Source of the DNA: Streptomyces sp. NBC_01255 | GTDB taxonomy: Bacteria > Actinomycetota > Actinomycetes > Streptomycetales > Streptomycetaceae | DNA: 64,000 bases | Assembly: GCF_036226445.1 (NCBI RefSeq) | Contig: NZ_CP108474.1 | Location: 5,518,001-5,582,000 of the forward strand | Direction: 5' to 3' | In this document: one piece after another, positions 1 to 64,000 of the stretch | How the letters are laid out: the number at the start of each line of letters is the position of its first letter | How positions within the stretch are numbered: the first letter of the stretch is position 1 | Notes under the pieces: generated by a model | Told to the model about the DNA's origin: nothing | Seen by the model: the letters and a program-made list of their open reading frames with translations, nothing else | Database searches by the model: none | Translations under genes and position numbers: made by a program

Positions 1-180
1 GGGCGAGGCCGGGCTGGCCTCCCAGCGGGTGAGCGCGACCCCGGGGCGGCCCCCGGCGGCCGAGGCGAGCCAGGCCGCACCGTCGGCGGTCACGTGGGCG
101 GTCTGGTGCCGCCCCTCGTCGCCCTCCCGCAGGAAACGGAAGATGTCGTACGGGGTCTCGTCGCGCAACCAGGTCGTCAT
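1..180 (-). CDS. Hypothetical protein, N-terminal 60 residues only (gene runs off the window)
   Basis: Reading leftwards from an ATG at 178-180, the frame stays open for 60 codons to the window edge. The visible start MTTWLRDETPYDIFRFLREG is charged and soluble-looking, with no signal peptide or membrane segment, and has the GC-biased third positions of a real Streptomyces gene. The rest lies outside the window, so no family can be assigned. It has the same orientation as the next gene (312-668) but is separated from it by about 130 bp. Confidence 0.55.
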   Translation of the reverse strand, partial: MTTWLRDETPYDIFRFLREGDEGRHQTAHVTADGAAWLASAAGGRPGVALTRWEASPASP

Positions 181-311
181 ACGACCAGATCTACCGGCCG
201 TGACGACCCGGTTTCCGAGAGTTGCCGGAATCTCGGACAAGAGGGGTGGCCGAGGAGTATCGTGCGCCCCGCATATGCCACGGGACGCCCCCGTCCGGCC
301 TACTCCGGCGC

Positions 312-668
312 CTACTCCTCCGGCGGGCGCCCGTTCGCCCGGATCAGATCGCGGCCGAACTCGATCATCTTCAGGGCGTAGTCCTCGGTCCACTCCGCCC
401 GCTCGGCGACGTCCGCCGCCGTCAGCCGGTCGAACCGGCGCGGGTCCGCCAGCTGCGCCGCCGCGATCGCCTGGAACTCCGTCGCGCGGTCCGTCGCCGC
501 GCGGAACGCGAGCGTCAGCTCCGTCGCCCGGGCCAGCAGCTCGCGCGGGTCCTCTATCGACTCCAGGTCGAAGAAGTGCTCCGGATCGGCGGTCGCCTCG
601 GCAGGCTCGAAGACCAACGGTGCCGGCCGAAGCCGTCGCTGTCCGCTCCGCTCCGCGGGTTCCGCCAT
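312..668 (-). CDS. Conserved hypothetical protein, 118 aa
   Basis: Small soluble acidic protein beginning MAEPAERSGQRRLRPAPL. The start is fixed by a very strong ribosome-binding site, AGGAGGAGAAG, directly upstream of the ATG at 666-668. After a Pro/Arg-rich first 20 residues comes a mainly helical region, with AERAEWTEDYALKMIEFGRDL near the end. No catalytic motif or membrane segment is visible. It follows the nuclease/helicase cassette on the same strand after about 120 bp containing an 18-bp perfect palindrome (695-712), so it is probably a separate transcription unit. Function unknown. Confidence 0.75.
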   Translation of the reverse strand: MAEPAERSGQRRLRPAPLVFEPAEATADPEHFFDLESIEDPRELLARATELTLAFRAATDRATEFQAIAAAQLADPRRFDRLTAADVAERAEWTEDYALKMIEFGRDLIRANGRPPEE

Positions 669-694
669 CGTTCTTCTCCTCCTCGCACAGGCAC

Positions 695-712
695 GGCCCG
701 GGATCCCGGGCC
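695..712 (-). terminator. 18-bp perfect palindrome downstream of the helicase gene
   Basis: A fully self-complementary sequence with 9-bp arms (GGCCCGGGA and its complement) lies between the helicase stop (788) and the start of the 118-aa gene (668). In RNA it could fold as a terminator for the cassette. As DNA it sits about 27 bp upstream of the next start codon and could instead be an operator. The sequence cannot separate these two options. Confidence 0.4.
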
Positions 713-787
713 GCTTTCCATTGTCCCGCGCCGCGCAAGAGCGCAAGGCCCCGGCCGCGCGCCCCGACTCCGCTCCAGGACCCTGGT

Positions 788-2140
788 TTAGACGGTGGCG
801 GGGTCCCACACCACCCGGTGTTCCGCCAGGTGGGAGAGGACCGCGTGGTTCGCCTCCCAGCCGTCGGGGAAGGACACCGCCGCGCCGAGCCGTACCGGCT
901 CCGTCGACGGGTGCTCGTCGAGGAGCTCCGTGACGCCCGCGCGGCACACCACGACGCAGGCGTGCCGGTGCCGGGAGGCCAGCACGCACAGGCGGCCCGT
1001 CTCCAGGTGGAACGCGGTCGCGTCCGGGCGCCCGGACAGCGGATGGAGGACGACCGTGACGTCGTACTCGCGCCCCTGGAGCCGGTTCGCGGTGTCCACC
1101 GTCACGCCCGTCACCCCGAGACCCGCGAGTGCCGCCCGGACCGCCGCCGCCTGGTCGCGGTGGGCGGTGCCGACCGCGACCCGGTCGGGCGTCAGGGGCA
1201 CGGGGTGTTCGGCCTGCTCCGAGACCGCGGCGCCGCCCCGGTCCAGGAGCCGCCGGACGACGAGGGCGACCGCGCCGACCGCCTCGGGGTCGGTGCGCGG
1301 GGTGGTGCGGGCCGGCAGTTCGAGCAGCCCCCAGCCCGACTCCGCCGCCTCGTCGAGGACCCGGTCGGGACCCGAACCGTCCGACGCCACGCCGAAGGAG
1401 AGCTTCCGGTCCCCGGGCCCGGTGCCGCTGCGGAACGGCGTGAACGGGTAGAAGGCGTCCGACACCAGCGGCGCCGCCGAGGCGGGCAGCCGCCAGGAGA
1501 CCGGCAGCCGGTGCTGCGGAAGCTCCGGATTGTGCGCGAGCAGGGTGGAGACGGCCGAGCCGGACGGGTCGTACGAGAGGCCCGCCCACTGCTCCGCGCC
1601 CACCACCGAGAACGGGTCGAGCTGCCCGGGGTCGCCCACGAACAGCGCCCGCTCGAAGAGCCCCGCCACGGCGAGCAGCGCGTCGGAGCGCATCTGGTAC
1701 GCCTCGTCGACGATCGCGTGCGCCCACGGCTCGACGTTCTTCACGTGCGCCCACTTGGCGGAGGTCGAGAGGACGACCGGCAGCCCCGCCAGCTCTCCGG
1801 GCTTCGCCGACTTCCGTACGTTGGCCAGGTCGTCGAGCGCCTTGTCGTACGGGTCGCTGTCGTTCGAGTGCAGCCGGCCCACCTCCAGGCCGGGCTCCTT
1901 CTCGGCGAGCCGCAGCACCAGGTCGTCCACCTGCGCGTTCGTCTGCGCGACGACCATCAGGGGGCGCCCGGCGGCGGCCAGTTCGAGCGCCGCCCGGACC
2001 ACCAGGGTCGACTTCCCGGCCCCCGGAGGCGAGTCCACGACGACACCCCGGGAGGTGCCGTGCAGGGTGTCGGCGAGGATGCCGTCCGTCGCCCGCCCGG
2101 CCTCGGCGGACGGATCGAAACGAGGTTCAACGGTCGTCAC
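788..2140 (-). CDS. Superfamily 1 DNA/RNA helicase-like ATPase, third gene of the nuclease-helicase cassette
   Basis: 450-residue protein with SF1 helicase motifs in order: Walker A SPPGAGKST (about residues 37-45), motif Ia VVAQTNAQVDDLV, Walker B HAIVDEAYQM (DEAY 145-148), motif III FVGDPGQLDPF (168-177), motif V VDTANRLQGREYD and motif VI LASRHRHACVVV. This resembles the compact AAA/Upf1-type SF1 core with no accessory domains. The start is the GTG at 2138-2140, which overlaps the upstream stop as GTGA and implies translational coupling. It probably supplies the motor for the nuclease encoded two genes upstream. A role in repair, recombination or defence is inference; the helicase fold itself is clear. 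Confidence 0.88.
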   Translation of the reverse strand: MTTVEPRFDPSAEAGRATDGILADTLHGTSRGVVVDSPPGAGKSTLVVRAALELAAAGRPLMVVAQTNAQVDDLVLRLAEKEPGLEVGRLHSNDSDPYDKALDDLANVRKSAKPGELAGLPVVLSTSAKWAHVKNVEPWAHAIVDEAYQMRSDALLAVAGLFERALFVGDPGQLDPFSVVGAEQWAGLSYDPSGSAVSTLLAHNPELPQHRLPVSWRLPASAAPLVSDAFYPFTPFRSGTGPGDRKLSFGVASDGSGPDRVLDEAAESGWGLLELPARTTPRTDPEAVGAVALVVRRLLDRGGAAVSEQAEHPVPLTPDRVAVGTAHRDQAAAVRAALAGLGVTGVTVDTANRLQGREYDVTVVLHPLSGRPDATAFHLETGRLCVLASRHRHACVVVCRAGVTELLDEHPSTEPVRLGAAVSFPDGWEANHAVLSHLAEHRVVWDPATV

Positions 2141-3729
2141 AGCACGTCCTCGGGGGTCACGGCGTCGGGCAGTTCGGGGAGGTCGGCCCGGCGCGGCGGT
2201 CCGCCGTGCGTCCAGGGCGTCTCCTCCGGGTCCGGCAGCTTCGGCCCGACCCGCTGCTCGTGCTCGAACAGCGTCCAGGCGATCCGCTCGCCCTTCTCCG
2301 GCACCGAGCCCTCCGCCGGCTCCTTCGACCGCCCCATCTTGTCCAGGAGCCGCAGCACCAGCGAGCCGTCCTCCTCGTGCCGCACGAACTCCGCAGCCTG
2401 CGGCTTCCCGTCGAGCGAGCGGAACACCTTCGCCTTCTCCGCGAGGTGCGGCCGGTCCTCCGTGCGGACCGTGAGCAGCGGGCGCGGCGCGGGCCGCTTC
2501 GACTCCGTCCACGCCATCGTCACCTCGACCACCTCCGCCACGAACGCCTCGCCCGCGAGCCGTCGCCCCGCCAGGACCAGCGGATCGTCGAGCGCCTCGT
2601 GCGCCTCCAGCTGACCCTGTGCCTGCTCGCGGGCCGCGAGCTTCGAGGCCGCCCCCACGGCGTCGTCCCGGCGCGGCTGCGGCGGCTCGCCGGCCGCGAT
2701 CCGGTCCCGGTGGCCGGTGAACGACCAGCGGTCGCGGGTCCAGCGGTCCTCGACCCTGGCGCCCTCCGGCAGCTCCCGCAGCAGGTCCAGCGCCTGCCAG
2801 ACGAGGTCCCAGGTCGGCTTCAGCTGCGAGGCGACGAGCCGCCGGATCTCCCGCTCGGCCCGGTGCAGCTCGCCGAGGCCCGTGTCGGCCGCCTCGCCGT
2901 CCTCGGCCGCGCCGAGCGCCTGCCGGGCCCGGTCGTACCGCTCGATCGCGGGCGCCAGGAGCCGGTTGTCGAAGGCCGGGTCGGTGGCGGGCCCGGCGGG
3001 CGGGCACAGCAGCTGCCCCCGCGCGTCCCGGCCGGCCTCGGCCCGCAGCGCCCCCTCGGGCCCCGACTCCCCGTCCCGCGGGTCGATCCAGGCGAGCAGC
3101 GCACCCAGGTGCTGGTCCTCCAGGGAGGACTGGCCGGTCGCCCAGTGCCGGTTGAGCAGGTCGGTCGCGGCAAGCAGCAGCGAGGAGCCGGGCACCCGCG
3201 CCCGCTCGCCGAAGTGCGTCAGCCACCGCCCGAGCAGCGGTACACGCGGCGGCGCCGGGAACGGCGTCTCCGGGTCCTGCTCGGCCGTCCGCCGGAACCG
3301 CGTCGACCGCCCGAGCAGCCGTACGTACTCGATGCCCGCCCGGCTCGGCACGATCAGCTGCGGCGCGTCCGCGCACAGCTCGACCTCGACCTTCACCTTC
3401 TTGCCGGTCTCGGGGTCGACCTCGCTCCGCTCCGCCGCTTCGACGACGTCCGTGAACGAGTCGACGTACGGCAGGACCTCCTCCGCCAGATCGGCGAGGA
3501 ACGCGAAGCGCAGGTCCCGGTCCCGGGGCTGCGCCACCACCAGGAGCCGGGGCTCGTCGCGGTCGGTGCCGACGAGCGCGCCGAGCGGCGCCCCCGCCTC
3601 ACCGGCCGTCGTCAGCGGTACGAGGACGAGCGGCCGCGCGGACACGTGCCGGTGGCGGACGGTGGCCAGCGGCTGGGCACGGCCCGACTCGACGGCCTCC
3701 ATCCGGGCGAGCGCGGAGATCAGCGACAT
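2137..3729 (-). CDS. Uncharacterised 530-aa protein, middle gene of the nuclease-helicase cassette
   Basis: Soluble protein starting [21 protein letters not shown], with no signal peptide, transmembrane span or catalytic motif I recognise. The N-terminal half is mixed, and a charged helical segment follows (about residues 255-330). A region near residues 390-470 looks like a beta-rich fold (LVLAGRRLAGEAFVAEVVEV and LLTVRTEDRPHLAEKAKVF). It overlaps the nuclease stop by 10 bp upstream and the helicase start by 4 bp downstream, so all three are probably made from one mRNA in related amounts. That coupling suggests a shared complex, perhaps with this protein as scaffold or DNA-recognition subunit. 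Confidence 0.85.
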   Translation of the reverse strand: MSLISALARMEAVESGRAQPLATVRHRHVSARPLVLVPLTTAGEAGAPLGALVGTDRDEPRLLVVAQPRDRDLRFAFLADLAEEVLPYVDSFTDVVEAAERSEVDPETGKKVKVEVELCADAPQLIVPSRAGIEYVRLLGRSTRFRRTAEQDPETPFPAPPRVPLLGRWLTHFGERARVPGSSLLLAATDLLNRHWATGQSSLEDQHLGALLAWIDPRDGESGPEGALRAEAGRDARGQLLCPPAGPATDPAFDNRLLAPAIERYDRARQALGAAEDGEAADTGLGELHRAEREIRRLVASQLKPTWDLVWQALDLLRELPEGARVEDRWTRDRWSFTGHRDRIAAGEPPQPRRDDAVGAASKLAAREQAQGQLEAHEALDDPLVLAGRRLAGEAFVAEVVEVTMAWTESKRPAPRPLLTVRTEDRPHLAEKAKVFRSLDGKPQAAEFVRHEEDGSLVLRLLDKMGRSKEPAEGSVPEKGERIAWTLFEHEQRVGPKLPDPEETPWTHGGPPRRADLPELPDAVTPEDVL

Positions 3730-4898
3730 GCGGGGTCCTCCTCGGACAGCGAGGACGCGAAGTCCGGGGCCTTCACGCCCGGCGCCGACGCCCGGTCCAG
3801 CGCCTCCTGGCGCAGCGCCCGCGCCCGGCGCAGGGCCGCCACCGCCGGATCGTCCGGGTCACCGGCCTCCCCGCGCGCCGCCGCCAGGACCGCGCCGACC
3901 GTCGTGAGGCCGCCCAGCTCACCCCGTACCGCACGGCCCAGGGTCTCCACCGCGCCCGCTTCCCGGGCCCGCGCCCGGCAGTGGAAGGCCAGCTCGCAGG
4001 CGGCCAGGCACTCCGGCGCGTACGCGTGGGGCACGGACTCCACGGCCTCCGTCAGCTCCGCCGGCGAGCACCCCTCCACATCGAAGGTGGTGCCCTCCGG
4101 CAGGGCGTCCGCGATCTCCTCGATCCGGGTCAGCCGGGCCAGCTGCCGCCGGGTCACCGACCGCTGCTTGCGCACGTCCACGACGGAGGCCGTCGGCACG
4201 TTCGAGAAGTCCTTCGGGCAGACGAGGAGCACCGAGTGCGCGACCCGCGCGCCCTCGGTCACCGCCGCCATCCGTTCGAGCGCGAGCACGTACACGGCGG
4301 ACTGCCGGGCCGCCGCGCCCACCTTCGACGCGTCGGCCGCGCCGTCGATCATCGGGAAGGACTTGATCTCGACGACCGTCCACCGCCCGTCGGGATCGAC
4401 CACCACCGCGTCCGGCTCCAGATAGACCGGGGAGCCGGCCACCTCCAGGGCGAGCAGCGGATGGTCGAGCAGCGCCCATGTCCCCGCCCCGGTCGCCTCC
4501 CGCAGCGCGAGCGCCGTGCGGGCCGTCCGCCCCTGGGGTCCGGCCGCGGCCAGATCGGGCACGGAGACCGCGCCGGGCTCCTCGACGCCGAGCAGGCGCA
4601 GCAGCTCACGGCCGCCGTCCGCCTTGACCTTCGCCTCGAAGGAGTTGCCCCGCATGATCGCGAACTGCGACTGGCCGAAGGGCGCGGGGGAGCCCAGCTT
4701 CGACGCGAGCGCCGCCTTGTCGACCCCGGCGCCGTCGAGCAGTGCCCGCCGTCGGCAGCCCGGATTGGCGGCGAGCGCGGCGAGCGCCCGCGCGTCCAGA
4801 GCGCGCGGCGGCGTGCCCGGTCCGCGCAGCTCGGCCAGAGCCTGTCGGAGTGTCGTCTGCGCGGGTCGGGGCAGTCCGGTGTCCAGGGATGCGCTCAC
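3720..4898 (-). CDS. PD-(D/E)XK nuclease of the RecB/Cas4/AddB type with a probable Fe-S cluster
   Basis: 392 residues from the GTG at 4896-4898. Nuclease motifs: RGNSFEAKV (84-91), the Asp of YLEPDAVVV (D163), the E-x-K of VVEIKSF (E177, K179) and QSAVY (Q199-Y203), the Q-x3-Y motif of RecB-family nucleases. C48 in [10 protein letters not shown] precedes the nuclease core, and C297, C301 and C307 follow it, spaced C-x3-C-x5-C. AddB and Cas4 use one early plus three late cysteines to hold a 4Fe-4S cluster, so the arrangement points to a Fe-S nuclease. First gene of the cassette. In-frame GTGs at 4919 and 4922 are alternative starts; none has a convincing ribosome-binding site. Confidence 0.85.
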
Positions 4899-5022
4899 CC
4901 GCGGAAGTCTCGCATCCACCACTGACAACCGTCCGGAGGTCGCCCGGACGTCACCCCGAATTCGCGTGGGCGATGATGGGAGAGGCACGTCCGCACACCG
5001 TGAACCAATGGAGAGCCTTCCC

Positions 5023-5616
5023 ATGGCACCGCGCATCCTGCTCGCCCGGCACGGCCAGACCGAGTGGTCACTTCTCGGCCGGCACACCGGCAGGACCGAC
5101 ATCCCCCTGCTCGACGAGGGCCGGCGCGGCGCGAAGCTGCTCGGCGAGCGGCTCCACCGCGGCCCCTGGCAGGGACTGCCCGACGTGGAGGTGCGCACCA
5201 GCCCGCTGGTCCGCGCGAGCGAGACCTGCGCCCTCGCCGGCTTCGGCGACCGCGCCGAGCCGTGGGACGCGCTGATGGAGTGGGACTACGGGGCGTACGA
5301 GGGAATGACCCCGGCCCAGATCCAGGCGATCCGCCCCGGCTGGCTGATCTGGCGCGACGGCGTCCCGGAAGGCGAATCGCTCGCACAGCTCTCGGACCGG
5401 GCCGACGAGATCGTGGAGTGGGCCCGCTCCGCCGACCGTGACGTGCTGGTCTTCGCCCACGGCCACATCCTGCGCTCGATCGGCGCACGCTGGCTCGGCG
5501 AGGACGTCTCGTTCGCGTCCCGCATCCGCCTCGACCCGACGAGCCTCTCGGTCCTGGGCTGGGCGTACGGCGCACCGGCGATCGAGCGCTGGAACGACAC
5601 CGGGCACCTGGAGTAG
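5023..5616 (+). CDS. Histidine phosphatase (phosphoglycerate mutase-like) family protein
   Basis: 197-residue single-domain protein of the histidine phosphatase superfamily. The catalytic RHG signature is at the start ([12 protein letters not shown]), the second catalytic His is in [12 protein letters not shown], and the usual Arg and Glu are in [12 protein letters not shown] and [10 protein letters not shown]. The ATG at 5023 is preferred because GGAGAG lies 8 nt upstream; an in-frame ATG at 5008 overlaps that site. Physiological substrate is unknown; relatives include alpha-ribazole, phosphosugar and fructose-bisphosphate phosphatases. It diverges from the nuclease cassette across about 124 bp and converges on the TPR regulator. 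Confidence 0.9.
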
Positions 5617-5640
5617 GCGCCCCGGCGGTCGGTACGCGAG

Positions 5641-6927
5641 TCAGTACGCGGCGAGGACCCGGCTCGTCTCGGCGAGCATCCCGCGGATCCGGGCCGAGGC
5701 GATGCCGTCGAGGGAGTCCATGACGCGCTTCGCCTCCGCCGCCGCCTCGTCCGGGCGCCCGGCGTGCGCCAGGTCCTTGGCCAGGTGGGCGCGGTAGAGC
5801 GCGAGGTTCCGGGCGAAGTACGGATTCTGCAGGACCGTCGCCCGGTGGGCGTGGCGGGCGGCACGCCCCCAGTCGCCGAGGGCCGCCCAGCACTGGGCCT
5901 CCAGGGCCTCCCGCTCCGGCTCGCCGAAGAACGACATCCACTCGGGGTCGCCGTCGGAGGGCCCCCGCTCGAAGTGCCCGTGGGCGCGGCCGAGGGCCTG
6001 CTCGCAGGCGGACCGGTCGCCGAGCCCCGCCCACGCCGCCGCCTCCCGCAGCGACAGCAGCGACAGCAGCCGGGCCGAGTCGAGGGGCTGCGCGGCCCGC
6101 AGCCCCGCCTGGGCCGCCCGGACCGCCTCGCGGTACCGGCCGGTGTCCCGGGCCAGGAACGACGTGTTGCAGAAGGCGTGCGCCTCCAGGGCCGCGTTCC
6201 CGGAGAACCGCGCGGTGGCGAGGGCCTCGGCGTAGTGCGAGCGCGCGTCCTCGTGGCGGCCCGAGTCATGGGCGAGCCAGCCGACGGAGAGGGACAGCTC
6301 GCCGGCGCCCGCGTGCAGCCGGTCCTCGGTGGAGCGACGGGTCATGGTTCCCGTGTCGAGCAGCGCGTACGCGGTACGGAGCGGCTGCGCGGCCACCTTG
6401 TAGAGCCCGTCGGCGCCGTGCCGGTCGTCGAGCAGACGGATCTGCCGTACGGCCTCCTCGACGGCCCGGACCTCGGTCTCGCCGATCCTGTGACTGCCGC
6501 GGGGGGCTGGGATCGCGACGGCGGGGCCGCCGAGTCCCAGCGAGGCGGCCGCCAGGGTGGCGGAGCCGCTCGTCATGAATGCGCGACGCAGCACGTCGCT
6601 CTCCTCATCGTTCCGGGTCGAGATCGCGACGGGAGGCGGAGCCCCGGCCGCGACCGGCTGCCGCCGGCCACGTACCGTCTCCCGCGCGGAGAAGCCCAGG
6701 TCGGAGAGGCCGAGTCCGGGGAACATGTGCAGGAAGACCCGCTCGTACGCGTAGTTGGGGCAGCGGATCTCGCCCGCTTCCACGCGCCCGATGTAGCGGG
6801 CGTCGCACGCGACCTGTTCGCCGATCTCCCGCGCCGCCCGGCGGACAGCCGCGGCGAACTCCGCCGGCGAGTGCTGTCCGCGGAGCCGGCGGAAGGCGAG
6901 GTTGGGAACTGCCCGTGACATCGCCAT
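5641..6927 (-). CDS. HTH/TPR transcriptional regulator
   Basis: 428 residues. The N-terminal 70 form an XRE/Cro-like helix-turn-helix unit (EFAAAVRRAAREIGEQVACD, then YIGRVEAGEIRCPNYAYERV). A short hydrophobic stretch follows, then a long helical C-terminal half with TPR-like repeats (GWLAHDSGRHEDARSHYAEA and AQCWAALGDWGRAARHAHRA). This plan is common in Streptomyces regulators of development and antibiotic production, including NsdA-type proteins. The ATG at 6927 follows AGGAGAGGG. A gene for a 148-aa protein diverges from it across about 224 bp, so the two probably share control elements. Target genes cannot be read from sequence. Confidence 0.82.
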   Translation of the reverse strand: MAMSRAVPNLAFRRLRGQHSPAEFAAAVRRAAREIGEQVACDARYIGRVEAGEIRCPNYAYERVFLHMFPGLGLSDLGFSARETVRGRRQPVAAGAPPPVAISTRNDEESDVLRRAFMTSGSATLAAASLGLGGPAVAIPAPRGSHRIGETEVRAVEEAVRQIRLLDDRHGADGLYKVAAQPLRTAYALLDTGTMTRRSTEDRLHAGAGELSLSVGWLAHDSGRHEDARSHYAEALATARFSGNAALEAHAFCNTSFLARDTGRYREAVRAAQAGLRAAQPLDSARLLSLLSLREAAAWAGLGDRSACEQALGRAHGHFERGPSDGDPEWMSFFGEPEREALEAQCWAALGDWGRAARHAHRATVLQNPYFARNLALYRAHLAKDLAHAGRPDEAAAEAKRVMDSLDGIASARIRGMLAETSRVLAAY

Positions 6928-7151
6928 GGCCGAGCCCTCTCCTGGTGCTGCCGGGTGGTCCGGCGGCAAGAACGTACCTGCTGTGACCGGATGCGTACGC
7001 TGAGTTTGGCTACAAATCGGATATCTCGCCTGCGATCTGCCATGAACTGCCATCCTTTGCAGCGGCATGGCGCCGTAGCCGTTGACGCGCACGGGCGTTG
7101 AACCGTAAGGGAGAGACGGAACGTGTCTCCTCTGGAGCGAGGAGGCGTCCC

Positions 7152-7598
7152 ATGTCGGAGATCGGTTCGCAGTCGGCCACGTGGCACGCGCCCGCCCCGG
7201 ACGCCGGCACCACCCCCCAGCCCCCCGCGGAGCCCTGGGACCTGGTGACCGTGCCGGTCCGGCAGGGCCTGGAGGCCGTCGACATCCTGCGCCGCGGCAG
7301 CACCCCCGCGGTCGGCCCGGTCGTGCACGACGGGGCCTGCGACACCCTCGGCTTCCTGGTTCCGCCGGGCACGGCCGCCGCCTGGGACATGCCGGGCAGC
7401 GCGTGTACGCGGACCTCGGGGCGCGGCCTCCGCCTCCCCGAGCTGCCGGAGCTCCCCGAACCGACGGGCGACACCCCCCGCCCCGCCGGCTGGCTGCTGC
7501 CGCCGAAGGACACCGGCCCCGTCACCGACCCGGCCGTCCTGCGCGAGGCGCTCGGCGAGGCGGCCCGCCTGATCGAGGCGGCCGACGGCTGCCACTGA
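7152..7598 (+). CDS. Uncharacterised 148-aa protein divergent from the TPR regulator
   Basis: Small soluble protein (MSEIGSQSATWHAPAPDAGT) with an ideal GGAGG site 6 nt before its ATG. The middle contains VGPVVHDGACDTLGFLVPPG followed by WDMPGSACT, and the C-terminus is helical (AVLREALGEAARLIEAADGC). It has Pro-rich linkers and no membrane segment. I recognise the general look of a widespread Streptomyces protein adjacent to HTH regulators but cannot name a family. Its divergent arrangement with the HTH/TPR regulator suggests that it is either that regulator's target or its partner. Confidence 0.75.
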   Translation: MSEIGSQSATWHAPAPDAGTTPQPPAEPWDLVTVPVRQGLEAVDILRRGSTPAVGPVVHDGACDTLGFLVPPGTAAAWDMPGSACTRTSGRGLRLPELPELPEPTGDTPRPAGWLLPPKDTGPVTDPAVLREALGEAARLIEAADGCH

Positions 7599-7634
7599 GC
7601 CACTGGGCGGTGCCCACCCGGGCGTGCCCGGATA

Positions 7635-8510
7635 ATGGGGCCCGTGGCCAGGAACAAACAGCGCGACCGGGCGGCGTCCGCCGCCTCCGTCGTCGAGACC
7701 GTCGACGGCGGGCTCGCCGAACTCATACCCGACCGGGAGCGCCCGCGCGCCTGGACGCTGCTCATCGACGGCGCCCCGCAGTCGCACGTCGACCTCGACG
7801 ACCCGGCCCACCTCTCCTTCGAGTACCAGCGGCGCCTCGGCCACATCGCCGACCTCGCCGCCCCGCCGAACCGGCCGCTCCAGGTCGTGCACCTCGGCGG
7901 CGGCGCCTTCACCCTCGCCCGGTACGTCGCCGCGACCCGGCCCCGCTCCACCCAGCAGATCGTCGAACTCGACGGACAGCTGGTCCAGCTCGTCCGCCGT
8001 GAACTGCCGCTCGACCCCGGGGCCCGTATCCGCGTCCGTTCCACCGACGCCCGCGCCGGACTCGCCAAGGTGCAGGACGGCTGGGCGGACCTCGTCATCG
8101 CCGACGTGTTCAGCGGTGCCCGCACCCCGGCCCATCTGACCAGCACCGAGTTCCTCGGCGAGGTGCGGCGGGTCCTGCGGCCCGGCGGCTTCTACGCGGC
8201 GAACCTCGCCGACGGCCCGCCCCTGACCCACCTCCGCGGCCAGATCGCCACGGCCGCCGCCGTCTTCCCCGAACTGGCGCTGACCGCCGACCCCACGGTG
8301 CTGCGCGGCCGCCGCTTCGGCAACGCCGTACTGCTCGCCTCCGACCGCGAGCTGCCGGTGGCCGAGCTGACCCGCCGGGTCGCCACCGATCCGCACCCGG
8401 GCCGGGTGGAGCACGGACGGGAGCTCGCCGACTTCGCCGGCGGCGCGGCCCCGGTCACCGACGCGAGCGCCAAGCCCTCGCCCGTACCGCCCGCGTCCGT
8501 CTTCCGCTGA
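7635..8510 (+). CDS. Spermidine synthase-like / class I methyltransferase-fold protein
   Basis: About 290 residues. A Rossmann methyltransferase core is visible: the nucleotide-binding loop [18 protein letters not shown], the acidic end of strand 2 ([13 protein letters not shown]), [22 protein letters not shown] and [17 protein letters not shown]. This matches the polyamine synthase (SpeE-like) superfamily, as found in stand-alone actinobacterial members that often lack proven spermidine synthase activity. The start could be the ATG at 7635 or the GTG at 7644 (giving MARNKQRDR); neither has a strong ribosome-binding site. It lies 36 bp after the 148-aa gene and converges on the next gene. Confidence 0.82.
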
Positions 8511-8525
8511 GACCGCTGAGGCCTC

Positions 8526-9131
8526 TCAGGCCGCGCGGTCCTCGATCTCCACGCGGGGCGCGCTGTCGTGCCACAGGCAGAAGACCGAGAGTTCACGGCC
8601 GTCCTTGGTGAAGGTGACCCGGATCCAGGTCGGCTGCTTCCACACCTGCATCTGCCAGCCCGACGCGGGCGTCGCCGAGACCAGTTCGGCCGACGTCTCG
8701 CCGAGATCGAAGGTGACCCGGCCGCCGTCGACCGGGTAGCTCTTCACCGAGGACGCGGTGGTGGGCGCGGGGCTCGTGGCGGGTGCGGCCGTGGTGGTGG
8801 GGGGCGTCGCCGGCGTGGACTCCGGGCCGTCGGAGGGCGGCGAAGCGGGTGTCGACGGCGGGGCGGCGGACGTCGTGCGGTCCTCGCTCGGCGTGGGCTT
8901 GCGGGACGGCGGCGAGGTCGCCGGGGGCTCGGCCCTTTGCGTCGAGGAGGCCAGCGGATCGCTGCCGGACGTGCCCGGTGCGACCTCGGTGGCACCGACC
9001 GGGAGCGGCAGCGCGCGCGGAGGGTCGTAGACCGTGCCGGACAGCACCGTGTGCACTCCCCACCAGGACAGGGTGACCGCCGCGCCGGTGGCGAGCGACC
9101 AGGCCAGGGCGTGAACGAGTCCTCTTCGCAC
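8526..9131 (-). CDS. Membrane-anchored protein with a long Pro/Ser/Thr-rich linker
   Basis: 201 residues from a GTG at 9129-9131. One N-terminal transmembrane segment (LVHALAWSLATGAAVTLSWW) is followed by a low-complexity extracytoplasmic linker of roughly 90 Pro, Ser, Thr and Ala residues. A compact C-terminal beta-rich domain ends the protein (VTFDLGETSAELVSATPASG, then WIRVTFTKDGRELSVFCLWH). The architecture suggests a domain displayed at the outer face of the membrane within the cell wall. It diverges from the response-regulator gene at 9219 across less than 90 bp, so it may be a target or ligand partner of that two-component system. No enzymatic motif is visible. A GTG at 9146 is an alternative start. 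Confidence 0.78.
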   Translation of the reverse strand: MRRGLVHALAWSLATGAAVTLSWWGVHTVLSGTVYDPPRALPLPVGATEVAPGTSGSDPLASSTQRAEPPATSPPSRKPTPSEDRTTSAAPPSTPASPPSDGPESTPATPPTTTAAPATSPAPTTASSVKSYPVDGGRVTFDLGETSAELVSATPASGWQMQVWKQPTWIRVTFTKDGRELSVFCLWHDSAPRVEIEDRAA

Positions 9132-9218
9132 CGGCCCATAGTGCACCACCCTGTGAGGGGGAGTACCGGAGGGTACGGATTGCTCGCCCGTTCCCCCGAA
9201 TGGCGTACGGTGCGGCCC

Positions 9219-9920
9219 ATGGCAAGTGTGCTCGTGGTCGAGGACGACCAGTTCGTGCGCTCCGCCCTCATCCGCCAGCTCTCCGAGGCCTCCCACACGG
9301 TACGGAGCGTCGGGACGGCTCTGGAGGCGTTGCGCGAGGTCGCCCATTTCCGTTTCGACGTGGTCATCCTCGACCTCGGACTGCCCGACCTGGACGGGTC
9401 CGAGGCGCTCAAGATGCTGCGCGGGATCACCGACGTACCGGTGATCATCGCGACCGCCCGGGACGACGAGGCCGAGATCGTCCGGCTCCTGCACGCCGGC
9501 GCCGACGACTACCTCGTGAAGCCCTTCTCGGTGGACCACCTTTCGGCCCGCATGGCCGCCGTCCTGCGCCGGGCGCGGTCCGCCGCCGGCGAGGCGCCCC
9601 CGCCCCGGGTCATCCGGGTCGGCGGCCTCACCGTCGATCCGCTGCGCCGTCAGGCGGAGCTCGACGGGGCGCCGTTGGACCTCACCCGGCGCGAGTTCGA
9701 CCTGCTGGCCTTCCTCGCCGGGCGGCCCGGCGTGGTCGTCCCGCGCAAGGAACTGCTCGCCGAGGTGTGGCAGCAGTCCTACGGGGACGACCAGACCATC
9801 GACGTACATTTGTCATGGCTGCGGCGGAAATTGGGTGAAACGGCCGCGCGGCCCCGCTACTTGCACACCCTGCGCGGGGTGGGCGTGAAGCTGGAGCCGC
9901 CCCGGGAGCCGCAGCCGTGA
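9219..9920 (+). CDS. OmpR/PhoB-family response regulator
   Basis: 233 residues. The receiver domain has the acidic pair VVEDD near residues 6-10, the phosphoacceptor D52 in VVILDLGLPD, T79 in VIIATARDD and the conserved Lys of DDYLVKPF (K101). The C-terminal winged helix includes DLTRREFDLLAFLAGRPG and IDVHLSWLRRKLGE. It is translated in a GTGA overlap with the histidine kinase gene, the usual signature of a cognate pair. OmpR-type regulators often bind direct repeats with 11-bp period; such a repeat sits before the GH18 gene downstream of the kinase (11386-11407). Regulatory targets remain inference. Confidence 0.93.
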   Translation: MASVLVVEDDQFVRSALIRQLSEASHTVRSVGTALEALREVAHFRFDVVILDLGLPDLDGSEALKMLRGITDVPVIIATARDDEAEIVRLLHAGADDYLVKPFSVDHLSARMAAVLRRARSAAGEAPPPRVIRVGGLTVDPLRRQAELDGAPLDLTRREFDLLAFLAGRPGVVVPRKELLAEVWQQSYGDDQTIDVHLSWLRRKLGETAARPRYLHTLRGVGVKLEPPREPQP

Positions 9921-11329
9921 GGTGGGCGCTCGTCAAGGTGTCACTGGCCGTCACCGTCATGGTCGTCGTCGCCTTCGCCGTACCCCTCGGGCTCGTCGTC
10001 AAGGAGATGGCCCGCGACCGGGCCTTCTCCAACGCCGAACGGCGGGCCGCCGGGCTCGCCCCCGTCCTCGCGATCACCACCGACCGCGAGGAGCTGGACA
10101 AGGCCGTCGCCACCACCGAGGACGGGGCCGCCGGACGGCTCGCCGTCCACGTGCCCGCCGCGGAGCCGGGCGGGACCGCGCTGGAGATCGGCACCCGCAG
10201 GGCCGACGCCGAGGAACTCGCCGCCACCCGCCGGCTCGGCCGGGCCTCCATCGCCGAGGTGCCGGGCGGCTACGCGCTGCTCCAGCCCACCGCGATCAGC
10301 AGCGGTCAGGTCGCCGTCGTCGAACTCTTCGTCCCCGAGGGCGAGGTCACCAACGGCGTCGCCACCGCCTGGCTCGTCCTCGCGGGGGTCGGCATCGCCC
10401 TGATCGTCGGCTCCGTCGCCGTCGCCGACCGGCTCGGCGTCCGCATGGTCCGGCCCGCCCAGCGACTCGCGGGCGCCGCCCACGACCTCGGCGAGGGCAG
10501 GCTCGGCGCGCGGGTGCCCGAGGAGGGCCCGCCGGAGCTCAAGTCGGCGGCGGTCGCCTTCAACTCGATGGCCGACCAGGTCGTCCAGCTCCTCGCCAAC
10601 GAACGCGAGCTCGCCGCCGACCTCTCCCACCGGCTCCGCACCCCGCTGACGGTGCTGCGGCTCAACACGGCCTCGCTCGGCTCGGGACCCGCCGCCGAGC
10701 AGACCCGGGCCGCCGTCGAACAGCTGGAGCGCGAGGTCGACATCATCATCCGTACGGCCCGGGAGGCGAAGCCGCAGACCCAGGCGACCGGACCCGGCGC
10801 CGGCTGCGACGCCGCCGAGGTGGTCCGCGCGCGGATGGACTTCTGGTCGGCGCTCGCGGAGGACGAGGGCCGGCGGGTACGGGTCGCGGGCGTCGAGCGT
10901 CCGGTACGCATCCCGGTGGCCCGCCCCGAACTCGTCGCCGCCCTCGACGCCCTGCTCGGCAACGTCTTCCGGCACACCCCCGAGGGCACCGCCTTCTCCA
11001 TCGACGTCCACAACGGCGACGACGCCGTCATCGTCCTGGTCTCCGACGCGGGCGCCGGCATCGCCGACCCCGCCGCCGCCCTGGCCCGCGGCAACAGCGG
11101 AGGCAGGCCCGGGTCGACGGGCCTCGGCCTGGACATCGTGCGGCGGATGGCGGAGGCCACCGGGGGAGACGTCGCCATCGGGCACTCCGTCCTCGGCGGC
11201 ACCGAGGTCCGCGTCTGGATCGGGCTCGACGGGCGCCGCTCGGGCACCACGACGGGCCGCCGCGGCCACCGCCCGGCCCGCCGCCGCCGCGGTGGCGGCA
11301 CGGGCACCCGGCGCGCCGCAGACGCCTGA
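9917..11329 (+). CDS. Sensor histidine kinase, partner of the preceding response regulator
   Basis: 470 residues. TM1 is about 5-28 and TM2 about 151-171, flanking an extracytoplasmic sensor of about 120 residues. HAMP (VRPAQRLAGAAHDLGEGRLG) and the HisKA dimerisation domain follow, with phosphoacceptor H238 in LAADLSHRLRTPL. The ATPase domain has the N box (ALLGNVFRHTPEG), G1 (VSDAGAGIADP) and G2 (GSTGLGLDIVRRMAEA). The C-terminal tail of about 45 residues is extremely Arg/Gly-rich and lies outside the catalytic core. It starts with GTG overlapping the regulator stop. The signal sensed is unknown. Confidence 0.93.
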   Translation: MRWALVKVSLAVTVMVVVAFAVPLGLVVKEMARDRAFSNAERRAAGLAPVLAITTDREELDKAVATTEDGAAGRLAVHVPAAEPGGTALEIGTRRADAEELAATRRLGRASIAEVPGGYALLQPTAISSGQVAVVELFVPEGEVTNGVATAWLVLAGVGIALIVGSVAVADRLGVRMVRPAQRLAGAAHDLGEGRLGARVPEEGPPELKSAAVAFNSMADQVVQLLANERELAADLSHRLRTPLTVLRLNTASLGSGPAAEQTRAAVEQLEREVDIIIRTAREAKPQTQATGPGAGCDAAEVVRARMDFWSALAEDEGRRVRVAGVERPVRIPVARPELVAALDALLGNVFRHTPEGTAFSIDVHNGDDAVIVLVSDAGAGIADPAAALARGNSGGRPGSTGLGLDIVRRMAEATGGDVAIGHSVLGGTEVRVWIGLDGRRSGTTTGRRGHRPARRRRGGGTGTRRAADA

Positions 11330-11385
11330 ATCCTCCCGACGCCCGAGCCCCGTCGGGGCCGAACCTTTCGTGGTTCCGATGCCTT

Positions 11386-11407
11386 CCTTAAGCGGACCCT
11401 AAGAATC
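11386..11407 (+). promoter_or_regulatory. 11-bp-period direct repeat upstream of the GH18 gene
   Basis: CCTTAAGCGGA at 11386-11396 is followed immediately by CCCTAAGAATC at 11397-11407, so the CYTAAG half-sites sit exactly one helical turn apart. This geometry is typical of OmpR-family regulators. It lies 107-128 bp before the GH18 start codon and just downstream of the histidine kinase gene. A link to the neighbouring response regulator is inference. Confidence 0.5.
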
Positions 11408-11513
11408 CCAACCCCGGGCCGATCGCGGTCATTTGTCCGTTTCCCAGTCGCTAGCGTGCTGCCGCACCCCACCCTCACAACCCCACACCCCGGCACACAG
11501 AGGCAGGCACCCG

Positions 11514-13058
11514 ATGGGCACCAGTTCGCACCGGCGCAGGGCGAGCGCCAGGACCAAGGTCGTCGGAGCGGTCGTCGCGGCGGCGATCGCCGGCGGCGCC
11601 GCCTTCGCGCTCGGCGGGACCGCGCAGGCCGCCGCCGTCGGCGCCGCGTACACCCGGACCAGCGCCTGGACCGGCGGCTACACCGGCCAGTACGTCGTCA
11701 CCAACGAGACGGCCACCGCCCAGTCCGACTGGACCCTGGAGTTCGACCTCCCGGCCGGGACGACCATCGGCTCCCTCTGGAACGGCGAGCACACCGTCTC
11801 CGGCGGCCACGTCACCGTGAAGCCCGCGAGCTGGAACAAGCAGCTCGGCCCCGGCCAGTCCGTCACCGTCGGCTTCGTGACCGCCGCCGCGGGCGTGGCC
11901 GGCGACCCGACCGGCTGCCTCATCAACAAGGCCGCCTGCTCCGCCGGAGGCCCCGCCCCCACCCCCAGCGGCCGCCCCACCGACCAGCCGACCGCGACCG
12001 CCTCCCCGAAGCCGACGGCCACGGCCACGGCCACGGCGACGGCCACCGCCACGGCCACCGCGTCCCCCAAGCCGACGGCCACCGCCACCGCCACGGCGAC
12101 CCCCACGGCCACGGTGAAGCCCACCCCGACCCCCACGGCGACGGGTGGCCCCGCCCCTGAGCCCACGGCCGCCAAGTACGCCCCGTACGTCGACACCTCG
12201 CTCTACCCGACGTACGACCTGCTCGCGACCGCCGACGCCACCGGCGTGAAGGAGTTCAACCTCGCCTTCATCACCTCCGGCGGCTCCTGCGCCCCGCTCT
12301 GGGGCGGGGTCACCGACCTCGCGAACGACAAGGTCGCGGCCCAGATCGGCGCCCTGCGCGCCAAGGGCGGTGACGTCCGCGTCTCCTTCGGCGGCGCCGC
12401 CGGCCACGAGCTGGCCCTGAACTGCTCGTCGTCCTCGGCGCTCGCCGCCGCGTACGGCAAGGTCATCGACCAGTACAAGCTGACCAAGGTCGACTTCGAC
12501 GTCGAGGGCGCGGCCCTGCCGGACACGGCCGCCAACACCCGCCGGTCCCAGGCGATCGCCCAGCTCCAGCAGACCCACCCGGGCCTGAACGTCTCCTTCA
12601 CCCTGCCGGTCATGCCCGAGGGCCTGACGCAGCCGGGCGTGGCCCTGCTCGCCGACGCGAAGAAGAACGGCGTGCACGTCGACGCCGTCAACATCATGGC
12701 GATGGACTACGGCCCGGCGTACAGCGCGGACATGGGCACGTACGCGATCCAGGCCGCGACCGCGACCCAGGCCCAGGTCAAGGGCGTCCTCGGGCTCTCC
12801 GACGCGGCCGCCTGGAAGGCTGTCGCCGTCACCCCGATGATCGGCGTCAACGACGTCACCACCGAGATCTTCCGGGTCGACGACGCCACGCAGCTCGTCG
12901 ACTTCGCGAAGTCGAAGGGGCTCGGCTGGCTCTCGATGTGGTCCTCGACCCGTGACAAGCAGTGCGCGGCCGGCGCCGTGAACTACGCCGACGCCACCTG
13001 CTCCTCGATCCTCCAGCAGCCTCTGGCCTTCACGAAGGCCTTCGCCGCCTACAAGTAG
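11514..13058 (+). CDS. Secreted GH18-family glycosidase (chitinase or endo-N-acetylglucosaminidase type) with N-terminal CBM2-like module
   Basis: 514 residues. A secretory signal (RTKVVGAVVAAAIAGGAAFA, then ALGGTAQAAA) ends near residue 39. A CBM2-like domain follows (about 40-140: TSAWTGGYTGQYVVTNETAT, then WTLEFDLPAG), then a Thr/Ala/Pro linker of about 65 residues with long TA repeats, and a GH18 barrel (about 218-514). The barrel carries the D-x-D-x-E signature as VDFDVEG (D327, D329, E331), whose Glu is the expected acid/base. This barrel subgroup includes single-domain Streptomyces chitinases. The ATG at 11514 is preferred because it starts the signal peptide; its upstream site (AGAGGCAGG) is moderate. 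Target polymer is inferred to be chitin-like. Confidence 0.88.
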   Translation: MGTSSHRRRASARTKVVGAVVAAAIAGGAAFALGGTAQAAAVGAAYTRTSAWTGGYTGQYVVTNETATAQSDWTLEFDLPAGTTIGSLWNGEHTVSGGHVTVKPASWNKQLGPGQSVTVGFVTAAAGVAGDPTGCLINKAACSAGGPAPTPSGRPTDQPTATASPKPTATATATATATATATASPKPTATATATATPTATVKPTPTPTATGGPAPEPTAAKYAPYVDTSLYPTYDLLATADATGVKEFNLAFITSGGSCAPLWGGVTDLANDKVAAQIGALRAKGGDVRVSFGGAAGHELALNCSSSSALAAAYGKVIDQYKLTKVDFDVEGAALPDTAANTRRSQAIAQLQQTHPGLNVSFTLPVMPEGLTQPGVALLADAKKNGVHVDAVNIMAMDYGPAYSADMGTYAIQAATATQAQVKGVLGLSDAAAWKAVAVTPMIGVNDVTTEIFRVDDATQLVDFAKSKGLGWLSMWSSTRDKQCAAGAVNYADATCSSILQQPLAFTKAFAAYK

Positions 13059-13082
13059 GCAGGCCCTCAGGCCCCCCACACC

Positions 13083-13125
13083 GCGCGCCCCGGCCGGAAC
13101 CACCCCACCGCCGGCCGGGGCGCGC
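13083..13125. terminator. Bidirectional terminator between the GH18 and SnoaL-like genes
   Basis: Perfect 15-bp GC stem: 13083-13097 pairs with 13111-13125 around a 13-nt loop. It lies between two convergent stop codons (13058 and 13130), so it can serve both strands. There is no U-tract, as is usual in Streptomyces. Confidence 0.85.
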
Positions 13126-13129
13126 ACCC

Positions 13130-13615
13130 CTACCCGGCCGTCGCCGGCCGCTCCGCGCAGGCGTCGGCGATCGCCGCGGTGTCCCAGTAGAAGGGCCGGA
13201 CCTCGGCGATCCGGCCGCCCCGCACGGTGATCGTCTGCAGGATCGGGAAGGTCAGCTCGCTGCCGGTGGCACGCGCGCGGGCACGCACGCGCGTGAGGAC
13301 CACCGCAGTCGCACCCGTGGCGAGGAACTCCTGCTCCGTCATGTCGAAGGACTCCCACACCCGGCTCATCGTGAGGAAGAAGCGCTCCACGCCCGCGTGC
13401 CCGCGCCAGGTCCCGCCGTACGGCAGGGCGGCTGCCTGGTGGAGGACGACGTCGGGCGCGAAGTAGGGGGCGAGCGGTGCGAAGGAGGCCCTGCCGGGGC
13501 CTCCGGCCGCCAGATAGGCGGCTTCCGCCGCGTACATACCGGTGAGGACGGCCGCCGAGTCAGTGGCGGAGTCGGCGGTGGTCTCTGTGGCGTCTGTTGT
13601 GGAGGGAGTCGTCAT
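13130..13615 (-). CDS. SnoaL-like / nuclear transport factor 2-fold protein
   Basis: 161 residues from the ATG at 13613-13615. After a Thr/Ala-rich leader, the protein has the SnoaL/ketosteroid isomerase-like layout: helices, then FAPDVVLHQAAALPYGGTWR, GHAGVERFFLTMSRVWESFD and strands FPILQTITVRGGRIAEVRPF with a terminal YWDTAAIADAC. Such proteins are small alpha-plus-beta barrels that bind or isomerise hydrophobic small molecules, but catalytic residues vary and none is certain here. It converges with the GH18 gene across a strong hairpin and lies about 75 bp before the aspartate decarboxylase stop. Biological role unknown. Confidence 0.8.
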   Translation of the reverse strand: MTTPSTTDATETTADSATDSAAVLTGMYAAEAAYLAAGGPGRASFAPLAPYFAPDVVLHQAAALPYGGTWRGHAGVERFFLTMSRVWESFDMTEQEFLATGATAVVLTRVRARARATGSELTFPILQTITVRGGRIAEVRPFYWDTAAIADACAERPATAG

Positions 13616-13689
13616 GCCGCCAGCGTGATCGCCCAAGGCGGATCACACTGGCGGCTGTCGGACGTCGACCTCGCTCGCCGACCCGCGCC

Positions 13690-15339
13690 TTACGCCCGCG
13701 AGGCCTTCCACTCCTCCGCGTAGTCGTTGAAGATCGCCCGCAGGTGGTGGCCGATCTTCAGGTAGTCCAGGTCGTCGAGGTTGGCCAGGGAGACGCGTAC
13801 GGACCACTCCGGGCCGTCGAAGCCGCCGCCGTTGAGGAGGACGACGCTGGTCTGCTCGGCCAGCCGGAACAGCGGGTCCACCGGCTCGTAGTTCTTCTCC
13901 AGGAAGGCCGCGAAGTCCTTCCCGTGGACCCGCTCGGCCTCCGCGATCAGGTCGAGCTCGATGTAGTACCCGGCCCGCTTCGGGTCGTCGGCGATCTTCA
14001 TCTGGGCGCCTTCGAGGAGCAGGTCGAGGCGCTGGCGCACGATCGCCCGGATCTTCGCCTTGTACGCCTGTCCCTCCTCCAGCATGTCGAAGAGGGAGAA
14101 GAGCACCATCATCACCTGCTGGGGGAGCGAGAGCCCGGCGGTGTGGTTGAGGGCGACCTGCCGGGAGTCGGCGACGAGCCGGTCGATGAACCGGATCTTC
14201 TCGGGCTCCAGGGTCAGCGTGCCGTACCGCCTGCTCAGGCGGTCCTTCTCGGCCTGCGGCAGGTTCACGATCATCTCGTCGATGACGTTGTCGTCGTGGA
14301 GGCCGATGACGCCCAGCCGGTGGCCCGTGCAGCCGTAGTGCTTGGAGTACGAGTACACGAGGAGCGTGTTGCGGGGAAGGTCCGCGGCGAGCGAGCGGAA
14401 GCCCTCGACGAACGTGCCGTACACGTCGTCCGTGACGAGCAGCAGGTTCGGGTTCTGCGTGGCGACGATGTCCTTGATCTGGTCCGTGACCCGTTGGCTC
14501 AGCGCCAGCGACGGCGGGTTGGACGGGTTGACGACGCAGACCAGCTTCACCGACGGGTCCGCCAGCTTGGCGACCTCCTCCTCGGGGTAGCGCCACTCGC
14601 GCACGCCGGTCTCGGCGAAGAGGGACGCTTCGACGTGGACGACGTCGAACTCGTACGTGTCGAGCTCGGGGATCTCGATGTACGGCGTGAAGACCGGCAC
14701 CATCAGGGCGATCCTGTCGCCCTTCTTCAGGATCCCGTTCTTCATGAGCGAGTCGAAGATGTAGCACATGGCGGCCGTGCCGCCCTCGGTCGCGAAGAGC
14801 GACAGACGGCCGGCCGGCGGGCGCTTGTCGAACATCTCGTCATGCAGGTAGCCGCGGACGATCTGCTCGGTGTGGGCCAGGATCCGGTCCGGCACCGGGT
14901 AGTTGTCGCCGATCGTGCTGTCGGTCAGCTCGTGGACGAAGGCGTCCTTGTCGAAGCCGAAGCGCTCGACGGCGTACTCCACGCAGTTCTGCAGCATCTC
15001 GATGCCGGGCAGGTCCGGGTGTCGGCGGACGAAGGTGTCGAAGCGGGCGCCGGAGCCGGCGAGTTCGGGCATGCCGCCGAGGTTGTCGGCGGTCCACACG
15101 CGGCGCGACTCGGAGAGGGCGAAGTAGCCGAGCGCGTAGAACGCCTCGCGGGGGCCGGTGGCGACCCAGTTCGGGTTGCCACGGCCCGCGTTGAGCATCT
15201 GCGTCTGCGACTTCTCCTTCTGGCCGGGCTTGTCGGCCTGCGCGGCCTGCGCGATCTGGATGAACTTGTCCTTCAGCTCGAACGGCGAGAGCTGCGCGAA
15301 GGACTGGATCTCCTCGCGGGTGAAGGTGGTCTTGGGCAC
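13690..15339 (-). CDS. aspD: Bifunctional aspartate transaminase / aspartate 4-decarboxylase
   Basis: 549 residues, matching the large fold-type I PLP aspartate 4-decarboxylases (L-aspartate to L-alanine plus CO2). Visible features are GRGNPNWVATGPREAFYALG near the N-terminus, the PLP-binding core NPSNPPSLALS, TDDVYGTFVEGF, the PLP lysine in YSYSKHYGCTGHRLG and a C-terminal substrate-binding region GPEWSVRVSLANLDDLDYL. The start is the GTG at 15339, behind AAGGAAG. It lies directly downstream of two AspT-type exchanger genes on the same strand, which matches the aspartate-in/alanine-out decarboxylation cycle known from Tetragenococcus. Symbol aspD is used by analogy. Confidence 0.9.
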   Translation of the reverse strand: MPKTTFTREEIQSFAQLSPFELKDKFIQIAQAAQADKPGQKEKSQTQMLNAGRGNPNWVATGPREAFYALGYFALSESRRVWTADNLGGMPELAGSGARFDTFVRRHPDLPGIEMLQNCVEYAVERFGFDKDAFVHELTDSTIGDNYPVPDRILAHTEQIVRGYLHDEMFDKRPPAGRLSLFATEGGTAAMCYIFDSLMKNGILKKGDRIALMVPVFTPYIEIPELDTYEFDVVHVEASLFAETGVREWRYPEEEVAKLADPSVKLVCVVNPSNPPSLALSQRVTDQIKDIVATQNPNLLLVTDDVYGTFVEGFRSLAADLPRNTLLVYSYSKHYGCTGHRLGVIGLHDDNVIDEMIVNLPQAEKDRLSRRYGTLTLEPEKIRFIDRLVADSRQVALNHTAGLSLPQQVMMVLFSLFDMLEEGQAYKAKIRAIVRQRLDLLLEGAQMKIADDPKRAGYYIELDLIAEAERVHGKDFAAFLEKNYEPVDPLFRLAEQTSVVLLNGGGFDGPEWSVRVSLANLDDLDYLKIGHHLRAIFNDYAEEWKASRA

Positions 15340-15371
15340 GGTGACTTCCTTACGTACGTGAGGGGGGTGCG

Positions 15372-17075
15372 TCAGTGGTTGAGGATGACGATCACGGCGC
15401 CCCAGATGGTCAGCAGGACGTTGCCGACCGCGTAGGGGATCGTGTAACCGAGCGTCGGGATCTGCGACTTGGACTGCTCGTTGATCGCGCCGATCGCCGC
15501 GGTCGTCGTCTGGCCGCCCGCCAGCACGCCCATCAGGATCGGGAAGCGGATCTTCTGCACGTAGTGGCCGTACAGGAAGCCCACGATCAGCGGGACGACC
15601 GTCGCCACCGCGCCCCAGAGGAGCAGCCCCCAGCCGGCCGTCGACAGGCCGCTGGTGAAGCTCGGACCGGCGTTGATGCCGACGACCGCGACGAACAGGC
15701 AGAGGCCGAGGGTGTCCATGAACCACTGGGCACCGGGCGGCACGTTGCCGTACGTCGGGTACTTGCCGCGGATCCAGCCGAAGACCAGACCCATGATCAG
15801 CGCGCCGCCGGAGGTGGAGAGCGAGATCGGCACGCCCGACACCGTGAGCGCCGGGATGCCGATGCAGCCGCCGAGGAAGATGCCGAGGCCCACCCAGAGC
15901 ATGTCGGTGGCGAAGGAGGTCGGCACGGGCTTGCCGATCGCCTTGCCCGCCGGGTCCACGAGCCGCTTCGGGCCGGTCAGGATGACGGTGTCACCGCGCT
16001 CCAGGGTCGTGGAGAGCCGGTACGGGAACTCCGTACCCGAGCGGTAGATCTTGTCGATGTACACGCCGACCATGAAGGGCTCGCGGCGCAGGTCGGCGAC
16101 CGTCCTGCCGAGCTGCGCCTTCTCCGAGGCGACGACGTGCAGCGACTCCGTCTGATAGCCGAGCAGTTCGACGTCGTCCGTCTCCGCGCCGATGTGGGTC
16201 CGGGCGTCGAACTCGACGAGCGAGCCGCGCAGTGCGCTGACCGCCACGATGTCGCCCTCGCGGAGCACCGTCGACTGCGTGTGGTCGATGATCTTCCCGT
16301 CGCGCCGCACCCGCGTGAGGTAGATGCGGTGACCGAGCGCCTGCTGCTGGTTCTCGAAGTCGTCGATCGTGCGGCCGACGAGGTCGGGACGGTCGATGCG
16401 GTACGCGCGGAGGACGACCTCGTAGTACCCCTCGGCCAGGTCGGGGTCGTCGCCCGGGGCGTCCAGCTCCTTCGCGAGCCGCGCCGACTCGGCGGCCAGG
16501 TCCCGCTTGTAGAGCTTGGGCAGGACGTTGGCGAGGAGCATCGCGCAGAGGATCGTGCCGAGCGGGTACGTGACGGCGTAGCCGATCGCGACCAGGTTCT
16601 CCTCGTTCTTCATCTGGTCGGCGGAGAGCCCCGGCAGGTTGCCGATGGCGTCCTGGGCGACACCGATGACGGCGGACTGGGTGAGCGCGCCGCCGAGGAG
16701 ACCGGCCGAGAGCCCGGGGCCGTACCCGAGCATCACGGCGAAGCCCCAGGAGACGAGGAGGCCCGTCACACAGACGATGACCGCGTTGAGGACCTGCGGC
16801 AGGCCGTCCTTCCTCAGACCGCGGAAGAACTGCGGACCGACCTTGTAGCCGAGGGCGAAGAGGAACATGGTGAAGAAGAGGTTCTTCACCGTGCCGTCGA
16901 TCGTGACCTTGAACTGCGCGCCGAGCAGCAGGCCGGCCACCAGACATCCGGTGACGGCGCCCAGCGCGATCGCCTTGTAGCGGAGCTTGCCGAAGAGGAA
17001 GCCGAGCGCGACCGTGATGAAGATCAGCAGCTCGGGATGGGGCTGGAAGATGTTCCGGTTGAGGAAATCGATCAT
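15372..17075 (-). CDS. AspT/YidE-family aspartate:alanine exchanger-like membrane protein (second copy)
   Basis: 567 residues in the aspartate:alanine exchanger layout. A block of five to six membrane helices (ELLIFITVALGFLFGKLRYK and following) leads to a central cytoplasmic region with two RCK_C/TrkA-C-like segments (AYRIDRPDLVGRTIDDFENQ and AQLGRTVADLRREPFMVGVY). A second helix block repeats the pattern (MDTLGLCLFVAVVGINAGPS, VLAGGQTTTAAIGAINEQS). The ATG at 17075 follows GAGAGGA. It lies 9 bp after the paralogue at 17085-18767 and 32 bp before aspD, so all three are likely one operon. Expected role: import aspartate and export alanine. Confidence 0.9.
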   Translation of the reverse strand: MIDFLNRNIFQPHPELLIFITVALGFLFGKLRYKAIALGAVTGCLVAGLLLGAQFKVTIDGTVKNLFFTMFLFALGYKVGPQFFRGLRKDGLPQVLNAVIVCVTGLLVSWGFAVMLGYGPGLSAGLLGGALTQSAVIGVAQDAIGNLPGLSADQMKNEENLVAIGYAVTYPLGTILCAMLLANVLPKLYKRDLAAESARLAKELDAPGDDPDLAEGYYEVVLRAYRIDRPDLVGRTIDDFENQQQALGHRIYLTRVRRDGKIIDHTQSTVLREGDIVAVSALRGSLVEFDARTHIGAETDDVELLGYQTESLHVVASEKAQLGRTVADLRREPFMVGVYIDKIYRSGTEFPYRLSTTLERGDTVILTGPKRLVDPAGKAIGKPVPTSFATDMLWVGLGIFLGGCIGIPALTVSGVPISLSTSGGALIMGLVFGWIRGKYPTYGNVPPGAQWFMDTLGLCLFVAVVGINAGPSFTSGLSTAGWGLLLWGAVATVVPLIVGFLYGHYVQKIRFPILMGVLAGGQTTTAAIGAINEQSKSQIPTLGYTIPYAVGNVLLTIWGAVIVILNH

Positions 17076-17084
17076 GGGGTCCTC

Positions 17085-18767
17085 TCACGCTCCGAGGATG
17101 CCGACGAGCAGCGGGCCGGTCAGCGGAAGCAGGAAGTTCGAGAGCGTGTACGTGATGGTGTAGCCGAGCATCGGCACGGAGCTCTGGGCCACCTGCGTGA
17201 TCGAGGTGATGGCGGGCGTCGAGCACTGCTGGCCCGCGATGGCACCGATGAGCAGCGGCTTCTCGATCTTCAGGAGCTTGCGGCCGACGACCAGCGAGAT
17301 CGTCGCCGGCACCAGGACCATCGCGATCCCGGCGAACGGCAGCAGCGCCCCGTACTCCTTGAGGAGGGGCCAGGCCTGCGGGCCGGAGACCAGACCCGTA
17401 CAGGCGATGAAGATCGCCAGGCCCATGTCCTTGAGGGTGGAGGCGGCCTGCGGCGGGAAGGCGCCGAAGGTCTGGGTGCGGGAGCGGAACCAGCCGAAGA
17501 GCAGGCCGGAGATGAGGCAGCCGCCGCCCGTGCCGAGCGACAGCGGGACGTCGCCGAACTCGACCACGACCTGCCCGAGGAGCGAACCGCAGACGATGCC
17601 GAGACCCAGGTAGATGAAGTCCGTGGCGTCGTTCTTCACGACCGCGCCGACCTTGGACGCCAGCTTCCCGAGGCCCGAGCGGGAGCCGACCAGGGTGAGG
17701 ACGTCACCGCGGCTGACGACGGTCTCCGGGGTCGCGGGCAGATGCTGTTCGTTGCGCACCACGTCCGTCACGTACACCCCGCCGGAGGAGAACTCCGGGT
17801 GCTCCTTGAAGAGGGTGTCCAGGGACTTGTCGACGACGCTCTTGTCGGTCAGCGAGACCTCGGTGGTGGCGAGCGGGGTGTCCAGGCCGGGGACGGCCGG
17901 GGTCTCCGGTCCGATGACCCGCCCCGCCTCGATGATGTTGGCCCGCCGGCCGACCGTCAGCACCAGGTCGGAGAGGGTCAGTTCGAAGTCGGGCGGGGGA
18001 GGGGTGAGGATCTTGCTGCCCCGCTTCACCGCCTCGACCGTGACCCGGCCGCCGAGCCGTCGCTCGAGCTCGCCGACCTTGGCGCCGTCGGCGAGCGTGA
18101 CCAGGAACGTCCGGCCGACCATGCCCGGGAGCGCCTCGCGCTCATCGGACTCCAGGGCGCCACCCGTGCCGCGCAGCTTCTCCCACAGCTCGCGCGAGGC
18201 GTCGCGGAGGTTGATCCGCAGCATCATCGGCATGATCTGGCTGGTGTAGATGACGATGGTGACGAGGCCGAAGAGGTAGCAGACCGTGTACGCGGTGGCC
18301 ACATGGCCCTGGTACTCGGTGATCTGCGCCTGCGTCAGGTCGGACAGGTTGCCGATGGCCTCCGTGGCCGTACCGACGACCGCGGACTCGGTGGCAGCCC
18401 CGGCGAGGATGCCGGCGGCGGTGCCGACGTCCAGGTCGAACGCCTCGGCGAGGCCGAGGGCGATGCCGACGACGCAGACGACCTCGATGAGGCAGAGGGC
18501 GAAGAAGCGCAGGCTCTTCTTGTTGAGGTTGGAGAAGAACTGGGGTCCGGCCATGTAGCCGAGGGAGAAGATGAAGAGCGCGAAGAAGATCGTCTTCACG
18601 TCGTCGGAGACGGTGACCTTCGCCCAGGCGCCGAGGAGCAGCGAGACGATCAGGGTGCCGCAGATGCCGCCGAGCGTGATGGGGCCGACCCGGAGCTTGC
18701 CGACGAGGTAGCCGGCCGAGAGGCAGAGGAAGAGGGCGAGTTCGGGATTGTCACGCAGGACTCCCAT
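17085..18767 (-). CDS. AspT/YidE-family aspartate:alanine exchanger-like membrane protein (first copy)
   Basis: 560 residues with the same architecture as the following gene: a helix block from the start (LALFLCLSAGYLVGKLRVGP), a central cytoplasmic region with TrkA-C-like motifs (REALPGMVGRTFLVTLADGA, FKEHPEFSSGGVYVTDVVRN), and a second block (LKDMGLAIFIACTGLVSGPQ, IGAIAGQQCSTPAITSITQ). It shares the AGQxxxxxAI signature with its neighbour but is clearly divergent from it, so the pair is an old duplication. First gene of the exchanger/decarboxylase operon; the promoter should lie in 18768-18856. The two proteins may form a hetero-oligomer or exchange different substrates. Confidence 0.9.
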   Translation of the reverse strand: MGVLRDNPELALFLCLSAGYLVGKLRVGPITLGGICGTLIVSLLLGAWAKVTVSDDVKTIFFALFIFSLGYMAGPQFFSNLNKKSLRFFALCLIEVVCVVGIALGLAEAFDLDVGTAAGILAGAATESAVVGTATEAIGNLSDLTQAQITEYQGHVATAYTVCYLFGLVTIVIYTSQIMPMMLRINLRDASRELWEKLRGTGGALESDEREALPGMVGRTFLVTLADGAKVGELERRLGGRVTVEAVKRGSKILTPPPPDFELTLSDLVLTVGRRANIIEAGRVIGPETPAVPGLDTPLATTEVSLTDKSVVDKSLDTLFKEHPEFSSGGVYVTDVVRNEQHLPATPETVVSRGDVLTLVGSRSGLGKLASKVGAVVKNDATDFIYLGLGIVCGSLLGQVVVEFGDVPLSLGTGGGCLISGLLFGWFRSRTQTFGAFPPQAASTLKDMGLAIFIACTGLVSGPQAWPLLKEYGALLPFAGIAMVLVPATISLVVGRKLLKIEKPLLIGAIAGQQCSTPAITSITQVAQSSVPMLGYTITYTLSNFLLPLTGPLLVGILGA

Positions 18768-18856
18768 CCGCCGTCACCTTACCCAATGGGGAGGAAAAGT
18801 GAGAATGTCGGACATAAGGGGAAGTTAACAGGGGAAACGGGGGAAATGGATCACCG

Positions 18857-18876
18857 CCTCACCCGTCCGGGTGAGG
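18857..18876 (-). terminator. Hairpin downstream of the ABC importer operon
   Basis: A perfect 8-bp stem, CCTCACCC (18857-18864) with GGGTGAGG (18869-18876), closes a 4-nt loop. It lies 44 bp beyond the stop of the last ABC permease gene and about 90 bp upstream of the AspT operon start, so it separates two same-strand operons. Confidence 0.6.
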
Positions 18877-18894
18877 GGCAGGTGTTCGAATGTG

Positions 18895-18940
18895 CCTCAC
18901 CCCTTCACCGCGCCCCGCCTCACCCCTTCACCGCGCCCCG
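18895..18940 (-). repeat. Tandem duplication of a 23-bp segment across the permease stop codon
   Basis: The 23-bp unit at 18918-18940, which holds the last codons and TGA of the permease gene, is repeated exactly at 18895-18917. The downstream copy is non-coding and in another frame, so two frames both end in the residues GAVKG. It looks like a recent slippage duplication. Confidence 0.85.
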
Positions 18941-19744
18941 CATCACGCCTCCCACGATGTGCCGGCCGAACAGCGCGAGCACGACGAGCAGCGGCAGCGT
19001 CCCGAGCAGCGCGCCCGCCATGACCACCGACTGGTCGGGCACCGTCCCCCGCCCCAGACCCGTGAGCGCCACCTGCACCGTCGGGTTCCCGGTCTGCGTC
19101 AGGGCGAGGACCGGCCAGAAGAAGTCGTTCCAGGCCGCCACGAACGACAGCATCCCGAGGACCGCCATCGCCGGGCGCGCCGCCGGCAGCACCACGTGCC
19201 ACACCGTCCGCAGGGTCCCCGCCCCGTCCATCCGGGCGGCTTCGAGCACCTCGGCCGGCAGGGCCCGCCGCAGGTGCTGGACCATGAAGAAGACCCCGAA
19301 GGCGGAGACGAGCGAGGGCAGGATCACCGCCTGGAGCTCGTCCGTCCAGCGCAGCCGCGCGATCAGTAGATAGAGCGGCACGACCCCCAGCTGAGGCGGG
19401 ATCAGCATCGTCCCGGCCACGAGCAGGAGCAGCGTGCCCCGGAAGCGGAACCGCAGCTTGGCGAAGGCGAAGCCGGCGAGGGTCGAGAACAGGACCGTGC
19501 CCGCCGCGACCGTCCCCGCGACCAGCGCCGTGTTCGCCAGGGCCTCGCCCAGCCTGGCATCGGTCCAGGCCGACGCCAGGTTCCCGGGCAGGTTCCGACC
19601 GAACCGGAAGGGCGGCGGGGTGGCCGCGAGCCGCGTACTGGTCCGCGAGGCGGCGACCGCCGTCCACAGCAGTGGGAAGAGGGAGACGGCCGTGAAGAGC
19701 GCGAGCAGCGCGTACGTGCCCCAGCCGGCCCGCTCCGTCCTCAC
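18920..19744 (-). CDS. Sugar ABC transporter permease, MalG/CebG type
   Basis: 274 residues, CUT1-family inner-membrane permease with six predicted helices (first GTYALLALFTAVSLFPLLWT). The EAA loop that contacts the ATPase is EAARMDGAGTLRTVWHVVLP. The GTG at 19742-19744 overlaps the stop of the other permease as GTGA. The segment IPPQLGVVPLYLLIARLRWT is typical of MalG-like subunits. No ATPase gene is present in the operon; in Streptomyces such importers commonly share the MsiK ATPase encoded elsewhere. The end of the gene lies in a 23-bp tandem duplication. Substrate is inferred to be a plant cell-wall oligosaccharide from context. Confidence 0.9.
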   Translation of the reverse strand: MRTERAGWGTYALLALFTAVSLFPLLWTAVAASRTSTRLAATPPPFRFGRNLPGNLASAWTDARLGEALANTALVAGTVAAGTVLFSTLAGFAFAKLRFRFRGTLLLLVAGTMLIPPQLGVVPLYLLIARLRWTDELQAVILPSLVSAFGVFFMVQHLRRALPAEVLEAARMDGAGTLRTVWHVVLPAARPAMAVLGMLSFVAAWNDFFWPVLALTQTGNPTVQVALTGLGRGTVPDQSVVMAGALLGTLPLLVVLALFGRHIVGGVMRGAVKG

Positions 19745-20940
19745 GAGGCCCGCCCCGGGCGCCGTGCGAGACCGCCGCGCAGGAGCCGTACGGCTCCGAA
19801 CAGCACGACCAGGATGAGGAGCATCGCCCAGGCGATGGCCGCGGCCCGCCCCAGATGGAGGTTCACCCAGCCCTGCTCGTACAGATAGAGCCCGAGGGTC
19901 TGGAACTGGTGATCGGCGCCACCGGAGGCACCGGCCCCGCTCCCGAACAGCAGCGGCTCGCCGAAGAGCTGGGTCGCGCCGATCGTCGAGACCAGCACGG
20001 TGAAGGCGAGGGCGGGCCGCAGCCCCGGCAGCGTCACGTGCAGGAACTGCCGCCACCGTGACGCCCCGTCGAGCGCCGCCGCCTCGTACAGCTCGCGCGG
20101 GATCGTCTGCATCGCCGCCAGGTAGATCAGCGCGTTGTAGCCGGTCCAGCGCCAGACGACGATCGACGAGACCGCGAGCTTCGACGCCCACGGGCCGTTC
20201 TGCCAGTCCACCGGGGCCAGACCGACCACCCCCAGGGCCCAGTTGGCCATCCCGTGGTCCCGCCCGTAGAACAGCGCGAAGACCAGCGTCGCGGCGGCGA
20301 CCGAGGTGGCGTACGGGGCGAGCGCCACGACCCGGAAGAACCCCCGGCCCCGCAGCCGTACGTCGAGCAGGTGGGCCACGCCGAGCGCGAGCAGCAGCTG
20401 CGGGACGGTGGAGAGGACGCCGATGACGACGGTGTTCGCGAGGGCGTTCCAGAAGAACGCGTCGTCGAGCAGCCGCGCGTAGTTGTGCAGCCCCACCCAC
20501 TCAGGCTCGGCGGGCGCGGTCAGCTCGACCCGGTGCAGCGAGGTCCAGGCGGTGGCGGCCAGCGGGAACACCCCGAAGGCCCCGAAGAAGAGGAAGAATG
20601 GCGCGACGAGCACGTAGGGCGCCCAGCGCGAGCCGACGGGGGTACGGCGGAGGCGCGGGCGCCGAGGCACGCCCTGGCGCGGGGTCCCGGCCCGGTCTCC
20701 GGGCCCGGCCCCGGCCCGGTCTCCGGGCCCGGCCCCGGCCCGGTCTCTGGCTCCGTCCACGGTGCCGGCCTCCTGAGGGCGAGCCCCGACCGGGGCTCCG
20801 GCCTCGGTTTCGGCGGGCCCCGGCCCGGCTGTCGGCAGGCCGGCCGTCGGCAGGCCGGCTGTCGGCGGGCCGGCAGGCCGCCGGGGCGCCGGCGGGTCGG
20901 TCGGCTCCGGCGGGTCCGTGGGTGTCTGCGTCTCCGTCAT
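19741..20940 (-). CDS. Sugar ABC transporter permease, MalF/CebF type, with a long low-complexity N-terminus
   Basis: 399 residues. The first 105 or so are Pro/Ala/Gly-rich and repetitive (TAGLP repeats, then two copies of DRAGAGPG). The membrane domain starts at RWAPYVLVAPFFLFFGAFGV and has a MalF-like EAA loop, YEAAALDGASRWRQFLHVTL. The ATG at 20938-20940 lies 11 bp after the binding-protein stop; GGTGAGGG overlaps that stop and can serve as ribosome-binding site. The N-terminal extension is encoded by 24-bp and 15-bp tandem DNA repeats, unusual for this family, where permeases usually begin close to the first helix. It is probably cytoplasmic and disordered. Confidence 0.88.
   Translation of the reverse strand: MTETQTPTDPPEPTDPPAPRRPAGPPTAGLPTAGLPTAGPGPAETEAGAPVGARPQEAGTVDGARDRAGAGPGDRAGAGPGDRAGTPRQGVPRRPRLRRTPVGSRWAPYVLVAPFFLFFGAFGVFPLAATAWTSLHRVELTAPAEPEWVGLHNYARLLDDAFFWNALANTVVIGVLSTVPQLLLALGVAHLLDVRLRGRGFFRVVALAPYATSVAAATLVFALFYGRDHGMANWALGVVGLAPVDWQNGPWASKLAVSSIVVWRWTGYNALIYLAAMQTIPRELYEAAALDGASRWRQFLHVTLPGLRPALAFTVLVSTIGATQLFGEPLLFGSGAGASGGADHQFQTLGLYLYEQGWVNLHLGRAAAIAWAMLLILVVLFGAVRLLRGGLARRPGRAS
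20688..20748 (-). repeat. 24-bp tandem repeat (about 2.5 copies) within the permease gene
   Basis: Units at 20688-20711 and 20712-20735 are identical, with a partial third copy to 20748. The unit is a multiple of three and encodes the octapeptide repeat DRAGAGPG in the disordered N-terminal extension, so copy number can change without frameshift. Confidence 0.85.
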
Positions 20941-20951
20941 CGCGCGCGCCC

Positions 20952-22292
20952 TCACCGGTCCAGCGCGTTGTCGATCGCCTTCATCGCGGCCTTCCAGGCC
21001 GACTCCGGCGGGCGGCCCGTCTGGTCGACCTGGAGCATGCCGACGTCGGCGAGGGTCTGGGCGACGAGGGCGTCCTTCGGGCCGACCGGGGCCTGCGGGA
21101 CGCCCCGGGCCGCCGCGGCGAAGATCTCGCCGACCGGGGCGTCGCCGAAGTGCGGGTGCCGGGCGTCCGCGACCGCCGGGAGCGCGTACGAGGCCGAGGC
21201 GCTCGGGAAGCTGCCGCGCCGCTCGAAGAGCACCGCCTGCTGGGCGGGCGCCGTCAGCCAGGCCGCGAGCCGGGCCGCCTCGGCGCGGTGCCGCCCGGCG
21301 GACGGCACGACGAGGAACGAGCCGCCCCAGCTGCCGGGCCGGGGCGCCGCCGCGACGTCCCACCGGCCCCGCCCGGCCGGGCCAGCCTTGTCCTGGATGT
21401 AGCCGAGCATCCAGGCGGGGCAGGCGACCGTGGCGAACGCGCCGTTCGCGAAGGCCTGGTCCCAGCCGGGCGTGAACTGCTGGAGCCGGGCCGTGAGCCC
21501 CTGCCGGGCGAACATCGCGGCGAGGTCCCAGGCCTCCCGTACGGCAGGGTTGACCGCCACGATCAGATCGCCCCGCTCGTCGTAGTACCGGAGCGCCGCA
21601 CTGCCCGTGACCGCCGCCATCACCCCCGAGGCGGAGTCGGTGAAGGCCGTGCCCTCCGGGGACCGCTCGCGGTAACGGACCCCGGCTGCCAGGTACTTGC
21701 GCCAGTCCCCGGCCCACAGCCGCCCCACCGCGCCCCGGTCGGTGGGCAGTCCGGCGCGGGCGAACAGGTCCTTGCGGTAGCAGACGGCCTGCGGCCCGAT
21801 GTCGGTGCCGAGCGCGAGCGTGCGCCCGTCGGGGGCGGTGCCCTGCGCCCACTTCCACGGCAGGAAGGCGGCCCGGTCGACGCCCGGCGCCGAGCCGAGC
21901 GCGTCGAGCCGGCCCGCCTGGGTGGCGAGCACCTCGGCGATGTTGCCGACCTCGACGGCCTGGACGTCGGCGAGGCCGGAGCCGGCGGTGAGGTGGGTGA
22001 GCAGCTGCGGGTAGTAGACGTCGTTGCGGGTGAGGGAGGTCTGCCGGACCGCGATGTCCGGGTGGAGCCGCATGTACGTGTCGTAGAGCCCGGCCTCCTG
22101 GAGGCCGAACGTGCCGAACACCCCGACCGTGAGCGTGATCCGCCGCCCGCTCCCGTCGACCGGCTCCCGCGCGGGGACGCCCGCCCCGGGCGGCGGTGCG
22201 GGGTCGGTCGCGCAGCCGCCGGAGAGCGCCGCGCCCAGGAGGAGGGCGAGGGCGAGTACGACGACGGGCCCGTTCCTCCTCCTGCTCCCCAT
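20952..22292 (-). CDS. Sugar ABC transporter substrate-binding lipoprotein
   Basis: 446 residues. A signal peptide with Arg-rich n-region (MGSRRRNGPVVVLALALLLG) leads to LSGGC, with C27 as the likely lipidated residue; Ser at -3 makes this lipobox slightly atypical. The mature protein has the CUT1 solute-binding pattern (LTVGVFGTFGLQEAGLYDTY, ALGTDIGPQAVCYRKDLFAR, ALRYYDERGDLIVAVN). It heads the operon followed by two permeases. Its gene diverges from the GH74 gene across a CebR-like palindrome, implying import of cello- or xyloglucan oligosaccharides released by the GH74 and GH10 enzymes. Confidence 0.88.
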   Translation of the reverse strand: MGSRRRNGPVVVLALALLLGAALSGGCATDPAPPPGAGVPAREPVDGSGRRITLTVGVFGTFGLQEAGLYDTYMRLHPDIAVRQTSLTRNDVYYPQLLTHLTAGSGLADVQAVEVGNIAEVLATQAGRLDALGSAPGVDRAAFLPWKWAQGTAPDGRTLALGTDIGPQAVCYRKDLFARAGLPTDRGAVGRLWAGDWRKYLAAGVRYRERSPEGTAFTDSASGVMAAVTGSAALRYYDERGDLIVAVNPAVREAWDLAAMFARQGLTARLQQFTPGWDQAFANGAFATVACPAWMLGYIQDKAGPAGRGRWDVAAAPRPGSWGGSFLVVPSAGRHRAEAARLAAWLTAPAQQAVLFERRGSFPSASASYALPAVADARHPHFGDAPVGEIFAAAARGVPQAPVGPKDALVAQTLADVGMLQVDQTGRPPESAWKAAMKAIDNALDR

Positions 22293-22447
22293 GCGCCCCG
22301 ACCGTAGTGCGGCTCCGCCCGGGCAGCGGGGGACAGCTCGCCGGGCCGCGCGGAAGTCACCCGCACGCACCACACCCCCACCCCCGCGTCGTCGAACGTC
22401 TTCGACGACTCCCGGACCTTGACCGTGTTCTGACCCCGACTCAATAG

Positions 22448-22461
22448 TGGGAGCGCTCCCA
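22448..22461. promoter_or_regulatory. CebR-type operator between importer and glycosidase operons
   Basis: TGGGAGCGCTCCCA is a perfect 14-bp palindrome identical to the CebR box described for cellulose and cello-oligosaccharide genes in Streptomyces. It sits 23 bp before the GH74 start and about 155 bp upstream of the binding-protein start, so one LacI-family repressor could act on the GH74-GH10 operon and perhaps on both divergent operons. Confidence 0.88.
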
Positions 22462-22483
22462 TTCAATCTTCGACGGGATACCC

Positions 22484-25129
22484 ATGCGCAGAACACGCCA
22501 CCTCCTCGCGGGGCTCGCCCTGACAGCGGGCCTCCTCGCGGGAGCGGTCCCCGCGACCGCCGCCCCGGAGACGCCCGTACCCACGGCCGCGGCAGCACCT
22601 TCGTACAGCTGGAAGAACGCCCGGATCGACGGCGGCGGCTTCGTCCCCGGCATCGTCTTCAACCGGACCGAGAAGGACCTCGTCTACGCCCGCACCGACA
22701 TCGGCGGCGTCTACCGCTGGAACCAGGCCGCCTCCTCCTGGACCCCGCTCCTCGACTCCGTCGACTGGGACCACTGGGGCCACACCGGAGTCGTCGGTCT
22801 CGCCTCCGACACCGTCGACCCCGACCGGCTGTACGCGGCGGTCGGCACGTACACGAACGACTGGGACCCCGGAAACGGCGCCGTCCTCCGCTCCGCCGAC
22901 CGCGGCGCCACCTGGCAGCGCACCGACCTCCCCTTCAAGCTCGGCGGCAACATGCCAGGCCGCGGCATGGGCGAACGGCTCGCCGTCGACCCGCACAAGA
23001 ACAGCGTCCTCTACCTCGGCGCGCCCAGCGGCAACGGCCTGTGGCGCTCCACCGACTCCGGCGTCACCTGGTCGAAGGTCACCAGCTTCACCAACCCCGG
23101 CAATTACCGGCAGGACCCGACCGACACCAGCGGCTACAACTCCGACGAGCAGGGCATCGTCTGGGTCACCTTCGACGAGTCCACGGGCACCCCCGGGTCC
23201 GCGACCGGCACGATCTACGTCGGCGTGGGCGACAAGGAGAACGCCGTCTACCGCTCCACCGACGCGGGCGCCACCTGGACCCGACTGCCCGGCCAGCCCA
23301 CCGGCCACCTCGCCCACAAGGGCGTCCTCGACGCGGAGAACGGCTTCCTCTACCTCGCGTACAGCGACACGGCGGGACCGTACGACGGCGGCAAGGGCCA
23401 GGTCTGGCGGTACGCCACCGCCACCGGCGCGTGGACGGACATCAGCCCCGTCGCCGAGGCCGACACCTTCCACGGCTTCAGCGGCCTCACCGTCGACCGG
23501 CAGCGGCCCGGCACGGTCATGGTCTCCGCCTACAGCGCCTGGTGGCCGGACACCCAGATCTTCCGCACCACCGACTCCGGCTCCACCTGGACCAAGGCCT
23601 GGGACTACACGTCGTACCCGACCCGCGCCAACCGCTACACGATGGACGTCTCCTCCGTCCCCTGGCTGACCTGGGGTGCCACCCCGGCCCCGCCCGAACA
23701 GACCCCGAAGCTCGGCTGGATGACCGAGGCCCTGGAGATCGACCCCTTCGACTCGAACCGCATGATGTACGGCACGGGCGCCACGATCTACGGCACCCAG
23801 GAGCTCACCCGGTGGGACACCGGCACGAACTTCACCATCAGGCCCATGGTGAAGGGACTCGAGGAGACCGCCGTCCTCGACCTGGCCTCCCCGCCGTCGG
23901 GCGCCCCGCTCATCAGCGCCCTCGGCGACATCGGCGGCTTCCGTCACACGGACCTCACCACGGTCCCGTCGATGATGTTCACCTCCCCGAACTTCACCTC
24001 CACGACCAGCCTCGACTACGCCGAGACGAACCCGAACACGGTCGTCCGCTCCGGACACGTCGACGGCGCCCCCCACGTCGCCTTCTCCTCCGACAACGGC
24101 GCCAACTGGTCCGCCGGGCAGGAGCCTTCGGGCGTCACCGGCGGCGGCACGGTCGCCGCGTCCGCCGACGGCAGCCGTTACGTGTGGAGCCCGGACGGCA
24201 CCGGAGTGCACACCGGCACCGGGGGAGCCTGGACCGCCTCCACCGGCATCCCCGCCGGCGCGACCGTCGAGTCCGACCGCGTCGACCCGAAGACCTTCTA
24301 CGGCTTCAAGGACGGCACCTTCTACGCCAGTACGGACGGCGGCGCGACCTTCACCGCCCGCGCCACCGGCCTCCCGGCCAAGGGCAACGCCCGCTTCAAG
24401 GCCGTCCCCGGCAGGAAGGGCGACCTCTGGTTCGCCGGCGGCGCCCCCGACTCCACGTACGGCCTCTGGCACTCCACCGACGGCGGCGCGACCTTCGCCC
24501 GGGTCTCCGGCGTCGAGCAGGCCGACACGATCGGCTTCGGCAAGGCCGCGCCCGGCGCCACGTACCCCGCGCTCTACACGAGCGCGAAGATCGGCGGCGT
24601 ACGGGGGATCTTCCGCTCCACCGACGCGGGCGCGAGCTGGGTTCGGATCAACGACGACGCCCACCAGTGGGGCTGGACCGGCGGCGCGATCACCGGCGAC
24701 CCCCGGGTCTACGGCCGTGTGTACGTCTCCACCAACGGCCGCGGCATCATCTACGGCGACACGACGGAGACCGGCGGCGGCACCGACCCGGGCACACCCC
24801 CGGCTGGAGGCGCCTGCAAGGTCGCGTACAGGGTGACGAACCAGTGGCAGGGCGGCTTCCAGGCCGACGTCACCCTGACCAACACCTCCGGCACCGCCTG
24901 GACCGGCTGGAAGCTGGGCTGGGACCACCCGGCGGGTCAGCGCGTCGGCCAGATGTGGAACGCCACCCCCGTCCAGACCGGCACCGCCGTCACCGCCCGG
25001 AACGTCGGCTGGAACGGCACGGTCGCCGCCGGGGCCTCCGCCTCCTTCGGCTTCACCGGCACCTGGACCGGCACCAACCCCGTACCGGCCGCCTTCACCC
25101 TCGGAGGTGCGACGTGCTCCGTCGCCTGA
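22484..25129 (+). CDS. Secreted GH74 xyloglucanase with C-terminal CBM2
   Basis: 881 residues. A signal peptide (HLLAGLALTAGLLAGAVPAT) ends near residue 27. Two seven-bladed propellers built from BNR/sialidase-type repeats follow (for example YRSTDAGATWTRLPG and FRSTDAGASWVRIND). The catalytic Asp of the family is expected in YARTDIGGVYRW (D72). A short Gly/Thr/Pro linker near 770 leads to a CBM2 domain (about 783-881: CKVAYRVTNQWQGGFQADVT and WTGWKLGWDHPAGQRVG). GH74 enzymes cleave xyloglucan, and some are reducing-end specific. It overlaps the GH10 start by 16 bp. Control by CebR is inferred from the upstream palindrome. Confidence 0.93.
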   Translation: MRRTRHLLAGLALTAGLLAGAVPATAAPETPVPTAAAAPSYSWKNARIDGGGFVPGIVFNRTEKDLVYARTDIGGVYRWNQAASSWTPLLDSVDWDHWGHTGVVGLASDTVDPDRLYAAVGTYTNDWDPGNGAVLRSADRGATWQRTDLPFKLGGNMPGRGMGERLAVDPHKNSVLYLGAPSGNGLWRSTDSGVTWSKVTSFTNPGNYRQDPTDTSGYNSDEQGIVWVTFDESTGTPGSATGTIYVGVGDKENAVYRSTDAGATWTRLPGQPTGHLAHKGVLDAENGFLYLAYSDTAGPYDGGKGQVWRYATATGAWTDISPVAEADTFHGFSGLTVDRQRPGTVMVSAYSAWWPDTQIFRTTDSGSTWTKAWDYTSYPTRANRYTMDVSSVPWLTWGATPAPPEQTPKLGWMTEALEIDPFDSNRMMYGTGATIYGTQELTRWDTGTNFTIRPMVKGLEETAVLDLASPPSGAPLISALGDIGGFRHTDLTTVPSMMFTSPNFTSTTSLDYAETNPNTVVRSGHVDGAPHVAFSSDNGANWSAGQEPSGVTGGGTVAASADGSRYVWSPDGTGVHTGTGGAWTASTGIPAGATVESDRVDPKTFYGFKDGTFYASTDGGATFTARATGLPAKGNARFKAVPGRKGDLWFAGGAPDSTYGLWHSTDGGATFARVSGVEQADTIGFGKAAPGATYPALYTSAKIGGVRGIFRSTDAGASWVRINDDAHQWGWTGGAITGDPRVYGRVYVSTNGRGIIYGDTTETGGGTDPGTPPAGGACKVAYRVTNQWQGGFQADVTLTNTSGTAWTGWKLGWDHPAGQRVGQMWNATPVQTGTAVTARNVGWNGTVAAGASASFGFTGTWTGTNPVPAAFTLGGATCSVA

Positions 25130-26457
25130 TCGCCACGACGGCCCTCCTGGCCGCCGCCCTGGCCCTCACCCCCGCCACTCCGGCAGCAGCCGCCGCCGAC
25201 GCCCCGCTCCGGGACCTCGCCGAGGCCCGGGGCGTCTACCTCGGCACCGCCGTCACCGGCGGGAAGCTCACCGGTGGGTACGCGGACGTCGCCGCCGCGC
25301 AGTTCGACTCGGTCACCCCCGGCAACGAGATGAAGTGGGGCTCCGTCGAACGCACGCGGGGCACGTACGACTGGACCGGCGCCGACCGGGTCGTCGACTT
25401 CGCCGAGGCCCACGGCCAGCGCGTCCGCGGCCACACCCTCGTCTGGCACAGCCAGCTGCCCACCTGGGTGACGGGCGGCACCTGGACCGCCGAACGGCTC
25501 CGCACCCTGATGACCGACCACATCGCCGCCGAGGCCGGCCGCTACAAGGGCCGGATCGACCACTGGGACGTCGTCAACGAGCCCCTGAACGAGGACGGCA
25601 CCCTCCGGCAGTCCGTCTTCGGCGCGACGCTCGGCGAGTCGTACATCGCCGACGCCTTCCGCGCCGCCCGGGCCGCCGACCCGGCCGCGAAGCTCTACCT
25701 CAACGACTACTCGACCGACGCGCTCGGCGCGAAGAGCGACGGCATGTACGCCCTGGTGAAGCGGCTCCTCGCGCAGGGCGTCCCGGTGGACGGCGTCGGC
25801 TTCCAGGCCCATCTCGTCCTCGGCCAGGTCCCCGCCTCCCTGGAGGCCAACCTCCGCCGCTTCGCGGTGCTCGGCGTGGACGTGGCGATCACCGAGCTGG
25901 ACATCCGCATGACCCTGCCCGCGACCGACGCGAAGCTCGCGCAGCAGAAGGCCGACTACGGCTCCGTCCTGCGCGCCTGCCTGGCCGTCACCCGCTGCGC
26001 GGGCGTCACGGTCTGGGGCTTCACCGACTCCGACTCCTGGATCCCGGACTTCTTCCCCGGTCAGGGCGCGGCCACCCCGTACGACGAGGGCCTCGCCCCG
26101 AAGCCCGCCCGCGCCGGGATCGCCGAGGCGCTCGCCCCGGTCACCCCGCCCGCCCCGGGTGTGTGCTCCGTCACGTACGCGGCCACGAGCCAGTGGACGG
26201 GCGGCTTCACGGCCCAGGTCACCGTCCGGAACACGGGTACGGCCCCGCTGAACGCCTGGACCGTCCGCTGGTCCTATCCGGCCGGGCAGCGGCTCACCCA
26301 GGCCTGGAACACCACGGCGACACAGACCGGGACGGAGGTGACGGCGACGAATCTCGCGTACAACGCGACGGTCCCGCCGGGCGGCTCGACGGCCTTCGGC
26401 TTCAACGGCACGTGGTCGGGCACCAACCCGCCCCCGACGGCCTTCAGCTGCTCCTAG
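25114..26457 (+). CDS. Secreted GH10 endo-beta-1,4-xylanase with C-terminal CBM2
   Basis: 447 residues. Start at the GTG 25114, which has GGAGG six nt upstream inside the end of the GH74 gene, so the two are translationally coupled. The signal peptide is LRRLIATTALLAAALALTPA and following residues. In the GH10 barrel, WDVVNEPL carries the acid/base E156 and ITELDI the nucleophile E261; RGHTLVWHSQLPTWV is also characteristic. From about residue 348 a CBM2 (CSVTYAATSQWTGGFTAQVT, WSYPAGQRLTQAWN) would bind cellulose or xylan. Co-expression with a xyloglucanase and a sugar importer indicates hemicellulose use. Confidence 0.95.
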   Translation: MLRRLIATTALLAAALALTPATPAAAAADAPLRDLAEARGVYLGTAVTGGKLTGGYADVAAAQFDSVTPGNEMKWGSVERTRGTYDWTGADRVVDFAEAHGQRVRGHTLVWHSQLPTWVTGGTWTAERLRTLMTDHIAAEAGRYKGRIDHWDVVNEPLNEDGTLRQSVFGATLGESYIADAFRAARAADPAAKLYLNDYSTDALGAKSDGMYALVKRLLAQGVPVDGVGFQAHLVLGQVPASLEANLRRFAVLGVDVAITELDIRMTLPATDAKLAQQKADYGSVLRACLAVTRCAGVTVWGFTDSDSWIPDFFPGQGAATPYDEGLAPKPARAGIAEALAPVTPPAPGVCSVTYAATSQWTGGFTAQVTVRNTGTAPLNAWTVRWSYPAGQRLTQAWNTTATQTGTEVTATNLAYNATVPPGGSTAFGFNGTWSGTNPPPTAFSCS

Positions 26458-26485
26458 GGGCAACTCCGGCGACATACGAAAACGA

Positions 26486-26519
26486 CCGAGGCCCCGGTTC
26501 TTCCGAACCGGGGCCTCGG
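26486..26519. terminator. Strong hairpin between the xylanase gene and tRNA-His
   Basis: Perfect 15-bp stem, 26486-26500 with 26505-26519, around a TTCC tetraloop. It lies 28 bp after the xylanase stop and just beyond the 3' end of the minus-strand tRNA gene, so it can terminate both. Confidence 0.9.
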
Positions 26520-26526
26520 CCTTAAG

Positions 26527-26600
26527 GGTGAGTAACGGGACTCGAACCCGCGACATCCTGGACCACAACCAGGTGCTCTACCATCTGAGCTATACCCACC
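26527..26600 (-). tRNA. tRNA-His (anticodon GTG)
   Basis: A complete cloverleaf is readable on the minus strand. A 7-bp acceptor stem is preceded by the extra G-1 facing discriminator C73, a hallmark of tRNA-His. The D arm is GCTCAGATGGTAGAGC, the anticodon arm CCTGG-TTGTGGT-CCAGG with anticodon GTG, and the T loop is GGGTTCGAGTCCC. The 3' CCA is not encoded. It is a single tRNA downstream of orn in the same orientation. Confidence 0.95.
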
Positions 26601-26715
26601 ATGACCGGCGATTTTCTCGGGTTTCCCCGACCGGCCGAGAAGAAGTCTACAGGGTCCTGGGGGGTGCTCGCGCCCGCATTGATTCCGGACGCGAGCGACC
26701 CCGTTCGGGCGGGGT

Positions 26716-27318
26716 CTACTCCGCGGACGCGGCGTGGCGCGCGGCGATCCGCTTCGCGGTCTCCGAGTCCGGCCCGGGCTGCGGGACGAAGACCGCCTCG
26801 CGGTAGTAGCGCAGCTCCGTGATGGAGTCGCGGATGTCGGCGAGTGCCCGGTGGTTGCCGTTCTTCTCCGGACTGTTGAAGTACGCCCTCGGGTACCAGC
26901 GGCGGGCCAGCTCCTTGACCGAGGAGACATCGACGATCCGGTAGTGCAGGTGGCTCTCCAGGGTAGGCATGTCCCGAGCGAGGAAGCCGCGGTCCGTGGA
27001 GACCGAGTTCCCGCACAGCGGCGCCTTGCCGGGTTCCTTGACGTGCTCGCGGATGTACGCGAGGACCTGGGCCTCCGCGTCGGCGAGCGTGGTGCCGCCG
27101 GCGAGCTCGTCGAGAAGCCCCGAGGCCGTGTGCATCTGGCGCACGATCTCGGGCATGGTCTCCAGGGCCGCGTCCGGCGGGCGGATCACGATGTCCACCC
27201 CGTCGCCGAGCACGTTCAGTTCCGAGTCGGTGACCAGTGCGGCCACCTCGATGAGTGCGTCGTCCGTCAGCGAGAGCCCGGTCATCTCGCAGTCGATCCA
27301 CACCATGCGATCGTTCAT
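26716..27318 (-). CDS. orn: Oligoribonuclease (3'-5' exoribonuclease, DEDDh family)
   Basis: 200 residues, the usual length. DEDDh motifs: Exo [12 protein letters not shown], Exo [18 protein letters not shown], and Exo [21 protein letters not shown] with the catalytic His. Orn degrades 2-5 nt RNAs and, in bacteria using cyclic di-GMP, the pGpG breakdown product. It follows adpA on the same strand after 124 bp containing a strong hairpin. In Streptomyces the adpA-orn gene order is conserved and orn mutants show developmental defects. Homodimeric and cytoplasmic by family. Confidence 0.97.
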
Positions 27319-27356
27319 GCGTCCACCTTAGGTGCTCTTCTTCCCGGGGGAAGCGG

Positions 27357-27397
27357 CCGACGGGCGCCCGGGGGAGGTGTCCCCGGGCGCCCGTCGG
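27357..27397 (-). terminator. 17-bp perfect hairpin between adpA and orn
   Basis: 27357-27373 pairs perfectly with 27381-27397 around a 7-nt loop. It lies in the adpA-to-orn intergenic space, so it should end most adpA transcripts or attenuate read-through into orn. Confidence 0.85.
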
Positions 27398-27442
27398 TCC
27401 TGCGGTGCGCCGCTTGTGGCCGCGCGGGTCGGTATTACGGCG

Positions 27443-28612
27443 TTACGGCGCGCTGCGCTGGCCCGGCAGGGAGGGGCGGCCGGGACCGTAGGCGTCCGCG
27501 TGCGGCTTCCCCGGCTCCAGCGGCGAGGCCGGACGGCGCATGCCGGCGGCTACCTGGACGGGCATGACCGGGTCGAGCACCGCGGTGCCGACCTCGCTCT
27601 GCGGCCGCCTGGCCCGGTACGCCGCCCGATAGGCGGCCGGCGAGGAGCCGAGCTGGCGCCGGAAATGGCCGCGCAGCGCCACCGGCGAACGGAAGCCGCA
27701 CCTGCCCGCGACCTCGTCGACCGAGTAGTCGGAGGTCTCGAGCAGCCGCTGCGCCTGGAGCACCCGCTGCGTGATCAGCCACTGGAGCGGGGCGGACCCC
27801 GTCAGCGAGCGGAACCGGCGGTCGAAGGTCCGCCGTGACATGTACGCGCGCGCGGCCAGGGTCTCCACGTCGAACTGCTCGTGGAGGTGCTCCAGCGCCC
27901 AGGCGACGACCTCGGCCAGCGGGTCGGCGCCGATCTCTTCTGGTAAAGACCTGTCGAGGTAGCGCTCCTGACCGCCGCTGCGCCGCGGCGGGACGACCAG
28001 CCGGCGCGCCAGCGCGCCCGCGGCCTCGGTGCCGTGGTCGGTCCGCACGATGTGCAGACACAGATCGATTCCGGCCGCGGTGCCGGCGGAGGTGAGGACG
28101 TCGCCGTCGTCGACGAAGAGCTCCCGCGGGTCCACGTGGACCGACGGGTAGCGCTTGGCGAGCGTCGGCGCGTACATCCAGTGCGTCGTCGCCGGCCGGC
28201 CGTCGAGCAGGCCCGCGGCGGCGAGGACGAAGGCCCCGGTGCAGAGGCCGACGATCCGCGCGCCCTCCTCGTGGGCACGGCGCAGCGCTTCGAGCGCCTC
28301 CGGCGGTGGCGGCGACGTGATCGACCGCCAGGCCGGCACGACGACCGTCCCGGCGCGGCCGATGGCCTCCAGGCCGTATGGCGCGGTGAGTTCGAGACCG
28401 CCGGTGGTGCGCAGCGGGCCGTCCTCGCCGGCGCAGACGAGCAGCCGGTAGCGGGGCACGCCCGCGTCCTGCCGGTCGATGCCGAAAACGGAGAGCGGGA
28501 TGGAGCTCTCGAAGATGGGGCCGCCGCTGAACAAAAGCACTGCGACGACTTCACGGCGGCGGCGTCCGGACAGCTTCCGTGCGACCTCCGTTACAGCGGA
28601 GTCCTGGCTCAT
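27443..28612 (-). CDS. adpA: AdpA, AraC-family global regulator of development and secondary metabolism
   Basis: 389 residues. The N-terminal DJ-1/PfpI-type domain mediates dimerisation (VAVLLFSGGPIFESSIPLSV, IVGLCTGAFVLAAAGLLDGR). The C-terminal AraC domain has two HTH motifs (DVETLAARAYMSRRTFDRRF and SVDEVAGRCGFRSPVALRGH), then a disordered tail. A TTA leucine codon lies at 27954-27956, in RSLPEE between the two domains, where it makes translation depend on the bldA tRNA as known for adpA of other Streptomyces. The long upstream region (28613-29021) is expected to be strongly regulated. Orn lies downstream. Confidence 0.97.
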   Translation of the reverse strand: MSQDSAVTEVARKLSGRRRREVVAVLLFSGGPIFESSIPLSVFGIDRQDAGVPRYRLLVCAGEDGPLRTTGGLELTAPYGLEAIGRAGTVVVPAWRSITSPPPPEALEALRRAHEEGARIVGLCTGAFVLAAAGLLDGRPATTHWMYAPTLAKRYPSVHVDPRELFVDDGDVLTSAGTAAGIDLCLHIVRTDHGTEAAGALARRLVVPPRRSGGQERYLDRSLPEEIGADPLAEVVAWALEHLHEQFDVETLAARAYMSRRTFDRRFRSLTGSAPLQWLITQRVLQAQRLLETSDYSVDEVAGRCGFRSPVALRGHFRRQLGSSPAAYRAAYRARRPQSEVGTAVLDPVMPVQVAAGMRRPASPLEPGKPHADAYGPGRPSLPGQRSAP

Positions 28613-29021
28613 GACGCTAAGCCCCCCTCGGTGTTCGCGTCTCCCTGGTCGTGTCGCTCCTGCACGTTTCCCCTCGGTTTTGCACGAGACCCCAGTCTTC
28701 GGTACCCATGATCGAATCTACTGCGTCCCGTGGCACCGGCGTGACAAGTTCTCCATCCGGTGGATTGTCGACAAGGCCACTTGGCGCGAAGCGATCGATC
28801 GCGAAGCGTTCCACCTGACGGCCGCCAGGGGAAGGGGCAGCGCCGCGAACACCCCGTGAGCGTAGGGTGCGGGGCCGTGAATCAGGGCTTCGGGGGCTGT
28901 CGGCGCCAGGGTTGGCCAACCGTTCCGCCAAGGACTCGCCGACGAATGGAAGTTGGCTGAAAACATATGGGTTCGGGTGTGCGAACCTGTCAACTCGAAG
29001 GGGGTCGGGCCGGTCTTCGGG
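28613..29021. other. adpA upstream region, about 410 bp without a gene
   Basis: No credible gene is present. It should hold the adpA promoter and its operators. One candidate element is a 12-bp perfect palindrome (28791-28802) framed by two copies of GCGAAGCG (28786-28793 and 28801-28808). TGGCGCGAAG at 28782 is one base off the published AdpA-binding consensus TGGCSNGWWY, compatible with autoregulation. Confidence 0.45.
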
Positions 29022-29417
29022 TCAGTTCCGGCGCCTGGTTCGTACCGTTTCGGCCTGGAGTCCGCGCTCCGAGCGGCGCAGCAGCACCCGGCACGCCGCC
29101 GTCACCGAGACGAGCCCCAGTGCCGTCCCGGCGGCCCCGCCGAGCGAGGTGCCGAAGGCGACGAGCACCACGGGCACGAGGGCGCAGCAGAAGACCGCCC
29201 ATCGGACGACGTCACCGGCCGGATCGGCGGTTCCCGCCCCGGCGGCCGCTCCCCTTTCCCGGTCCGGGTCCGCCGAGCGGGGGGCGGCGGCTGTCGTGGT
29301 GGCGGTCGGGAAGGGGCCCGCCGGGGCGACGGGCGCCCGGCGGCGGCCGCGGGACGAGCCGAGCGCGGGCGCGGGGGCGGTGGAGGTAGGGCCGGCGGCG
29401 GTCGATGGTGCGGGCAC
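29022..29417 (-). CDS. Small membrane protein with disordered N-terminus
   Basis: 131 residues from a GTG at 29415-29417 that has AGGGAGA six nt upstream. The first 75 residues are Pro/Ala/Thr/Arg-rich. Two hydrophobic segments follow (VVRWAVFCCALVPVVLVAFG and GGAAGTALGLVSVTAACRVL), then a basic tail (LLRRSERGLQAETVRTRRRN). It is probably a two-helix membrane protein with both ends in the cytoplasm. It lies upstream of adpA on the same strand but about 410 bp away, so it is probably a separate unit. Function unknown. The start and helix pattern support a real gene, although it is short. Confidence 0.65.
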   Translation of the reverse strand: MPAPSTAAGPTSTAPAPALGSSRGRRRAPVAPAGPFPTATTTAAAPRSADPDRERGAAAGAGTADPAGDVVRWAVFCCALVPVVLVAFGTSLGGAAGTALGLVSVTAACRVLLRRSERGLQAETVRTRRRN

Positions 29418-29760
29418 GGGCGGTCTCCCTGCGACGGGGGCTGGACCTGTGGCAACGAGGAACGGAACGTTCCGGTCACTGTGTGCGACGTCCGTTTGGC
29501 CCCCGTACCGACGCCTGTAGGGCACAACCGGCATTGCCAGATCGCGAACCCCTCGGGCATGCTCCCTGGAACGCCACGCGAGAGCGGGGTGCACGCCGGG
29601 GAGTGGCACGGCGGGCTCTGGGCAGGAGAGGAGTGTCGCCGTACCCTTGGGGGTATGGGCTTGGGAAGATGATTCCCGGACACAGCTCCGCCGCCACCCG
29701 TTGTTCCCTCCCCTCCATTCCCCGTCCCTTCCCACGAGGACTCCTTTCGCCGAGACACCG
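29418..29760. other. Intergenic region upstream of the universal stress protein gene
   Basis: About 340 bp between divergent genes. I see no coding frame with a good start, and no clear operator. It presumably holds the two divergent promoters. Confidence 0.4.
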
Positions 29761-30282
29761 ATGGCCGGTCACGAATTCCCCGAACCCGCGGACCGCAAGC
29801 GCGTCGCCGACTCCACGGTCGACCCCCTCGCGGTAGAACAGCCACGCCACTCCTGCGACCCGGCCTTCCGGCACGGGGTGGTCGTCGGTTTCGACGGCTC
29901 CACGTCAAGTGAGCGAGCCCTCGCGTACGCCATCGGCATGGCCCGCCGCTCCGGCTCCGGCCTGATCATCGTGCACGTGGCCAACCGGCTGCCGACCACG
30001 GTGTGGGCCGGCTGCGAGCCGCCGGTCTTCGTCGATGTACCGGATCACCGCACCGAGGTCCTCGGGCTCGAGCTGGCCTGTGCCGAGCACCTCTCCGAGG
30101 TGCCGTGGATCCTCGTCGAGCGCGGCGGGGACATCTGCCACGAGCTGGAGGAGGTCGGCCGCGAGTACTCGGCCGACGCGATCGTGGTCGGCTCCACGCA
30201 CGGGATCGTCGGCCGGATCTTCGGCTCGGTGGCCGGCCGCCTCGCACGCCGCGCGCAGCGGCCCGTGATCGTCATCCCGTAG
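29761..30282 (+). CDS. Universal stress protein (UspA family)
   Basis: 173 residues in a single Usp domain after about 38 variable residues. The first strand and loop are GVVVGFDGSTSSERALAYAI. The ATP-binding signature G-2x-G-9x-G-S/T appears near the end in VGSTHGIVGRIFGSVAGRLA, followed by the terminal strand RPVIVIP. Members bind ATP or AMP and respond to stress or hypoxia; partners are not apparent here. An in-frame ATG at 29647 exists, but the intervening residues do not look like Usp sequence, so the ATG at 29761 is preferred. Confidence 0.9.
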   Translation: MAGHEFPEPADRKRVADSTVDPLAVEQPRHSCDPAFRHGVVVGFDGSTSSERALAYAIGMARRSGSGLIIVHVANRLPTTVWAGCEPPVFVDVPDHRTEVLGLELACAEHLSEVPWILVERGGDICHELEEVGREYSADAIVVGSTHGIVGRIFGSVAGRLARRAQRPVIVIP

Positions 30283-30447
30283 GGCCCCTTCGCGGCGGCT
30301 CGCTCCCGTGGTCCGATCCCCAACTGGCGTTCACCGGCCATAATTTCGGCCTTCCTCAGGTGAATTGTGCGCTTGTGAAGGGTAGATAAGGCTCACCGGA
30401 TCACAGCAGCTCACGCAGCACGACTGCACTCCTGAAGGGAGCCCGCC

Positions 30448-31014
30448 GTGGACAACGAAGTCGCCGCGGGGAACAGCACTTCCACTCTCGGCAACCTCGC
30501 ACTCGGACTGACCCTGCTGGCCTTCGGGCTGGGCGGGACGGGTGTCATCGACAACGTCGCGGCAGCGGATGCCGCGGGCCTCGCCACCTGGGTCGGCGGG
30601 GTGGCGCTCTTCCTCGTCGGACTGATCGCCCTGCGCGGCGGCAGCACCGGCGAGGGCACGGCGTACACCGCGCTCGGCGCCTTCTGGTTCACCTGGGGGA
30701 CCGCCGTCGGCGGCGGGGCCTCGGCGGACGCCGTCGGGCTCTTCATGCTCCTGTGGGCGCTCCTCGCGCTCACGCTGACCATGGCCGCGTCGGGGAGCGG
30801 TCTGTTCGGACAGGGCGTGTACGGGCTGCTGTTCGTCGCGCTGCTGCTGATCGGCATCGGCGCGCTGGCCGACAACGGCGGTCTGGCGAAGGCGGGCGGC
30901 TGGGTCGCGGCCGTCGGGGGTCTCGTCGCCTGGTACGGCGCCACGGCCGCGGTGGCGGGGTGGCCGACGGCCCTCCGGCGCTCGGCGGGCACGAGCGCCC
31001 CGGCCGCGGGGTAA
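30448..31014 (+). CDS. GPR1/FUN34/YaaH (SatP-like) acetate/succinate transporter family protein
   Basis: 188 residues, GTG start with AAGGGAG upstream. Six hydrophobic segments are visible (LALGLTLLAFGLGGTGVI, LATWVGGVALFLVGLIAL, FMLLWALLALTLTMAASG, GLLFVALLLIGIGALADN among them), matching the compact six-helix channel fold of the YaaH/SatP family. The usual N-terminal NPAPLG-type signature is not obvious; TLGNLALGLTLLAFGL occupies its place. The assignment is therefore to the family by topology and partial motif, with substrate only inferred. It ends 10 bp before a very strong hairpin. Confidence 0.75.
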   Translation: MDNEVAAGNSTSTLGNLALGLTLLAFGLGGTGVIDNVAAADAAGLATWVGGVALFLVGLIALRGGSTGEGTAYTALGAFWFTWGTAVGGGASADAVGLFMLLWALLALTLTMAASGSGLFGQGVYGLLFVALLLIGIGALADNGGLAKAGGWVAAVGGLVAWYGATAAVAGWPTALRRSAGTSAPAAG

Positions 31015-31024
31015 CAGGGGAAAA

Positions 31025-31070
31025 GAGAACGGTCCTTGCCGCACCTGGGTGTGCGGCAAGGACCGTTCTC
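31025..31070. terminator. 20-bp perfect hairpin between the transporter and glmS
   Basis: 31025-31044 pairs perfectly with 31051-31070 around a 6-nt loop. It lies between convergent stop codons (31014 and 31137), so it can serve both directions. It is the longest uninterrupted stem in the window. Confidence 0.92.
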
Positions 31071-31136
31071 GTGTCCGGTCGACGCCGGGGGACAGGCCCG
31101 ACGGCGCGGGTCGGGGGGACAGGCCCCGACCGGCTG

Positions 31137-32954
31137 CTACTCGACCGTGACGGACTTGGCCAGGTTGCGCGGCTTGTCGATGTCGCGGCCCATGGCGAGC
31201 GCCGTGTGGTACGCGAGGAGCTGGAGCGGGATGCCCATGAGGATCGGGTCCAGCTCGTCCTCGTTCTTCGGCACGACGATGGTGTGGTCGGCCTTCGCCT
31301 GCGGCTGGTGCGCGACCGCGAGGATGCGGCCGCTGCGGGCCTTGATCTCCTCCAGGGCGGCGCGGTTCTTCTCCAGCAGGTCGTCGTCGGGGACGATCGC
31401 GACCGTCGGCAGGGCCGGCTCGATGAGGGCGAGCGGGCCGTGCTTCAGCTCGGAGGCCGGGTACGCCTCGGCGTGGATGTAGGAGATCTCCTTCAGCTTG
31501 AGGGAGGCCTCCAGGGCCACCGGGTAGCCCCGGACGCGGCCGATGAACATCATCGACTGGGCGCCCGCGTACTCCGCGGCGATCTTCTTGATCTCGTCCT
31601 CGGTCTCGAGGATCTCGCTGATCTGCGCGGGCAGCTTGCGCAGGCCCTCGATGATCCGCTTGCCGTCGGTGACGGACAGGTCGCGGATGCGGCCCAGGTG
31701 CAGGGCGAGCAGCGCGAAGGCGGTGACCGTGTTGGTGAAGCACTTGGTGGAGACGACGCAGACCTCGGGGCCTGCGTGGACGTACACGCCGCCGTCGGCC
31801 TCGCGGGCGATGGCGGAGCCGACGACGTTCACGACGCCGAGGACGCGGGCGCCCTTGCGCTTGAGCTCCTGGACGGCGGCGAGCACGTCGTACGTCTCAC
31901 CGGACTGGGAGACGGCGATGTAGAGGGTGTCGGGGTCCACGACCGGGTTGCGGTAGCGGAACTCCGAGGCCGGCTCGGCGTCGGCGGGGATGCGGGCCAG
32001 GGACTCGATGAGCCCGGCGCCGATGAGACCGGCGTGGTACGAGGTGCCGCAGCCGAGGATCTTGATGCGGCGGATGGTGCGGGCCTCGCGGGCGTCGAGG
32101 TTCAGGCCGCCCAGGTGCACGGTGGAGAAGCGGTCGTCGATCCGGCCGCGCAGCACGCGGTCGACCGCGTCGGGCTGCTCGGAGATCTCCTTGTGCATGA
32201 ACGTGTCGTGGCCGCCCATGTCGTAGGAGGCGGCCTCCCACTCGACGGTCTCCGGGGTGGCGGTGGTCGTCGCGCCCGAGGTCGTGTAGGTGCGGAAGTC
32301 GTCGGCCTTGAGGGTGGCCATCTCGCCGTCGTCGAGGGTGACGACCTGGCGGGTGTGGGCGATCAGGGCGGCGACGTCGGAGGCGACGAGCATCTCCTTC
32401 TCGCCGATGCCGAGGATGACCGGGGAGCCGTTGCGGGCCACCACGATGCGGTCGTTGAAGTCGGCGTGCATCACGGCGATGCCGTAGGTGCCCTCGATGA
32501 CCTTGAGCGCCTCGCGGACCTTCTCCTCGAGGGTGTCGGCCTGGGAGCGGGCGATGAGGTGCGTGATGACTTCGGTGTCCGTCTCGGAGGCGAAGACGAC
32601 GCCGTCGGCCTCCAGCTTCGCGCGCAGCTCCTGGGCGTTGTCCACGATGCCGTTGTGGACGACCGCGACCTTGTTCTCGGGGTCCAGGTGCGGGTGCGAG
32701 TTCACGTCGCTGGGGGCGCCGTGGGTGGCCCAGCGGGTGTGGGCGATGCCGGTGGTGCCGGAGAAGCGCTTGGGGACGCGGGCTTCGAGGTCCCGGACGC
32801 GGCCCTTGGCCTTCACCATCTTCAGGCCGGTGGCCTTCGGGCTGGTGATGACCATGCCGGCGGAGTCGTATCCCCGGTACTCCAGACGCGCCAGGCCCTC
32901 AAGGAGCAGCGGGGCGACGTCGCGCTTTCCGATGTAACCGACAATTCCGCACAT
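31137..32954 (-). CDS. glmS: Glutamine--fructose-6-phosphate aminotransferase (isomerizing)
   Basis: 605 residues. The N-terminal class II glutaminase domain has the catalytic cysteine exposed after Met removal (MCGIVGYIGKRD). Two SIS domains bind fructose 6-phosphate (KILGCGTSYHAGLIGAGLIE, AVSQSGETYDVLAAVQELK, GRVRGYPVALEASLKLKEIS), and the protein ends in LAKSVTVE. It makes glucosamine 6-phosphate for peptidoglycan. Streptomyces often carry two glmS genes; the position next to a hexosaminidase and a DasR-like site suggests the amino-sugar-linked copy. A 99-aa gene lies 46 bp upstream on the same strand and is probably cotranscribed. Confidence 0.96.
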   Translation of the reverse strand: MCGIVGYIGKRDVAPLLLEGLARLEYRGYDSAGMVITSPKATGLKMVKAKGRVRDLEARVPKRFSGTTGIAHTRWATHGAPSDVNSHPHLDPENKVAVVHNGIVDNAQELRAKLEADGVVFASETDTEVITHLIARSQADTLEEKVREALKVIEGTYGIAVMHADFNDRIVVARNGSPVILGIGEKEMLVASDVAALIAHTRQVVTLDDGEMATLKADDFRTYTTSGATTTATPETVEWEAASYDMGGHDTFMHKEISEQPDAVDRVLRGRIDDRFSTVHLGGLNLDAREARTIRRIKILGCGTSYHAGLIGAGLIESLARIPADAEPASEFRYRNPVVDPDTLYIAVSQSGETYDVLAAVQELKRKGARVLGVVNVVGSAIAREADGGVYVHAGPEVCVVSTKCFTNTVTAFALLALHLGRIRDLSVTDGKRIIEGLRKLPAQISEILETEDEIKKIAAEYAGAQSMMFIGRVRGYPVALEASLKLKEISYIHAEAYPASELKHGPLALIEPALPTVAIVPDDDLLEKNRAALEEIKARSGRILAVAHQPQAKADHTIVVPKNEDELDPILMGIPLQLLAYHTALAMGRDIDKPRNLAKSVTVE

Positions 32955-33000
32955 AAAGGTGAAACCCCTCCAGGTTGACGATGGTGCTGCTCGGCCGTGC

Positions 33001-33300
33001 TCAGCCGTAGACGATGCGGCGCAGCTGCCGGAGCGAGAGCTCCGGTGGCGCCACGGCCCGGTGTGGCAGTTCCGCCGAGATCCGTTCGAAGATCTCGGCG
33101 TTCACGGCCCCGCCGGACTGCAGTTCGCGGTGGCGGCGGCGGACGAACACCTCGGTCGTCTCGTCGAAGTACGCCAGGACGTCGAGTACCACCCGGGCGG
33201 CCTCACCGCGCTGGAGCGCGGTGCTGCGGACCAGATGGTCGACGAGGTCGTCATGCGACGGGCGGCGTTCGAGCACCCGTGAATACTGCGGGGTACCCAT
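33001..33300 (-). CDS. Small helical protein of unknown function encoded with glmS
   Basis: 99 residues from the ATG at 33298-33300. It is highly charged and predicted all-helical (RPSHDDLVDHLVRSTALQRG, ARVVLDVLAYFDETTEVFVR, ELSLRQLRRIVYG), with no membrane span. AAAGAG upstream is a plausible ribosome-binding site. It is the first gene of a probable two-gene operon with glmS, 46 bp apart, and its promoter region carries a 9-bp inverted repeat (33317-33336). Such proximity suggests a function linked to amino-sugar metabolism, but no family is recognised. Confidence 0.78.
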   Translation of the reverse strand: MGTPQYSRVLERRPSHDDLVDHLVRSTALQRGEAARVVLDVLAYFDETTEVFVRRRHRELQSGGAVNAEIFERISAELPHRAVAPPELSLRQLRRIVYG

Positions 33301-33316
33301 CGCTCTTTGCAAGAAT

Positions 33317-33336
33317 CCTGCCCGAAATCGGGCAGG
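33317..33336. promoter_or_regulatory. Inverted repeat upstream of the small gene-glmS operon
   Basis: CCTGCCCGA (33317-33325) and its complement TCGGGCAGG (33328-33336) form a 20-bp palindrome, 17 bp before the 99-aa gene's start. On the minus strand it ends at CAGGATTCT, a possible -10 region, so it could be an operator overlapping the promoter or a leader hairpin. Confidence 0.5.
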
Positions 33337-33366
33337 CGGCGCATGATCGCCGTCGAAAGTGAGGAT

Positions 33367-33382
33367 ATTGGTCCAGACCTTG
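33367..33382 (+). promoter_or_regulatory. DasR-like responsive element (dre) upstream of the hexosaminidase gene
   Basis: ATTGGTCCAGACCTTG matches the DasR consensus core TGGTCTAGACC with one mismatch. It lies in the divergent space between the glmS operon and the hexosaminidase gene, both of which fit the N-acetylglucosamine regulon that DasR represses until glucosamine 6-phosphate accumulates. Confidence 0.72.
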
Positions 33383-33504
33383 ACCCGGAGTGGGTGCGGC
33401 GGTACGCATGGTTGCCGACTGGATATACAGAACTGAAGAACAGCAGGACGTCGGACGTGCCGATCACCCGAAGACGTGTCGATCACCCGAAGGGGACCAT
33501 GCCC

Positions 33505-35136
33505 GTGAGTCAGCGCCGAAGGATCCCTCGCCTCATCGGATCACTCCTCCTGGTCGCCACCGCCGGTGTCGGCTGCGGCGAGGCCACCGCCGACACCGGA
33601 AGCGCCGACGGCAAGGCCGCCGCCGCCGAACCCGAGGTCCGCCCGCTGGGCCGCATCGTGCCCGTACCCGCATCCGTCACCCCCGAGGGCGAGCCGTACA
33701 CCCTCACCCACGCCACCCGCATCGGCATCGACGAGAGCTCCCGCGAGTCCCGGGCCGTCGGCCGCTACCTCGCCGGACTGCTCCGCCCCGCCACCGGCTT
33801 CCCGCTGCACATCGTCGACGAGGCCGCGGCCCGCGACGGCATCCGCCTCCGGCTCGACCCCGGTGCCGGCGAGCTCGGAGCCGAGGGCTACCGCCTCCGC
33901 TCCGGACCCGACGGCGTCACCCTCACCGCCCGCGAACCCGCCGGCCTCTTCCGCGGCGTCCAGACCCTCCGCCAGCAGCTGCCCTCCGCCGTCGAGCGCC
34001 GCTCCGTCCAGCCGGGCCCCTGGAAGATCGCCGGCGGCACGATCACCGACACCCCGCGCTACGCCTACCGGGGCGCGATGCTCGACGTCGCCCGCCACTT
34101 CTTCACCGTCGACGAGGTGAAGCGGTTCATCGACCAGCTCGCCCTCTACAAGATCAACACCCTGCATCTGCACCTCTCCGACGACCAGGGCTGGCGCATC
34201 GCCATCGACTCCTGGCCGCGCCTTGCCACGCACGGCGGCTCCACCGAGGTCGGCGGCGGAGGCGGCGGTTTCTACACGAAGGAGCAGTACAAGGAGATCG
34301 TGCGGTACGCGGCCTCCCGCTACCAGGAGGTCATCCCCGAGATCGACGTGCCGGGCCACACCTTCGCGGCCCTCTCCTCGTACGCCGAACTCAACTGCGA
34401 CGGCGTCGCCCCGCCCCTCTACACCGGCATCAAGGTCGGCCTCAGCTCCCTCTGCGTGCCCAAGGTCGTCACGTACGACTTCGTCGACGACGTGATCCGC
34501 GAGATCGCCGCCCTCACCCCCGGCCGCTACATCCACATCGGCGGCGACGAGGCCCACTCCACCAGCCACGCCGACTACGTGACCTTCATGGACAAGGTGC
34601 AGCCGCTCGTCGCCAAGTACGGCAAGACGGTCGTCGGCTGGCACCAGCTGACCGGCACGAAGCCCGTCGACGGCGCCCTCGTCCAGTACTGGGGCCTCGA
34701 CCGCACCCCGGCCGCCGAGAAGGAGCGGGTCGCCGCGGCCGCCCGGGACGGCGCGGGCCTGATCCTCTCGCCCGCCGACCGCTCCTACCTCGACATGAAG
34801 TACACGAAGGACACCCCGCTCGGCCTCGCCTGGGCCGGCACGGTCGAGGTCCAGCGGTCGTACGACTGGGACCCGGCGACGTACCTGCCGGGGGCCCCGG
34901 AGAGCGCGGTCCGGGGCGTCGAGGCCCCGCTGTGGACGGAAACCCTCGCCACGACGGACGACCTCGACGTGATGGCCTTCCCGCGCCTCCCGGGCCTGGC
35001 GGAACTGGGCTGGTCCCCGGCGGAGACCCACGACTGGGACACGTACAAGGTGCGGTTGGCGGAACAGGCCCCGCGCTTCGACGCACTGGGCATCGACTAC
35101 TACCGCTCGCCGCAGGTGCCCTGGCCGGGGGAGTAG
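33505..35136 (+). CDS. Secreted GH20 beta-N-acetylhexosaminidase, probable lipoprotein
   Basis: About 543 residues. The GTG at 33505 is preferred because AGGGGA lies 8 nt upstream; the ATG at 33499 is only 2 nt from it. The signal peptide (RLIGSLLLVATAGVGC) ends in a lipobox-like GVGC. A GH20b-type domain comes before the catalytic barrel, which starts near YRGAMLDVARHFFTVDEVKR. HLHLSDDQGWRIAI and the catalytic Asp-Glu pair in HIGGDEAHS (D348, E349) identify the family. It releases terminal GlcNAc from chito-oligosaccharides or glycans. A DasR-like site lies about 120 bp upstream. Confidence 0.93.
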   Translation: MSQRRRIPRLIGSLLLVATAGVGCGEATADTGSADGKAAAAEPEVRPLGRIVPVPASVTPEGEPYTLTHATRIGIDESSRESRAVGRYLAGLLRPATGFPLHIVDEAAARDGIRLRLDPGAGELGAEGYRLRSGPDGVTLTAREPAGLFRGVQTLRQQLPSAVERRSVQPGPWKIAGGTITDTPRYAYRGAMLDVARHFFTVDEVKRFIDQLALYKINTLHLHLSDDQGWRIAIDSWPRLATHGGSTEVGGGGGGFYTKEQYKEIVRYAASRYQEVIPEIDVPGHTFAALSSYAELNCDGVAPPLYTGIKVGLSSLCVPKVVTYDFVDDVIREIAALTPGRYIHIGGDEAHSTSHADYVTFMDKVQPLVAKYGKTVVGWHQLTGTKPVDGALVQYWGLDRTPAAEKERVAAAARDGAGLILSPADRSYLDMKYTKDTPLGLAWAGTVEVQRSYDWDPATYLPGAPESAVRGVEAPLWTETLATTDDLDVMAFPRLPGLAELGWSPAETHDWDTYKVRLAEQAPRFDALGIDYYRSPQVPWPGE

Positions 35137-35217
35137 CGCGTACGTCCGCACGGGAACGCCCTGTATCCGCTGAAGTGCGACGGCTTCGGCTTCGCAGGGC
35201 GCCGTGGACTCCGAGCG

Positions 35218-35904
35218 TCAGGGATGGCCGTTCCTCGCAGCAGACTGAGGCCCGGTCACTGCGGCACGCAGGCGCTCCATCTCCACGCTGCCCTCACTGC
35301 CGTCCTCACACGTCAACCGCACACGGCCGTCGGTACCGAGGGGCAGTGCCTCCTCAGGCCTGAACTCGAAGAGGGGCCGGCCGTCTTCTGCGGGACGCTC
35401 CGCCTGCGCGAGCAGCAGCACATAGCGGCCGGGCCGAGGAAGGTGCGTCTCGGATACCGGATACCACGTGAGGGCAGAGCCGGAGGAGGGGACGCCGTCG
35501 CCGTCCGTAAGGGCGCCGTCGATCTCGAAGCGGAAGGCCGAGCCCTCGGTGATGCCGTCGTCCATGGCGATGCCGCCCGCTCGCAGCTCCCCGTACACGG
35601 CCCGGAAGCCCGCCTGCTTGCCATCCTGGAGGTTGCGGACAGTGCTCTGCAGGCACTGCGCCGAGGCAGCCGGAAACTGTTCCTCCTGCCCCGCCATGCC
35701 CCTGAGCACGGCGGGGGCGCCCACCGCGGTCGCGATGAGCACCGCGGCGACGCCCGCTCCCACCCCCAGCCGCCGGCGCGCCAGCCGGCGCCGGGCGTGG
35801 GCGGTGAAGTCGGCGCCGGGTGTGGCGGGGGTGCCCGGCAGTTCCGCCGCGGCGGCGAGCAGGTGCTGCACCTGCTCCTCCTCGACATGCCGCTGGTCAG
35901 TCAT
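35218..35904 (-). CDS. Membrane protein, probable anti-sigma factor or sigma-associated protein
   Basis: 228 residues. A soluble N-terminus of about 45 residues (VEEEQVQHLLAAAAELPGTP), one transmembrane helix (LGVGAGVAAVLIATAVGAPA, about 46-68) and a C-terminal extracytoplasmic domain of about 160 residues with two cysteines (AQCLQSTVRN and RLTCEDGSEG). The ATG lies inside the end of the upstream sigma-factor gene (overlap of 8 bp), so it is translationally coupled to it, as is usual for anti-sigma factors. It has no ZAS zinc-binding motif, so any sigma binding would be non-canonical. Confidence 0.8.
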   Translation of the reverse strand: MTDQRHVEEEQVQHLLAAAAELPGTPATPGADFTAHARRRLARRRLGVGAGVAAVLIATAVGAPAVLRGMAGQEEQFPAASAQCLQSTVRNLQDGKQAGFRAVYGELRAGGIAMDDGITEGSAFRFEIDGALTDGDGVPSSGSALTWYPVSETHLPRPGRYVLLLAQAERPAEDGRPLFEFRPEEALPLGTDGRVRLTCEDGSEGSVEMERLRAAVTGPQSAARNGHP

Positions 35905-36424
35905 GGTCCACACTCCTGTCGCGGTCGTATGAGACGGCGGTGAGAAGACCCCCGTTGCGAAGGGCCGAAAGGGCACGAGCCGCGCGGCTCTTCACCGTGC
36001 CGGGGGAGCAGCCCAGGGCGTCGGCGATCTCTTCCTCGCTGAGCTGGTGGTAGTAGCGCAGCACGAGCACAGCCCGCTGAGCCGGCGGGAGGGTCTGTAA
36101 CACGTTGCGCACCGCCATGCCTGTTGCCGTCTGGTCTTCGTGGCCCGGAAGAGCGACCTCAGGCAGGTGCTCTGCCGGCATCTCGGCATGCCACCTCCGT
36201 CGGCGGTCCTTGACCAGCAACCGGACCATCGTGGTGCGCGTGTACGCCTCCGCGGCTTCCAGCCGCCCGATCCGGTGCCATGCGCGATAGGTACGCAACA
36301 GCGCCTCCTGCACGAGATCCTCGGCCCGCGTGCCGCCGCCCACCAGCAGCCTGGCCGTCCGCAGGAGTGAGGGGTAGCGCGCGCCCATGAACGCCGTGAA
36401 CGCCTCGTCCCTTCCGTTGCGCAT
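35897..36424 (-). CDS. SigE-family RNA polymerase sigma factor
   Basis: 175 residues from an ATG at 36422-36424, with GAGGAG eight nt upstream; the frame is open further but lacks a better start. Region 2 is visible (RNGRDEAFTAFMGARYPSLL, TRAEDLVQEALLRTYRAWHR) and region 4 (LPPAQRAVLVLRYYHQLSEE, IADALGCSPGTVKSRAARAL). This is the actinobacterial SigE-like ECF group, often encoded with a membrane partner as here. Promoter specificity is unknown. The following gene overlaps its stop and is the probable negative regulator. Confidence 0.9.
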   Translation of the reverse strand: MRNGRDEAFTAFMGARYPSLLRTARLLVGGGTRAEDLVQEALLRTYRAWHRIGRLEAAEAYTRTTMVRLLVKDRRRRWHAEMPAEHLPEVALPGHEDQTATGMAVRNVLQTLPPAQRAVLVLRYYHQLSEEEIADALGCSPGTVKSRAARALSALRNGGLLTAVSYDRDRSVDHD

Positions 36425-36576
36425 CCGTTCCACTCCTCGCTGGCCGCCATCCGGGTCCTTCACCCTGAGAGAGGACCTGGGTGGCGAGGAAGGTTCCATG
36501 GGGGCGAGTGAGCAACCGTGACCGTCAAGCCGAGCCGCCTGCTCATCCGTCAGGAACTCGACGGCCACCACGGCTC

Positions 36577-36981
36577 TCAGCTCACGATCCGACCCGGGTG
36601 TTCCTCGAGCCGGTACAGCTCGGGTACGGAGACCTTGATCGGCTCCTGGGTGGTCCGGGCGATCACGACGACCGCGGGCTCATCGGGGTCGGGGTTCTCC
36701 TCCCGGTGCGGGACGAACGGGGGGACGAGGAAGAAATCTCCCGGGTTGGCGGCGAGCCGTACCTCCTGTGTGCCGTCGTGATAGACGAACACGGGGTGCC
36801 CGCTGACCACGTAGATCCCGGCCTCCGAGTCGCCGTGATGATGGTTGTCCGTCGAGCTCAGCGGCGGGTTCTCCACCAGGCCCATCCAGAGTCTCTTCGA
36901 ACCGACCGTGCGTCCGCTGATGGCGGCGAATCCGGCCGGCTCGCCGGAGCCGACGTGGTGGACGCGGTTGTTGATCGTCAT
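36577..36981 (-). CDS. Cupin-domain protein
   Basis: 134 residues forming a single small beta-barrel. Cupin motif 1 is visible as NHHHGDSEAGIYVVSGHPVF (His, His and Glu metal ligands) and motif 2 as PGDFFLVPPFVPHREENP with its late His. Such proteins range from sugar isomerases and dioxygenases to small-molecule sensors; no further clue is present. A 7-bp-arm inverted repeat (37031-37046) lies about 50 bp upstream of the start and may be its operator. The upstream lipoprotein gene is separated by a small hairpin, so the cupin is likely its own unit. Confidence 0.88.
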   Translation of the reverse strand: MTINNRVHHVGSGEPAGFAAISGRTVGSKRLWMGLVENPPLSSTDNHHHGDSEAGIYVVSGHPVFVYHDGTQEVRLAANPGDFFLVPPFVPHREENPDPDEPAVVVIARTTQEPIKVSVPELYRLEEHPGRIVS

Positions 36982-37030
36982 TGCGCAGCCTCTCGGTTTC
37001 GATCACCTTGACCGAGACCAGGCTGCGACT

Positions 37031-37046
37031 CCCGTACAGGTACGGG
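37031..37046. promoter_or_regulatory. Inverted repeat upstream of the cupin gene
   Basis: CCCGTAC at 37031-37037 and GTACGGG at 37040-37046 form a palindrome 50 bp before the cupin start, in the position of a promoter-proximal operator. No regulator gene is adjacent. Confidence 0.4.
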
Positions 37047-37054
37047 CAATTACT

Positions 37055-37071
37055 CTTGCCGTTCCGGCAAG
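37055..37071 (-). terminator. Small hairpin after the lipoprotein gene
   Basis: CTTGCC (37055-37060) pairs with GGCAAG (37066-37071) over a 5-nt loop, eight bases beyond the stop of the lipoprotein gene on the minus strand. Short, so only a weak terminator candidate. Confidence 0.4.
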
Positions 37072-37078
37072 ACACTCC

Positions 37079-37444
37079 CTAGGCGCAGATGCGTTTGAAG
37101 GCACTCGCACCCGGCCGGGCGCGGAACGTCACCTCATGCCCGGCATCGTCGGTGAAGACGGCCTCCGTCGCGGACGTCACGGTCATCGTGCCGCGCTGGG
37201 TGGGGTTGCCCCACCCGTCGGGCGGGTTTCCCGAGCCGTCGGAGAGCGGGGTCTCCGCTTCGAAGTACGTCGAGCCGATACGGGCCTCGTCGATTCCGCA
37301 ATGTGTGTAGAGCTCGAAGGGAATCGTCCGGCCGGACGGCGTCGCCCGGACGGCCTCCGCGCCCGGGCCGGCCTTGGTGCAGCCCGTGAGCACCCCGGTG
37401 ACCAGCGCGACGGCGAAGACGATGTGTCCAGCTCTGGCAGCCAT
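37079..37444 (-). CDS. Small secreted lipoprotein of unknown function
   Basis: 121 residues. The type II signal peptide (AGHIVFAVALVTGVLTGC) has a clear lipobox LTGC, with C22 lipidated. The mature part is a compact beta-rich domain with two further cysteines (ELYTHCGIDEARIG and the terminal KRICA), likely disulphide-linked. IPFELYTHCGIDEARIG is a pattern I have seen in several small actinobacterial lipoproteins of unknown role. It is located between the cupin gene and the desD terminator, same strand as both, with no obvious functional link. Confidence 0.8.
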   Translation of the reverse strand: MAARAGHIVFAVALVTGVLTGCTKAGPGAEAVRATPSGRTIPFELYTHCGIDEARIGSTYFEAETPLSDGSGNPPDGWGNPTQRGTMTVTSATEAVFTDDAGHEVTFRARPGASAFKRICA

Positions 37445-37491
37445 GGACGTTCGACGTCCGGACCACGTCGACGGTTCCCCGCCTCACGGCC

Positions 37492-37530
37492 GCGAGCCCC
37501 GTCGGAGGACCGTACTCCGGCGGGGCTCGC
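37492..37530 (-). terminator. Terminator of the desABCD operon
   Basis: A 16-bp stem (37492-37507 with 37515-37530, one G-U pair) lies 19 bp beyond the desD stop on the minus strand. Confidence 0.85.
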
Positions 37531-37548
37531 AGCAGTCTGGGGGGCGGG

Positions 37549-39339
37549 TCAGGCGAAGCGGGCGATCGGGTTGGCCAGGTCGCCGACGAGCTGGAGGGCT
37601 GCCGACGGGTCCGACAGGTCGACCATCTGCTTGTTGTTGCGCAGCTGGAGGCGGTTGAGCGCCGACAGGGCGAAGGTCTCCTCGAACATGTCGTACTGGG
37701 CGAACTTGTCCGCCAGTTCCGGCTTCGCGTGCTCGTAGCCGCGTACGCACTCCGCCACCGTCCGCCAGAAGTCGTCCTCCGCGAGGACGCCCTCCGTCGC
37801 CAGCGTCGCCGCCAGGAAGCGGAAGAAGCAGTCGAAGACGTCCGTGAAGACCGAGAGGAGCTTCATGTCCTCCGGGATCTCGGCGCGGACGCGCTCCACC
37901 GCCGGCGGCAGGACCGCCGTCGGGTCCATGACGACGATCTCCTCGGCGATGTCCTTGAAGATCGCGCGGGAGACCGCGCCCTGCTCGTCGAGGACGAGGA
38001 TCACGTTCTCGCCGTGCGGCATGAACGCCAGGTCGTAGGCGTAGAAGCTGTGCAGGATCGGGAGGAGGTAGGCGTCCAGGTACTGGCGGAGCCAGTCCGT
38101 CGGCGCGACGCCCGACTCCTTGATCAGGGCGCCCGCGAAGGACGCGCCCGTGTGGTCCACGTGGAGGAGGGAGGCCATCGTCGCCAGGCGCTCGCCCTCG
38201 GCGAGCGACGGCACCGGGGACTCGCGCCACAGCGCGGCCAGCATCTTGCGGTACGGGGAGTAGCGGTCGGTCGCGGCCTCGTACTCCATGTGCCGGTAGC
38301 CGACCGCCGCCCGCTCGCGGATGATCGAGAAGCGGGCCGACCGGAAGGTCGCGTCCGACTCGATCAGGGTGTGCAGCCAGTCGTTGATCGCCGGCGTGGC
38401 CTCCATGTACGCGGCCGACAGGCCCCGCATGAAGCCCATGTTGAGGACCGAGAGGGCCGTCTTGACGTAGTGCTTGGCCGGGTCCGAGGCGTTGAAGAAC
38501 GTACGGATCGACTGCTGCGCCAGGTACGTGTCGTCGCCCTCGCCCAGGTAGACGAGGCGCTGCTGCGCGACCTCGGCCGCGAAGGTGACGGACAGCTTGT
38601 TCCACCACTGCCAGGGGTGGACCGGCATCAGGAGGTAGTTCGCCAGGTCCAGGCCGCGGGCCGCGAGGGTCGCGGCGAAGGCGTCCACCGTCACGTCGCC
38701 GAGTTCGGTGCGTACGAACGTCTCGTAGTCGATGCCCGCGCCGGCGGTGAAGGTGGTGCGGTCGCGCCGTGCCGCCAGCCAGATCAGGTGGATGTCGCTC
38801 GCGGCCTCCGGGGCGTACGCCCGGAACTCGTCGACGCCGAAGCCGAGCCGGCCGTTGTTGGCGACGAAGCAGGGGTGGCCCTCGGTCATCCCGGTCTCGA
38901 TCGCCTGGAAGCCGGCGTGCGCCAGTTCGGCGGAGGTGACCGGGGGCTTCGTCGACTTGTAGGCCGTGCCGGCCAGGGTGGAGGAGATCTCTTCCAGGTA
39001 GACCGGCAGGATCTCGTCGCTGAGGCCGAGGGCGCCGCGCAGCTCGGTGATGAACTGGAGCGCGTCGAGCGGGAGCTGCTCGTCGCCGCGGTGCTTGCTG
39101 ATCGAGTCGGGGTAGACCTGCCAGTGGTCCAGCGCGAACCGGTCGGCGGTGAAGCGGTACTCGGTCGTGCCGTCGTCGCTGAAGACCTTGTAGCGGCTCT
39201 CGCCCAGCTCCTGCGGGTTGAGGAGCCGCTCGTGGGCGAACTCGGCGAGGCCCTTGCGGATCAGCGCGCGGTTGGCGGTCGCCCAGCGGCCGGGGGTGAG
39301 GTGGGCCACGGGGTCGGGGGAGTGGTTGATCGTGCTCAT
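37549..39339 (-). CDS. desD: DesD, NIS siderophore synthetase (desferrioxamine)
   Basis: 596 residues, IucA/IucC family, which uses ATP to join and cyclise N-hydroxy-N-succinylcadaverine units into desferrioxamine E and related products. Characteristic segments are EGHPCFVANNGRLGFGVDEF, LMPVHPWQWWNKLSVTFAAE, FFNASDPAKHYVKTALSVLN and MPHGENVILVLDEQGAVSRA. The ATG overlaps the desC stop as ATGA. Last gene of desABCD; a strong hairpin follows. Repressed by iron through the box upstream of desA by inference. Confidence 0.97.
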   Translation of the reverse strand: MSTINHSPDPVAHLTPGRWATANRALIRKGLAEFAHERLLNPQELGESRYKVFSDDGTTEYRFTADRFALDHWQVYPDSISKHRGDEQLPLDALQFITELRGALGLSDEILPVYLEEISSTLAGTAYKSTKPPVTSAELAHAGFQAIETGMTEGHPCFVANNGRLGFGVDEFRAYAPEAASDIHLIWLAARRDRTTFTAGAGIDYETFVRTELGDVTVDAFAATLAARGLDLANYLLMPVHPWQWWNKLSVTFAAEVAQQRLVYLGEGDDTYLAQQSIRTFFNASDPAKHYVKTALSVLNMGFMRGLSAAYMEATPAINDWLHTLIESDATFRSARFSIIRERAAVGYRHMEYEAATDRYSPYRKMLAALWRESPVPSLAEGERLATMASLLHVDHTGASFAGALIKESGVAPTDWLRQYLDAYLLPILHSFYAYDLAFMPHGENVILVLDEQGAVSRAIFKDIAEEIVVMDPTAVLPPAVERVRAEIPEDMKLLSVFTDVFDCFFRFLAATLATEGVLAEDDFWRTVAECVRGYEHAKPELADKFAQYDMFEETFALSALNRLQLRNNKQMVDLSDPSAALQLVGDLANPIARFA

Positions 39340-39866
39340 ATCGACACCGCCACGGCCGCCTCGAACTGTTCCCGGGTGCAGAAGCTCAGCAGCGCCTTCT
39401 TCTCCGGCTTCTGGATCTCGCGCTCGGGGACGAAGCCCACGGCCTCGTTGAGCGCGTGGACGGCCTTGTTGGACACGTCCGGCTCGACGACCACGCGGGC
39501 GGTCGCCGGGTCGGCGAACAGCTCCGCCATCACGGCGGTGATCACCTTGCGGGTGAAGCCGTGCACCGGGGTGTCGGTGGGGGCCACGAGGAAGTGCATG
39601 CCGACGTCGCCGGGGAGCGGGTCGTAGAGGCCGACCAGCTCCAGGTGGGTGGGGTCGTAGCGCTCCATGAGGATGGCGGGGACCTCGTCGACCAGGCCGA
39701 TGAAGGCCTGGTGGTGCGGGTTGGCGGCGAACGCCATGTACTCGCGCTCGACGTCCTCCAGTCTCGCGTCCTGCATCATCCAGAAGGCGGCCTTGGGGTG
39801 GGTGACCCAGGCGTGGATCAGCTCCGCGTCCTTGAGGGGATCGAGCGGGCGGAAGCGGATGGTCAT
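39336..39866 (-). CDS. desC: DesC, GNAT N-acyltransferase (desferrioxamine)
   Basis: 176 residues of the siderophore-type GNAT fold (IucB/AlcB-like), which acylates N-hydroxycadaverine with succinyl-CoA or acetyl-CoA. Segments include [60 protein letters not shown] and [20 protein letters not shown], where the Asn is typical of the CoA-binding region. It overlaps desB upstream and desD downstream by 4 bp each, indicating tight translational coupling. Confidence 0.95.
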
Positions 39867-41146
39867 GCGGCGAACTCCTGGAAAGCGATGGTCTTCTCGA
39901 CGGGGTAGTACTCGGAGCCCAGCATCTCCCCGATGATGTACGCGTTGCGATACGCCCCCATGCCCAGGTCGGGCGCGGTGATCGAGTGGGTGTGCACGGC
40001 GGCGTTCTGGAGGAAGATGCCGCGGCCGGTCGTGTCGATCGAGTAGTTACGGGCCACGTCGAAGCGGCCCTGGCCGTCCCAGCGGATGCGGTCGTGGACC
40101 GGCTCCAGGAAGGCGGGGGCGGCGTACTTGTACCCGGTGGCGAGGATCAGGCCCTCGGTGTCGAGGGTGAAGTCCTTCTCCTGCTCCTCCTGGCGGAAGC
40201 CGAGCGTGTACGTGCCGCTGGTGTCGTCGTACGCGGCGGCGTGCAGCGCGGAGTTGGTCAGGAGACGGGTGGGGACGGGCCCGGCGAGGTTCTTCTGGTA
40301 GAGCAGGTCGAAGATGGCGTCGATGAGCTCGCCGTCGATGCCCTTGAAGAGGCCCTTCTGCTGGGTCTCCAGGCGGTAGCGGGTCTGCTCGGGGAGCGCG
40401 TGGAAGTAGTCCACGTACTCCGGGGAGGTCATCTCCAGGGTGAGCTTGGTGTATTCGAGGGGGAAGAAGCGGGCGGAGCGGGTCACCCAGTTGAGCTTGT
40501 AGCCGTGGACGTCGATCTCCGACAGGAGGTCGTAGTAGATCTCCGCCGCGCTCTGGCCGCTGCCGACCAGGGTGATCGACTTCTTCTTCTGGAGCGCCTC
40601 CTTGTTCGGGAGGTAGCGCGAGTTGTGGATCAGGTCGCCGCCGAGGTTCGCGCAGGTCTCCGGGACGTACGGCGGGGTGCCGGTGCCGAGGACGATCCGG
40701 CGGGCGCGGAAGGTCTCCCCGGCCTCGGTGGTGACGACGTACACCTGCGCGGTCTCGTCGAAGGTGACGGAGGCGACGGTCGTCGACCAGCGGACCGAGG
40801 TCAGCTTTCCGGCGGCCCAGCGGCAGTAGTCGTTGTACTCGGTCCGCAGCGGGTAGAAGTTCTCGCGGATGTAGAACGAGTACAGCCGGCCCTTCTCCTT
40901 CAGGTAGTTGAGGAAGGAGTACGGGGACGTCGGGTCGGCCATGGTGACCAGGTCCGACATGAACGGCGTCTGGAGGTGGGCGCCTTCGAGGAACATCCCC
41001 GAGTGCCACTCGAAGTCCGGCTTGGACTCCAGGAAGAGACCGTTCAGGTGGTCGATGGGCTCCGCCAGGCAGGCGAGTCCGAGGTTGAACGGGCCGAGCC
41101 CGATGCCGATGAAGTCGTACGTCTCGGTCGTCTCAGGCGTGGACAA
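39863..41146 (-). CDS. desB: DesB, cadaverine N-hydroxylase (flavin monooxygenase)
   Basis: 427 residues, the lysine/ornithine N-hydroxylase family, here expected to hydroxylate cadaverine. The FAD loop is [20 protein letters not shown], the NADPH loop [20 protein letters not shown] and the C-terminal motif [20 protein letters not shown]. The start is an unusual TTG at 41144-41146, supported by GGGAGAG five nt upstream and by the immediate match to the family N-terminus. It overlaps the end of desA by 14 bp. Confidence 0.96.
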
Positions 41147-42572
41147 GGGTCTCTCCCAGGTACTGCTCGGCGTGGCCGGCGATCAGGTCGAGGACGGCGG
41201 TGATGTCGGCCGCGGTCGTCTCGGGGTTGAGCAGGGTGAACTTGAGGTACTGGCGGCCGTCGACCTTGGTGCCGGCGACGACGGCCTCGCCGGAGGCGAA
41301 GAGCGCCTTGCGGGCGTAGAGGTTGGCCCGGTCGATCTCGGCGGGCGAGGTGACGGCCTCGGGGATGTAGCGGTAGACGAGGGTGGAGAGCTGCGGCTCG
41401 ACGACGACGTCGTAGCGCGGGTCGGCGGCGAGCAGTGCGAAGCCCTCCCGGGCCAGGTCGCAGACCTCGTCGAAGAGCTCGCCGACGCCGTCGGCGCCCA
41501 TCACGCGCAGCGTCATCCAGAGCTTGAGCGCGTCGAACCGGCGGGTCGTCTGGAGCGACTTGTCGACCTGGTTGGGGATCAGCTCGGTGACCGCGCGGCG
41601 CGGGTTGAGGTAGTCCGCGTGGTACGTCGCGTGGCGCAGCGTGGCGCCGTCGCGGACCAGGAGCGCGGAGGAACTCACCGGCTGGAAGAAGGACTTGTGG
41701 TAGTCGACCGTGACCGAGTCGGCCCGCTCGATGCCGTCCAGGAGGTGGCGGCGGGTGCGGGACGCCAGCAGTCCGCAGCCGTAGGCCGCGTCGACGTGCA
41801 TCCAGGCGCCGTACTCGTCGGCGAGGGCGGCGACCTCGGGCAGCGGGTCGATGGAGCCGAAGTCGGTGGTGCCGGCGGTGGCGACGATCGCCATCGGGGT
41901 CAGGCCCTCGGCGCGGCAGGCCTCCAGCTCGGCGGCGAGGACGACGGACTGCATGCGCTTGTCGCGGTCGACCGGGATGGAGATGACGGCGTCGGCGCCG
42001 AGGCCGAGGAGGGTGGCCGACTTCTGGACGCTGAAGTGGCTGCACTCGGAGGAGAAGATGCGGAGCCTGGACAGGTCGTCGGTCTTCGCCTCCTCGCGGG
42101 CCAGCAGCATGGCCTGGAGGTTGGACTGCGTGCCGCCGCTGGTGAACACACCGTCCGCGGCGGGGCCGAAGCCGATCCGGCCGGTCGTCCAGTCGATCAG
42201 CTTCCGCTCGATGAGGGTGCCGCCGGCGCTCTGGTCCCAGGTGTCGAGCGAGGAGTTGACGGCCGAGAGGACGGCCTCGCCGAGGACGGCGGGGATGACC
42301 ACCGGGCAGTTGAGGTGGCCCAGGTAGCGGGGGTGGTGGAAGTAGACGGCGTCGCGGAGGTAGACGCTCTCCAGCTCGTCGAGGGCGGCGGAGGAGTCAC
42401 CGAGCGGCCGGTCGAGGTCGACGGCGTCGATGACGGGGGCCAGTTCGGCGGGCGTCACGCCGCTGAACGGGCGGCGCGTCGTGGCGAGTTTGTTCGCCAC
42501 CCGCTCGACTCCTTCGGTGACGGAGCGCCGGTAGCTCTCCGCCGTGGCGTCGTTGAGCAGGTGGGAGCGCAT
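41133..42572 (-). CDS. desA: DesA, PLP-dependent lysine decarboxylase (desferrioxamine)
   Basis: 479 residues of the group II PLP decarboxylase family, producing cadaverine from lysine as the first step of desferrioxamine synthesis. The core is visible as [40 protein letters not shown] and the PLP lysine in [13 protein letters not shown]. First gene of desABCD. The promoter region immediately upstream carries a 19-bp iron box (42631-42649), so the operon should be silent under iron sufficiency. Confidence 0.97.
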
Positions 42573-42630
42573 GTGGGGGCCCTTTCGGGAGAAACGCTGA
42601 GGGATGCCGCTGAGGGATGCGGTGTAAAAG

Positions 42631-42649
42631 TAAGGTTAGCCTAACCTAA
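42631..42649. promoter_or_regulatory. Iron box (DmdR1/IdeR type) upstream of desA
   Basis: TAAGGTTAGCCTAACCTAA is a 19-bp interrupted palindrome matching the DtxR/IdeR/DmdR1 consensus. It lies 59 bp before the desA start codon, placing it over the likely promoter. Confidence 0.95.
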
Positions 42650-42657
42650 TTTTGGAA

Positions 42658-42699
42658 CGCAATGACCCCCCAACCCGTCAGGGCTGGGGGGTCATTGCG
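42658..42699. terminator. Hairpin between desF and the desA promoter
   Basis: Stem 42658-42672 pairs with 42685-42699 (15 bp, perfect) around a 12-nt loop. It lies 22 bp beyond the desF stop on the minus strand, insulating the uptake unit from the biosynthetic unit. Confidence 0.88.
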
Positions 42700-42721
42700 G
42701 AAGGGGAGGGCCCTCTGCCGG

Positions 42722-43570
42722 CTAGGCGTCTTCCTGCGTCTCGTCCGGTACCTCGCGCAGGGCGTCCTCGGACAGCCCCTTGCGCCAGTAGCCGACGAAC
42801 GTCACCCGTCGGCGGTCGAGTTGGCGCTCGTGCACGAAGTGGCGGCGCAGCGCCTTCACCGCGCCGGACTCGCCCGCGATCCAGACGTACGGAGCCTCGC
42901 CGGGCAGCTCGGCACCGCGTACCGCGTCCACGGCGGAGGGCGCCCCCTCCTCCCGTACGAGCCAGGTGACCGTGGCGTCCGCCTCCGTCACGAGGTCCAT
43001 GCGGTCGCCGGAGTACGGCACTTCGAGGAACACCTGCGCGCGGGTCTCGGCCGGCAGCCACTCCAGGATCGCCGAGGCGGCCGGCAGGGCCGTCTCGTCC
43101 GCCCAGATCAGCACCGAGTCGGCGTCCTCGGGGAGCTGGAAGCGGACGCCCGTGTTCGCGGCGACCGCCGGGCCGAGGACGACCACCCGGTCGCCCGGTG
43201 CGGCACGGCCGGCCCAGCGGCAGGCCGGTCCGCCGTCCGTGTGGATGGCGAAGTCGATGTCCATCTCGTTCGGATCCGTGCGCTGTTCACGGACGGTGTA
43301 CGAGCGCATTACGGCCCGCTCGTCGTCCGGCATCGCCCGCCAGGCGCCGAGGATCGCGTACATGTCCGGGTCGTCGAGCGGCGGCAGGACGGGCGCCTCC
43401 TGGCCGGGGTGCGGCAGGAAGAGCGAGAGCGACTGGTCGCGGCCCCCGGTGGCGAACCTCTTCAGGTCCTCGCCGGTGAAGGTGACGCGGACCAGCGACG
43501 GGCCGAGCCGCCGGGTCCGGTCGACCTGGAGGGAGAAGAACTGGAACGGGGCGGTGTCGGCGGTCGTCAT
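42722..43570 (-). CDS. desF: DesF, siderophore-interacting protein / ferri-siderophore reductase
   Basis: 282 residues, the SIP/ViuB-like FAD-binding family that reduces ferric siderophores to release iron. Typical features are the FAD-binding RSYTVREQRTDPNEMDIDFA, the Rossmann part VLIWADETALPAASAILEWL and YVWIAGESGAVKALRRHFVH near the C-terminus, followed by FVGYWRKGLSEDAL. It lies 3 bp after desE and is expected to be cotranscribed with it from the promoter carrying the second iron box. NADPH is the likely reductant. Confidence 0.95.
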   Translation of the reverse strand: MTTADTAPFQFFSLQVDRTRRLGPSLVRVTFTGEDLKRFATGGRDQSLSLFLPHPGQEAPVLPPLDDPDMYAILGAWRAMPDDERAVMRSYTVREQRTDPNEMDIDFAIHTDGGPACRWAGRAAPGDRVVVLGPAVAANTGVRFQLPEDADSVLIWADETALPAASAILEWLPAETRAQVFLEVPYSGDRMDLVTEADATVTWLVREEGAPSAVDAVRGAELPGEAPYVWIAGESGAVKALRRHFVHERQLDRRRVTFVGYWRKGLSEDALREVPDETQEDA

Positions 43571-43573
43571 GGG

Positions 43574-44626
43574 TCAGGACACCTTCTTCGCGTTCTCCAG
43601 GGCCTTCGCCAGGTCCTCCAGGAGCGGGGCGCACTTGGCGTACGAGTAGACGGGCTCGGTCACGCGGGGGATGACCTGGCCGGCCTTGACGGCGGCCAGC
43701 GCGCCCCAGGTCGGCTTGGCCTTCAGCTGCTCCGGCTGGAGGGTGCCGGTGCGGTTGTCGAGCATGATGACGTCGGCCTGGTACTTGTCGACGTTCTCCC
43801 AGCTGAGGCCCTCGAACCAGCCGCCCTGGTCCAGCTTGGTCGGGACGACCAGGTTGACGCCCAGCTCCTTGAAGAAGAGCGTGTCGGTCGGACGGGCCGG
43901 GGTGGAGACGTAGAACAGGTCGGGGGAGCCCGAGCCGATGAGGACCTTGATGTCCTTCTTGGCCTTGGCGGCCTTGCGGACACGCTCGGCGGCGGCCTCG
44001 AAGCGGGCCTTGTCGGCCTTGATCTGCGCGGTCTGCACGTCGGCGCCGAGCGAGGCGGCCAGGTCGGCGTGGCGCTGGAGGACGGCCGGCATCGACAGGT
44101 CGGAGGCCCACAGGGCGACGCTCGGGGCGATCTTGAGGATCTTGTCCTTCTGCTCCGCCGGGACGTACCAGAGGTCGTTCTTCTCCCACATGTCCGTGAT
44201 GAGGACCTCGGGGTTGAGCTTCAGGTACTCCTCGATCTTGAACTCGCCCCAGACGTTGCCGATGACCGCGACCTTGTTGATGTCGAGGTCGCCCGCCTGG
44301 ACGTCCGGCTTCCGCTCCTTGGTCTTCGGGTCCTCGACGTAGGTCGGGCCGAAGACGCCGACGGCCTCGATGCCGAAGTCGTGCAGGGCGGCGGCCATGC
44401 CGGTGAAGGCGACGATCCGCTTCGGGGTGGACTTCGCCTTCACGGCCAGGCCGCGGTCGTCCTTGAACTCCCAGGGGCCGGACTTCGCCGAGGCGGAGGG
44501 AGCGGCGGAGCCGCCGTCCTTCTTCTCGCTGCCGCAGGCGGCGAGTGCGGCGCCGAGCCCGAGAGCGCCGCCGGCGGCGAGCAGTCCGCGACGGGTGAGG
44601 GAAGTGGCTCGGGCGGTGCTGGGCAT
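43574..44626 (-). CDS. desE: DesE, ferrioxamine-binding lipoprotein
   Basis: 350 residues, class III periplasmic-type siderophore-binding protein. The signal region has both a twin-arginine-like TRRGLLAAGGALGLGAA and a lipobox LAAC (C31), so it is probably a Tat-exported lipoprotein. The two binding lobes are visible as RIVAFTGMAAALHDFGIEAV, VLITDMWEKNDLWYVPAEQK and VLIGSGSPDLFYVSTPARPT. The ATG at 44626 is chosen as start because it begins the signal; an upstream ATG at 44668 lies inside the iron-box leader. First gene of the uptake unit desE-desF. Confidence 0.95.
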   Translation of the reverse strand: MPSTARATSLTRRGLLAAGGALGLGAALAACGSEKKDGGSAAPSASAKSGPWEFKDDRGLAVKAKSTPKRIVAFTGMAAALHDFGIEAVGVFGPTYVEDPKTKERKPDVQAGDLDINKVAVIGNVWGEFKIEEYLKLNPEVLITDMWEKNDLWYVPAEQKDKILKIAPSVALWASDLSMPAVLQRHADLAASLGADVQTAQIKADKARFEAAAERVRKAAKAKKDIKVLIGSGSPDLFYVSTPARPTDTLFFKELGVNLVVPTKLDQGGWFEGLSWENVDKYQADVIMLDNRTGTLQPEQLKAKPTWGALAAVKAGQVIPRVTEPVYSYAKCAPLLEDLAKALENAKKVS

Positions 44627-44675
44627 GGCGGAGTCGCTTTCGATACGAGCCGGTGTCGGCCGGGGCAAGTCGAAG

Positions 44676-44694
44676 ATAGGTTAGCCTAACCTCA
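44676..44694. promoter_or_regulatory. Iron box upstream of desE
   Basis: ATAGGTTAGCCTAACCTCA shares the 13-bp core GGTTAGCCTAACC with the desA iron box and lies 50 bp before the desE start. It should place ferrioxamine uptake under the same DmdR1 control. Confidence 0.92.
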
Positions 44695-44812
44695 CGTTTC
44701 GTCGACAGGGTGGAACTTCCCCCGACGGCTGTGACACTCGCTACTCCTGACGAGGCGAAGGACGCGCCCCGCGCGGCGCGCCGCAAGGGGCGGGTGGGGC
44801 GCCAGTCGGACG

Positions 44813-46375
44813 ATGGACGGGATGGCCACCGTCGACACGACCGCGAACGCCTCGGATCCGCCGGACCCCCGCACGTCCACGTCCACGTCAACGTCCACCT
44901 CCGCCGGTCCACCGCCCGGATCGCCGCTCTGGCCGGCCGGGCTCGCGGTGCTCTTCACCCTCACCCAACTTGCCCTGGTCGTCCCGGGGTCGGGCCTCGG
45001 CTGGGACGAGGCGGTGTACGTCAGCCAGGTCGGCGGCAACGCCCCGGCGGCCTTCTTCAGCGCCCCCCGCGCCCGGGGCGTCTCGTACCTCGTCGCCCCG
45101 GTGGCCGCGGTCACCGACTCCACGACCGCGATCCGCGTCTACCTCGCCGTGCTGTCCGGGGCCGCCCTCTGGGGAGCGCTCCGGGCCTGGCGCGGAATCC
45201 TGCCCGCGTCGGTACTGACGGCGGGAGGCGCGCTGTTCACCGGGCTGTGGGTCACGCTGTTCTACGGCCCGCGGGTCATGCCCAACCTGTGGTGCGCGTT
45301 CGGCGCGCTGGCCGCGGTGGGCTTCTTCCTGCGGTTCGCCGACGGCGGCCGCGGGGGCGTGGCCGGTCGTGCGGCGCTCGTGGCGCTCGTGGGGCTCGGG
45401 CTCACCGTGGCCGGGGTCACCCTGTTCCGGCCCGGCGACGGGCTCTGGCTCGTTCTGCCGCTCGGCGCCGCGGCGCTGCTGGTGCCCGCCTGGCGGCGCC
45501 GCGCCGCCGTGCTCACCGCCGTGCTCGCCGGAGGGCTCGCGCTCGGAGCGCTGCCGTGGATCGCCGAGGCGTACGCGCACTACGGCGGCCTCGCCGCGCG
45601 ACTGCGGCGCGCCGGGGAGATCCAGGGCTCGCTGGGCTGGTACCTGTCCGTGGACGACCACGCGCGCGCTCTCGCCGGCCGCACCCTGTGCCGCCCCTGC
45701 GACGTGCCCTGGGAGCACCCGTTCACCGCGGTCTGGTGGTTCCTGCTGCCGGCGGCCGTCGCTGCCGGAACGGTCGCCGCCTTCCGCGCCGGCCGGGGAG
45801 CCCCGGCCCTGCTCGCCACCCTGACCGCGGCCGCGCTGGCCGCTCCGTACCTCTTCACCGTCGGCTACGCGGCCCCCCGCTTCCTGCTCCCCGCGTACGC
45901 CCTGCTGGCCGTGCCCGTCGGCGAGTGCGCCGTGTCCCTGCTCGCCCGGGTACGCCCCGCGCGGCGCCGGGCGGCCACCGCCCTGCTCGCCGCCGTCCTG
46001 CTCGGACACCTCGCGGTGCAGTACGCCGTGCTCGACCGGGCTGTCAGCAACAGCCGTGCCGTGCAGGCCCAGTTCACCAACGTCGCGACCGCGCTGCACG
46101 GTCTCGGCGTCCGGCCGCCCTGCCTGGTCACCGGCCGTGAGTACGTGCTGATCGGCTACTACGCGGGCTGTTCCTCCCGGCAGCCGCGCGGGCACGACGA
46201 GAGCATCACCCCGGACGGCATCGCCGCGGCCGCCCGGCGGATGCCGGTGGCGGTCATCGTGCCCGCGGGCGCCGCACCGCCCGGCTACGCCCGCGCCTGG
46301 CGCTCCGTGCGGCTCCCGTCGGCCGAGGGCTGGGAGGACTACGACGTGTACGTCTCGCCCCGTACGAGGCGGTGA
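44813..46375 (+). CDS. Multi-pass membrane protein of GT-C glycosyltransferase type
   Basis: 520 residues. A Ser/Thr/Pro-rich N-terminus with short TS repeats precedes about 10-12 hydrophobic helices, for example LAVLFTLTQLALVVPGSGLG, ASVLTAGGALFTGLWVTLFY and FTAVWWFLLPAAVAAGTVAA. LGWDEAVYVSQVGG after the first helix fits the acidic loop-1 motif of dolichol-phosphate-mannose/lipid-linked-sugar-dependent GT-C enzymes (PMT/ArnT-like). A C-terminal extracytoplasmic region holds CLVTGREYVLIGYYAGCSS. The acceptor is unknown, and it could alternatively be a non-catalytic relative. Starts at 44813 or 44822. Confidence 0.78.
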   Translation: MDGMATVDTTANASDPPDPRTSTSTSTSTSAGPPPGSPLWPAGLAVLFTLTQLALVVPGSGLGWDEAVYVSQVGGNAPAAFFSAPRARGVSYLVAPVAAVTDSTTAIRVYLAVLSGAALWGALRAWRGILPASVLTAGGALFTGLWVTLFYGPRVMPNLWCAFGALAAVGFFLRFADGGRGGVAGRAALVALVGLGLTVAGVTLFRPGDGLWLVLPLGAAALLVPAWRRRAAVLTAVLAGGLALGALPWIAEAYAHYGGLAARLRRAGEIQGSLGWYLSVDDHARALAGRTLCRPCDVPWEHPFTAVWWFLLPAAVAAGTVAAFRAGRGAPALLATLTAAALAAPYLFTVGYAAPRFLLPAYALLAVPVGECAVSLLARVRPARRRAATALLAAVLLGHLAVQYAVLDRAVSNSRAVQAQFTNVATALHGLGVRPPCLVTGREYVLIGYYAGCSSRQPRGHDESITPDGIAAAARRMPVAVIVPAGAAPPGYARAWRSVRLPSAEGWEDYDVYVSPRTRR

Positions 46376-46422
46376 CCGGAACGGCGTTGCCGCCGCCGCT
46401 CCGTACGGGGCTGCCGACACGG

Positions 46423-46460
46423 CCGTGCCCGCCGCTCCGGGGAAGGGGCGGCGGGCACGG
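46423..46460. terminator. Hairpin between the GT-C-like gene and acyl-CoA dehydrogenase
   Basis: 46423-46438 pairs with 46445-46460 (16 bp with one G-U) around a 6-nt loop, between convergent stops at 46375 and 46481. Confidence 0.88.
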
Positions 46461-46480
46461 TCCCGTACACGCGTCGAGGA

Positions 46481-47641
<1,161 letters not shown>

Positions 47642-47649
47642 GGCGGTGG

Positions 47650-48588
47650 TCACTCCTTGTGGGAGAGGGCGCGGACGGTACGGGAAGGGCTGGGCCGGCC
47701 CAACTGCTCGGCCATCCACCCGCTCGTGGCGGTGAGGGCGGCCAGATCGACCCCGGTCTCGATGCCGAGACCGTCGAGCATCCACACGAGATCCTCGGTG
47801 GCGAGATTGCCGGTCGCGCTCTTCGCGTACGGGCAGCCGCCGAGGCCGCCGGCGGAGGCGTCGACCGTCGTCACCCCGTGCCGCAGCGCGGCGAGGGTGT
47901 TGGACAGGGCCTGCCCGTAGGTGTCGTGGAAGTGCACGGCGATACGGGAGGTGGGGACCCCGGCCTCGTTCAGCGCCGTCAGGAGCGCCTGGACGTGGCC
48001 CGGGGTGGCGACGCCGATCGTGTCGCCGAGGCTCAGCTCGTCGCAGCCCATCTCGGCGAGCGCCTTCGTGACGCGGACGACCTGCTCGACCGGGACGGCA
48101 CCCTCCCAGGGGTCGCCGAAGCACATCGACAGATAGCCGCGGACCTTCAGCCCCGCCTCTATGGCGCGGGTGACCGTCGGCGCGAAGAGCGCGAGCGCCT
48201 CGTCGACGGTCCGGTTGAGGTTGGCCTTCGCGAAGGACTCGGTCGCGGAGGCGAAGACCGCGATCTCCCGCGCCCCGAGCGCGAGCGCCCGGTCGAGGCC
48301 GCGCTCGTTCGGCACGAGGACCGGGAGACGGACGGGCAGGTCGCGGACGAGCGGGAACAGCTCCTCGGCGTCGGCCAGCTGGGGCACCCACTTCGGGTGC
48401 ACGAAGCTGGTCGCCTCGACCGTGTCCAGACCGGCGGCGGCGAGCCGCCGGATGAACTCGGCCTTCACGTCGGTCGGGACGGCAGACTTCTCGTTCTGCA
48501 GCCCGTCGCGGGCGCCGACCTCGTGGATCCGCACGCGGGTCGGGAGCGCGGGATCGGGCACGACCATGGGCAGTCCGGTGGCGGTCAC
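47650..48588 (-). CDS. Hydroxymethylglutaryl-CoA lyase
   Basis: 312 residues, HMGL-like TIM barrel. The N-terminal [20 protein letters not shown] carries the metal-binding Asp and catalytic Arg, [19 protein letters not shown] lies mid-barrel, [20 protein letters not shown] supplies His ligands, and [20 protein letters not shown] holds the catalytic Cys. It splits HMG-CoA to acetoacetate and acetyl-CoA, the last step of leucine breakdown. The GTG at 48586-48588 overlaps the upstream stop as GTGA. Confidence 0.95.
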
Positions 48589-50513
48589 GATTCCTCCCGG
48601 GGGGCGACGACGGCCAGGATCTGGTCCATGGCGACGGTGGAGCCGGGCGTGACGTCGAGCTCGGTGACGGTGCCGGCGTGCGGGGCGGAGATGACGTGCT
48701 CCATTTTCATCGCCTCGACGACGAGCAGACTCTGCCCGGCCTCGACCTCGTCCCCGACGGCCACCTTGACGACGGTGACGGTGCCGGGCATCGGCGCGGC
48801 CAGCGTGTCCGCACCCCCGTGCTTCGCCCCGCTGAGCGCGGCCTCGACGGGGTCGTGGTCGAGCACGTGCCAGGAATCGCCGTCCCGGCCCAGCCAGTTG
48901 CCGCTGCGGTGGAAGTGATGGGTGACCCCGTCCACCGTGACCATCGCCGAGGTGTCCGTGACCCGGGCGCCGCCCGGCGCCTCGACCGCCACCGGTTCGG
49001 ATCCCGGTACGCGTACGGGGAAGGGCAGCGGCGCCGGGCGACCGCCGAGCCGCCAGCCGCTCGGGACCGAGAACGGGTCCGTCCAGCCGTCCCGGGGCTC
49101 CGGGGCCAGCTCGGCGAGCCGTACGGCCGCCGCCGCCGCGTACACCTCGGCCGGGACGCCCTCCGGGACCAGGGATTCCGCGTCCCGTTCCACCAGGCCC
49201 GTGTCCAGGTCGCCCGCGACGACGTCCTCGTGGGCCAGGAGGCGGCGCAGGAAGCCCGCGTTCGTGGGGACGCCGAGGGTGACCGTGTCGGCGAGGGCCG
49301 CGCGCAGCTTGCGGAGGGCCGTGGGGCGGTCCTTCGCGTGGACGATGACCTTCGACAGCATCGGGTCGTAGAGCGACGAGACCTCCGTGCCCTGCGACAG
49401 GCCCGAGTCCGTACGGACCCCGTTCCCCTGCGGCTCGTTCAGCGAGAGGACCGTGCCGCCCGAGGGGAGGAAGCCCCGCGAGGGGTCCTCCGCGCAGATG
49501 CGGGCCTCGATCGCCCAGCCGGTCAGGTGGATGTCGTCCTGGGTGAAGGGGAGCGCTTCGCCGGAGGCGACCCGCAGCTGCCACTCCACCAGGTCGATGC
49601 CCGTGACCAGCTCCGTCACCGGGTGCTCGACCTGGAGGCGGGTGTTCATCTCCATGAAGTAGTACGCCGACGGGTCGACGCCCGGGACGATGAACTCGAC
49701 CGTGCCCGCGCCCACATAGCCGCAGGAGCGCGCCGCCTCGACCGCCGCCGCGCCCATCGACGCCCGGATCTCCGGCGTGAGGAGGACGGAGGGCGCCTCC
49801 TCGATGATCTTCTGGTGGCGGCGCTGGAGGGAGCACTCGCGCTCGCCCAGGTGGATCACGTTTCCGTGGGTGTCCGCCAGGACCTGGATCTCGATGTGCC
49901 GGGGCCGGTCGATCCACCGCTCCACGAGCAGCGTGTCGTCGCCGAAGGAGGAGCGCGCCTCCCGCCGCGCCGCCGCGATCTCGTCCTCCAGGACCGCCAG
50001 GTCCCGGACGAGCCGCATGCCCTTGCCGCCGCCGCCGGCGGACGGCTTGAGCAGGACGGGCGCGCCCAGCTCGCGGGCCGCCTCGACCAGGTCGGGGTCG
50101 GCGGCGCCGGGGACGACGGGCACGCCCGCCGCCTTCACGGTCTCCTTCGCCCGGATCTTGTCGCCCATCAGGGAGATCGCCTCGGCGGTCGGGCCGATGA
50201 AGACCAGACCCGCGTCCGCGCACGCCCGCGCGAACGCGGCGTTCTCCGCGAGGAACCCGTACCCCGGGTGCACGGCCTGCGCCCCGGTCCGGGCGGCCGC
50301 GTCGAGGAGCGCCGGGACGGACAGGTACGACTCGGAGGCCGGCGGCGGACCGATCCGTACCGCCGTGTCCGCCTCCCGTACGTGCCGGGCGTCGGCGTCC
50401 GCGTCGCTGTACACGGCCACCGAGCGGACGCCCATCTCCCGCAGGGTGCGGATGACACGGACGGCGATCTCACCTCGGTTGGCCACAAGCACGGTGTCGA
50501 ACATGCTGTGCAT
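48585..50513 (-). CDS. Biotin-dependent acyl-CoA carboxylase alpha chain (biotin carboxylase plus BCCP)
   Basis: About 642 residues. The biotin carboxylase N-domain is [23 protein letters not shown]-grasp motifs follow ([60 protein letters not shown]). The BT-type middle region leads to a biotinyl domain with the acceptor lysine in [19 protein letters not shown]. With the neighbouring carboxyltransferase it should form methylcrotonyl-CoA carboxylase. The start is uncertain: ATG at 50513, ATG at 50504 just before [11 protein letters not shown], or GTG at 50531 overlapping the upstream stop. Confidence 0.94.
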
Positions 50514-50527
50514 CTCTTGAGGGCCCT

Positions 50528-52135
50528 TCACATCCGGAAGACGCCGAACTGGGGGTCACCCAGGGGCGCGTTGGCACAGGCGGTCAGGGCGAGGCCGAGG
50601 ACCTGCCGGGTCTCCATCGGGTCGATGACCCCGTCGTCCCACAGCCGGGCGCTCGCGTAGTAGGCGCTGCCCTGGGTCTCGTACTGCTCGCGGATCGGCG
50701 CCTTGAAGGCCTCCTCGTCGTCCGCGCTCCACTCGTCGCCGAGCTGGTCCCGCTTGACCGTCGCGAGGACGGACGCGGCCTGCTCGCCGCCCATGACGGA
50801 GATCTTGGCGTTGGGCCACATCCACAGGAAGCGGGGGGAGTACGCCCGGCCGCACATCGAGTAGTTGCCCGCGCCGTACGAACCGCCGACGACGACCGTC
50901 AGCTTCGGGACCCGGGTGGTGGCCACGGCCGTGACCATCTTGGCGCCGTGCTTGGCGATGCCGCCGTGCTCGTACGCCTTGCCGACCATGAAGCCGGTGA
51001 TGTTCTGGAGGAAGACGAGCGGGATCCCGCGCTGGTCGCACAGCTCGATGAAGTGCGCGCCCTTCTGGGCCGACTCGGCGAACAGGATGCCGTTGTTGGC
51101 GACGATCCCGACGGGGTGGCCGTGGATGCGGGCGAAGCCGGTGATCAGCGTCTGCCCGTACTCGGACTTGAACTCCTGGAAGCGGGAGCCGTCCACGACC
51201 CGGGCGATCACCTCGCGCACGTCGTACGGGGTACGGGAGTCCACCGGCACCGCGCCGTAGAGCCCGGCCGGGTCCACCTTCGGCTCCTCGGCCTGCTCGA
51301 CCGACCAGGGGAGCGGGCCGCGCTCGGGGAGCGTGGCGACGATGTTCCGCACGATCCGCAGCGCGTGCGCGTCGTCCTCCGCGAGGTGGTCGGTGACGCC
51401 GGAGATCCGCGAGTGGACCTCGCCGCCGCCCAGCTCCTCCGCCGTGACGACCTCGCCGGTCGCCGCCTTCACGAGCGGCGGACCGCCCAGGAAGATCGTG
51501 CCCTGGTTCCGGACGATCACGGCCTCGTCGCTCATCGCCGGGACGTACGCGCCGCCCGCCGTGCACGAGCCGAGGACGGCCGCGATCTGCGGGATGCCCG
51601 CGCCGGACATCCGGGCCTGGTTGTAGAAGATCCGGCCGAAGTGCTCCCGGTCCGGGAAGACCTCGTCCTGCATCGGCAGGAACGCGCCGCCGGAGTCGAC
51701 CAGGTAGAGGCAGGGGAGACGGTTCTCCAGCGCCACCTCCTGGGCGCGCAGGTGCTTCTTCACCGTCATCGGGTAGTACGTGCCGCCCTTGACCGTGGCG
51801 TCGTTGGCGACGATCACGCACTCGCGGCCCGAGACCCGGCCGATGCCGGCGATGACCCCGGCGGCGGGCGCCTGGTCGCCGTACATCCCGTTCGCCGCCA
51901 GCGGGGCCAGCTCCAGGAAGGGCGAGCCCGGGTCCAGGAGGGTGTCCACGCGGTCCCGCGGCAGCAGCTTCCCGCGCGCCGTGTGCCGGGCGCGGGACTT
52001 CTCACCGCCCCCCAGCGCGGCGGCGGCGAGCTTGGCGCGCAGGGTCGCGGCCAGCTCGTGGTGCGCTGCCTCGTTGGCCTGCCAGGCCGCGGACGCGGGA
52101 TCCGCCGCGCTCGTCAGCACAGGTGCCTGCTGCAT
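50528..52135 (-). CDS. Carboxyltransferase subunit, methylcrotonyl-CoA carboxylase type
   Basis: 535 residues, the AccD/PccB-like carboxyltransferase beta fold in two crotonase-type halves: [20 protein letters not shown] and [20 protein letters not shown] in the first, [20 protein letters not shown] and [20 protein letters not shown] in the second. The latter motifs are typical of the methylcrotonyl-CoA subgroup rather than acetyl- or propionyl-CoA carboxylase. First gene of the four-gene operon, transcribed away from the TetR regulator, with two matching 16-bp operators in the shared promoter region. Confidence 0.94.
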
Positions 52136-52155
52136 CCCTCGAGCTCCCTTGCTCG

Positions 52156-52200
52156 GTTAATGAGCGTTAACGTATGTCGCCCAGGTTAACGACCGCTAAC
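52156..52200. promoter_or_regulatory. Two copies of a 16-bp inverted-repeat operator between the leucine operon and tetR gene
   Basis: GTTAATGAGCGTTAAC (52156-52171) and GTTAACGACCGCTAAC (52185-52200) share the pattern GTTAAYGASCGYTAAC, each an imperfect palindrome, 29 bp apart centre to centre. They lie between the divergent carboxyltransferase and TetR genes, the expected place for autoregulatory TetR sites. Confidence 0.82.
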
Positions 52201-52222
52201 CGGGTTGTCTAGAATCGATCGC

Positions 52223-52810
52223 ATGACCACGACCGCCAGGACCACCGCACCGACGCGACGCGAGCAGATCCTCAAAGAGGCCGCCCGCCTGTTCGCCGAG
52301 CGCGGCTTCCACGGCGTGGGCGTGGACGAGATAGGGGCGGCCGTCGGCATCAGCGGCCCCGGGCTCTACCGCCACTTCCCCGGCAAGGACGCGATGCTCG
52401 CCGAACTGCTCGTCGGCATCAGCGAGCGCCTCCTCACGGGCGGCCGCATCCGGGTCGGCGAGACCACCGGCGACCCCGAGGCCGTGCTCGCCTCCCTCGT
52501 CGACGGACACATCGACTTCGCCCTCGACGACCGGCCGCTGATCACGCTGCACGACCGGGAGCTCGACCGGCTCAAGGACGAGGACCGCAAGCGGGTACGG
52601 CAGCTCCAGCGGCAGTACGTGGAGCTGTGGGTGCCGGTGGTGCGGGAGCTGTACCCGGCCGTGGGGGAGGCCGAGGTGCGGACCACCGTCCACGCCGTCT
52701 TCGGGCTCCTGAACTCGACCCCGCACCTGGCCGCACTGGGGCGCGAACCGATGGAGGCGCTGCTGCGGCGCCTGGCCCACGGGGCGTTCGGGGCGCTGGC
52801 GGCCGAGTAG
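52223..52810 (+). CDS. TetR-family regulator of the leucine/acyl-CoA operon
   Basis: 195 residues. The N-terminal HTH is clear (RREQILKEAARLFAERGFHG, VDEIGAAVGISGPGLYRHFP), followed by a helical ligand-binding domain (LLVGISERLLTGGRIRVGET, VRTTVHAVFGLLNSTPHLAA). The ATG at 52223 lies 22 bp after the second operator copy. The absence of a ribosome-binding site suggests a leaderless or very short-leader mRNA. Divergence from the carboxylase operon implies that it represses both itself and the operon, released by an acyl-CoA intermediate. The ligand is inference. Confidence 0.93.
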   Translation: MTTTARTTAPTRREQILKEAARLFAERGFHGVGVDEIGAAVGISGPGLYRHFPGKDAMLAELLVGISERLLTGGRIRVGETTGDPEAVLASLVDGHIDFALDDRPLITLHDRELDRLKDEDRKRVRQLQRQYVELWVPVVRELYPAVGEAEVRTTVHAVFGLLNSTPHLAALGREPMEALLRRLAHGAFGALAAE

Positions 52811-52873
52811 GGCGCAGGAGAGGGGGTCCGGGAACCGGGACGCGCCGCTCGTCACGCAGCGCACTCGGACAGA

Positions 52874-53656
52874 ATGAACCCCATGCCGATACTCAGCCGC
52901 CCCGCCCTTGTCGAGCACCTCGTCCGTACCCGGATCGCCGGGGACGTCGCCACACCGCGCGACAACAACCTGTCCCACTACAGAAAGCTCGCCAACGGCG
53001 ACCGGCACTACTGGCTCGGTCTGGAGCTCGGCGACCGCTGGAGCGACGAGCAGGACGTCCTCGCCGTGATGGCCGAGCGGTGCGGCGTCGTCGACGACCC
53101 GGCCCACCGGACCGGCCAGGACACCATCGACCCCGAGCTGACCGTCGACGGTCTCGACCGGATGGCCGCCCGGCTCCGCAAGGCCGCCGCCGGCAAGGAG
53201 CGGGTCCTCTTCGCGACCGGCCACCCGGGCGCGCTCATCGACGTCCACAGCCGGGTCGCCGCCGCGCTGCGCGCCCAGGGCTGCGACATCGTCCGCATCC
53301 CCGGCGGGCTGATCGCCGACGAGGGGTACGTCGTGCAGTTCGCCGACGTCGCCGTCTTCGAGCGCGGTGCCACCCTCTGGCACACCCACTCCCCGGAGCC
53401 GATGAACGCGATCCTCGACGCGCTCGGCGAGGAGGGGCGCCCCGACCTGGTCATCGCGGACCACGGCTGGGCCGGGCGCGCGGGCCAGCGCGGCATCGAC
53501 TCCGTCGGTTACGCGGACTGCAACGACCCCGCCCTGTTCATCGGGGAGGCCGAGGGCACGATGCAGGTGACGATCCCGCTCGACGACCACGTGATCGACC
53601 CCCGCTCCTACGAGCCGATGACGGCGTACACGCTGGATGCCTCAGGCCTCCTCTGA
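52874..53656 (+). CDS. Conserved phosphatase-like protein
   Basis: 260 residues, soluble. The N-terminal half is helical (RPALVEHLVRTRIAGDVATP, SHYRKLANGDRHYWLGLELG). The second half is alpha/beta: VLFATGHPGALIDVHSRVAA, IVRIPGGLIADEGYVVQFAD, LWHTHSPEPMNAILDALGEE, LVIADHGWAGRAGQRGIDSV. Gly- and His-containing loops (ATGHPG, HTHSPE, ADHGWAG) resemble a metal- or phosphate-binding site. Streptomyces homologues are often labelled phosphatase, but I cannot confirm a catalytic motif. It overlaps the convergent cation efflux gene by 15 bp at the 3' end. Confidence 0.8.
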   Translation: MNPMPILSRPALVEHLVRTRIAGDVATPRDNNLSHYRKLANGDRHYWLGLELGDRWSDEQDVLAVMAERCGVVDDPAHRTGQDTIDPELTVDGLDRMAARLRKAAAGKERVLFATGHPGALIDVHSRVAAALRAQGCDIVRIPGGLIADEGYVVQFADVAVFERGATLWHTHSPEPMNAILDALGEEGRPDLVIADHGWAGRAGQRGIDSVGYADCNDPALFIGEAEGTMQVTIPLDDHVIDPRSYEPMTAYTLDASGLL

Positions 53657-54646
53657 GGGCCTGGCCCGGCGCTGGCCCAGGCCAGGCGTCGGGTCCAGGT
53701 ACACGCGGCGGATCGCCGGGAACCGCTCGTGGAGCTGGGCCTCGGCGTCCTCGCAGGCCCATTCGATCTGCTCCGCCGAGGCGACGTCCCGGAAGTCGAT
53801 CTTCGCGGCGACCAGGACCTCGGAGGGCCCCTGGATGAGGGTCGTCAGCTCGACGACGTCCACGATGTGCGGGACGGTGAGCAGTTCCTCGCGGACCGCT
53901 TCCCGCATGGAGCGGGGCAGCGGCCGGCCGATGAGCAGTTCGGCGTTGGAGCGGCCGAGGACCCAGGCCACGTACACGAGCAGGACGCCGATGAGGATCG
54001 AGGCGACGCCGTCCCAGACGCCGGAGCCGGTGATCTGGCCGCCGAGCAGGCCGCCTGCCGCCAGCATGAGGCCGGCCAGGGCGGCCGAGTCCTCCATGAC
54101 CACCGCCTTGACGGTGGTGTCGGCGGTGAACCGCAGATAGCGGTTGAGCGGGGCCTTCATCCGTTCCGCCTCGGCCTGGACCTGCTTGATCCCGGTCCGC
54201 AGGGAGAAGCCCTCCAGGACGAACGCGACGCCGAGGACGATGTACGAGACGAGCGGATCGCCGAGCTCCTCGCCGTGGACGAGGGTGTGGATGCCGTCGT
54301 AGATCGAGAAGACCGCGCCGCCGACGAAGGTCGCGACGGCCGCCAGCATCGCCCACACGTACCGCTCGCCCGCGTACCCGACGGGATGGTCCTCGTCGGC
54401 GGGCTTCTCGCTCCGCTTGAGCGCGGTGAGCAGCATGCCCTCGGTGACGGTGTCGGCGACCGAGTGCGCGGCCTCCGACAGCATCGCGCTCGACCCGCTG
54501 ATGACACCCGCGACGGCCTTGGCGACGGCGATCCCGAGGTTCGCCGCCGCCGCCACGATCACGGTGAAGGTGCTCTCGCCGTTCCCGGCGCCTGCGCTGT
54601 TCTCCGCGCTTGCGCCGGTCCCCGGGTTTTCGCCGTTCTCCGCCAT
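53642..54646 (-). CDS. Cation diffusion facilitator-family divalent metal exporter
   Basis: 334 residues, CDF fold with six membrane helices. Helix 2 carries SSAMLSEAAHSVADTVTEGM, whose His-x3-Asp is the classic metal site. A later helix carries VVMEDSAALAGLMLAAGGLL, and a C-terminal cytoplasmic domain ends the protein (VDVVELTTLIQGPSEVLVAA, IEWACEDAEAQLHERFPAIR). By family it exports Zn, Fe, Mn or Co in exchange for protons; the metal cannot be told. The ATG at 54646 has no ribosome-binding site and lies 22 bp after the thioesterase stop. Confidence 0.92.
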   Translation of the reverse strand: MAENGENPGTGASAENSAGAGNGESTFTVIVAAAANLGIAVAKAVAGVISGSSAMLSEAAHSVADTVTEGMLLTALKRSEKPADEDHPVGYAGERYVWAMLAAVATFVGGAVFSIYDGIHTLVHGEELGDPLVSYIVLGVAFVLEGFSLRTGIKQVQAEAERMKAPLNRYLRFTADTTVKAVVMEDSAALAGLMLAAGGLLGGQITGSGVWDGVASILIGVLLVYVAWVLGRSNAELLIGRPLPRSMREAVREELLTVPHIVDVVELTTLIQGPSEVLVAAKIDFRDVASAEQIEWACEDAEAQLHERFPAIRRVYLDPTPGLGQRRARPSEEA

Positions 54647-54668
54647 GATCGGACGGTATGTCCGATCA

Positions 54669-55556
54669 TCAGCGCGGAACGCGAACGACACCCTCCTGGA
54701 TGACGGAGATCGCCAGCTTCCCGTCCTGGGTCCAGATCCGGGCCTGGCCGAGTCCGCGCCCGCCGGAGGCGGAGGGGGACTCCTGGTCGTAGAGGAGCCA
54801 TTCGTCGGCCCGGAAGGGCCGGTGGAACCACATCGCGTGGTCGAGGGAGGCCCCGACGACGTCGCCGACGGCCCAGCCGCCCCGCCCGTGCGCGAGCAGG
54901 ACGGAGTCGAGCAGCGTCATGTCGGAGACGTACGTCGCCAGGCAGACGTGCAGCAGGTGGTCGTCGGCCAGTTTGCCGTTCGTACGGAACCACACCTGCG
55001 AGCGCGGCTCGCGCGGCTCCCCGACGGAACCCCAGGGCGGGGTGTCGGCGTACCGCAGGTCCACCGCGGCCCGCGCCTCGACCAGCCGGTTCGCGACCTC
55101 CGCCGGCAGGTGCCGGGGCAGCATCTCGGCGGCCGTCGGCAGCGACTCCGGGTCCGGCGCGGCCGGCATGTCCGACTGGTGGTCGAGCCCCTCCTCGTAC
55201 GCCTGGAAGGAGGCGGAGAGGTGGAAGATCGGCTGCCCGTGCTGGACGGCGACGACCCGGCGGGTGGTGAAGGAACGGCCGTCACGGATGCGGTCGACCG
55301 TGTAGACGATCGGCGCGCCCGGGTCCCCGGGGCGCAGGAAGTACGCGTGCAGGGAGTGCGCGAGACGGTCTTCGGGCACGGTCCTGCCCGCCGCCACCAG
55401 GGCCTGGGCGGCCACCTGGCCGCCGAAGACGCGGGGGACGACGGCGGAGCGGGACTGGCCCCGGAAGATGTCCCGCTCGATCTGCTCAAGGTCGAGCAGA
55501 TCGAGCAGGGCATCCAGGGCATCCGGAGCGCGGTGCTCGTCGTGCGGGTCGGGCAC
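54669..55556 (-). CDS. tesB: Acyl-CoA thioesterase II (TesB family)
   Basis: 295 residues in a double hotdog fold. The N-terminal ALDALLDLLDLEQIERDIFR and FGGQVAAQALVAAGRTVPED lead to HSLHAYFLRPGDPGAPIVYT, the typical active-site strand of TesB. The second hotdog contains VLLAHGRGGWAVGDVVGASL, DHAMWFHRPFRADEWLLYDQ and ARIWTQDGKLAISVIQEGVV. The GTG at 55554-55556 lies 5 bp after the acyl-CoA dehydrogenase stop, so the two form an operon acting on acyl-CoAs. The start has no strong ribosome-binding site and probably relies on coupling. Confidence 0.93.
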   Translation of the reverse strand: MPDPHDEHRAPDALDALLDLLDLEQIERDIFRGQSRSAVVPRVFGGQVAAQALVAAGRTVPEDRLAHSLHAYFLRPGDPGAPIVYTVDRIRDGRSFTTRRVVAVQHGQPIFHLSASFQAYEEGLDHQSDMPAAPDPESLPTAAEMLPRHLPAEVANRLVEARAAVDLRYADTPPWGSVGEPREPRSQVWFRTNGKLADDHLLHVCLATYVSDMTLLDSVLLAHGRGGWAVGDVVGASLDHAMWFHRPFRADEWLLYDQESPSASGGRGLGQARIWTQDGKLAISVIQEGVVRVPR

Positions 55557-55561
55557 TTGGA

Positions 55562-56719
55562 CTACAGGCCCATCGACTTCGCGATGATCGACTTCATGAT
55601 CTCGCTGGTGCCGCCGTAGATGCGGTTGACGCGGTTGTCGGCGTACAGGCGGGCGATCGGGTACTCGTTCATGTAGCCGTAGCCGCCGTGCAGCTGGAGG
55701 CAGCGGTCGATGACGCGGTGCGCGACCTCGGTGCAGAAGAGCTTGGCGCTCGCGGCCTCGGCCGGGGACAGCTCGCCGGCGTCCAGGGCCTCCAGGGCGC
55801 GGTCGGCGACGGCCTCGGCCGCGTCCACCTCGGCCTGGCAGGCGGCCAGCTCGAACTTGGTGTTCTGGAAGGAGGCGACCGGCTTGCCGAAGACCGTGCG
55901 GTCCGTGACGTACTGCTGGGCGAAGCGGACGGCGGCCTTGGCCTGGGCGTAGGCGCCGAAGGCGATGCCCCAGCGCTCGGAGGCCAGGTTGTGGCCGAGG
56001 TAGTAGAAGCCCTTGCCCTCCTCGCCCATCAGGTCCTCGACCGGGACCTTGACGTCGACGAACGCCAGCTCGGCCGTGTCGGAGGTGCGCAGGCCCAGCT
56101 TGTCCAGCTTGCGGCCGATGGAGTAGCCCTCGGACTTGGTGTCCACGGCGAAGAGCGAGATGCCGAAGCGGCGGTCGTCGGCCGACGGGGCGGACGTACG
56201 GGCGCAGACGATCACGCGGTCGGCGTGGACGCCGCCGGTGATGAAGGTCTTCGAGCCGTTGAGGACGTAGTGCGTGCCGTCCTCGGAGAGCTTGGCGGTG
56301 GTCTTCATGCCCGCGACGTCGGAGCCGGTGCCCGGCTCGGTCATCGCCAGCGCCCACATCTCCTCGCCGGTGACGAACTTCGGCAGGTAGCGCTTCTTCT
56401 GCTCGTCGGTGGAGAGCATCTTGATGTAGGGGAGGGCGAGCAGCACGTGCACGCCGGAGCCGCCGAACTGGACGCCCGCGCGCGAGGTCTCCTCGTACAG
56501 GACGGCCTCGAACTTGTGGGTGTCCAGGCCCGCGCCGCCGAACTCCTCGGGCACGTTGATGCCGAAGATGCCCAGCTCGCCGAGCTTGTCGTAGAACTCG
56601 CGGGGCGCCTGGCCCGCCGCGAACCACTCGTCGTAGACGGGGACGACCTCGGCCTCGATGAAGGCGCGGATGGTCTCCCGGAACGCCTCGTGGTCCTCGT
56701 TGAATACGGTACGGCGCAC
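55562..56719 (-). CDS. Acyl-CoA dehydrogenase, second copy
   Basis: 385 residues from a GTG at 56717-56719 with an excellent GGAGGAG site. Signature motifs are ALAMTEPGTGSDVAGMKTTA, LNGSKTFITGGVHADRVIVC and the C-terminal LQLHGGYGYMNEYPIARLYA followed by NRIYGGTSEIMKSIIAKSMG. It resembles short/medium-chain dehydrogenases of fatty acid oxidation rather than the isovaleryl type. It is the first gene of an operon with tesB. The promoter region carries a near-palindrome similar to the KstR2-type site (56758-56771). Confidence 0.93.
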   Translation of the reverse strand: MRRTVFNEDHEAFRETIRAFIEAEVVPVYDEWFAAGQAPREFYDKLGELGIFGINVPEEFGGAGLDTHKFEAVLYEETSRAGVQFGGSGVHVLLALPYIKMLSTDEQKKRYLPKFVTGEEMWALAMTEPGTGSDVAGMKTTAKLSEDGTHYVLNGSKTFITGGVHADRVIVCARTSAPSADDRRFGISLFAVDTKSEGYSIGRKLDKLGLRTSDTAELAFVDVKVPVEDLMGEEGKGFYYLGHNLASERWGIAFGAYAQAKAAVRFAQQYVTDRTVFGKPVASFQNTKFELAACQAEVDAAEAVADRALEALDAGELSPAEAASAKLFCTEVAHRVIDRCLQLHGGYGYMNEYPIARLYADNRVNRIYGGTSEIMKSIIAKSMGL

Positions 56720-56757
56720 GGTGCGTCTCCTCCGGGTGTGCGGGGCGGGCCCAGTTG

Positions 56758-56771
56758 TCTAAGCGCTTGCT
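56758..56771. promoter_or_regulatory. Candidate TetR-type operator upstream of the acyl-CoA dehydrogenase gene
   Basis: On the minus strand AGCAAGCGCTTAGA, with the central AAGCGCTT perfectly palindromic, lies 39 bp before the start codon. It matches eight of ten defined positions of the mycobacterial KstR2-type consensus AnCAAGnnCTTGnT. No TetR gene is adjacent, so the regulator would be encoded elsewhere. Confidence 0.45.
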
Positions 56772-56801
56772 CAGGGTTGTGGGTACGAAGTTACCGACCA
56801 G

Positions 56802-57956
56802 TCAACCCCTCTGTCCAGAGCTCGCGCTTGTGATCCAGCGCCTACCGACGGCGTCGTACTCGTGGACCGGCCTCCCCGCGATCCCGCTCGTACGGAACGG
56901 CTTCCCCGCCCCGTCCGCGATCCGGACCGTGCCCGAGCGGCCCTCCGAGCTCCACTCCAGCTCCAGGTACCAGCGGCAGTCACACCCCGCCGCCCCCGCC
57001 GAGACCAGCAGCTCCTCCGGCTCGGCGGCGCTGACCACGTACGGGAAGGAGACCGCCGGGAGCGGCCGGCCCTCCTCCCCGGAGGCGTCGTACCCGTCCA
57101 GCGCCCGCGCCACCGGTCGCGGCCGGTCCAGGTCCACCTCGAAACGGCGCGGCGTCACCGCCCCGCCGCACCCCTCGTCCATCCGGTACGCCGCCCACGG
57201 CAGCGGCGCGCCCCGCTCCACCACCCGCACGTGCAGCGCCTGGAGCACCACCGCCGCCGCGCCCTTCCCCTGCACCGACACCCGCACCAGCGTCTCCCCG
57301 CCGTCCACGGCCCCCTGCGCCGCCGCCCAGCTCCGCGCGTCGGCCGCCTCCGGCGGGGGAGGGGGCGTCCGCTCCACGAGGTAGGTGTGCCCGCACCCGT
57401 TCTTCCAGATGTGCGAGGCGACCGTCCACGTCAGCGGCGCCGGTGGTTCGGCGGCCCGCTCCCGGGTCTTCCCGGGCAGGAGTACGGCTCCGAGCGTCAC
57501 CGTCCCCACGACCGCCAGCGCCCCGCCGACCAGGCCCACCCACCCCCACCGGCGCCTCCGCCGCTTGGACGGGAGGCCCGGCACGCGCGCGTGCACGGGT
57601 TCCAGCTCGGGCTCGGACGCAGGCTCCGGCGCCGGCTCGGGCTCCGGCGCCGGCTCGGGCTCCGGGCCGGGCTCGGGCTCCGCGTCGGGCTCCGGCACCG
57701 GCGGGCGACGGGTGCGGTCCGCGCGGCTCCAGGCCACCTCCAGGGCCCGCCGCTCCTCCTCGTCCGCCCCGCACAGCAGGGCGAGGCGGTCGACCACGGC
57801 GAACTCCTCCGGGACGGTCGCGCCCGAGCAGTAGCGGTGGAGGGTGGACGCGCTGACGCTCAGGCGCCGGCCCAGCGCCTCGTAACTGCGCCCGTCCCGC
57901 GCCTTCAGCGCGCGCACGACCCGCGCGAACTCCTCGACGGCGGCGTCCTTCGGCAT
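56802..57956 (-). CDS. Membrane-tethered XRE-family regulator with extracytoplasmic domain
   Basis: 384 residues from an ATG at 57954-57956 behind AAGGGGGA. An N-terminal XRE HTH (EALGRRLSVSASTLHRYCSG, about 25-45) is followed by a Glu-Pro-rich linker with EPAPEPEP-type repeats (86-120) and a basic stretch. A single transmembrane helix comes next (WGWVGLVGGALAVVGTVTLG, about 137-160), then an extracytoplasmic domain of 220 residues with four cysteines (KNGCGHTYLV, DEGCGGAV, AGCDCRWY). The layout indicates one-step signalling from the outside to DNA. It diverges from a gene for a secreted 202-aa protein, a possible target or ligand. Confidence 0.85.
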   Translation of the reverse strand: MPKDAAVEEFARVVRALKARDGRSYEALGRRLSVSASTLHRYCSGATVPEEFAVVDRLALLCGADEEERRALEVAWSRADRTRRPPVPEPDAEPEPGPEPEPAPEPEPAPEPASEPELEPVHARVPGLPSKRRRRRWGWVGLVGGALAVVGTVTLGAVLLPGKTRERAAEPPAPLTWTVASHIWKNGCGHTYLVERTPPPPPEAADARSWAAAQGAVDGGETLVRVSVQGKGAAAVVLQALHVRVVERGAPLPWAAYRMDEGCGGAVTPRRFEVDLDRPRPVARALDGYDASGEEGRPLPAVSFPYVVSAAEPEELLVSAGAAGCDCRWYLELEWSSEGRSGTVRIADGAGKPFRTSGIAGRPVHEYDAVGRRWITSASSGQRG

Positions 57957-58119
57957 TCCATCCCCCTTGACCCTGCGTCCCACGCTTCACGTCCTTGCAC
58001 GTCAGCGGGGGTGGAATGGTTCCGGGACGGATGGTGGGCGCGTCACCGTTGCAGGCGGCGGGCGCCGGCCCGACGCTGGTTGAGCACTGACCGAACGACC
58101 CGACGGGGGATCCACCACC

Positions 58120-58728
58120 ATGAACAAGCTCCGTACCGCATTCGCCGCCACCGCCGCTGCCGCCCTGGGCCTCGCCGCCCTCGCCACCGCCCCGGCGCAG
58201 GCCGCTGCCCAGCCCGCCTTCCTCGCCGCCTCCCAGATGCCGCCGTCGTCGACGCCGTGGACCGCCACACAGGTCTTCACCGGCATCCCGGAGAACGGCG
58301 GCGCCCTCTGCGCCCCGTACAAGATCCCGGCGCAGAACACCCGCTACCGCGAGTTCAACACCGAGCTCGACACCAACGGCGTCCAGATCACCACCGTCGC
58401 CCGCACCGAGGCCGACGCCGTGAAGCTGGTCGACACCCTTCGCAAGGCCCTCGCCGGCTGCGGCCCCCTGCTGGAGCGGCAGAACCCGGGCCTGCACGCC
58501 GTCAGCGCCTCCCACGGCAAGCTCGCCGTCGAGGAGGGCGCCTGGGTCTACAGCCTGGACACCGCCGACCCGCAGATCGGCAACACCGACATCCACCTCT
58601 TCTCCGTCGGCCGCGACGGTCGCACCGTCACCCTCGTCCGCTGGGGCCAGATGGGCGACTTCAAGGACGCCCCGCTGACGGCCTTCAAGACGACGACCCG
58701 TACTGCCGTGAACAAGCTCTGGTCCTGA
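58120..58728 (+). CDS. Secreted protein of unknown function, sensor/PknH-like domain
   Basis: 202 residues. The signal peptide KLRTAFAATAAAALGLAALA and following residues end near 28, at AQAAAQ. The mature domain of about 170 residues (WTATQVFTGIPENGGALCAP, YREFNTELDTNGVQITTVAR, ADAVKLVDTLRKALAGCGPL) has two cysteines suggesting a disulphide and a mixed alpha/beta pattern. The latter part resembles extracellular PknH-type sensor or lipoprotein domains, although I would not call this certain. It diverges from the tethered XRE regulator, with both starts separated by about 160 bp. Confidence 0.82.
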   Translation: MNKLRTAFAATAAAALGLAALATAPAQAAAQPAFLAASQMPPSSTPWTATQVFTGIPENGGALCAPYKIPAQNTRYREFNTELDTNGVQITTVARTEADAVKLVDTLRKALAGCGPLLERQNPGLHAVSASHGKLAVEEGAWVYSLDTADPQIGNTDIHLFSVGRDGRTVTLVRWGQMGDFKDAPLTAFKTTTRTAVNKLWS

Positions 58729-58922
58729 CGCAGTGTCACCCTGGCGCGCACTGAACTACCCAGAGTGACAGTGGAGTCGCAGAGTACCCCCATTCGGGGG
58801 ATACTGGGACGGGAGTTTCCGACGTCGGCACGCTCGCGCGACGAGCCGAGCAGCCCATCCGTCATCAGGCCGGTACCGGTCGGGGGGACCGATTTTCCGC
58901 ATGTGATGCGAAAGGACGCGTC

Positions 58923-59963
58923 ATGGAACTCGAATCCCTCCCTCTCGAATCCCTCCCTGACGAGGTCGTCGCGGAGATCGAAGTACGGGACCGCTGGAGG
59001 CGCGCAACGGCCGCCGACGGCATGGAATTCCTCGTCACCGACATCGGGCGGTGGCCACTGGGCAAGACGGTGCGGGTCGCGTTCCTCGACGGGGACGACC
59101 AGTTGCACGCGGACATCGCGGGAGCGACGAAGCAGATCACCGACGCCTGCAACCTGACACTCGACTTCGGGCAGAACGGCGGGCCCGGAACGTTCCGGCG
59201 ATGGACCACCTCCGACACCGCCCTGGCCGCCGAGATCCGGGTCAGCTTCGACCTGCCGGGCTTCTTCTCCCTGGTGGGCACCGACAGCACGGACAGTGTC
59301 ATCGGTGCGGGAGGAGGCCCGGTCGGCGGCAACCCCGGCCAGCGCAGCCTGAACCTCGGGCAGTTCGCGTCGAACAGGCCGGCCCAGTGGGAGGGCACCG
59401 TGCGGCACGAGTTCCTGCACGCACTGGGGTTCCACCACTCCCACCAGAACATGCGCGGCACCTGCGAGGGCGAGTTCCGCTGGGAGGACCCGGCCGGGTA
59501 CGTCATCACGCAGGACCCGACCGGTGCCTTCGTGGCGGACGCCCAGGGTCGGCAGCCCGGCATCTACACGTTCCTCGCGGGTGCGCCGAACCGGTGGCCG
59601 CGCGCGAAGGTGGATCACAACCTGCGCACCGTGGACGCCCCGGATCTCGTCGCCGGGCCCTTCGACGCGAAGTCCGTGATGCTGTACCGGTTCCCGGCGT
59701 TCTTCTACAAGTCCACCCCCAGCAGCTGCGCGCCGGCCGGTAACGGGCAGAACCTGTCCGACGGCGACAAGCGCGGGCTCGACCTGCTGTACCCGCACAC
59801 CATGGGCGCGTTGGCGGACCGTCAGGCCCGTGCCGACGCGGTCCTGGAGGCGCTCGGGGTCGGTCCTGAAGGGGTTCCCGGTGCGAACGGCGGCGACCTG
59901 GCCGAGGCGTACCGCAGCCGGGTCGAGGAGTTGGCCGCCGCCCAGGCCGCGGGTGTCCACTGA
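58923..59963 (+). CDS. Metzincin-like zinc metalloprotease without signal peptide
   Basis: 346 residues. The zinc site HEFLHALGFHH (162-172) exactly follows the metzincin pattern HExxHxxGxxH, and a Met-turn-like SVMLYRFP lies about 80 residues later, as in astacins and related M12-type proteases. The N-terminus (MELESLPLESLPDEVVAEIE) is acidic and contains no signal peptide, so the protein is cytoplasmic or exported by another route; the first 40 residues may be a propeptide. The last 60 residues are helical. A short hairpin (58787-58800) lies about 120 bp upstream. The substrate is unknown. Confidence 0.85.
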   Translation: MELESLPLESLPDEVVAEIEVRDRWRRATAADGMEFLVTDIGRWPLGKTVRVAFLDGDDQLHADIAGATKQITDACNLTLDFGQNGGPGTFRRWTTSDTALAAEIRVSFDLPGFFSLVGTDSTDSVIGAGGGPVGGNPGQRSLNLGQFASNRPAQWEGTVRHEFLHALGFHHSHQNMRGTCEGEFRWEDPAGYVITQDPTGAFVADAQGRQPGIYTFLAGAPNRWPRAKVDHNLRTVDAPDLVAGPFDAKSVMLYRFPAFFYKSTPSSCAPAGNGQNLSDGDKRGLDLLYPHTMGALADRQARADAVLEALGVGPEGVPGANGGDLAEAYRSRVEELAAAQAAGVH

Positions 59964-59987
59964 CCCGGGCCGAGCAGGGGCGACGCC

Positions 59988-60025
59988 CCGGAATCACCGC
60001 CGCGACACCGGGGCGGTGATTCCGG
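59988..60025. terminator. Hairpin between the protease and pucR genes
   Basis: 59988-60001 pairs perfectly with 60012-60025 (14 bp) around a 10-nt loop, between convergent stops at 59963 and 60050. Confidence 0.9.
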
Positions 60026-60049
60026 TGACGGCGTCCTGGGCCCCGCCTC

Positions 60050-61528
60050 TCACAGGGACTTGAGCGCGAACCACAGCTCCATACGGACGTCCGGGTCGTC
60101 CAGGTCCCGGTCCAGGAGTGCGGCGCAGCGGGTGATCCGCTGGCGGACGGTGTTGCGGTGCAGGCCCGTCGCCACCGCCGTCCGGTCCCAGCTGCCGTGC
60201 AGCGAGAGCCACACGCGCAGGGTCTCGGCGAGTGGCTCGGCCAGCGGGGCGAGGAGGGCGCGCGCGTGGGCGGTGGCCTCGTCCGGGTCCACCAGGGCGG
60301 CGATCCCGCCCGGGCGGTGCCGGAGCAGATCCGCCCCGGTCGCCTCCGCCCGCCGCAGGGCTCGCGCCGCCTGCACGTCGGCCGCCGCGAGCTCGCACGC
60401 CTCGACGGGGGCGCTCACCCCCAGCGTCCAGCCGGTCTGGGCGGTGACGGGGGAGGAGACGGGCAGGAGCAGGCGTACGGCTCCGAGCGCCGCCCCCGGA
60501 GCCGTACCGCCCGAGCCTGCCGCCCCCGGAGCCGTACCGCCCGTGTCCGCCAGTGGCGTCCCCAGCGCCGCAGCCAGCGAGGCCGCCGCGAACGGGGTGC
60601 CGTCGCCGCCCGAGGCGTGGACCACCGTCCACGGGCCCGGGCCCAGTGTGTCCGCGATCTCCGCCGGGGCCGCGCCGAGCAGCAGCCGGACCAGGGCCCC
60701 GTCCCGTACGGTCGCGTCCGCGCCCCGGTGCGGGGCCGTCAGCAGGGACAGCAGGACGACCGCGACCCCCGCGATCGTGTGGTCCCCGGGGCCGCGCCGC
60801 TCCGTCGCCACCCCCAGCGTCAGCCCGTCCCCGCCGCCGAGCGCGTACGCGGCGAGCCGGAGCCCGCCGCCGTCCCCGCTCGCCGAGGCGGGGCCGCCCG
60901 GGCGCGGGCCGAGGACGCCCGCGAGGTCCCGCAGCGCCCGGGCCGCCTCCGCCGGCACCTCCCGGCCGGCCGCCGTCGACTCCGTACCGTCCGCCCCGAA
61001 GAGCACCGCCCGTCCCCCGAGCCGTGAGGCGAGCGCGCCGAGCACCGCCGGGACAGGCGCCGGCCGGGCCGCGGCCGCCGCCAGGGACTGCTGTGCCTCG
61101 GTCACCCGGCGGAGCTCGTGCAGCCGGGCCTCCGCCATCAGCCGCCACAGCGCCCGCGCCACCGCCGTGAAGGGGGTCTTCGGCGGTACCTCGACCAGGG
61201 GGAGGCCGCGCCGTGCGCAGGCCTCGACGAGCTCCGCGGGGACCGTGTCGTACACCGGCGTCACGCCGAAGGCGAGCGCCGCCGCCCCCGCCTCCACCAC
61301 CCGCTCCACGTAGTGCGCCGGGTCGGTGAGCAGGACGCCCGCCGTCATGAGCAGCTCACCGCCGAGGAGGTACGGATACGGGTCGGCCATCTCCGAGGTG
61401 TGCACCCAGTGGATCGAGACGTCCTCGGGGCCGGCGAGCAGCCGCAGCCCGAGGTCCCGCCGGGCGAGCAGCGCGGCCAGCGAGACCGGCGGCGCGGGAG
61501 GGGTGGCGGCGGTCTCGGCGGAGGTCAT
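60050..61528 (-). CDS. PucR-family transcriptional regulator
   Basis: About 492 residues. An N-terminal PucR sensory domain (LRLLAGPEDVSIHWVHTSEM, ELLMTAGVLLTDPAHYVERV) is followed by a long Ala/Gly-rich central region with low-complexity GGTAPGAAGS-type repeats. A GGDEF-like middle segment leads to the C-terminal HTH_30 (LRVWLSLHGSWDRTAVATGL, HRNTVRQRITRCAALLDRDL). ATGs at 61534 and 61528 are both possible; the latter has GAAGGG nine nt upstream. Such regulators often control purine or amine use. Divergence from a symporter and a ureohydrolase gene makes those likely targets. Confidence 0.9.
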   Translation of the reverse strand: MTSAETAATPPAPPVSLAALLARRDLGLRLLAGPEDVSIHWVHTSEMADPYPYLLGGELLMTAGVLLTDPAHYVERVVEAGAAALAFGVTPVYDTVPAELVEACARRGLPLVEVPPKTPFTAVARALWRLMAEARLHELRRVTEAQQSLAAAAARPAPVPAVLGALASRLGGRAVLFGADGTESTAAGREVPAEAARALRDLAGVLGPRPGGPASASGDGGGLRLAAYALGGGDGLTLGVATERRGPGDHTIAGVAVVLLSLLTAPHRGADATVRDGALVRLLLGAAPAEIADTLGPGPWTVVHASGGDGTPFAAASLAAALGTPLADTGGTAPGAAGSGGTAPGAALGAVRLLLPVSSPVTAQTGWTLGVSAPVEACELAAADVQAARALRRAEATGADLLRHRPGGIAALVDPDEATAHARALLAPLAEPLAETLRVWLSLHGSWDRTAVATGLHRNTVRQRITRCAALLDRDLDDPDVRMELWFALKSL

Positions 61529-61710
61529 GGTCATGGGCCCTTCGTACATCCCCCGCCCGGACAGTGGAGGAAACGTACACTTCTTCGTCGCTTTCCGGCC
61601 ACCTACTGTCGTGACATCCCAGGGCCGCGGGTACGGGCGGATGTCCCCGCGATCGACACCTGGGTCATTCCCCCGCACGACACGCCACCGAGGTTCGCGA
61701 AGGAGGCCCC

Positions 61711-63204
61711 ATGGCCGTCGACTACGCAGTGATCGCCCTGTATCTGGCCGGCATGCTGGCGATGGGCTGGTGGGGCATGCGCCGGGCCAAGTCCAAGAGC
61801 GAGTTCCTGGTCGCCGGCCGCCGCCTCGGGCCCTGGATGTACTCCGGGACCATGGCCGCCATCGTCCTCGGCGGCGCCTCCACCATCGGCGGTGTCGGCC
61901 TCGGCTACAAGTACGGCCTCTCCGGCGCCTGGATGGTCTTCGCCATCGGCCTCGGCCTGCTCGCCCTCTCCGTCTTCTTCTCCGCCCGGATCGCGCGGCT
62001 GAAGGTCTACACCGTCTCCGAGATGCTCGACCTGCGCTACGGCGGCCGGGCCGGCGTCATCTCGGGCGTCGTCATGTGGGCGTACACGCTGATGCTCGCG
62101 GTCACCTCGACCATCGCCTACGCCACGATCTTCGACGTCCTCTTCGACCTGCCGCGGACCGTCGCGATCGTCCTCGGCGGCACCATCGTCGTCGCCTACT
62201 CGACCCTCGGCGGCATGTGGTCGATCACCATCACCGACATGGTCCAGTTCGTGGTGAAGACCATCGGCGTGCTGCTCCTGCTCCTGCCGATCGCCGTCGT
62301 CAAGGCCGGCGGCTTCGCCGAGATGAAGGCCGCGCTGCCCACCTCGTACTTCGAGCCCCTCGGCATCGGCGGCGAGACGATCTTCACGTACGTGCTGATC
62401 TACACCTTCGGCATGCTCATCGGCCAGGACATCTGGCAGCGGGTCTTCACCGCCCGCACCGACAAGGTCGCCAAGTGGGGCGGCACCGTCGCCGGCACCT
62501 ACTGTCTGGCGTACGCGCTGGCCGGAGCCGTCATCGGCACCGCGGCCAAGGTGCTCTACCCGAACCTGCCGAGCGCCGACGACGCCTTCGCGACCATCGT
62601 CAAGGACGAGCTGCCGATGGGCGTCCGGGGCCTGGTCCTCGCCGCCGCGCTCGCCGCCGTCATGTCCACCTCCTCCGGCGCGCTCATCGCCTGCGCCACC
62701 GTCGCCAACAACGACATCTGGTCGCGGCTGCGCGGAACCCTGGCGGAGGCCAAGGACGACCACGACGAGGTGAAGGGCAACCGCCTCTTCATCCTGATCA
62801 TGGGCGTCGCGGTCATCGTCATCGCCATCGCCCTCAACGACGTCGTCCAGGCCCTCACCGTCGCCTACAACCTGCTGGTGGCCGGGCTCCTCGTGCCGAT
62901 CCTCGGCGGACTGCTCTGGCGCCGCGGCACCGTCCAGGGCGCGCTCGCCGCGGTGACCGTCGGCGGCCTCGCCGTCATCGGCCTGATGTGGGCTTACGGA
63001 ATCCTTGCAAATGAGCCCGTTTACTATGGTTTGTTGGCATCGCTCGCCGCATATGTGATCGTTTCCCTGGCGACCCGCCCGACGGACGCCGCCGTGCTCG
63101 CGCACTGGAGGGCCCGGCTCGCGGGCCAGGACACCACCGGCCAGGACGCCACCGGAGCACCGGAGCCGGAGGCCGGGGCCGTCCCGGCGGCCGCGACCGG
63201 CTGA
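61711..63204 (+). CDS. Sodium:solute symporter (SSS family)
   Basis: 497 residues with about 13 membrane helices ([80 protein letters not shown]). The early [16 protein letters not shown] and later [14 protein letters not shown] match the SSS family, which uses Na+ to import sugars, amino acids, vitamins or other small solutes. It begins 183 bp from the divergent pucR gene. The following ureohydrolase gene starts 65 bp downstream, so the likely substrate is a guanidino compound or related amine; this is inferred from neighbours. Confidence 0.92.
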
Positions 63205-63269
63205 ACCACCCGCACCACCGGACCAGACCAGTCCGGACGACACCCCGCCACACCCAGGAGGACCCGACC

Positions 63270-64000
63270 ATGAGCAGCAGCGACCAGAACACCCCGCGCG
63301 GCCCGATCGACTCGTCCCGCACCCCGCGGTACGCCGGTCCCGCGACGTTCGCCCGGCTGCCGCGACTCGACGAGGTCGGCACCACCGACATCGCCGTGGT
63401 CGGCGTCCCCTTCGACAGCGGCGTCTCCTACCGCCCCGGCGCCCGCTTCGGCGGCAACGCCATCCGCGAGGCGTCGCGCCTCCTGCGCCCCTACAACCCG
63501 GCGCAGGACGCCTCCCCGTTCGCCCTCGCCCAGGTCGCGGACGCCGGTGACATCGCCGCCAACCCGTTCAACATCAACGAGGCCGTCGAGACCATCGAGG
63601 CCGCCGCGGACGAGCTCCTCGGCTCCGGCGCCCGCATGATGACCCTCGGCGGCGACCACACCATCGCGCTGCCGCTGCTGCGCTCCGTCGCCAAGAAGCA
63701 CGGCCCCGTCGCCCTGCTCCACTTCGACGCGCACCTCGACACCTGGGACACGTACTTCGGCGCCGAGTACACCCACGGCACCCCGTTCCGCCGGGCCGTC
63801 GAGGAGGGCATCCTCGACACCGAGGCGCTCTCCCACGTCGGCACCCGCGGCCCGCTCTACGGCAAGCAGGACCTCACCGACGACGAGAAGATGGGCTTCG
63901 GCATCGTCACCTCGGCCGACATCTACCGCCGCGGCGCCGACGAGGTCGCCGACCAGCTCCGCCAGCGCATCGGCGACCGCCCGCTGTACATCTCCATCGA
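63270..64000 (+). CDS. speB: Agmatinase/ureohydrolase-family enzyme, 5' part (gene continues beyond the window)
   Basis: The first 243 residues are visible, with AGGAGGA upstream of the ATG. Ureohydrolase manganese-ligand motifs are present: GGDHT and HFDAHLDTW, with [20 protein letters not shown] near the N-terminus. The later SxDxDxxDP motif lies outside the window. The family hydrolyses agmatine, guanidinobutyrate, guanidinopropionate or arginine to urea and an amine. The upstream symporter and PucR regulator favour catabolism of an imported guanidino compound over polyamine synthesis. The symbol is provisional. Confidence 0.9.

Follow-up and report, generated by a model that had tools for sequence, protein, structure and literature searches.

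Eukaryotic DNA2 is a single chain in which a nuclease fold is followed by an SF1B helicase core, with a barrel preceding that core; it is not known to contain an RNase H-like domain. AddAB and AdnAB, which carry out DNA-end resection, also combine a RecB-like nuclease with SF1 motors; theirs are of the SF1A UvrD type, and the nuclease sits on the same chains as the motors. TIGR03491 (TM0106) proteins of Actinomycetes contain a RecB-like nuclease, an RNase_H_2 domain and an SF1 helicase in a single chain, usually of 1100-1300 aa. Bad, from Geobacillus stearothermophilus, is described in PMC7430649 as a single-chain, monomeric DNA2-like helicase-nuclease with a four-cysteine Fe-S nuclease, an SF1B helicase and, between them, a conserved central part to which no function is assigned. 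The TIGR03491 proteins are perhaps the second, mycobacterial DNA2-like class mentioned in the same paper. AdnAB has been reported as the main helicase-nuclease of Streptomyces (PMC5869714).

The window analyzed here, a stretch of 64,000 nucleotides from Streptomyces sp. NBC_01255, contains three genes, designated nuc, mid and hel, whose products share the nuclease fold, SF1B core and order of DNA2, apparently the domain order of the TIGR03491 proteins, and the four-cysteine nuclease, helicase, conserved central part and order described for Bad (Table 1). Unlike each of these single chains, the trio occupies three open reading frames and therefore departs from the one-chain nuclease-helicase fusion of the DNA2-like/Bad class; compared with Bad, the helicase appears to be cut between domains 1B and 1A. 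The first-pass annotation had described a linked cassette of an Fe-S-type Cas4/AddB-kind nuclease, a third protein and a compact SF1 helicase with overlapping ends, and the coordinates bear this out; residues C48, D163, E177, K179, Q199, Y203, C297, C301 and C307 all lie where it had placed them.

Table 1. Coordinates within the window of the three genes and of their predicted domains and motifs.
Feature	Position	Strand	Length and start	Description
nuc	3720-4898	-	392 aa, predicted GTG start	Predicted Fe-S-type (iron-staple, Cas4/AddB/DNA2-like) PD-(D/E)XK nuclease
nuc C48 codon	4755..4757	-		First predicted cluster cysteine
nuc D163...E177-x-K179	4362..4412	-		Predicted active site
nuc C297-x3-C301-x5-C307 codons	3978..4010	-		Remaining three predicted cluster cysteines
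mid	2137-3729	-	530 aa	RNase H-like fold, then Upf1-like stalk/1B barrel, by fold similarity of the predicted model
mid residues 31-378	2596..3639	-		Similar to family B DNA polymerase 3'-5' exonuclease (DEDD, RNase H-like) domain
mid residues 392-489	2263..2556	-		Beta-barrel resembling the 1B domain of the Sen1/SETX/IGHMBP2 helicases
hel	788-2140	-	450 aa, GTG start	Core of an SF1B helicase, comprising domains 1A and 2A
hel SPPGAGKST	2006..2032	-		Walker A

The nuc and mid genes overlap by 10 bp and mid and hel by 4 bp. In related Streptomyces loci the corresponding overlaps were found in 54/77 and 64/80, counts biased towards the window's layout by choosing the start codons closest to those of the window. 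The overlaps are not due to chance. No Rfam element reached the gathering score in positions 1-12000 of the window. A 118-aa ORF at 312-668 was considered as a fourth subunit and rejected due to its variable distance, its opposite strand in two loci and its lack of a family. In public records, nuc and mid proteins are mostly labelled hypothetical.

Structure comparison was performed with VIA-align, mainly on mid residues 31-489 and nuc residues 16-316, against listed families. The fold of nuc resembles Cas4, Exo5 and AddAB nucleases, and nuc aligns to residues 20-411 of DNA2 (5eaw). It combines RecB-family motifs with four cysteines spanning them, the pattern of iron-staple nucleases, from which the cluster itself is predicted. 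The active site is complete in 77/77 core Streptomyces loci. It had been proposed that cysteines not conserved in alignments would speak against the cassette as described; all four were invariant in an alignment of 24 diverged rows and also in one of 69 rows. At E<=1, nuc matched neither TIGR03491, which was also unmatched across the genome of the window, nor any PADLOC family.

The middle protein had been described as having no recognisable domain, and at the level of sequence this held: the best Pfam match reached only E 0.098, neither NCBIfam nor PADLOC gave a match at E<=1, and no PDB sequence matched at E<=10. Once folded, however, mid resembled known domains. Its AlphaFold2 model is confident (pLDDT 89.4, pTM 0.86) and resembles, in order, an RNase H-like exonuclease-type domain, the stalk and the 1B beta-barrel found in Upf1-like helicases. 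The first domain has DEDD fold similarity, but no significant family or profile match, and its first strand is without a conserved DxE; it is probably an inactive pseudo-exonuclease. The C-terminus of the predicted model aligns to IGHMBP2 residues 4-159, upstream of the IGHMBP2 motor core, whose first motif stretch lies within residues 198-265. When profiles of mid and nuc were set against 20 fused proteins, the top-scoring segments fell in collinear regions without reaching significance. No copy of mid was present in the phage collection.

The hel product matched Pfam AAA_11 (2.6e-11) and AAA_12 (2.2e-6), and its best solved relatives were IGHMBP2 (2.8e-13) and DNA2 (3.3e-13). It has the SF1B (Upf1-like) core of the DNA2-like/Bad class, and its motor residues are invariant in the alignment. 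Matches to the defence proteins MkoC, MkoA, GajB and Hhe extend over short helicase stretches only, and membership in Mokosh, Gabija or Hhe was rejected. Membership in AddAB/AdnAB was likewise rejected because hel best matches Upf1-like rather than UvrD/AddA-type helicases and the nuclease is a separate ORF; AddAB, to which the trio had been compared, is thus not the nearest model, hel being Upf1/DNA2-like. Since Upf1-like helicases are often RNA helicases, mid's barrel matches Sen1, SETX and IGHMBP2, and hel additionally matches UPF1/NAM7, the trio might instead be an RNA-processing complex. We regard this as highly improbable, given that nuc resembles RecB/Cas4-type DNA nucleases, that hel aligns to DNA2 643-983 over one long stretch, and that accessory copies of the trio adjoin SbcCD.

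Because of the folds of its parts and the IGHMBP2/DNA2 relatives of hel, we read the trio as a single DNA2-like helicase-nuclease complex whose parts are encoded by three genes arranged as in DNA2, a reading to which we assign a probability of about 0.75. The hel protein is short and its 1B barrel is missing, while the model of mid suggests a 1B-like barrel there; since hel contains only 1A and 2A, pairing of mid and hel would be needed for a complete SF1B helicase. We infer, with good support, that the three proteins form one shared complex in which nuc would be the Fe-S nuclease subunit, mid would supply the probably inactive RNase H-like domain, followed by the helicase stalk and 1B barrel, and hel would be the 1A/2A motor core completed by mid. 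By analogy with Bad and DNA2, the motor would load onto a free 5' single strand and translocate 5'->3', and nuc would cleave, at ends or flaps, the strand being threaded. The role of the trio is probably DNA-end processing. Searches of open-licence PMC papers turned up no account of the three-gene form or its Wadjet link, in agreement with the earlier suggestion that the three-part layout is undescribed, and no named system matched it in full. A lead from NCBIfam, PLuB, yielded nothing relevant in the literature, and PMC10957082 is unrelated to the split trio.

To what extent the genes belong together can be judged from their distribution. The mid gene is present in 119/121 Streptomycetaceae genomes and the trio in 39/40 Streptomyces sampled. 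Across the class, nuc, mid and hel were found in the same 70/394 genomes, with one extra weak match for mid (G217), when only the 3-4 best first-look candidates were scored per genome; the genes therefore do not occur independently, which had been named as a result that would count against the cassette. Gene order was conserved in 47/48 loci (L111-L158). The genes are separate, and in one genus hel lies 36-50 kb away, as might be expected of three enzymes that are merely co-transcribed and share no complex. This strict co-occurrence, the gene overlaps, the location of the 1B-like barrel on mid and a locus (L208) in which mid and hel form a single open frame, the only joined parts among the loci checked, none of which joins nuc, make such an arrangement improbable. 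With the same limit on candidates per genome, the trio and the single-chain protein combining TIGR03491, RNase_H_2 and SF1 helicase occurred together in 3/394 genomes, the trio only in 67 and the fused protein only in 134. This class-wide mutual exclusion (p 8e-11 by genome, p 0.26 by genus) is suggestive only.

The window's copy of the trio is probably a housekeeping form. It could instead act in resident defence against invading phage or plasmid DNA, as its accessory relatives would; these adjoin HmaA/HmaB, Orf5-like genes and Wadjet (PADLOC types 1-3). This we consider unlikely: mid is nearly universal in the family, as above, and the 118-aa ORF is a common neighbour gene at the site in 74/80 core Streptomyces loci. 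Neighbour sets were drawn, with crude gene calling, from 7/8 accessory and 7/80 core loci; none of the 81 neighbour genes of the latter matched a PADLOC family, cas or other, at 1e-20, a threshold that a small Cas2 could escape. In addition, none of the 80 core loci had homologues of cc (a fourth gene of accessory loci), SbcCD or Jet in the 3-17.7 kb examined. By this test the window's copy does not lie in a defence island, a location proposed earlier as a check; accessory copies do.

The cc gene, encoding a protein of 265-324 aa, was present in all 30/30 accessory loci examined, partly by choice because 20/30 were found via the cc search. Ten were found through mid (eight second copies and two plasmids), with cc in 10/10 and SbcD in 6/10. 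SbcD is divergent to cc-nuc-mid-hel in 18/30 loci, with SbcC alongside in 17, and Wadjet genes are nearby in 10 of the 18 SbcD-bearing loci. Five loci, selected by size and place, supplied the sequences for the SbcC and SbcD profiles; identity was confirmed for one pair in Pfam and, against PDB sequences, for the SbcD proteins of L198 and L212 and the SbcC proteins of L136 and L198. Some loci are redundant, L210/L211 being two ends of one chromosome and L191/L192 and L195-L197 close relatives. Near-full cc places were covered in 23/24 cases, leaving out the second end of G608, and two plasmid matches, H2 (unannotated) and H4 (40% of query), were excluded. L132 and L133 are near-duplicates in their trio and cc, though HmaA was found only beside L132. 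The window's own genome had no cc by single-sequence or profile search, and it is among the 244/266 Streptomyces genomes without a match to the cc profile.

Wadjet cuts circular plasmids and spares linear DNA. Wadjet and SbcCD (Mre11-Rad50) are separate, known complexes that adjoin many accessory loci and are absent at the window locus. The accessory relatives are probably DNA-end degraders in defence. More tentatively, at somewhat less than even odds, SbcC-SbcD-cc-nuc-mid-hel may be a six-gene DNA-end-destroying defence module, a counterpart in bacteria of the resection pair made up of Mre11-Rad50 and DNA2, which would destroy the linear products of Wadjet and other linear invaders; the window trio would then be a domesticated housekeeping form, and a sister-subtype nuclease without catalytic residues may only scaffold the motor.

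Division of a helicase between two genes, with its 1B barrel on one and its motor core on the other, would be an unusual arrangement and may offer a natural means of studying DNA2-type regulation. The association between split DNA2, Mre11-Rad50 and Wadjet suggests a resection-like pair assembled by bacteria for defence. For three genes of nearly every Streptomyces sampled, these data propose a concrete, testable function.

The genes for a predicted Fe-S-type PD-(D/E)XK nuclease (nuc), a 530-aa middle protein (mid) and an SF1B helicase core (hel), together the trio, have overlapping ends, by 10 bp between nuc and mid and by 4 bp between mid and hel. The window's own genome (G000, 8.57 Mb) holds a single copy of mid, which is 73-96% identical across 80 Streptomyces loci (80 kept out of 116 confirmed). 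A 118-aa ORF lies near the trio in 74 of these 80 loci and had no match in Pfam, NCBIfam or PADLOC.

Open reading frames of the trio and its neighbour (window positions)
Feature	Position	Strand	Type
nuc	3720-4898	minus	ORF
mid	2137-3729	minus	ORF
hel	788-2140	minus	ORF
118-aa ORF	312-668	minus	ORF

Against Pfam, nuc matched PDDEXK_1 only, below threshold, the best match of mid was no better than E 0.098, and hel matched AAA_11 and AAA_12; in NCBIfam and PADLOC, nuc and mid had no family above noise and hel gave partial helicase matches only. Among PDB sequences, the hel profile found IGHMBP2 (2.8e-13) and DNA2 (3.3e-13; one stretch, 643-983), and mid had no match. Two low E-values for nuc came from repeats of designed proteins, with no fold match. 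C48, D163, C297, C301 and C307 of nuc were invariant in 24 diverged rows, and E177 and K179 were kept in at least 90%. Invariant in 23 rows of hel were the lysine of Walker A and the DE of motif II, as well as GDPGQL, SWRLP, QGR and SR. In core (window-type) Streptomyces copies, D163, E177, K179, Q199, Y203 and C297/C301/C307 of nuc were intact in 77/77 loci and C48 in 76/77; the one gap is probably locus L034, its contig beginning inside the gene.

We found mid in 119 of 121 Streptomycetaceae genomes and in 71 of 394 class genomes; nuc and hel (the latter counted at E<=1e-30) each occurred in 70, hel in the same genomes as nuc and mid, and the 71st mid genome (G217) is a weak match (E 1.8e-4). 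The order nuc-mid-hel was kept in 47 of 48 loci (L111-L158), the exception being L125, without hel at the locus, in a genus where hel lies 36-50 kb off. At locus L208 (5931-9086), mid and hel form one open frame. One Streptomyces genome (G234, 5.8 Mb, listed as 100% complete) had no trio in the class and family searches.

Bad (PMC7430649) is a published bacterial DNA2-like enzyme whose single chain combines an Fe-S nuclease, a helicase moving 5'->3' and, at its centre, a domain left unexplained. TIGR03491, which marks the fused, single-chain form, was strong (E<1e-15) in 137/394 class genomes and over cut-off in 134/394. All 20 fused examples fetched had a frame of >1000 aa with a Walker A motif, 16 carried a C-x2-C-x5-C cluster, 19 shared a further Cys column, and the three scanned all had RNase_H_2 and AAA_12. 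The best reading of nuc, mid and hel is a single DNA2-like machine divided over three genes. Trio and fused form occurred together in only three of the 394 class genomes (G031, G249 and G308), a count that leaves out four trio-bearing Streptomyces with marginal TIGR03491 matches (E >1e-4). Family f17, which appears Streptosporangiaceae-like, had 12 genomes with the trio only, 18 with the fused form only and none with both; for family f18 the numbers were 14, 16 and one. The pattern hints that the trio may take the place of the fused enzyme; tested by genus across the class, the exclusion was not significant.

Some Streptomycetaceae carry second, diverged trios (8 read). Directly before nuc in these accessory copies lies a fourth gene, cc (product 265-324 aa in 11 aligned rows), whose Pfam matches, of coiled-coil type or to UVR, are all sub-threshold. 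It was present in 22 of 266 Streptomyces genomes, and the whole trio was found at all 20 further cc places fetched. Of 32 other loci, 12 also had cc in front of the trio, none of these 12 being among the 13 that come from other Streptomycetaceae genera; in core Streptomyces loci the count was 0/80. The four nuc cysteines were kept in 30/30 accessory loci, and catalytic residues were altered in nine, all without SbcD: E177 and K179 to L and R in seven, D163 and K179 to Q and R in two. Nucleases combining a changed active site with the four cysteines are those of L132, L133 and L201-L207; HmaA adjoins L132 and L207, and weak SNF2-type HmaA matches lie near L202, L203 and L206.

Of the 30 accessory loci, 18 have SbcD, of the Mre11-Rad50 counterpart SbcCD, in divergent orientation to cc, and 17 of these also have SbcC beside SbcD. 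Samples matched Mre11/SbcD and Rad50/SbcC in PDB; one plasmid record names the pair SbcCD subunit D and SMC family ATPase, and on another plasmid these genes are fragmented. G000 has an SbcD elsewhere, at 7.38 Mb. In the hel tree (71 rows), core copies from Streptomycetaceae formed one group (25 rows, support 91/90), those of the SbcCD type another (90/97; 19 rows, of which one lacks SbcCD) and those of the SbcCD-less type a third (10 rows, 99/99); L138 and L213 stood apart on long branches.

Wadjet genes occurred within the stretch read in 10 of 18 SbcD-bearing accessory loci and in 0 of 12 without SbcD. By PADLOC names they are of types 1, 2 (JetB2 only) and 3 (JetC3 only), and on two plasmids hel is followed by a full JetABCD set. 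At 1e-20, 62 PADLOC families matched at least nine of 47 genes around seven accessory copies (HmaA, HmaB, PprPDDEXK, JetA1, JetC3, Orf5 and three HA-domain helicases, whose matches may be general in nature), and none matched among 81 genes around seven core copies. An HA-domain helicase directly follows hel in three SbcCD-type loci (L134, L135 and L136; Pfam basis for L134).

The SbcCD-type module is sometimes near linear replicon ends (L194, L210, L211, L212, L134 and L192). It lay within about 25 kb of a contig end in three of seven single-contig genomes with cc (G574; at both ends in G534 and G608) and likewise in G348; on a linear plasmid its distance to the end was about 12 kb. This location may reflect subtelomeric exchange or a role at ends.

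PMC10586767 reports that Wadjet cuts circular and not linear DNA. Because Wadjet spares linear DNA, a neighbouring SbcCD and split-DNA2 module, if directed at ends, would complement it well. The core copy may serve in repair or at replication flaps, beside AdnAB.

What the first reader, a model, noticed from the sequence alone, without database searches (positions are those of the whole stretch)
788..4898. Fe-S PD-(D/E)XK nuclease, unknown protein and SF1 helicase in one coupled cassette
Three genes with overlapping ends encode a Cas4/AddB-like nuclease (C48, C297/C301/C307 plus D163, E177, K179, Q199-x3-Y203), a 530-residue protein with no recognisable domain, and a compact SF1 helicase. Nuclease plus helicase recalls AddAB or defence modules, yet here both subunits are short and separate and the third component is unknown. 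I know of no described system with this exact three-part layout. It is the best candidate for an undescribed end-processing, repair or defence complex in this window.
Basis: partly seen in the sequence, partly recalled or inferred. Interest (0 to 1): 0.75.

Follow-up and report, generated by a model that had tools for sequence, protein, structure and literature searches.

The report
Three-gene split DNA2-like helicase-nuclease
Three neighbouring Streptomyces genes that are kept or lost together look like one DNA-unwinding and DNA-cutting machine (like the DNA2 enzyme) divided into three separate proteins; most sampled Streptomyces carry it, and copies of it also sit among antiviral genes.

Summary
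NUC (3720-4898), MID (2137-3729) and HEL (788-2140) are real, overlapping minus-strand genes. Searched separately over 246 genomes of the class, each is found in exactly the same 38, 21 of 22 in this genus. In Micromonospora-type genomes HEL lies apart from NUC-MID yet is present in 8 of 8 tested. The four Fe-S cysteines and the helicase motifs are conserved. MID's confident model (pLDDT 88.6) resembles a PolB exonuclease domain plus the stalk and 1B barrel of Upf1-like helicases, the part HEL lacks. NUC folds like Cas4, AddB and DNA2 nucleases; HEL's best solved relative is DNA2. Gene order thus matches the domain order of fused bacterial DNA2-like ('Bad'-type) proteins. Best reading: a three-subunit, split DNA2-like helicase-nuclease, a new variant of a known kind. 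MID's link to the fused family rests on moderate fold scores and order; its sequence signal is weak. Ten neighbours of the core copy gave no specific defence hit. A Streptomyces paralogue clade sits beside defence genes where scanned, with eroded nuclease residues but intact cysteines.

The parts
3720..4898 (-). NUC: Cas4/AddB/DNA2-type PD-(D/E)XK nuclease with a predicted iron-staple Fe-S site (C48, C297, C301, C307); 392 aa, GTG start
2137..3729 (-). MID: 530 aa subunit; about 31-250 (alignment runs to 378) PolB-exonuclease/RNase H-like, probably without catalysis; about 251-391 long helices (stalk); 388-489 beta-barrel like domain 1B of Upf1-like helicases. The boundary at 250 is mine.
788..2140 (-). 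HEL: compact SF1B (Upf1/DNA2-like) motor, 450 aa, GTG start, Walker A at residue 40, no 1B/stalk region of its own
   Evidence: Pfam AAA_11/AAA_12. PDB best DNA2 8e-10, SMUBP2 1e-9, UPF1 1e-5. Motif residues in 94-99 of 99 sequences, except the first and sixth residue of the last motif, 51 and 73.

Best explanation
NUC, MID and HEL are the three subunits of one DNA2-like helicase-nuclease, a gene-split counterpart of the fused bacterial 'Bad'-type enzymes. HEL is the 5'-to-3' RecA-type motor. MID docks on HEL and lends it, in trans, the stalk and 1B barrel that Upf1/DNA2-like helicases carry in the same chain, while MID's PolB-exonuclease-like (probably dead) domain bridges to NUC. NUC, held together by a Fe-S cluster, cuts the single strand threaded ahead of the motor. 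The complex would load on 5'-ended single-stranded tails or flaps, unwind, and trim or cut. In Streptomyces the core copy most likely does genome maintenance (5'-flap, replication or repair intermediates), alongside a separate AdnAB-like pair. A Streptomyces paralogue clade has been taken into defence islands, where the motor and Fe-S scaffold are kept but nuclease catalysis is mostly lost. Shown: the gene set, co-occurrence, conservation, predicted folds, collinearity. Inferred: physical complex, polarity, substrate, cellular role.
For: The three profiles hit the same 38 of 246 genomes. NUC lies directly before MID in 117 of 119 loci (the two exceptions, L114 and L121, begin at or near a contig start) and HEL directly after MID in 94 of 119; the other 25 are 21 Micromonospora-type loci, three with an inserted gene and one broken HEL. 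HEL is present outside the NUC-MID stretch in 8 of 8 Micromonospora-type genomes tested. Pairwise distances correlate at r 0.91-0.96 over 97 loci. NUC fold. MID fold. HEL against DNA2/SMUBP2/UPF1; against the fused helicase part E 3e-22 and 9e-24. MID C-terminal half against the fused barrel: E 0.006, 0 of 60 shuffled decoys as good. Order of fused proteins: RecB-type nuclease, RNase_H_2, barrel region, helicase. Bad biochemistry (Fe-S, 5'-3' helicase, ssDNA endonuclease): PMC7430649 (abstract, passages, sections 14 and 22 read). No specific defence hit among 10 core-locus neighbours.
Confidence: 0.65

Rival explanations
1. The window's own set is mainly an anti-phage or anti-plasmid defence system that became fixed in Streptomyces.
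For: Paralogues lie beside HmaA/HmaB (E 0 and 2e-114), PprRE and PprPDDEXK, PprDinG, Wadjet JetC2 (E 0) and SMC-like LmuB hits. All 8 loci L079-L086 share the Ppr gene clusters beside the operon (HMM-tested only in L050/L079). PMC7430649 suggests that Bad may be part of a restriction-like system.
Against: The core copy is in 21 of 22 genomes of the genus, in a conserved neighbourhood, with only generic hits (mad2, SduA) among 10 neighbours scanned. No PADLOC match for NUC or MID.
Confidence: 0.25
2. The three proteins act as a set but not as a split DNA2: the helicase and nuclease are independent enzymes, and MID is an unrelated adaptor whose barrel resembles domain 1B by chance.
Against: The two best barrel matches are Upf1-like helicases (IGHMBP2 9.0, SETX 8.9), the IGHMBP2 match runs from the last stalk helix through the barrel (351-489 on 3-140), HEL lacks exactly this part, and the order matches the fused proteins.
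Confidence: 0.17
3. It is an AddAB/AdnAB-type double-strand-break resection complex.
Against: HEL is Upf1/DNA2-like, not UvrD-like. Two large PDDEXK_1 frames about 5 kb apart exist elsewhere in the genome, taken by me as AdnAB.
Confidence: 0.05

Closest known systems
Bad, bacterial DNA2-like helicase-nuclease (Geobacillus; 'second class' in Mycobacteria and Rhodococcus; PMC7430649, sections read)
   Same: Iron-staple RecB-type nuclease, a central extra domain, SF1B helicase, in the same order
   Different: Bad is one polypeptide; here three genes. Cysteines C-x3-C-x5-C here against C-x2-C-x5-C in 14 of 20 fetched RNase_H_2 proteins. The central domain is alike by fold only.
Eukaryotic DNA2
   Same: Fe-S nuclease and SF1B motor; closest solved relative of HEL
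   Different: Single chain, and per PMC7430649 without Bad's central domain; here split, with a PolB-exonuclease-like domain in MID
COG2251/PF13482 RNase_H_2 proteins with a RecB-type nuclease and tandem AAA (PMC3985635, passages read)
   Same: Domain order; fetched examples share the helicase at E about 1e-22
   Different: MID is not detected by PF13482, and residues 34-40 (LVLVPLT) at the expected first strand hold no Asp/Glu
Cas4-like nuclease next to or fused with UvrD-like SF1 helicase (PMC5704561, passages read)
   Same: Cas4-like nuclease and SF1 helicase in one predicted operon in some bacteria, mostly Clostridiales; fused forms linked to defence loci
   Different: Two components with a UvrD-like 3'-5' helicase; no third MID-like subunit in the passages read
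Cas4 and Argonaute-associated Cas4 (ACE1)
   Same: Nuclease fold and four-cysteine logic
   Different: Here in an operon with MID and HEL; linkage to cas1/cas2 or Argonaute was not searched for
AddAB / AdnAB
   Same: AddB has a Fe-S nuclease of the same fold
   Different: UvrD-like motors fused to the nuclease, not a separate Upf1-like motor

Membership tests
Bad / DNA2-like helicase-nuclease | Iron-staple nuclease: one N-terminal and three C-terminal conserved Cys flanking RecB motifs | tested here: met
   C297/C301/C307 119 of 119; C48 109 of 109 unmasked, ungapped residues. E177 and K179 changed only in the Streptomyces accessory clade; D163 changed in L086, L088, L137. The cluster itself is not testable.
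Bad / DNA2-like helicase-nuclease | SF1B (Upf1/DNA2-like) helicase motor | tested here: met
   (DNA2 8e-10, SMUBP2 1e-9, UPF1 1e-5)
Bad / DNA2-like helicase-nuclease | 1B barrel and stalk next to the motor | tested here: inconclusive
Bad / DNA2-like helicase-nuclease | Nuclease and helicase fused in one polypeptide | tested here: not met
   Separate genes in the window and in the 121 loci read
Bad / DNA2-like helicase-nuclease | 5'-3' translocation and ssDNA endonuclease activity | not testable with these tools
   Needs purified protein
COG2251 / PF13482 RNase_H_2 proteins | RNase_H_2 domain match | tested here: not met
   No PF13482 hit for MID or in the own genome; profile comparison no better than decoys. 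PF13482 also missed the full-length fused protein of G031, so its sensitivity is limited.
AddAB / AdnAB | UvrD-like (SF1A) motor fused to the nuclease | tested here: not met
   HEL matches AAA_11/AAA_12 and DNA2, and is a separate protein
Cas4 | Cas4-like Fe-S exonuclease fold | tested here: met
Cas4 | Linkage to cas1/cas2 | not tested
   No search for cas1/cas2 was made
Known defence systems in PADLOC-DB 2.0 | Match of NUC and MID to a system component | tested here: not met
   0 families up to E 1 for NUC and MID; HEL only partial matches to helicases (best MkoC 9e-9)

The most novel reading that the evidence does not exclude
A DNA2-like helicase-nuclease built from three obligate subunits, in which a separate protein supplies the helicase's 1B barrel and stalk in trans through a dead PolB-type exonuclease domain. 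It is core in Streptomyces and relatives, and has been recruited more than once into defence islands as a motor and Fe-S scaffold with a catalytically eroded nuclease, beside systems with their own nucleases such as pPIWI-RE, and often with a fourth coiled-coil subunit.
Probability: 0.43. Interest if true: 0.78.

Novelty: new variant of a known kind. Interest (0 to 1): 0.62.

Why it matters
It gives an assignable architecture to three proteins found in 21 of 22 sampled Streptomyces genomes; the listed database relatives of NUC and MID are almost all named hypothetical proteins. It suggests that the bacterial DNA2-like enzymes, reported as rare and sporadic (PMC7430649), have a widespread split form in actinomycetes. 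A helicase whose 1B domain sits on another subunit would let motor, strand-separation wedge and nuclease be mixed and regulated separately, which ordinary biochemistry can test. Paralogues that keep the Fe-S cysteines but lose nuclease residues, beside defence genes, offer a natural separation-of-function experiment.

Tried and rejected
AddAB/AdnAB identity: rejected on motor type, and because another pair of large PDDEXK_1 frames lies elsewhere in the genome (naming that pair AdnAB is my inference).

The 'PLuB' and Mokosh hits of HEL are partial helicase matches; a paper search listed 20 papers, none holding 'PLuB system'.

TIGR03491 in the own genome: none. Strict exclusion of split and fused forms: rejected, since G031 has both. 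It is the only one of 38 split-positive genomes with a full-length fused match; the other matches are helicase-only, and two of them (G191, G199) are the HEL genes themselves.

C14 as an essential member: rejected for the window; no homologue in the own genome (one query only) or beside the separate HEL of two Micromonospora-type genomes. C14's ZorF/DUF2894 hits are weak and look like coiled-coil similarity.

Sequence searches of the PDB: the NUC profile hit only engineered proteins on residues 15-90, and a weak 58-residue chain; MID one hit at E 0.78. Viral structure library for MID: no match at E<=0.001.

Papers: of nine searches, (20 of 328 listed; 7 of 7; 15 of 66; 3 of 3; none) bear on this set. 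Read as listings, no title or abstract shown describes a three-gene set of this kind; led to Bad. Searches gave unrelated or general papers. One search showed two passages of PMC3702460 (pPIWI-RE), and its text has 0 occurrences of Cas4, RecB, Dna2 and Upf1. The library lacks most subscription journals and bioRxiv preprints.

Full report
What is there. On the minus strand, NUC (3720-4898), MID (2137-3729) and HEL (788-2140) follow one another with 10-nt and 4-nt overlaps. Pfam sees AAA_11/AAA_12 and related P-loop models in HEL and a sub-threshold PDDEXK_1 in NUC; MID matches nothing above cut-off in Pfam, nothing in NCBIfam and nothing in PADLOC. Each gene has one match in its genome, at about 5.52 Mb of an 8.43 Mb contig.

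Co-occurrence. Profiles of NUC, MID and HEL, each searched over the same 246 genomes of the class, hit exactly the same 38 genomes: 21 of the 22 in the window's genus (Streptomyces, inferred from the top homologues) and 17 others. G234 lacks all three, and four genomes have two places for each profile. In a sample of 149 phylum genomes the NUC query matched seven: five in the class and two outside it at marginal E. After dropping two duplicates (119 loci; one identical pair, L044/L143, remains), NUC directly precedes MID in 117 and HEL directly follows MID in 94. Of the other 25, 21 are Micromonospora-type loci, three (L100, L105, L109) have an extra gene between MID and HEL, and L043 has a broken HEL frame. 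The two loci without NUC (L114, L121) begin at or near the start of their contigs. In 8 of 8 Micromonospora-type genomes tested, HEL is present outside the NUC-MID stretch, about 49 and 36 kb away in the two examined on one contig. So the link is functional, not merely positional. Pairwise distances of the three proteins correlate at r = 0.91-0.96 over 97 loci, though shared ancestry of the genomes alone would give some correlation.

A frequent fourth gene. C14 (250-306 aa in 56 of 59; coiled-coil-like N-terminus) lies directly upstream of NUC on the same strand in 59 of 119 loci and overlaps it in 24. It is at none of the 21 Streptomyces core loci, was not found in the window's genome, nor beside the separate HEL of two Micromonospora-type genomes.

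Why 'split DNA2'. Proteins carrying PF13482 were found in 29 of 118 class genomes. I fetched 20; 18 met my Bad-like test (cysteine triplet before RNase_H_2, then a Walker A); L202 and L208 did not. In the fused proteins the order is RecB-type nuclease, RNase_H_2, a barrel region, AAA_11/AAA_12 helicase, the order NUC-MID-HEL. HEL aligns to the fused helicase at E 3e-22. NUC to the fused nuclease gives only E 0.013-0.04, with 1 of 60 decoys as good. The MID C-terminal half to the fused barrel gives E 0.006 with 0 of 60 decoys; whole MID E 0.019 with 1 of 60; the MID N-terminal half to RNase_H_2 shows no signal (38 of 60 decoys as good). Nine comparisons were run, and mismatched pairs gave 3 to 54 of 60. 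The MID link therefore rests mainly on fold and order. [quoted passage not shown] equating it with the fetched set is my inference. That paper shows for Geobacillus Bad: Fe-S, 5'-3' helicase, ssDNA endonuclease, a central domain of unknown function, and a neighbouring methyltransferase. Split and fused forms rarely co-occur: 1 of 38 split-positive genomes (G031) has a full-length fused protein, one that PF13482 had missed. A rough probability of 0.04 that the 18 Bad-like genomes would avoid all 38 ignores kinship.

Mechanism proposed. HEL moves 5'-3' on single-stranded DNA. MID gives it the 1B barrel and stalk and, through its PolB-exonuclease-like domain, carries NUC. That domain holds no Asp/Glu at the expected first strand (residues 34-40 LVLVPLT), but the nearby E44 is conserved in 120 of 121, so loss of catalysis is inferred, not shown. 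NUC cuts the threaded strand. Complex formation, polarity and substrate are inferred from relatives.

Role. The core locus has conserved neighbours in Streptomyces. Of 10 neighbours scanned (8 in the window, 2 in a relative), two gave only generic hits and none a specific defence hit, which leans towards genome maintenance. A Streptomyces paralogue clade (16 entries, 14 distinct loci, L079-L092) is monophyletic with support 1.0 in NUC, MID, HEL and combined trees. Its neighbours include pPIWI-RE system genes (PprRE and PprPDDEXK tested in L050, PprDinG in L079; the same gene clusters in all of L079-L086), HmaA/HmaB, a type III restriction-like helicase (PADLOC REase_III 4e-7; its 912-aa partner was not scanned), an SNF2/HKD helicase (L084), Wadjet JetC2 (L087), an SMC-like ATPase (L088) and a HEC-05-like protein (L091). 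I chose mostly large neighbours for these scans, so they are not matched in size to the core-locus control, 8 of 9 chosen proteins had a hit at 1e-5 and L093's had none. Several hits (LmuB, DrmD and the like) reflect generic SMC or helicase folds. The PIWI gene itself lay outside the stretches read, and neighbours of L089, L090 and L092 were not scanned. In this clade E177 is changed in 10 of 14 and K179 is Arg in 12 of 14 distinct loci; only L090 keeps both. Neither residue changes in the other 103 entries, while C297, C301 and C307 never change. I read this as loss of cutting with retention of the scaffold and motor. Outside this clade, L100 and the L054/L055 paralogues also have defence-like or SbcCD-like neighbours.

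Verdict. A real, obligate, largely unannotated set; best described as a three-subunit split DNA2-like helicase-nuclease (confidence 0.65), a new variant of a known kind.

Noticed in passing
L079-L092 (e.g. L079:8886-10001 NUC): Streptomyces paralogue clade keeps the Fe-S cysteines but has E177 and/or K179 replaced in 13 of 14 distinct loci; 8 of these loci sit beside pPIWI-RE system genes.
   Followed up: partly
L039:11431-12219 and upstream of NUC in 59 of 119 loci: A conserved gene (C14, coiled-coil-like N-terminus) heads the operon outside the Streptomyces core locus.
   Followed up: partly
L209, L210 (HEL) with L042, L046 (NUC-MID): In Micromonospora-type genomes HEL lies about 36-49 kb away from NUC-MID but is present.
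   Followed up: yes
L100:11579-13912, L109:11577-13916: A gene of about 780 aa (HEC-05-like by PADLOC in L100) is inserted between MID and HEL in two Micromonospora loci.
   Followed up: no
window 312-668 (-): A small gene downstream of HEL on the same strand, found by BLAST in 18 of 20 other Streptomyces core loci; no Pfam, NCBIfam or PADLOC match.
   Followed up: partly
G000:C1:2967364-2973417 and 7008301-7009047: Two neighbouring large PDDEXK_1 frames (probably AdnAB) and a separate PDDEXK_1 match in a 301-codon frame elsewhere in the chromosome.
   Followed up: no
G234 (whole genome): The only one of 22 sampled genomes of the genus that lacks all three genes (5.8 Mb, the smallest of the 22).
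   Followed up: no
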